From assembly GCA_009886815.1 (NCBI GenBank), contig QXYP01000262.1:1-12018 (forward strand): a DNA stretch of 12,018 bases, given 5' to 3'. This stretch comes from Halieaceae bacterium. Its GTDB lineage: Bacteria > Pseudomonadota > Gammaproteobacteria > Pseudomonadales > Halieaceae. The stretch's first letter is position 1. Each line of letters opens with the position of its first letter. The position numbers and the translations under genes are program-made. The notes under the pieces are model-generated. The model did not search any database, was not told where the DNA came from, and saw only the letters and a program-made list of their open reading frames with translations. This document shows, one piece after another, positions 1 through 12,018 of this stretch.

Positions 1-638
1 GGGTAGATGGCCATATCGGCAATGGTGTACTCGTCACCACAAATATAGGTGTTGTCCGCCAGTCGCTTGTCCAGAAGGTCCAGCTGACGTTTAACTTCCA
101 TCGTGTAGCGGTCAATGGCGTATTCGATCTTTACAGGTGCATAGGCGTAGAAGTGGCCAAACCCACCGCCTAATAGTGGTGTTGCACCCATTTGCCAGAA
201 CAGCCAGTTCAAACACTCTGTTCTACCGGCGTGATCAGAGGGTATGAACTCACCAAATTTATCGGCGAGGTAGAGCAGAATCGAGCCTGACTCGAATACT
301 CTTAAAGGCTCCTCCTCACTGTGGTCAACAAGCGCTGGAATCTTTGAGTTGGGGTTGGCCGCCACGAAGCCACTTCCAAACTGCGAACCATCGCCGATAT
401 TAACCAGCCACGCATCGTACTCGGCACCGCTGTGTCCCTTTGCTAGGAGTTCTTCGAGCATGATTGTGACTTTCACGCCATTAGGGGTTCCAAGGGAGTG
501 CAGCTGAAGTGGGTGCTTACCGACCGGCAATTCTTTTTCTTGCTGAGCACCGGCGGTAGGGCGGTTGATGTTCCCGAAGGCTTGATTGTTATCTTGCTTC
601 CACTCCCAGACCTTGGGAGGTTCATAGGTATCGCTCAT
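1..638 (-). CDS. yghU: YghU-like glutathione-dependent disulfide-bond oxidoreductase (GST superfamily), C-terminus cut by window edge
   Basis: Reading the minus strand from the ATG at 638-636 gives 212 residues open to the window edge. The protein matches my memory of E. coli YghU (about 288 aa) nearly colinearly. It starts MSDTYEPPKVWEW, then has PVGKHPLQLHSLGTPNG (38-54), the conserved thioredoxin-fold segment NPNSKIPALVD (95-105), ESGSILLYLADKFG (116-129) and, near the edge, GDEYTIADMAIYP of the helical GST domain. YghU proteins bind two glutathione molecules and reduce disulfides in the cytosol. They use Thr/Asn residues of the TPNG loop (here 51-54) instead of a catalytic Cys. About 75 C-terminal residues should lie beyond the window. 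The Shine-Dalgarno is weak (GGAAT about 8 nt upstream), and the start rests on similarity. It is transcribed away from its right-hand neighbours and appears independent of them. Confidence 0.93.
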   Translation of the reverse strand, partial: MSDTYEPPKVWEWKQDNNQAFGNINRPTAGAQQEKELPVGKHPLQLHSLGTPNGVKVTIMLEELLAKGHSGAEYDAWLVNIGDGSQFGSGFVAANPNSKIPALVDHSEEEPLRVFESGSILLYLADKFGEFIPSDHAGRTECLNWLFWQMGATPLLGGGFGHFYAYAPVKIEYAIDRYTMEVKRQLDLLDKRLADNTYICGDEYTIADMAIY

Positions 639-792
639 GGGTCTTATTCCGTGGCTATGAGGTGCTGCTTACAGTGTCACTTAATGGGGGTGTGAGACAA
701 GTCTTTGGTCAAGTGTGCTCAACGCAGTGAGATTTAAGAATAAAAAGCGCGTTGTGACGACTGTATTACCCCTAGAGACTCTGGCTTGAGGT
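639..792. other. Intergenic stretch upstream of the yghU-like gene
   Basis: This stretch must hold the yghU promoter on the minus strand. I found -10-like and -35-like hexamers but no pair with acceptable spacing, so I mark no promoter. No tRNA, strong hairpin or repeat is visible. Together with the doubtful ORF at 793-1092 it forms about 480 bases without a secure gene. Confidence 0.5.
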
Positions 793-1092
793 TTGCTTGA
801 TAGGGCCTTGATTTGGCAGGGCCAGGCTGATTATCTGCAATCGCCATTGCCTCTGGCGGTTGAGTCCTTCTGGCGTCTTCACTTTGCTGCGGCGGAACAA
901 ACGCTTATCAGGTCGGGTTTTTCGCCTGGCGACCTCGAGCGGCTTGTCGCCGAACATCGATCATGTTTCGAGCGTGCTGCAGTGCGTGTGCTGCCAAACG
1001 AGTCTCACCATAATATCCTCGCTGTTGCAGTTGCTCAGGGGTTGCAATTCCTCCTCTTACCGGAACATAAGCGGGCTAAGACGTTGTGGTAA
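793..1092 (+). CDS. Doubtful small hypothetical protein (99 aa)
   Basis: An open frame starts at a TTG directly after an in-frame TGA (787-789) and ends at TAA 1090-1092. I do not recognise the product. It is soluble-looking, with an amphipathic middle (AEQTLIRSGFSPGDLERLVAE, residues 34-54 approximately) and a basic C-terminus (EHKRAKTLW). For coding: codon usage is like the neighbouring genes, and amino acid composition is plausible. Against: there is no ATG or GTG start, the only purine-rich motif (GAGG 788-791) is too close to the TTG, and overlapping frames are open on both strands. It could be a degraded remnant whose upstream part is lost. It converges with putA, ending 24 bases from the putA stop. 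Confidence 0.3.
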   Translation: MLDRALIWQGQADYLQSPLPLAVESFWRLHFAAAEQTLIRSGFSPGDLERLVAEHRSCFERAAVRVLPNESHHNILAVAVAQGLQFLLLPEHKRAKTLW

Positions 1093-1093
1093 A

Positions 1094-1118
1094 GGGTTTG
1101 CACGATCTTGCCAAACCT
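1094..1118. terminator. Possible weak hairpin at the putA 3' end
   Basis: GGTTTG (1095-1100) pairs with CAAACC (1112-1117), and a G-U pair may extend the stem. The loop is 11 nt. The hairpin overlaps the putA stop codon (TAG, minus strand, 1119-1117) and lies just past the small plus-strand ORF. Neither side has a real T-run (only CCCTTT on the minus strand), so this is at most a weak convergent terminator. Confidence 0.25.
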
Positions 1119-4100
1119 AACCTTCCGACAGCGTAAATAGATCGGTATTGCCGCCTTTGGCCACCACATTGTCCGTGCGCGTTTTCTCTGAAACAAATCG
1201 CTGCAAGTAGTGAGGCCCGCCAGCTTTAGGTCCGGTGCCTGACAAACCTTGGCCTCCGAAAGGATTCACTCCAACGACAGCGCCAACGGTATTGCGATTG
1301 ATATAGGTGTTACCCACTTGCGTGTTTTCAAATACCATTTGGGCGAAGCCGTCTATCCGGCTGTGAATACCCAGGGTTAGTCCATAGCCTGACGCTCTGA
1401 TATCGGCCAGCACATCTCGTAGCTCTGATCTCTTATATCGAATTACATGCAAGATGGGTCCGAAGACTTCGCGTTCTAACTGGCCGAGGAGATCTATTTC
1501 GTAGATTTGCGGCGCAACAAAGTGACCGCTGGTTAAATTGGGGTCGAGCGAAGCCTGCGACAGAAGTCGCCCCTCCCGGCGCATTCTATTTGTGTGCTGT
1601 TCGATAAGCTGCTGGGCCTCGGTGTCAATTACAGGTCCCACATCGGTTCTGAGTTCCATTGGGTCGCCAACTTTGAGCTCCAGCGTTGCTCCGCAAAGCA
1701 TGTCGATCACTGCGTCGGCAATGTCCTCCTGTAAATAAAGTACGCGCAGAGCACTGCAGCGCTGCCCCGCGCTTTGAAATGCCGAAACGATAACGTCATC
1801 GACAACTTGCTCAGGTAGCGCTGTTGCATCCACGAGCATTACATTTAACCCACCGGTTTCGGCGATGAGTGGAATGATAGGACCATCGCGGGCAGCGAGT
1901 TGCCGATTGATGCCTTTCGCGGTTTCTGTGCTGCCCGTAAAAGCCACGCCTGCAATACGGTCATCAGCCACCAGAGCAGCTCCCACACTTTTGCCACCGG
2001 GCAGAAGATGCAGGATATCCTCGGGGATTCCGGCCTGATGCAATAATTTGACTACATGAAAAGCAATCAGTGGAGTTTGTTCTGCAGGTTTTGCTACGAC
2101 CGCATTACCGGCTACGAGGGCAGCACCCACCTGTCCCATGAAAATAGCTAGGGGGAAGTTCCAAGGACTAATACAGAGAAAGACGCCTCTTCCGTGGAGA
2201 CTAAGCTCGTTAAGTTCTCCGGTCGGGCCTGGAAGTTTTATTGGATCGGTAAATTTCTCCCTTGCCTGTTGTGCGTAGTAACGGCAGAAATCGATCGCTT
2301 CGCGCACTTCAGAGAGTGCGTCTTCAAGCGTTCGGCCTGCCTCGGATACGATGATTCCCATCAGGTCCGGTATTTGCGCCTCCAGTAGCTCAGCTGCTCG
2401 CTCCAGACACTCGGCCCGATGATGAGCGCCGCGCAGATCCCAAAGGGGCTGTGCGGAAACGGCTAGTTCGATTGCTTTGTCCTGCTCTTCTGCGCTGGCT
2501 GATGCCACGAAACCGGCGGTTTCGCCCGAGGCAGGATTAATAACGGGTCTTAGTTCGCTCGTTAAGGACTGACCACCTACAATCGGTCTCGCTTCCGTGT
2601 CTTGCGACAGTGACGTTAGTCTCGAAAAGAGGTCTCTGACCACCGACGCGTCGTTCAAATCAAATCCCATTGCATTGAGCCAGGGTGCGGACTCTTGGGC
2701 GTATAAGTGTCTTGGCAGAGGAATCTTGGAGTGGCGTCGCTGGGACACAGCGAGTACCTGTTCGACCGGGTCTCGGTTGAGGTCGGTCGCCGACACGCTC
2801 GCATCCAGAAATCGGTTCACAAAGGAGGTGTTGGCACCATTTTCTAGTAACCGTCTAACGAGATAGGGCAGTAGGTCCTTGTGATTGCCGACGGGAGCAT
2901 AAACGCGGATTGGCGTACTTGCGTCAGACTTGGACAGCTGGGCGTAAAGTAATTGACCCATCCCGTGCAAACGCTGGAATTCAAAGTCACTGTCGCCCTG
3001 GGCCAGCGCTTTGATCATTGAGATGGTATGCGCGTTATGGGTAGCGAACTGTGGAAATACAGCACCAGCCGCACCCAGCAGTTTTGCCGCGCAAATTTGG
3101 TAAGAAAGGTCGGTGTTGCATTTTCGAGTAAATACCGGGTAATCGGGTAGTCCCAACTCCTGTGCGTGCTTGATCTCCCTGTCCCAGTAAGCGCCCTTTA
3201 CTAGCCGAACCATCAAACGCCGATCGGTTTCCTTCGCTAGAGCAATAAGCCAGTCGCACGTCGCTTCTGCTCTTTTCTGATAGGCCTGTAGGACAAATCC
3301 CAAACCGTCCCAAGCGGTGAGATCTGGGTCTCGAGCCAGAGCTTCAAAAAGGTTAAGTGAAATATCCAGCCGCTCTGACTCTTCAGCATCAATCGTTAAG
3401 CTCAGACCGCCCGCTCTTGCCATCTTGGCCAGTTGCTTAACCCGGGGCAGTAGCTCTGAAATAACACGGTTATATTGGCTGAAGGCATACCGTGGGTGTA
3501 GCGCAGAGAGCTTTATGGATATTCCGTCTGCGTGAGTGATGTCACCCCCTGTATTGGCGTCCGCGAGTACACGAATTGCCTCGGCATAGGCATCAAAATA
3601 ACGTTGCGCGTCGATGGCGGTGCGAGCGCCTTCGCCCAGCATATCGAAAGAAAAACGGGTGCTGGGGCTGTTAGCTGCACGACCTTTACGGATGGCCTCC
3701 TTAATCGTGCGCCCCAACACATACTGACCTCCCATGATTTTCATGGCTTGCAGGATTGCCCGCCGGACGACAGGTTCCCCCAACTTTTTCGCGAGGGTTT
3801 GCACCCAAGAGTCCGGGTCTTTGGTGGTCTCATTTCCCACGGCCACGACACGTCCGGTCAGCATGAGCCCCCAAACGGAGGCATTCACAAAGCGAGATGA
3901 AGATGCGCCTTGATGAGACCCCCAGTCTCCTGAACGGATCTTTTCTGCGATAATCTGATCGGCCGTCGCTTCATCGGGTACACGCAGCAAAGCTTCGGCG
4001 AGGCACATGAGAGCGACACCTTCCTTGTTTGACAGTCCAAACTCTTGGAGGAACGCATCTAGGGTGCCTGCTTCATGGCTACGCTGACGACAACCCTCGA

Positions 4101-4236
4101 CCAGCAGGGTCGCTTGGTCGCTAATGGCGGTTTTTGCCGCGGAATCTAGGCTGTCTTCCTGCAACAAGCGGTTGACCACTCTCTCCTCGTCTGCATGCGC
4201 TTGAGCCCGTATGTTGTGCCTCAGTTCTTCTTTCAT
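1117..4236 (-). CDS. putA: Bifunctional proline dehydrogenase / L-glutamate-5-semialdehyde dehydrogenase PutA (short type)
   Basis: The 1039-aa protein carries out both steps of proline catabolism: FAD-linked oxidation of proline to P5C, then NAD-linked oxidation of glutamate semialdehyde to glutamate, with channelling between sites. PutA of this kind associates with the inner face of the cytoplasmic membrane. An N-terminal alpha-helical region (1-180) precedes the PRODH barrel (about 190-480), which contains RLVKGAYWDREIK (near 343-355) and the substrate/FAD segment RRLLENGANTSFVNRF (about 458-473). The ALDH domain (about 540-1020) has catalytic Cys827 in SAGQRCSAL and general base Glu793 in AETGG, 34 residues apart as in the ALDH family. 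The C-terminal GGNTDLFTL tail is also typical. It lacks the ribbon-helix-helix domain and C-terminal extension of the ~1320-aa enterobacterial enzyme, so it cannot repress its own gene. The divergent Lrp-type gene is the likely regulator. Confidence 0.97.
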   Translation of the reverse strand: MKEELRHNIRAQAHADEERVVNRLLQEDSLDSAAKTAISDQATLLVEGCRQRSHEAGTLDAFLQEFGLSNKEGVALMCLAEALLRVPDEATADQIIAEKIRSGDWGSHQGASSSRFVNASVWGLMLTGRVVAVGNETTKDPDSWVQTLAKKLGEPVVRRAILQAMKIMGGQYVLGRTIKEAIRKGRAANSPSTRFSFDMLGEGARTAIDAQRYFDAYAEAIRVLADANTGGDITHADGISIKLSALHPRYAFSQYNRVISELLPRVKQLAKMARAGGLSLTIDAEESERLDISLNLFEALARDPDLTAWDGLGFVLQAYQKRAEATCDWLIALAKETDRRLMVRLVKGAYWDREIKHAQELGLPDYPVFTRKCNTDLSYQICAAKLLGAAGAVFPQFATHNAHTISMIKALAQGDSDFEFQRLHGMGQLLYAQLSKSDASTPIRVYAPVGNHKDLLPYLVRRLLENGANTSFVNRFLDASVSATDLNRDPVEQVLAVSQRRHSKIPLPRHLYAQESAPWLNAMGFDLNDASVVRDLFSRLTSLSQDTEARPIVGGQSLTSELRPVINPASGETAGFVASASAEEQDKAIELAVSAQPLWDLRGAHHRAECLERAAELLEAQIPDLMGIIVSEAGRTLEDALSEVREAIDFCRYYAQQAREKFTDPIKLPGPTGELNELSLHGRGVFLCISPWNFPLAIFMGQVGAALVAGNAVVAKPAEQTPLIAFHVVKLLHQAGIPEDILHLLPGGKSVGAALVADDRIAGVAFTGSTETAKGINRQLAARDGPIIPLIAETGGLNVMLVDATALPEQVVDDVIVSAFQSAGQRCSALRVLYLQEDIADAVIDMLCGATLELKVGDPMELRTDVGPVIDTEAQQLIEQHTNRMRREGRLLSQASLDPNLTSGHFVAPQIYEIDLLGQLEREVFGPILHVIRYKRSELRDVLADIRASGYGLTLGIHSRIDGFAQMVFENTQVGNTYINRNTVGAVVGVNPFGGQGLSGTGPKAGGPHYLQRFVSEKTRTDNVVAKGGNTDLFTLSEG

Positions 4237-4376
4237 GAAAGCCTGCCCGCTAAAAGATATTTAACTCTGAATTATCACTATAATGTGCAGTTTTAGTCTC
4301 TTATATAGGCATTTGTTCGCTATAAAATATTGTAAAATATAAAAATATAAAATTTTATGCTGATATAATACCCGGC
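4237..4376. promoter_or_regulatory. Divergent putA / Lrp-type regulator control region, extremely AT-rich
   Basis: This 140-bp region separates two divergent genes. Bases 4321-4370 contain only four G/C in 50. They are made of A- and T-tracts plus a perfect 12-bp palindrome, ATAAAATTTTAT (4347-4358). Lrp-family proteins bind degenerate AT-rich palindromes and wrap curved DNA, so this is the natural binding region for the adjacent regulator. Several -10-like hexamers are visible (GATAAT on the minus strand at 4276-4271, TATAAT on the plus strand at 4279-4284), but none has a convincing -35 box. I therefore assign no specific putA promoter. Confidence 0.65.
4361..4369 (+). promoter_or_regulatory. 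Extended -10 element of the Lrp-type regulator
   Basis: TGATATAAT matches the extended -10 consensus TGnTATAAT exactly. No good -35 hexamer lies at 16-18 bp, which extended -10 promoters tolerate. The usual 6-8 nt offset puts the transcription start at 4376-4378, on the ATG at 4377. This suggests a leaderless message. Confidence 0.5.
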
Positions 4377-4847
4377 ATGATATTAGACCGCATAGACCGC
4401 AAAATTCTTGAGCTCCTGCAGCAGGATGGCCGCCTATCAAACGTGAAGCTCGCGACTCAAGTGGGACTTAGCCCTACACCTTGCCTAGATCGTGTTCGTC
4501 GGCTGGAGCGCGAGGGCTACATTTTGGGCTACGTTGCGCTGGCCAACCCCCAAAAGCTTAACGCCTCGACGGTCGCCTTTATTCAGGTACATCTAACCAA
4601 TACTAGTACCGCCAATCTGCGTGAATTTTCAAGAGAGATGCGGTCGCTGCGAGAAGTCGAGAGCTGTCACATGGTGGCTGGCGGGTTTGATTTTCTATTG
4701 AAGATCCGCTGTTCAGACATGCAGGACTATCAAAGATTTTTAGGCGAGAAACTAGCGATGATCCCTTTGATCGATCAAACCCATACTTACGTTGCAATAG
4801 AAGAAGTTAAGTCCGAAACAGCAATAAGCCTCGCAAACCTAGCATGA
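4377..4847 (+). CDS. Lrp/AsnC-family transcriptional regulator, probable regulator of putA
   Basis: The 156-aa protein has the full Lrp layout. An N-terminal winged HTH opens with LDRIDRKILELLQQDGRLS (3-21), has its recognition part around LSPTPCLDRVRRLEREGYI (31-49), and is followed by a C-terminal RAM effector/oligomerisation domain (about 68-150). The GYVALANP linker and AGGFDFLLKIRCSDMQDYQRF segment are typical. The family senses amino acids and forms dimers to octamers. The start is fixed by homology: LDRIDRKIL stands 2-3 residues after Met in many relatives, and no other start is available. There is no Shine-Dalgarno; the preceding bases are ATACCCGGC. Divergence from putA suggests a PutR-like, proline-responsive activator, as known in alphaproteobacteria. 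The specific ligand is inferred from position only. Confidence 0.93.
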   Translation: MILDRIDRKILELLQQDGRLSNVKLATQVGLSPTPCLDRVRRLEREGYILGYVALANPQKLNASTVAFIQVHLTNTSTANLREFSREMRSLREVESCHMVAGGFDFLLKIRCSDMQDYQRFLGEKLAMIPLIDQTHTYVAIEEVKSETAISLANLA

Positions 4848-4923
4848 CTCTGCCCTGTGGGTTTTGAGCGCTACCTTTTCGAGGCAGCAGTAACGCGCTT
4901 TTAAACGCCATTAATCAGCCAGC

Positions 4924-4952
4924 TTGGAAATAAAAGTATGGCAACTGACAAT
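4924..4952 (+). promoter_or_regulatory. Candidate promoter of the TetR-family gene
   Basis: TTGGAA (4924-4929) and GACAAT (4947-4952) are separated by 17 bp, giving a predicted start near 4959 and a leader of about 38 nt. The -10 region includes TGACA, the inner part of the operator half-site seen at 7542-7579. A second half-site is not evident, so autoregulation is only suggested. Confidence 0.35.
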
Positions 4953-4996
4953 GGGCTGAGCGACTCTAAAGACATAAAACATTTTGGGTAAACCCT

Positions 4997-5566
4997 ATGG
5001 CAGCCGATAAAAAGATCGAGATCTTGCGACACGCAATAGAGCTGATTGCCGACGAGGGTTACGGCAGTTTAAGCATGCGAGCCTTGGCAAGAGCGAGTGG
5101 AATGAAACTAGGTGCGCTGCAATACCACTTTCGAACCTGGGACATATTACTGACAGAGCTGGTGCATTACATTGACTCTGAAATTACCTCGGCGTTTGAG
5201 TCAGGTGGCTGGTCCGGTGATGATGCCTCCATTCGAGATTTGGTTGAATTTATGCTCGATGAGCATGTTGGCACGTTAGATGGGTTGTTTAGCGATCGTC
5301 TCTGGGCTCAATTGTGGGCGATGGAGCAGGTAGAGCCCCTCGTTTCCGACTTACTCGAGGATGTTTACGCCAAGTTCTTATTGATCTTGGAGACGAAAAT
5401 CGCGACCTACGGTGTCAAGCAGCCACGATCAGAGGCATTGGCCATTATGAGTATGATCGAGGGCGAATCATTATTCATGGGGGCAGGTCGCCGCTGGATG
5501 ACGGACCGATCATCGGTTCGCGAGGTGATTCTAAGTTTTGTCGCCCAGCGCTACTCACGCGCGTGA
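4997..5566 (+). CDS. TetR-family transcriptional regulator
   Basis: The 189-aa protein is a normal length for TetR regulators. The N-terminal DNA-binding domain is clear: helix 1 KKIEILRHAIELIADEGY (5-22), then the HTH SMRALARASGMKLGALQYHF (26-45) leading into RTWDILLTELVHYI. The remainder is an all-helical ligand-binding/dimerisation domain of no recognised subclass, with WAQLWAMEQVEPLVSDLL in the middle. It converges with the SpdH-like oxidoreductase gene (39-base gap). Its most obvious target is the divergent promoter about 2 kb downstream, which carries two TetR-sized inverted repeats. It would then act as substrate-responsive repressor of the oxidoreductase and of the TonB receptor operon. 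The ATG is chosen because the HTH starts at the usual distance. The Shine-Dalgarno is poor (GGGTAAACCCT upstream). The family is certain and the ligand unknown. Confidence 0.92.
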   Translation: MAADKKIEILRHAIELIADEGYGSLSMRALARASGMKLGALQYHFRTWDILLTELVHYIDSEITSAFESGGWSGDDASIRDLVEFMLDEHVGTLDGLFSDRLWAQLWAMEQVEPLVSDLLEDVYAKFLLILETKIATYGVKQPRSEALAIMSMIEGESLFMGAGRRWMTDRSSVREVILSFVAQRYSRA

Positions 5567-5587
5567 CAGACACAACCGACCGTAGCA

Positions 5588-5607
5588 GACCGGATTAGGT
5601 CATTTTT
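5588..5607 (+). terminator. Weak intrinsic terminator candidate after the TetR gene
   Basis: GACC (5588-5591), a six-base loop GGATTA, then GGTC (5598-5601), followed by ATTTTT. The stem is only 4 bp, but its position between convergent genes and the T-run fit a terminator for the regulator. The T-run overlaps the TAA stop of the opposing oxidoreductase (5608-5606). Confidence 0.3.
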
Positions 5608-7525
5608 AGACCGTCTGCTCTTCGACAGCGCGATAGGCGGCGTCGAAGGCCGCATCCATCAGCGGCATTGCTTCCGAGTCTGTGTTGGCCACAGAGATAC
5701 GACCAAATTGTGCTCGACCAATTTCATGAGGCGCCTGTCCAGGCTCCCAGTCGGGGTCATCTAGCTTTACGTAGGGGTAAGCGTATCCGTGGGGTATTCG
5801 GTTGACCGTAATTGCCTGAATATCCGATGCATGATTAAAGCCATATTGCCCGAGCATCGATTGGAGTTGAGCCCGGATCTTTTGTTCGTAGTCCTCGAAA
5901 CGTGTGCTGTATATCTGCGTGCGAGCCAACCGAAGTTGATCTCGTACTGATACGCCCGCGTCGGGTGCGTCCTGTGACATTGGGGAATGCATCATAAACA
6001 TGACCATAGGGTCACTGGGACTCCGTGGAGGTTCATAGCCACCTACGCTCACCGTGGGCGCGCAGCTTACCCACTGAAAGGGGTCGTAAGGGCATTGAAA
6101 AAGCGTGGCGCCCGCCTGTGAAAAAGCCTCTCCATCACGAAGTTGCACGTTGGCGTAGACAAATGGGGTTTTGACGCCATACCGCAGACCCTCTTTTTGT
6201 GTCTCCGACATTTCAGGGCAGATATCAGGGATGAGACCGTTATAACAGGCCATGATGCAATGCGATGCGGTGACACGTTTGGCCTCTCCTCGCTCAACAT
6301 AGTCCACTTCCACTCTCGACGAAGGTAATTCTCTGACCCCAACCACCGTACTGTTAAGACGCAGCCGCACCCGATGATTCTCCCGGTCCAGCGCGTCGTA
6401 GTTGAATCGCGCTGCGACGATATTTTCCGGGCCCGTGGCCTCGGGTGCCGCCTCGGGAATCAAGTGTCGGACTAGTAAGCGGGCTACCGACGCATTTCCG
6501 TCAGGGAACATTCGTGTATACAGAAGACTGTCGAGAAAGGCGCCGCCCAGTTTGGCAGCAGTTTTGCCAAACCACCCCATCGACTTGATACCGCTCCCGC
6601 CGCCTAAGATGGCTTCGCCAACTGTTAAGTTCCAACCGGTCATACCACTGAGGTGGAGGATGATTGCATTGAGTATGGGTAGGGTAGAGGGTAATAAACC
6701 CACTCTATCGATTAGGTATTGGTTGTAGCTTACCGAGTTGATGTAGTCCCACTTCTCGCTCATGGATAGCTCATCTAGGAAATCTTGCTTGCCTCCCCAG
6801 AACGCGGTGAGTTTCCTCTTCTCGTCTTCTGGTAGGGGAAGGGATGCAATGACGTCGTCGTAACCGTCCGCGCCAAACATCACGTTATTCCAATTTCCAC
6901 TCACCATGGTATGACCGGCCTCCCCAGGAAGTGCCACACCGTTGTTGGCATCCAGATTCCCCACCAGAGCCAAGTCAGCGGCGGTGCGCTCGGCCATTAG
7001 GTCAAGGAAATCCTCATTGAGACCAATATCGCTCATTAGCTGGGCCGCTTCATCGCTGTAAGATAGCCACTCAATATTCTGAGCACCGCCAAGACTGACC
7101 ATCATTCGGCCGTCTTGATGAAACTCATTGCGTTTTGCATGCCCGCCAAAATCGTCGTGGTTGTCCAAAATAAGAATCCGCGCATCCGGCCCCATCTTTT
7201 TCTGAAAGAAGTGCGCAGCGGCTAAGCCGCTCATGCCTGCACCCACAACGGCAAGGTCGTAGTGTTCGTCCAGTGCCCGATACGCACTTGGTTTCTGTCC
7301 ACGCCAACTCAGGGCATGTGCGACCTCGTAGGAGCCCTCATGGCTGCCACGCATACCGGTCTCTGTGGGTGGGTAGTAGCCAGAGAAGTTTCTCGATTGA
7401 GGGCCCGGAAGTGCCGCTGTTTCCACCGGCGAAGTCGACTTTTTGTCGCATCCTCCGAGAAGCATTCCTCCAGCTCCTATAGCGATGCTCCCGACTAAAT
7501 CCCTGCGCGTAATTTTGTAGCTCAT
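5606..7525 (-). CDS. Tat-exported, lipoprotein-type FAD-dependent oxidoreductase, SpdH (spermidine dehydrogenase)-like
   Basis: The 639-aa flavoprotein begins KITRRDLVGS (4-13), a Tat twin-arginine motif with Arg7-Arg8. A glycine-rich hydrophobic segment follows, ending in the lipobox-like LGGC with Cys26. Asp27 at position +2 is, in E. coli, an inner-membrane retention signal. The mature protein has YPPTETGMRGSHEGSYEVAHAL (51-72), a conserved family segment, then the Rossmann fold DLAVVGAGMSGLAAAHFF (90-107, GxGxxG at 95-100) and ILILDNHDDFGGHAKRNEF (117-135) ending the beta2 FAD-ribose region. From memory this resembles the SpdH family, whose Pseudomonas aeruginosa member oxidises spermidine; I infer a periplasmic amine or related oxidase, substrate unknown. 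A paralogue lies at 11534. It is divergent from the membrane protein/TonB operon and shares its operator region. The ATG follows AAGGTTGACCA, with AAGG about 8 nt upstream. Confidence 0.88.
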   Translation of the reverse strand: MSYKITRRDLVGSIAIGAGGMLLGGCDKKSTSPVETAALPGPQSRNFSGYYPPTETGMRGSHEGSYEVAHALSWRGQKPSAYRALDEHYDLAVVGAGMSGLAAAHFFQKKMGPDARILILDNHDDFGGHAKRNEFHQDGRMMVSLGGAQNIEWLSYSDEAAQLMSDIGLNEDFLDLMAERTAADLALVGNLDANNGVALPGEAGHTMVSGNWNNVMFGADGYDDVIASLPLPEDEKRKLTAFWGGKQDFLDELSMSEKWDYINSVSYNQYLIDRVGLLPSTLPILNAIILHLSGMTGWNLTVGEAILGGGSGIKSMGWFGKTAAKLGGAFLDSLLYTRMFPDGNASVARLLVRHLIPEAAPEATGPENIVAARFNYDALDRENHRVRLRLNSTVVGVRELPSSRVEVDYVERGEAKRVTASHCIMACYNGLIPDICPEMSETQKEGLRYGVKTPFVYANVQLRDGEAFSQAGATLFQCPYDPFQWVSCAPTVSVGGYEPPRSPSDPMVMFMMHSPMSQDAPDAGVSVRDQLRLARTQIYSTRFEDYEQKIRAQLQSMLGQYGFNHASDIQAITVNRIPHGYAYPYVKLDDPDWEPGQAPHEIGRAQFGRISVANTDSEAMPLMDAAFDAAYRAVEEQTV

Positions 7526-7534
7526 TGGTCAACC

Positions 7535-7564
7535 TTGCCAGCATGTCAAATGACATGTTATAAC
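7535..7564 (+). promoter_or_regulatory. Candidate plus-strand promoter of the membrane protein/TonB receptor operon
   Basis: TTGCCA (7535-7540) and TATAAC (7559-7564) are spaced by 18 bp. The predicted start is near 7571, giving a leader of about 65 nt to the ATG at 7637. Operator 1 (7542-7557) occupies the spacer exactly, so a bound repressor would block RNA polymerase. Confidence 0.5.
7542..7557. promoter_or_regulatory. Operator 1: perfect 16-bp inverted repeat
   Basis: CATGTCA-AA-TGACATG has perfect 7-bp arms around a 2-bp centre. Size and symmetry suit a TetR-family dimer. It sits between the -35 and -10 of the plus-strand promoter. Its centre is 22 bp, about two helical turns, from that of operator 2. 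Confidence 0.7.
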
Positions 7565-7583
7565 CTGTCACTTGACATGTAAA
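7557..7583 (-). promoter_or_regulatory. Candidate minus-strand promoter of the SpdH-like oxidoreductase
   Basis: On the minus strand, TTTACA (7583-7578) and TATAAC (7562-7557) are spaced by 15 bp, somewhat short. Its -10 overlaps the plus-strand -10 in the central GTTATAAC, so the two promoters face away from a shared core. Operator 2 lies in this spacer. Confidence 0.4.
7564..7579. promoter_or_regulatory. Operator 2: near-perfect 16-bp inverted repeat
   Basis: CCTGTCA-CT-TGACATG repeats operator 1 with a single arm mismatch (CCT for CAT). The right half is identical to that of operator 1 (TGACATG). It falls in the spacer of the minus-strand promoter and over the predicted transcription start of the plus-strand promoter. 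Confidence 0.65.
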
Positions 7584-7636
7584 AGCCTTTGTCCGGGTTC
7601 AGAAAAGATTTAATAGGATACGGAGAATAAGAATAA

Positions 7637-8380
7637 ATGCAGAGCAACAGGTCGAACACTATGGTTGATGCATCATTTGATCGCAGTCTTAATCAATTCG
7701 GATTTTTCACGGTTATTCTGTGCATCCTTACAGGTTTTGCGGCGGCGCTACTTCCTTTGGATGCGCCCGCTGGAGCCAACGCGACAGACGCCGAGCGGCT
7801 GGCTTGGCTCACGGGAAATATGGGGTCGTTTGTCGCGGGCTGGGTGAATCAGATCATCGCAATGCTAAGCCTATCAGGCTTCTTTCTCGCTATTGCGTTG
7901 CGCGCCCGTCACGTTGCACCGCTAAGGGTGATCCTCGCTGTCGGCGCAGTGGCTATGGCCACTATGGCATTTGCAATTCCCAAGTTCATGGCAATTTGGA
8001 CAATTCCCATGTTGGCTGAGGCATCAGTCACCGGGGGCTCGGGTTCCAAAATGGCTGAAACACTACTCCCGCTGCTAAACGTGTCCATACCCTTTTCTCT
8101 GTATACCTCTTTCGATTACCTCGGATTTTGGCTTTACGCACTTTTTGCTGTCCTGATGATGGGCGCGGTAGACCGTGTGGACAGACTTTCAACCATTGCA
8201 GCTGCGTCGCTGGGCCTGTTTGGCCTGGGCTTTCACGTCGCTCTGATTTTGTTGCTCACCGGCGTGATTGGCGCTGCCGATATTGAGATCGTGTTTGGAC
8301 TCACATTCATACCCCTCCTCTTTTTACTGCTCGTCATGCTCGCCATTTTCAGGCGTGACCGAACACCTTTGGGAGGGTGA
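7637..8380 (+). CDS. Integral membrane protein of unknown family (6-7 TM), first gene of the operon
   Basis: The 247-aa protein is dominated by hydrophobic helices: about 20-40 (FGFFTVILCILTGFAAALL), 63-88, 95-124 (possibly two passes, broken by IPKFMAIWTIP), 148-178, 184-211 and 216-236. It ends in a basic, cytoplasmic-looking tail IFRRDRTPLGG. There is no transporter, kinase or cytochrome signature and no conserved His pair for haem. I do not recognise the family; a DUF4386-like protein is one guess. GGAG at 7622-7625 lies 11 nt before the chosen ATG. A second in-frame ATG at 7661 would remove eight polar residues and is possible. It follows the twin-operator promoter and is 85 bp upstream of the TonB receptor gene. 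This context suggests a role in the same process, for example inner-membrane electron transfer or transport, without proof. Confidence 0.85.
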   Translation: MQSNRSNTMVDASFDRSLNQFGFFTVILCILTGFAAALLPLDAPAGANATDAERLAWLTGNMGSFVAGWVNQIIAMLSLSGFFLAIALRARHVAPLRVILAVGAVAMATMAFAIPKFMAIWTIPMLAEASVTGGSGSKMAETLLPLLNVSIPFSLYTSFDYLGFWLYALFAVLMMGAVDRVDRLSTIAAASLGLFGLGFHVALILLLTGVIGAADIEIVFGLTFIPLLFLLLVMLAIFRRDRTPLGG

Positions 8381-8385
8381 CTCCC
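8371..8385 (+). other. Hairpin straddling the stop codon of the membrane protein gene
   Basis: GGGAG (8371-8375), loop GGTGA, CTCCC (8381-8385) form a perfect 5-bp GC-rich stem across the TGA stop (8378-8380). No T-run follows, so it is more likely an mRNA stability or processing element than a terminator. Confidence 0.35.
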
Positions 8386-8397
8386 CTAACTCGAGAG

Positions 8398-8415
8398 CGT
8401 CTACAGACGTCTACA
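8398..8415. repeat. 8-bp direct repeat with 10-bp period upstream of the TonB receptor gene
   Basis: CGTCTACA at 8398-8405 is repeated at 8408-8415, one helical turn apart. The junction contains the palindrome AGACGTCT (8405-8412). It could be a protein-binding site giving the receptor gene separate control, or chance. Confidence 0.4.
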
Positions 8416-8434
8416 TGGGGATGTGTTTACCCCA
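8416..8434 (+). other. Small hairpin before the TonB receptor ribosome binding site
   Basis: TGGGG (8416-8420) pairs with CCCCA (8430-8434) across a 9-nt loop. ATATTTTT follows from 8438. This resembles a weak attenuator between the first and second genes of the operon. Confidence 0.3.
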
Positions 8435-8451
8435 GCATATTTTTCCCTTGC

Positions 8452-8457
8452 AAGGAG
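8452..8457 (+). promoter_or_regulatory. Ribosome binding site that fixes the TonB receptor start
   Basis: AAGGAG lies 8 nt before the ATG at 8466. It selects this start over upstream in-frame codons reaching back into the membrane protein gene. Confidence 0.85.
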
Positions 8458-8465
8458 ATAAGACT

Positions 8466-10610
8466 ATGAAAAATATTAATAAAAAACAGATTTCTATTGT
8501 TATCGCGGTGTTATTCACAGCGAATTCCGCCTTCGCACAACTCGAGGAAGTGTTGGTTACGGCTCAGAAACGTGAGCAAAGCCTTCAGGAGGTGCCGATC
8601 TCGATCAGTGCTGTGAATGAGGAGCTGCTTGAGCAAACAGGCGTCAATACGATTACCGAAGTCATTCCGATGGTCGCTGGCTTAAGCGGTGCTGACTATG
8701 GTTTAGCGACCAACACCTGGGCCATTCGCGGTATTGGTAGTAACGACTGGACCATTGGTTCGGAACCCTCAGTCGGGGTGTTTATTGATGACGCTTACGT
8801 GGGCCGTAATATCTTTGCGACCAGTAACTTTTTTGATATCAATCGCATCGAGGTGGTGAAGGGTCCTCAAGGCACGCTTTTTGGAAGAAATGCGGCCGCA
8901 GGTGCGATCAGTTTGGTGACAAATAAGCCGGGTGATGAAGATGAGCTCCACCTCGGCTTGTCGATGGGTGACGAAGGTCAGCGGCGTTATGAGCTAGTGG
9001 GAAACTGGGCGCTCAGTGACTCGTTTGCATTGCGTCTCGCCTATCAAAACCAAAAGTGGGAGGGAATGTGGACCGAGGTAAACAGCGGTCAAGAAATGTA
9101 TACCGAGAGTGACGTACTGCGCTTATCGGCTCGGTGGGATATTTCTGACAGCCTCGAAGCGCTTTTTAAATACAACAAGGGCGATGCCGAAACAAACTAC
9201 ACCAGCGCTGTGAGCATCCTTACCAACCCGGCTCAACCGGGTGTTGAGTACCCGGATCGTTTTGCCATTAACCAGCCCAACTTTGAGCAAAATAAAGACG
9301 ACGGCTTTGGCTTGCGCTTGACCTGGTCGTTGAGCGAGTCACTGACCTTGGTATCGATAACAGACTCGCGAAGCGGTGAAAATGATTACTTTGAGGACGT
9401 TGATGGAACAGCCGACGATCTTACCATCGACGAGGCTGTCTTTGGCGTTCCTGGCGGGGCGGTGGGCGGTCTCGATATACCCGTGGGTCTCGGAGGTGAT
9501 GCCGACTCGTTTTATCAAGAATTTCGGTTGAGTGGAGGTTCCGAGGCCATCGACTGGTTCGCAGGCGTGAGTTATTACAGCGAGGATTTAGACAATTCCC
9601 GATGGGAAGTTGACTACGTAGCCACCGCGCTCGGTTTTCCGGTCGGAAGCCAACGCATCTCCAGCAAAGCAGAAAATGAATCAATGGGGATTTACGGCGA
9701 CATCACCTGGCAAGCATCTGATCAACTAGCACTGACCGCGGGCGCTCGATGGAGCTCCGATGATAAGGACTGGTGTACAAACACCTTACAGGATGATTTT
9801 GGTGAGGCTGGCGGACCGACGCCTGGCGAGCTGTGTGAGACAAAAGAATGGGATGAGCTTACCTCGCGCTTCATCGCTCAATACAACGTTAGTGACGCCA
9901 CAATGCTGTTCGCGAGCGTTTCGCAGGGCTACAAGGGTGGTGGTTTTAATACCTCAGTCGCTGACTTAGATGGTGATTTTATTGCCGAGACCATCATCGA
10001 TTTCGATCCTGAGACCAGTACTGCCTACGAGCTAGGCTTCAAGTCGACGATGATGGAGGGGCGGATGCAGTTAAATGGCTCGTTCTACGTTATCGACTAT
10101 GAGGCGCTGCAATTCGCGACTTTGACACTTGAGACGGGGCTACAAATCGCTAACGCGGGAGACGTCGACTCGCGAGGCTTTGAGGTTGAACTCAATTACG
10201 CGCCCAATGACAGCGTCCTACTCATGGCGAACTATGCGAACTCCGAAGCGGAGGTCGGTTCTGGAGTGCTCGATGGTCAGACCTTGGCGTACGCACCCCA
10301 ATCGACCTATTCGCTAGGCGCTATGATTGACCAACCCTTTGCCAGCGGCACTCTCAATTGGTTCGCCATGTACAACTACACAGGCGACTATTTCCATGAC
10401 ATGGATAACTTCTTGGAAGAGGATGGTTATGGGGTCATGAACGCCAAGGTTACCTACGTGCCCAGCAGTGAAGCCTGGGACTTCGCAATCGCAGTCGATA
10501 ACCTGACTGATAAAGATTACGCGACGCTACGGGGGGACTTTGGCTGGGGGCCTATGCTGCATTGGGGTTACAAGCGCATGATTAGAGCTGAATTGAACAT
10601 GCGTTTTTGA
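8466..10610 (+). CDS. TonB-dependent outer-membrane receptor
   Basis: The 714-aa protein has a Sec signal peptide (MKNINKKQ then a hydrophobic core, predicted cleavage after ANSAFA, Ala24), a TonB-box-like EEVLVTAQKR, and a plug domain (about 40-155) with RGIG, SVGVFIDDAYVGR and EVVKGPQGTLFGRNAAAGAI. The 22-strand barrel includes SVSQGYKGGGFNT and AVDNLTDKDYATLRG, and ends in the outer-membrane signature phenylalanine (ELNMRF). It uses TonB/ExbBD energy to import a ligand too large or scarce for porins. The ligand cannot be told from sequence; this broad class covers siderophores, steroids, glycans and others. The only two cysteines of the precursor, Cys437 and Cys457, flank an acidic, Gly/Pro-rich loop and could form an extracellular disulfide. 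The gene lies in an operon with the membrane protein upstream and the cupin 33 bp downstream. The in-frame extension back to 8268 is not used. Confidence 0.95.
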   Translation: MKNINKKQISIVIAVLFTANSAFAQLEEVLVTAQKREQSLQEVPISISAVNEELLEQTGVNTITEVIPMVAGLSGADYGLATNTWAIRGIGSNDWTIGSEPSVGVFIDDAYVGRNIFATSNFFDINRIEVVKGPQGTLFGRNAAAGAISLVTNKPGDEDELHLGLSMGDEGQRRYELVGNWALSDSFALRLAYQNQKWEGMWTEVNSGQEMYTESDVLRLSARWDISDSLEALFKYNKGDAETNYTSAVSILTNPAQPGVEYPDRFAINQPNFEQNKDDGFGLRLTWSLSESLTLVSITDSRSGENDYFEDVDGTADDLTIDEAVFGVPGGAVGGLDIPVGLGGDADSFYQEFRLSGGSEAIDWFAGVSYYSEDLDNSRWEVDYVATALGFPVGSQRISSKAENESMGIYGDITWQASDQLALTAGARWSSDDKDWCTNTLQDDFGEAGGPTPGELCETKEWDELTSRFIAQYNVSDATMLFASVSQGYKGGGFNTSVADLDGDFIAETIIDFDPETSTAYELGFKSTMMEGRMQLNGSFYVIDYEALQFATLTLETGLQIANAGDVDSRGFEVELNYAPNDSVLLMANYANSEAEVGSGVLDGQTLAYAPQSTYSLGAMIDQPFASGTLNWFAMYNYTGDYFHDMDNFLEEDGYGVMNAKVTYVPSSEAWDFAIAVDNLTDKDYATLRGDFGWGPMLHWGYKRMIRAELNMRF

Positions 10611-10643
10611 TCGGCTTTGTGTCTGCTTACATAGGAGTATTCA

Positions 10644-11513
10644 ATGACTAAACGACTGACGTTCATCCTTGTATTGGCGGTTACTTTAATGACTCCACTC
10701 TCACAAGCTGACTCCTCCATATTGCCACTTAGGACAGAGTCCTTAATGACGGAGCCACTGCAAGCATTGCCACCCTGGCCAGAAAGCATGCTGATATCCG
10801 GTGAAAGTGCTCATGGGCAAAAAGTGCTTCATGAGGGCGAGTTTGTTGTCGTCATTTACGAGTCAGTGCCTGCTGTTATCGGCATTAATGAGCCTTATCC
10901 GTACGATGAGTTCGTGCGGGTGCTCGAGGGGACAGTCGTCCTGACTTCCGTCGCAGGCGATCGTCAGGTCTATGGACCGAATGATCATTTCCTGGTGCCC
11001 AAGGGGTGGATGGGCACCTGGGACATGCCTACACCTTTTCGAGAGTTGGTTATTGTAGAGACTGCGGCGTGGAATCAAAGCGAGAGCACTATTGCTTCCA
11101 CGTTTGGCTCCAAACGCCCCACAGGTGAGGCTGACCCTGAGGTACTGCCCTTGCGGGTGGATGCACTGCTAGAAGATACCTTGGAAGCATTGCCACCGTG
11201 GCCAGAGGGTGTTGTTGTCGCTGGGGTGAATAAGCATGCCCAGAAGGTGTTGCATGAAGGGGAAGTGGTCGCCGCACTTTACGGTGCTGACGCGGCTCGT
11301 CTAACGGTGGCCGCACCGTTCCCCTACGATGAGTATGTCCTTGTTCTGCAAGGTCAGGTAGTTCTTACCTCCGAGGATGGCAGCAGTCAGACCTTTGGTG
11401 TCGGTGACGGCTTTCTGGTGCCAAAAGGGTGGACAGGCACCTGGGATATGCCTGAACAATACCTTGAAAAAATTGTTGTGGAGACTGCTGCTTGGAACGA
11501 GGCAGAGGGTTAA
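10644..11513 (+). CDS. Exported tandem cupin (bicupin, cupin_3/DUF861-like)
   Basis: The 289-aa protein has a signal peptide (MTKRLTFILVLAVTLMTPLSQA, likely cleaved after Ala22) and should be periplasmic. The mature part is two copies of one domain (27-147 and 168-288), each with LPPWPE, KVLHEGE, PYDE[FY]V.VL.G.VVLTS and FLVPKGW.GTWDMP. The last motif is typical of cupin_3, the family holding (S)-ureidoglycine aminohydrolase-like proteins. Cupin motif 1 lacks the usual His pair; the first metal-ligand region reads PYDEF or PYDEY. Metal binding may therefore use the conserved His of KVLHEGE and the acidic residues, or be absent. AGGAG (10633-10637) precedes the ATG. Tight spacing (33 bp to the receptor gene, 20 bp to the next oxidoreductase) makes it co-transcribed with both. 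Catalysis (isomerase/hydrolase) or ligand binding are equally possible. Confidence 0.87.
   Translation: MTKRLTFILVLAVTLMTPLSQADSSILPLRTESLMTEPLQALPPWPESMLISGESAHGQKVLHEGEFVVVIYESVPAVIGINEPYPYDEFVRVLEGTVVLTSVAGDRQVYGPNDHFLVPKGWMGTWDMPTPFRELVIVETAAWNQSESTIASTFGSKRPTGEADPEVLPLRVDALLEDTLEALPPWPEGVVVAGVNKHAQKVLHEGEVVAALYGADAARLTVAAPFPYDEYVLVLQGQVVLTSEDGSSQTFGVGDGFLVPKGWTGTWDMPEQYLEKIVVETAAWNEAEG
10722..11507 (+). repeat. Internal tandem duplication encoding the two cupin domains
   Basis: Bases 10722-11084 and 11145-11507 encode 121-residue units that align without gaps at about 55% identity (66 of 121 by hand count), separated by a 20-residue linker. KVLHEGE, LVPKGW and VETAAWN are identical in both units. 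The divergence indicates an old duplication that has been kept. Confidence 0.85.
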
Positions 11514-11533
11514 GCCATTAGGGTGATAGCTGT

Positions 11534-12018
11534 ATGAAAAAAGGCGTTAAACGAGAGATATCGCGTCGAGATTTCCTCGATGGTGTGGCTCTGGTGGCTG
11601 GTGGTCTGGCGCTCTCTCCCTTAAGCAGTTTGGCCGGCTCTGGTCAGACTTTTTCGCATGTGGGATATCCACCCTCGCTGACTGGGATGCGGGGTAATCA
11701 TCCAGGCTCATATGAAGTGGCGCACGCCTTGGCCCGACACGGACAGCGTCCGACCGACTTCGCACCCGTTGATATCATCTATGACTTGGTGGTCGTGGGT
11801 GCGGGTATCAGCGGCCTCACTGCAGCCTACCTCTATAAAAAACGCGCCGGGCCAGACGCGAAAATTCTGATACTCGACAACCATGATGACTTTGGTGGTC
11901 ACGCCAAGCGCAATGAGTTCTCTCTTGACGGTAGGACCCTACTGGGCGTGGGTGGAAGCCTTAACTTGGAGCAGGGAGCCATGGGCGATGCAGCTCTGGC
12001 GTTGCTCGAGGAGATCGG
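11534..12018 (+). CDS. Second Tat-exported SpdH-like FAD-dependent oxidoreductase, C-terminus cut by window edge
   Basis: The frame from ATG 11534 stays open to the edge for 161 residues. It starts MKKGVKREISRRDFLDG, a textbook Tat motif (SRRDFL, Arg11-Arg12), then a hydrophobic stretch without a lipobox Cys. It is therefore probably soluble in the periplasm. YPPSLTGMRGNHPGSYEVAHA, the FAD motif GAGISG (89-94) and LILDNHDDFGGHAKRNEF follow. Over about 103 aligned residues it is roughly 64% identical (hand count) to the oxidoreductase at 5606-7525, with LDNHDDFGGHAKRNEF identical. The family is the same SpdH-like group, usually about 620-640 aa, so most of the protein lies beyond the window. 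AGGGTG (11520-11525) is 8 nt upstream of the ATG, and the cupin gene ends 20 bp before it. It is the fourth gene of the operon. The substrate is unknown; an amine is inferred from family resemblance only. Confidence 0.88.
   Translation, partial: MKKGVKREISRRDFLDGVALVAGGLALSPLSSLAGSGQTFSHVGYPPSLTGMRGNHPGSYEVAHALARHGQRPTDFAPVDIIYDLVVVGAGISGLTAAYLYKKRAGPDAKILILDNHDDFGGHAKRNEFSLDGRTLLGVGGSLNLEQGAMGDAALALLEEI

Follow-up and report, generated by a model that had tools for sequence, protein, structure and literature searches.

Gene context and the paired repeats

The gap between two divergently transcribed genes of a Halieaceae bacterium raises the question of which regulator acts there, and through what arrangement of operators and promoters. 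Within the window (the whole stretch of contig QXYP01000262.1 that was analysed, 12,018 nucleotides), a 111-base gap separates the leftward gene OXR1 from the rightward gene MEM and contains a 38-bp element (7542-7579) composed of two inverted repeats, operator 1 and operator 2, whose centres lie 22 bp apart (Table 1).

Table 1 Features of the window, listed by coordinate
Feature	Coordinates	Strand	Remarks
TetR-family regulator	4997-5566	+	Pfam TetR_N; convergent with OXR1; proposed binder of both operators
OXR1, Tat-type FAD oxidoreductase, SpdH-like	5606-7525	-	Pfam NAD_binding_8
Rightward -35-like box TTGCCA	7535-7540	+	original prediction; letters confirmed
Operator 1	7542-7557	.	CATGTCAAATGACATG; perfect 7+2+7 inverted repeat
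Leftward -10 box TAACAT	7555-7560	-	best reading, TTTACA-17-TAACAT; 9/12 matches; predicted start ~7548
Leftward -10 box TATAAC	7557-7562	-	alternative (original prediction), 15-bp spacer; letters confirmed, spacing less usual
6-bp spacer TTATAA	7558-7563	.	between the operators; holds the centre of both promoters
Rightward -10 box TATAAC	7559-7564	+	18 bp from TTGCCA
Rightward -10 box TAACCT	7561-7566	+	alternative in the conserved frame
Operator 2	7564-7579	.	CCTGTCACTTGACATG; arms with one mismatch
Leftward -35 box TTTACA	7578-7583	-	overlaps the outer edge of operator 2
MEM, membrane protein	7637-8380	+	first rightward gene; no Pfam or NCBIfam match
TonB-dependent receptor	8466-10610	+	ATG start at 8466 assumed
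Double cupin protein	10644-11513	+	EutQ-like Cupin_3 (Pfam)
OXR2, second SpdH-like oxidoreductase	11534-12016	+	gene cut by the window end

Residues 49-636 of the OXR1 protein align with the spermidine dehydrogenase SpdH (PDB 7d9f; E 2e-111), a similarity that extends over the full length; by sequence the protein is SpdH-like, and spermidine oxidation is its putative activity. The gene cluster as a whole probably serves amine breakdown, with oxidation and uptake. The listed reading frame of the TonB receptor (8268-10610) begins at a TTG codon and overlaps MEM, and the ATG at 8466 is the likelier start. The usual order in many relatives is OXR1 to the left of the element and tetR, MEM, (TonB receptor), cupin and OXR2 to its right, an arrangement under which the repressor would be autoregulated. 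In the genus of the window tetR is placed behind OXR1 instead, and no operator was found upstream of the tetR gene in the window, where the best match had four mismatches; autoregulation of tetR seems to have been lost in the lineage.

The two 16-bp repeats had been noticed in an earlier reading of the same DNA (the original prediction), and re-reading the letters in the window confirmed the repeats, their coordinates and the 22-bp spacing of their centres, as well as the letters of all four promoter boxes that it had named. A scan of the window with the motif (up to three mismatches) returned two matches, a number reached by 26 of 200 shuffled sequences; taken alone, the window makes a modest case against chance. 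The whole genome contained the motif (up to two mismatches) in 12 places, three of them exact, with none in the reversed control, and included a second pair at 22 bp (C177:4921/4943), situated between OXR1-like and MEM-like genes at the head of a paralogous gene row. Chance inverted repeats were ruled out by the data from relatives (a 390-genome scan, 80 TetR loci and 196 relatives) and not by the window scan: the pair of operators at 22 bp, hereafter the twin, was present with up to two mismatches in 22 of 196 relatives and in 0 of 196 controls.

The motif follows a TetR-family protein across genomes

The regulator encoded beside OXR1 scored 35.3 bits against the TetR_N helix-turn-helix model (PF00440; Pfam cut-off 24), and its predicted structure is an all-helical TetR fold (pLDDT 89.4). 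The top 50 Foldseek matches listed were all TetR-type or transcriptional regulators, and the EilR-DNA structure 5vl9 is among the fold matches. A stretch of the helix-turn-helix, LGALQ(Y)H, is invariant or nearly so across 29 aligned relatives. By the TetR protein, the nearest named relative in the genome collection is a Luminiphilus MAG (L093; 93%).

Loci were gathered using the TetR alignment as the sole query, and the best 80 of 93 confirmed loci (766,576 bases) were analysed. Exact copies of the motif, CMTGTCRNNYGACAKG, occurred at 109 sites in 67 of these best 80 loci, and at none in the reversed control. Sites no more than 100 bp apart formed 33 pairs, 29 of them at 22 bp, and 27 sites stood alone. 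When the gap between two copies was left free (0-30 bp) in a scan of 390 genomes of the order, six places in five genomes were found, always with a gap of 6 bp (control, 0). Across the 196 relatives, the twin was present in 19 of 24 genomes with a TetR match better than 1e-35 vs 3 of 172 without one (p 5e-19 by a Fisher test that ignores kinship). A site with at most one mismatch was located within 150 bp upstream of the tetR relative in 44 of the best 80 loci; among OXR1-like genes, 34 of 39 had such a site in the 250 bp upstream. The first mapping of OXR1/MEM intergenic gaps showed the 22-bp pair in 10 of 10; the addition of L216, L221 and L225 brought the number of gaps with the pair to 13 loci, comprising 9 distinct 38-mers. 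Two copies of one palindrome between divergent genes are conserved together with the regulator, and the search of orthologous loci called for in the original prediction came out in its favour, the repeats being present there, tracking the TetR orthologue and often lying just upstream of its gene. Given the motif in TetR loci, the co-occurrence of twin and TetR match, and the sites upstream of tetR, the TetR protein of the window very probably binds the repeats.

Exceptions occur on both sides of this association. No site with up to one mismatch was found in 11 of the best 80 loci, among which L095 and L101 end inside OXR1 and L115 carries degenerate sites where sites are expected. The five of 24 TetR-bearing genomes that lack the twin comprise two that end inside OXR1, one with a single site, one with a 34-bp pair and one with an isolated tetR. 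The twin was found without a close TetR match in three genomes: G028, which is cut inside OXR1; G011, where the element lies 682 bases from the contig end beside a short OXR1 frame; and G044. The G044 twin is weak (L220 4899-4936; two mismatches) and adjoins a Rieske oxygenase gene. Isolated sites are weaker evidence than pairs because in the 196 genomes the reversed control of the single degenerate motif is not zero. Labels among the 80 records include Acidimicrobiales, Myxococcales, Spirochaeta and Alphaproteobacteria, a spread over phyla that is provisional since most records are metagenome bins.

Two proposed promoters arranged back to back around the operators

The 43 twins of the 80 loci are bordered on the outside by TTKA on the left (28 twins) and TMAA on the right (36 twins), and the inner flanks are never so. 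In the spacer, position 18 is T in 37 twins and position 21 is A in 39, with position 19 variable. This pattern fits two promoters of the form TTKACA-17-TAnnnT placed back to back, each with an operator in its spacer and with adjoining -10 boxes. The -35 box would be made up of the outer flank and the two operator bases next to it, and the -10 box would lie at positions 20-25 (TAgCAT), mirrored at 19-14, so that positions 21 and 18 would be the two -11 A's.

Single operators provided a separate view of the same frame. The analysis covered sites in the retrieved loci, and 21 of 35 single sites, near relatives included, were oriented by a one-sided -35-like flank. Left out of the count were the CACGTG-centred sites C74:807 and G016:C22:117527, because they sit beside AMP-ligase or amidohydrolase genes in a symmetric context of another kind, and C287:1, due to the contig starting there. 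TAnnnT was present at positions 20-25 in 15 of the 21 oriented loci (next best offset, 3), and the opposite -35 box (positions 37-42) was kept in 8 of the 21, no other offset having at least two. As these loci keep the -10 box, and some the opposite -35 box, without a second operator, the promoter frame can be separated from the operators and explains their 22-bp spacing. A longer operator that takes in the outer flanks (TTKA/TCAA) was considered and rejected: the inner flanks of the 43 twins never carry them, single sites are often without a flank (left TTKA 11/27, right TMAA 4/27), and the opposite -35 box persists in those 8 loci after the second operator has gone.

The original prediction had placed each repeat in the spacer of a promoter, which stands, and had drawn these promoters as TTGCCA-18-TATAAC (rightward) and TTTACA-15-TATAAC (leftward), whereas conservation favours 17-bp spacers and -10 boxes that adjoin. 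For the leftward promoter, conservation points to the same TTTACA combined with TAACAT, and TTTACA-17-TAACAT fits as the leftward promoter of this window. A promoter scan of positions 7000-8200 returned this one site against a shuffle mean of 1.0, i.e. chance level. The rightward side is less regular. Considered as a sigma-70 bidirectional promoter, the conserved frame is in line with expectation, and the rightward -35 box is degenerate in the window, where the conserved place (7538-7543) reads CCAGCA; because of this, TTGCCA-18-TATAAC may serve rightward here. Starts are predicted at 7571-7573 and 7548-7550, inside the operators.

It is quite possible, though the lesser chance, that this sublineage keeps the same repressor and operators and uses both promoters as originally drawn, whose -10 boxes overlap in GTTATAAC. 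TTGCCA matches in 5 of 6 positions, as does TATAAC, the conserved rightward -35 place is degenerate in L041 as well as in the window, and the close relative L093 has TTGTTA at the place of TTGCCA. The mean -10 match on the minus strand of 49 twins also speaks for this arrangement and against the 17-bp frame, at 3.37 for the 15-bp place vs 2.78 for the 17-bp place (3.2 vs 3.41 on the plus strand). Against it, position 19, which TATAAC needs, varies freely among the 43 twins, single-site loci carry TAnnnT far more often at the 17-bp place than at the 15-bp place (15/21 vs 2/21), and 15 bp is an unusual promoter spacer.

A proposed ligand-relieved switch

From the repeats, their geometry, their conservation and their co-occurrence with the TetR family, all computed directly, the 38-bp element can be read with considerable confidence as a TetR double operator inside a symmetric divergent promoter, at which a ligand would relieve repression of both arms; binding, repression, ligand and starts are the predicted parts of this reading. 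The leftward promoter would drive OXR1, and the rightward promoter the row of MEM, TonB receptor, cupin and OXR2. Each operator would occupy the spacer between a -35 and a -10 box, with the two -10 boxes adjoining at the centre, and a dimer on either operator would cover the spacer of one promoter plus the predicted start region of the other. Two TetR dimers would in this way shut both arms, and the repressor would come off on binding a ligand derived from the substrate, perhaps an amine.

A variant in which TetR represses one arm and activates the other, or in which two dimers bind cooperatively as one unit, is unlikely. The 22-bp spacing is about two helical turns and would set the dimers on one face, and the exact sites include two pairs at 34 bp, roughly a further turn; these points are offset by the 27 single operators and by the promoter frame, which accounts for the 22 bp by itself. 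TetR-family regulators are mostly repressors, which counts against activation.

Binding of the repeats by a different regulator, with TetR merely travelling with the gene cluster, would account for the loci where the motif has no adjacent tetR and for the three genomes with a twin and no close TetR match. This has a very low probability, given that a query with TetR alone recovered loci that mostly carry the motif, that in 44 of 80 loci tetR has the site immediately in front of it, also where the neighbouring genes differ, and that no site with up to three mismatches was found in the loci of six distant TetR matches (25-30% identity). A hairpin or terminator is barely credible and was dropped: the 38-mer is symmetric at 17 of 19 positions in the window, a figure that rises to 18 in several relatives, but it lies upstream of both genes, a terminator scan found none there, the predicted starts inside the element mean that neither RNA would contain the whole palindrome, and single operators occur elsewhere.

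For the proposed repressor, the SpdH-like OXR1 suggests an amine as ligand. Weaker hints come from the nearest sequence and fold matches of the TetR protein, which include 4kwa (with choline) and 4jnn and 4nel (amine-type ligands), and from a glutamine-synthetase-like gene under a twin in genome G187; this gene reaches neither the cut-off of the glutamine synthetase model nor that of the gamma-glutamylputrescine synthetase model.

Apparent mirror-image co-variation between operator centres

The mirror set consisted of the window element (7542-7579) and those of L041, L042, L043, L046-L049, L053, L067, L216, L221 and L225, giving 9 distinct Luminiphilus elements. In these, the four central bases of operator 1 and the reverse complement of their counterparts in operator 2 agree at 31 of 36 positions, against a mean of 20.7 in permutations that ignore kinship (31/36 reached in 2 of 5000 and 0 of 5000 in two runs). 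In direct orientation the same nine elements agree in 8 of 36 positions (mean 10.4). The 41 other twins show mirror agreement in 87 of 164 positions (mean 70.4; 14 of 5000 permutations, kinship ignored). The centres differ between elements of one genome, indicating that they are not imposed by the specificity of the repressor. Template switching between the arms of a quasipalindrome is a known mutation route, and is a candidate explanation for the co-variation. If real, the co-variation would exemplify concerted evolution acting locally on regulatory DNA. A broader interpretation, offered tentatively and more doubtful than not, is that the element works as a bidirectional promoter of modular and symmetric build, gated by a repressor and with a fixed geometry that accommodates one operator or two in its spacers. 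This promoter would have spread with TetR through many marine lineages, and in the genus of the window its halves would evolve in concert as mirror images through template switching.

Relation to known systems

Paired operators under TetR-family repressors are already known from tet, EilR and BkaR, and the principle is covered by the accounts cited here. In Tn10 tetR/tetA, a TetR dimer acts at two operators (tetO1/tetO2) that overlap divergent promoters, and both genes are repressed (PMC3037858). In that account the regulator is one of the divergent genes, with two promoters, whereas tetR of the window is found 3' of OXR1 and has no operator; the two systems differ as well in operator sequence, in the genes regulated and in the 22-bp spacing seen here. 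A regulator that forms one autoregulated divergent arm, as in Tn10, is not seen in the window and, judged by position, is present in many relatives (44/80). EilR of Enterobacter lignolyticus, also of the TetR family, has a pair of palindromic operators in the space separating divergent genes, and one operator lies within both promoter regions; the operators are described as 24 bp long and placed 20-43 and 56-79 bp from eilA, and the genes concern efflux (PMC6127294). The fit of an operator into a 17-bp spacer, engineered for EilR in that report, is natural here. The mycobacterial TetR-type repressor BkaR likewise faces a divergent catabolic operon and has a 16-bp core palindrome twice in one intergenic region, and differs, as reported, in its motif (GTTA(N)T(N4)A(N)TAAC), its autoregulation and its branched-chain keto-acid genes (PMC3920632).

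Bidirectional promoters such as acrA/acrR resemble the predicted arrangement of the element in having opposed promoters, -10 elements at one centre and nearby starts (Warman et al. 2026, PMC12825309). Starts 10, 18 or 23 bp apart are given there, acrA/acrR has a TetR-family repressor, and the control of bidirectional promoters is said to have been wholly uncharted before that work (PMC12825309). The promoters of that report share a -10 region, whereas here a repressor site would fill each spacer, the -10 boxes adjoin in the best reading and the predicted starts are ~25 bp apart.

In the open-licence literature no paper on the motif or the regulator was found among the matches listed, and that literature seems to contain no description of the motif, of the subfamily of regulators or of the symmetric fit. 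An unnamed TetR subfamily would gain a defined operator, CMTGTCRNNYGACAKG, and target genes in abundant marine bacteria, and the element would also be a naturally occurring bidirectional promoter, symmetric and highly conserved, under a predicted repressor.

Further sites in the collected genomes

Genome G187 (L214, L215) contains five twin elements, located before SpdH-like genes, a TonB receptor and the glutamine-synthetase-like gene, and a larger regulon is one reading offered for them. Operator pairs 34 bp apart are found at L111 5933/5967 and L132 825/859, 12 bp beyond the usual distance, or about one helical turn. L066 (own contig C287) opens directly with a motif copy (1-16), and a TonB receptor follows 113 bases later; judging from L218, the copy is apparently the second half of a twin element. 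Sites reading CATGTCACGTGACATG, with a wider symmetric context, occur in two genomes between an AMP-ligase-like or amidohydrolase gene and its neighbour (L065 807-822, L224 4528-4543), and possibly belong to another regulator.
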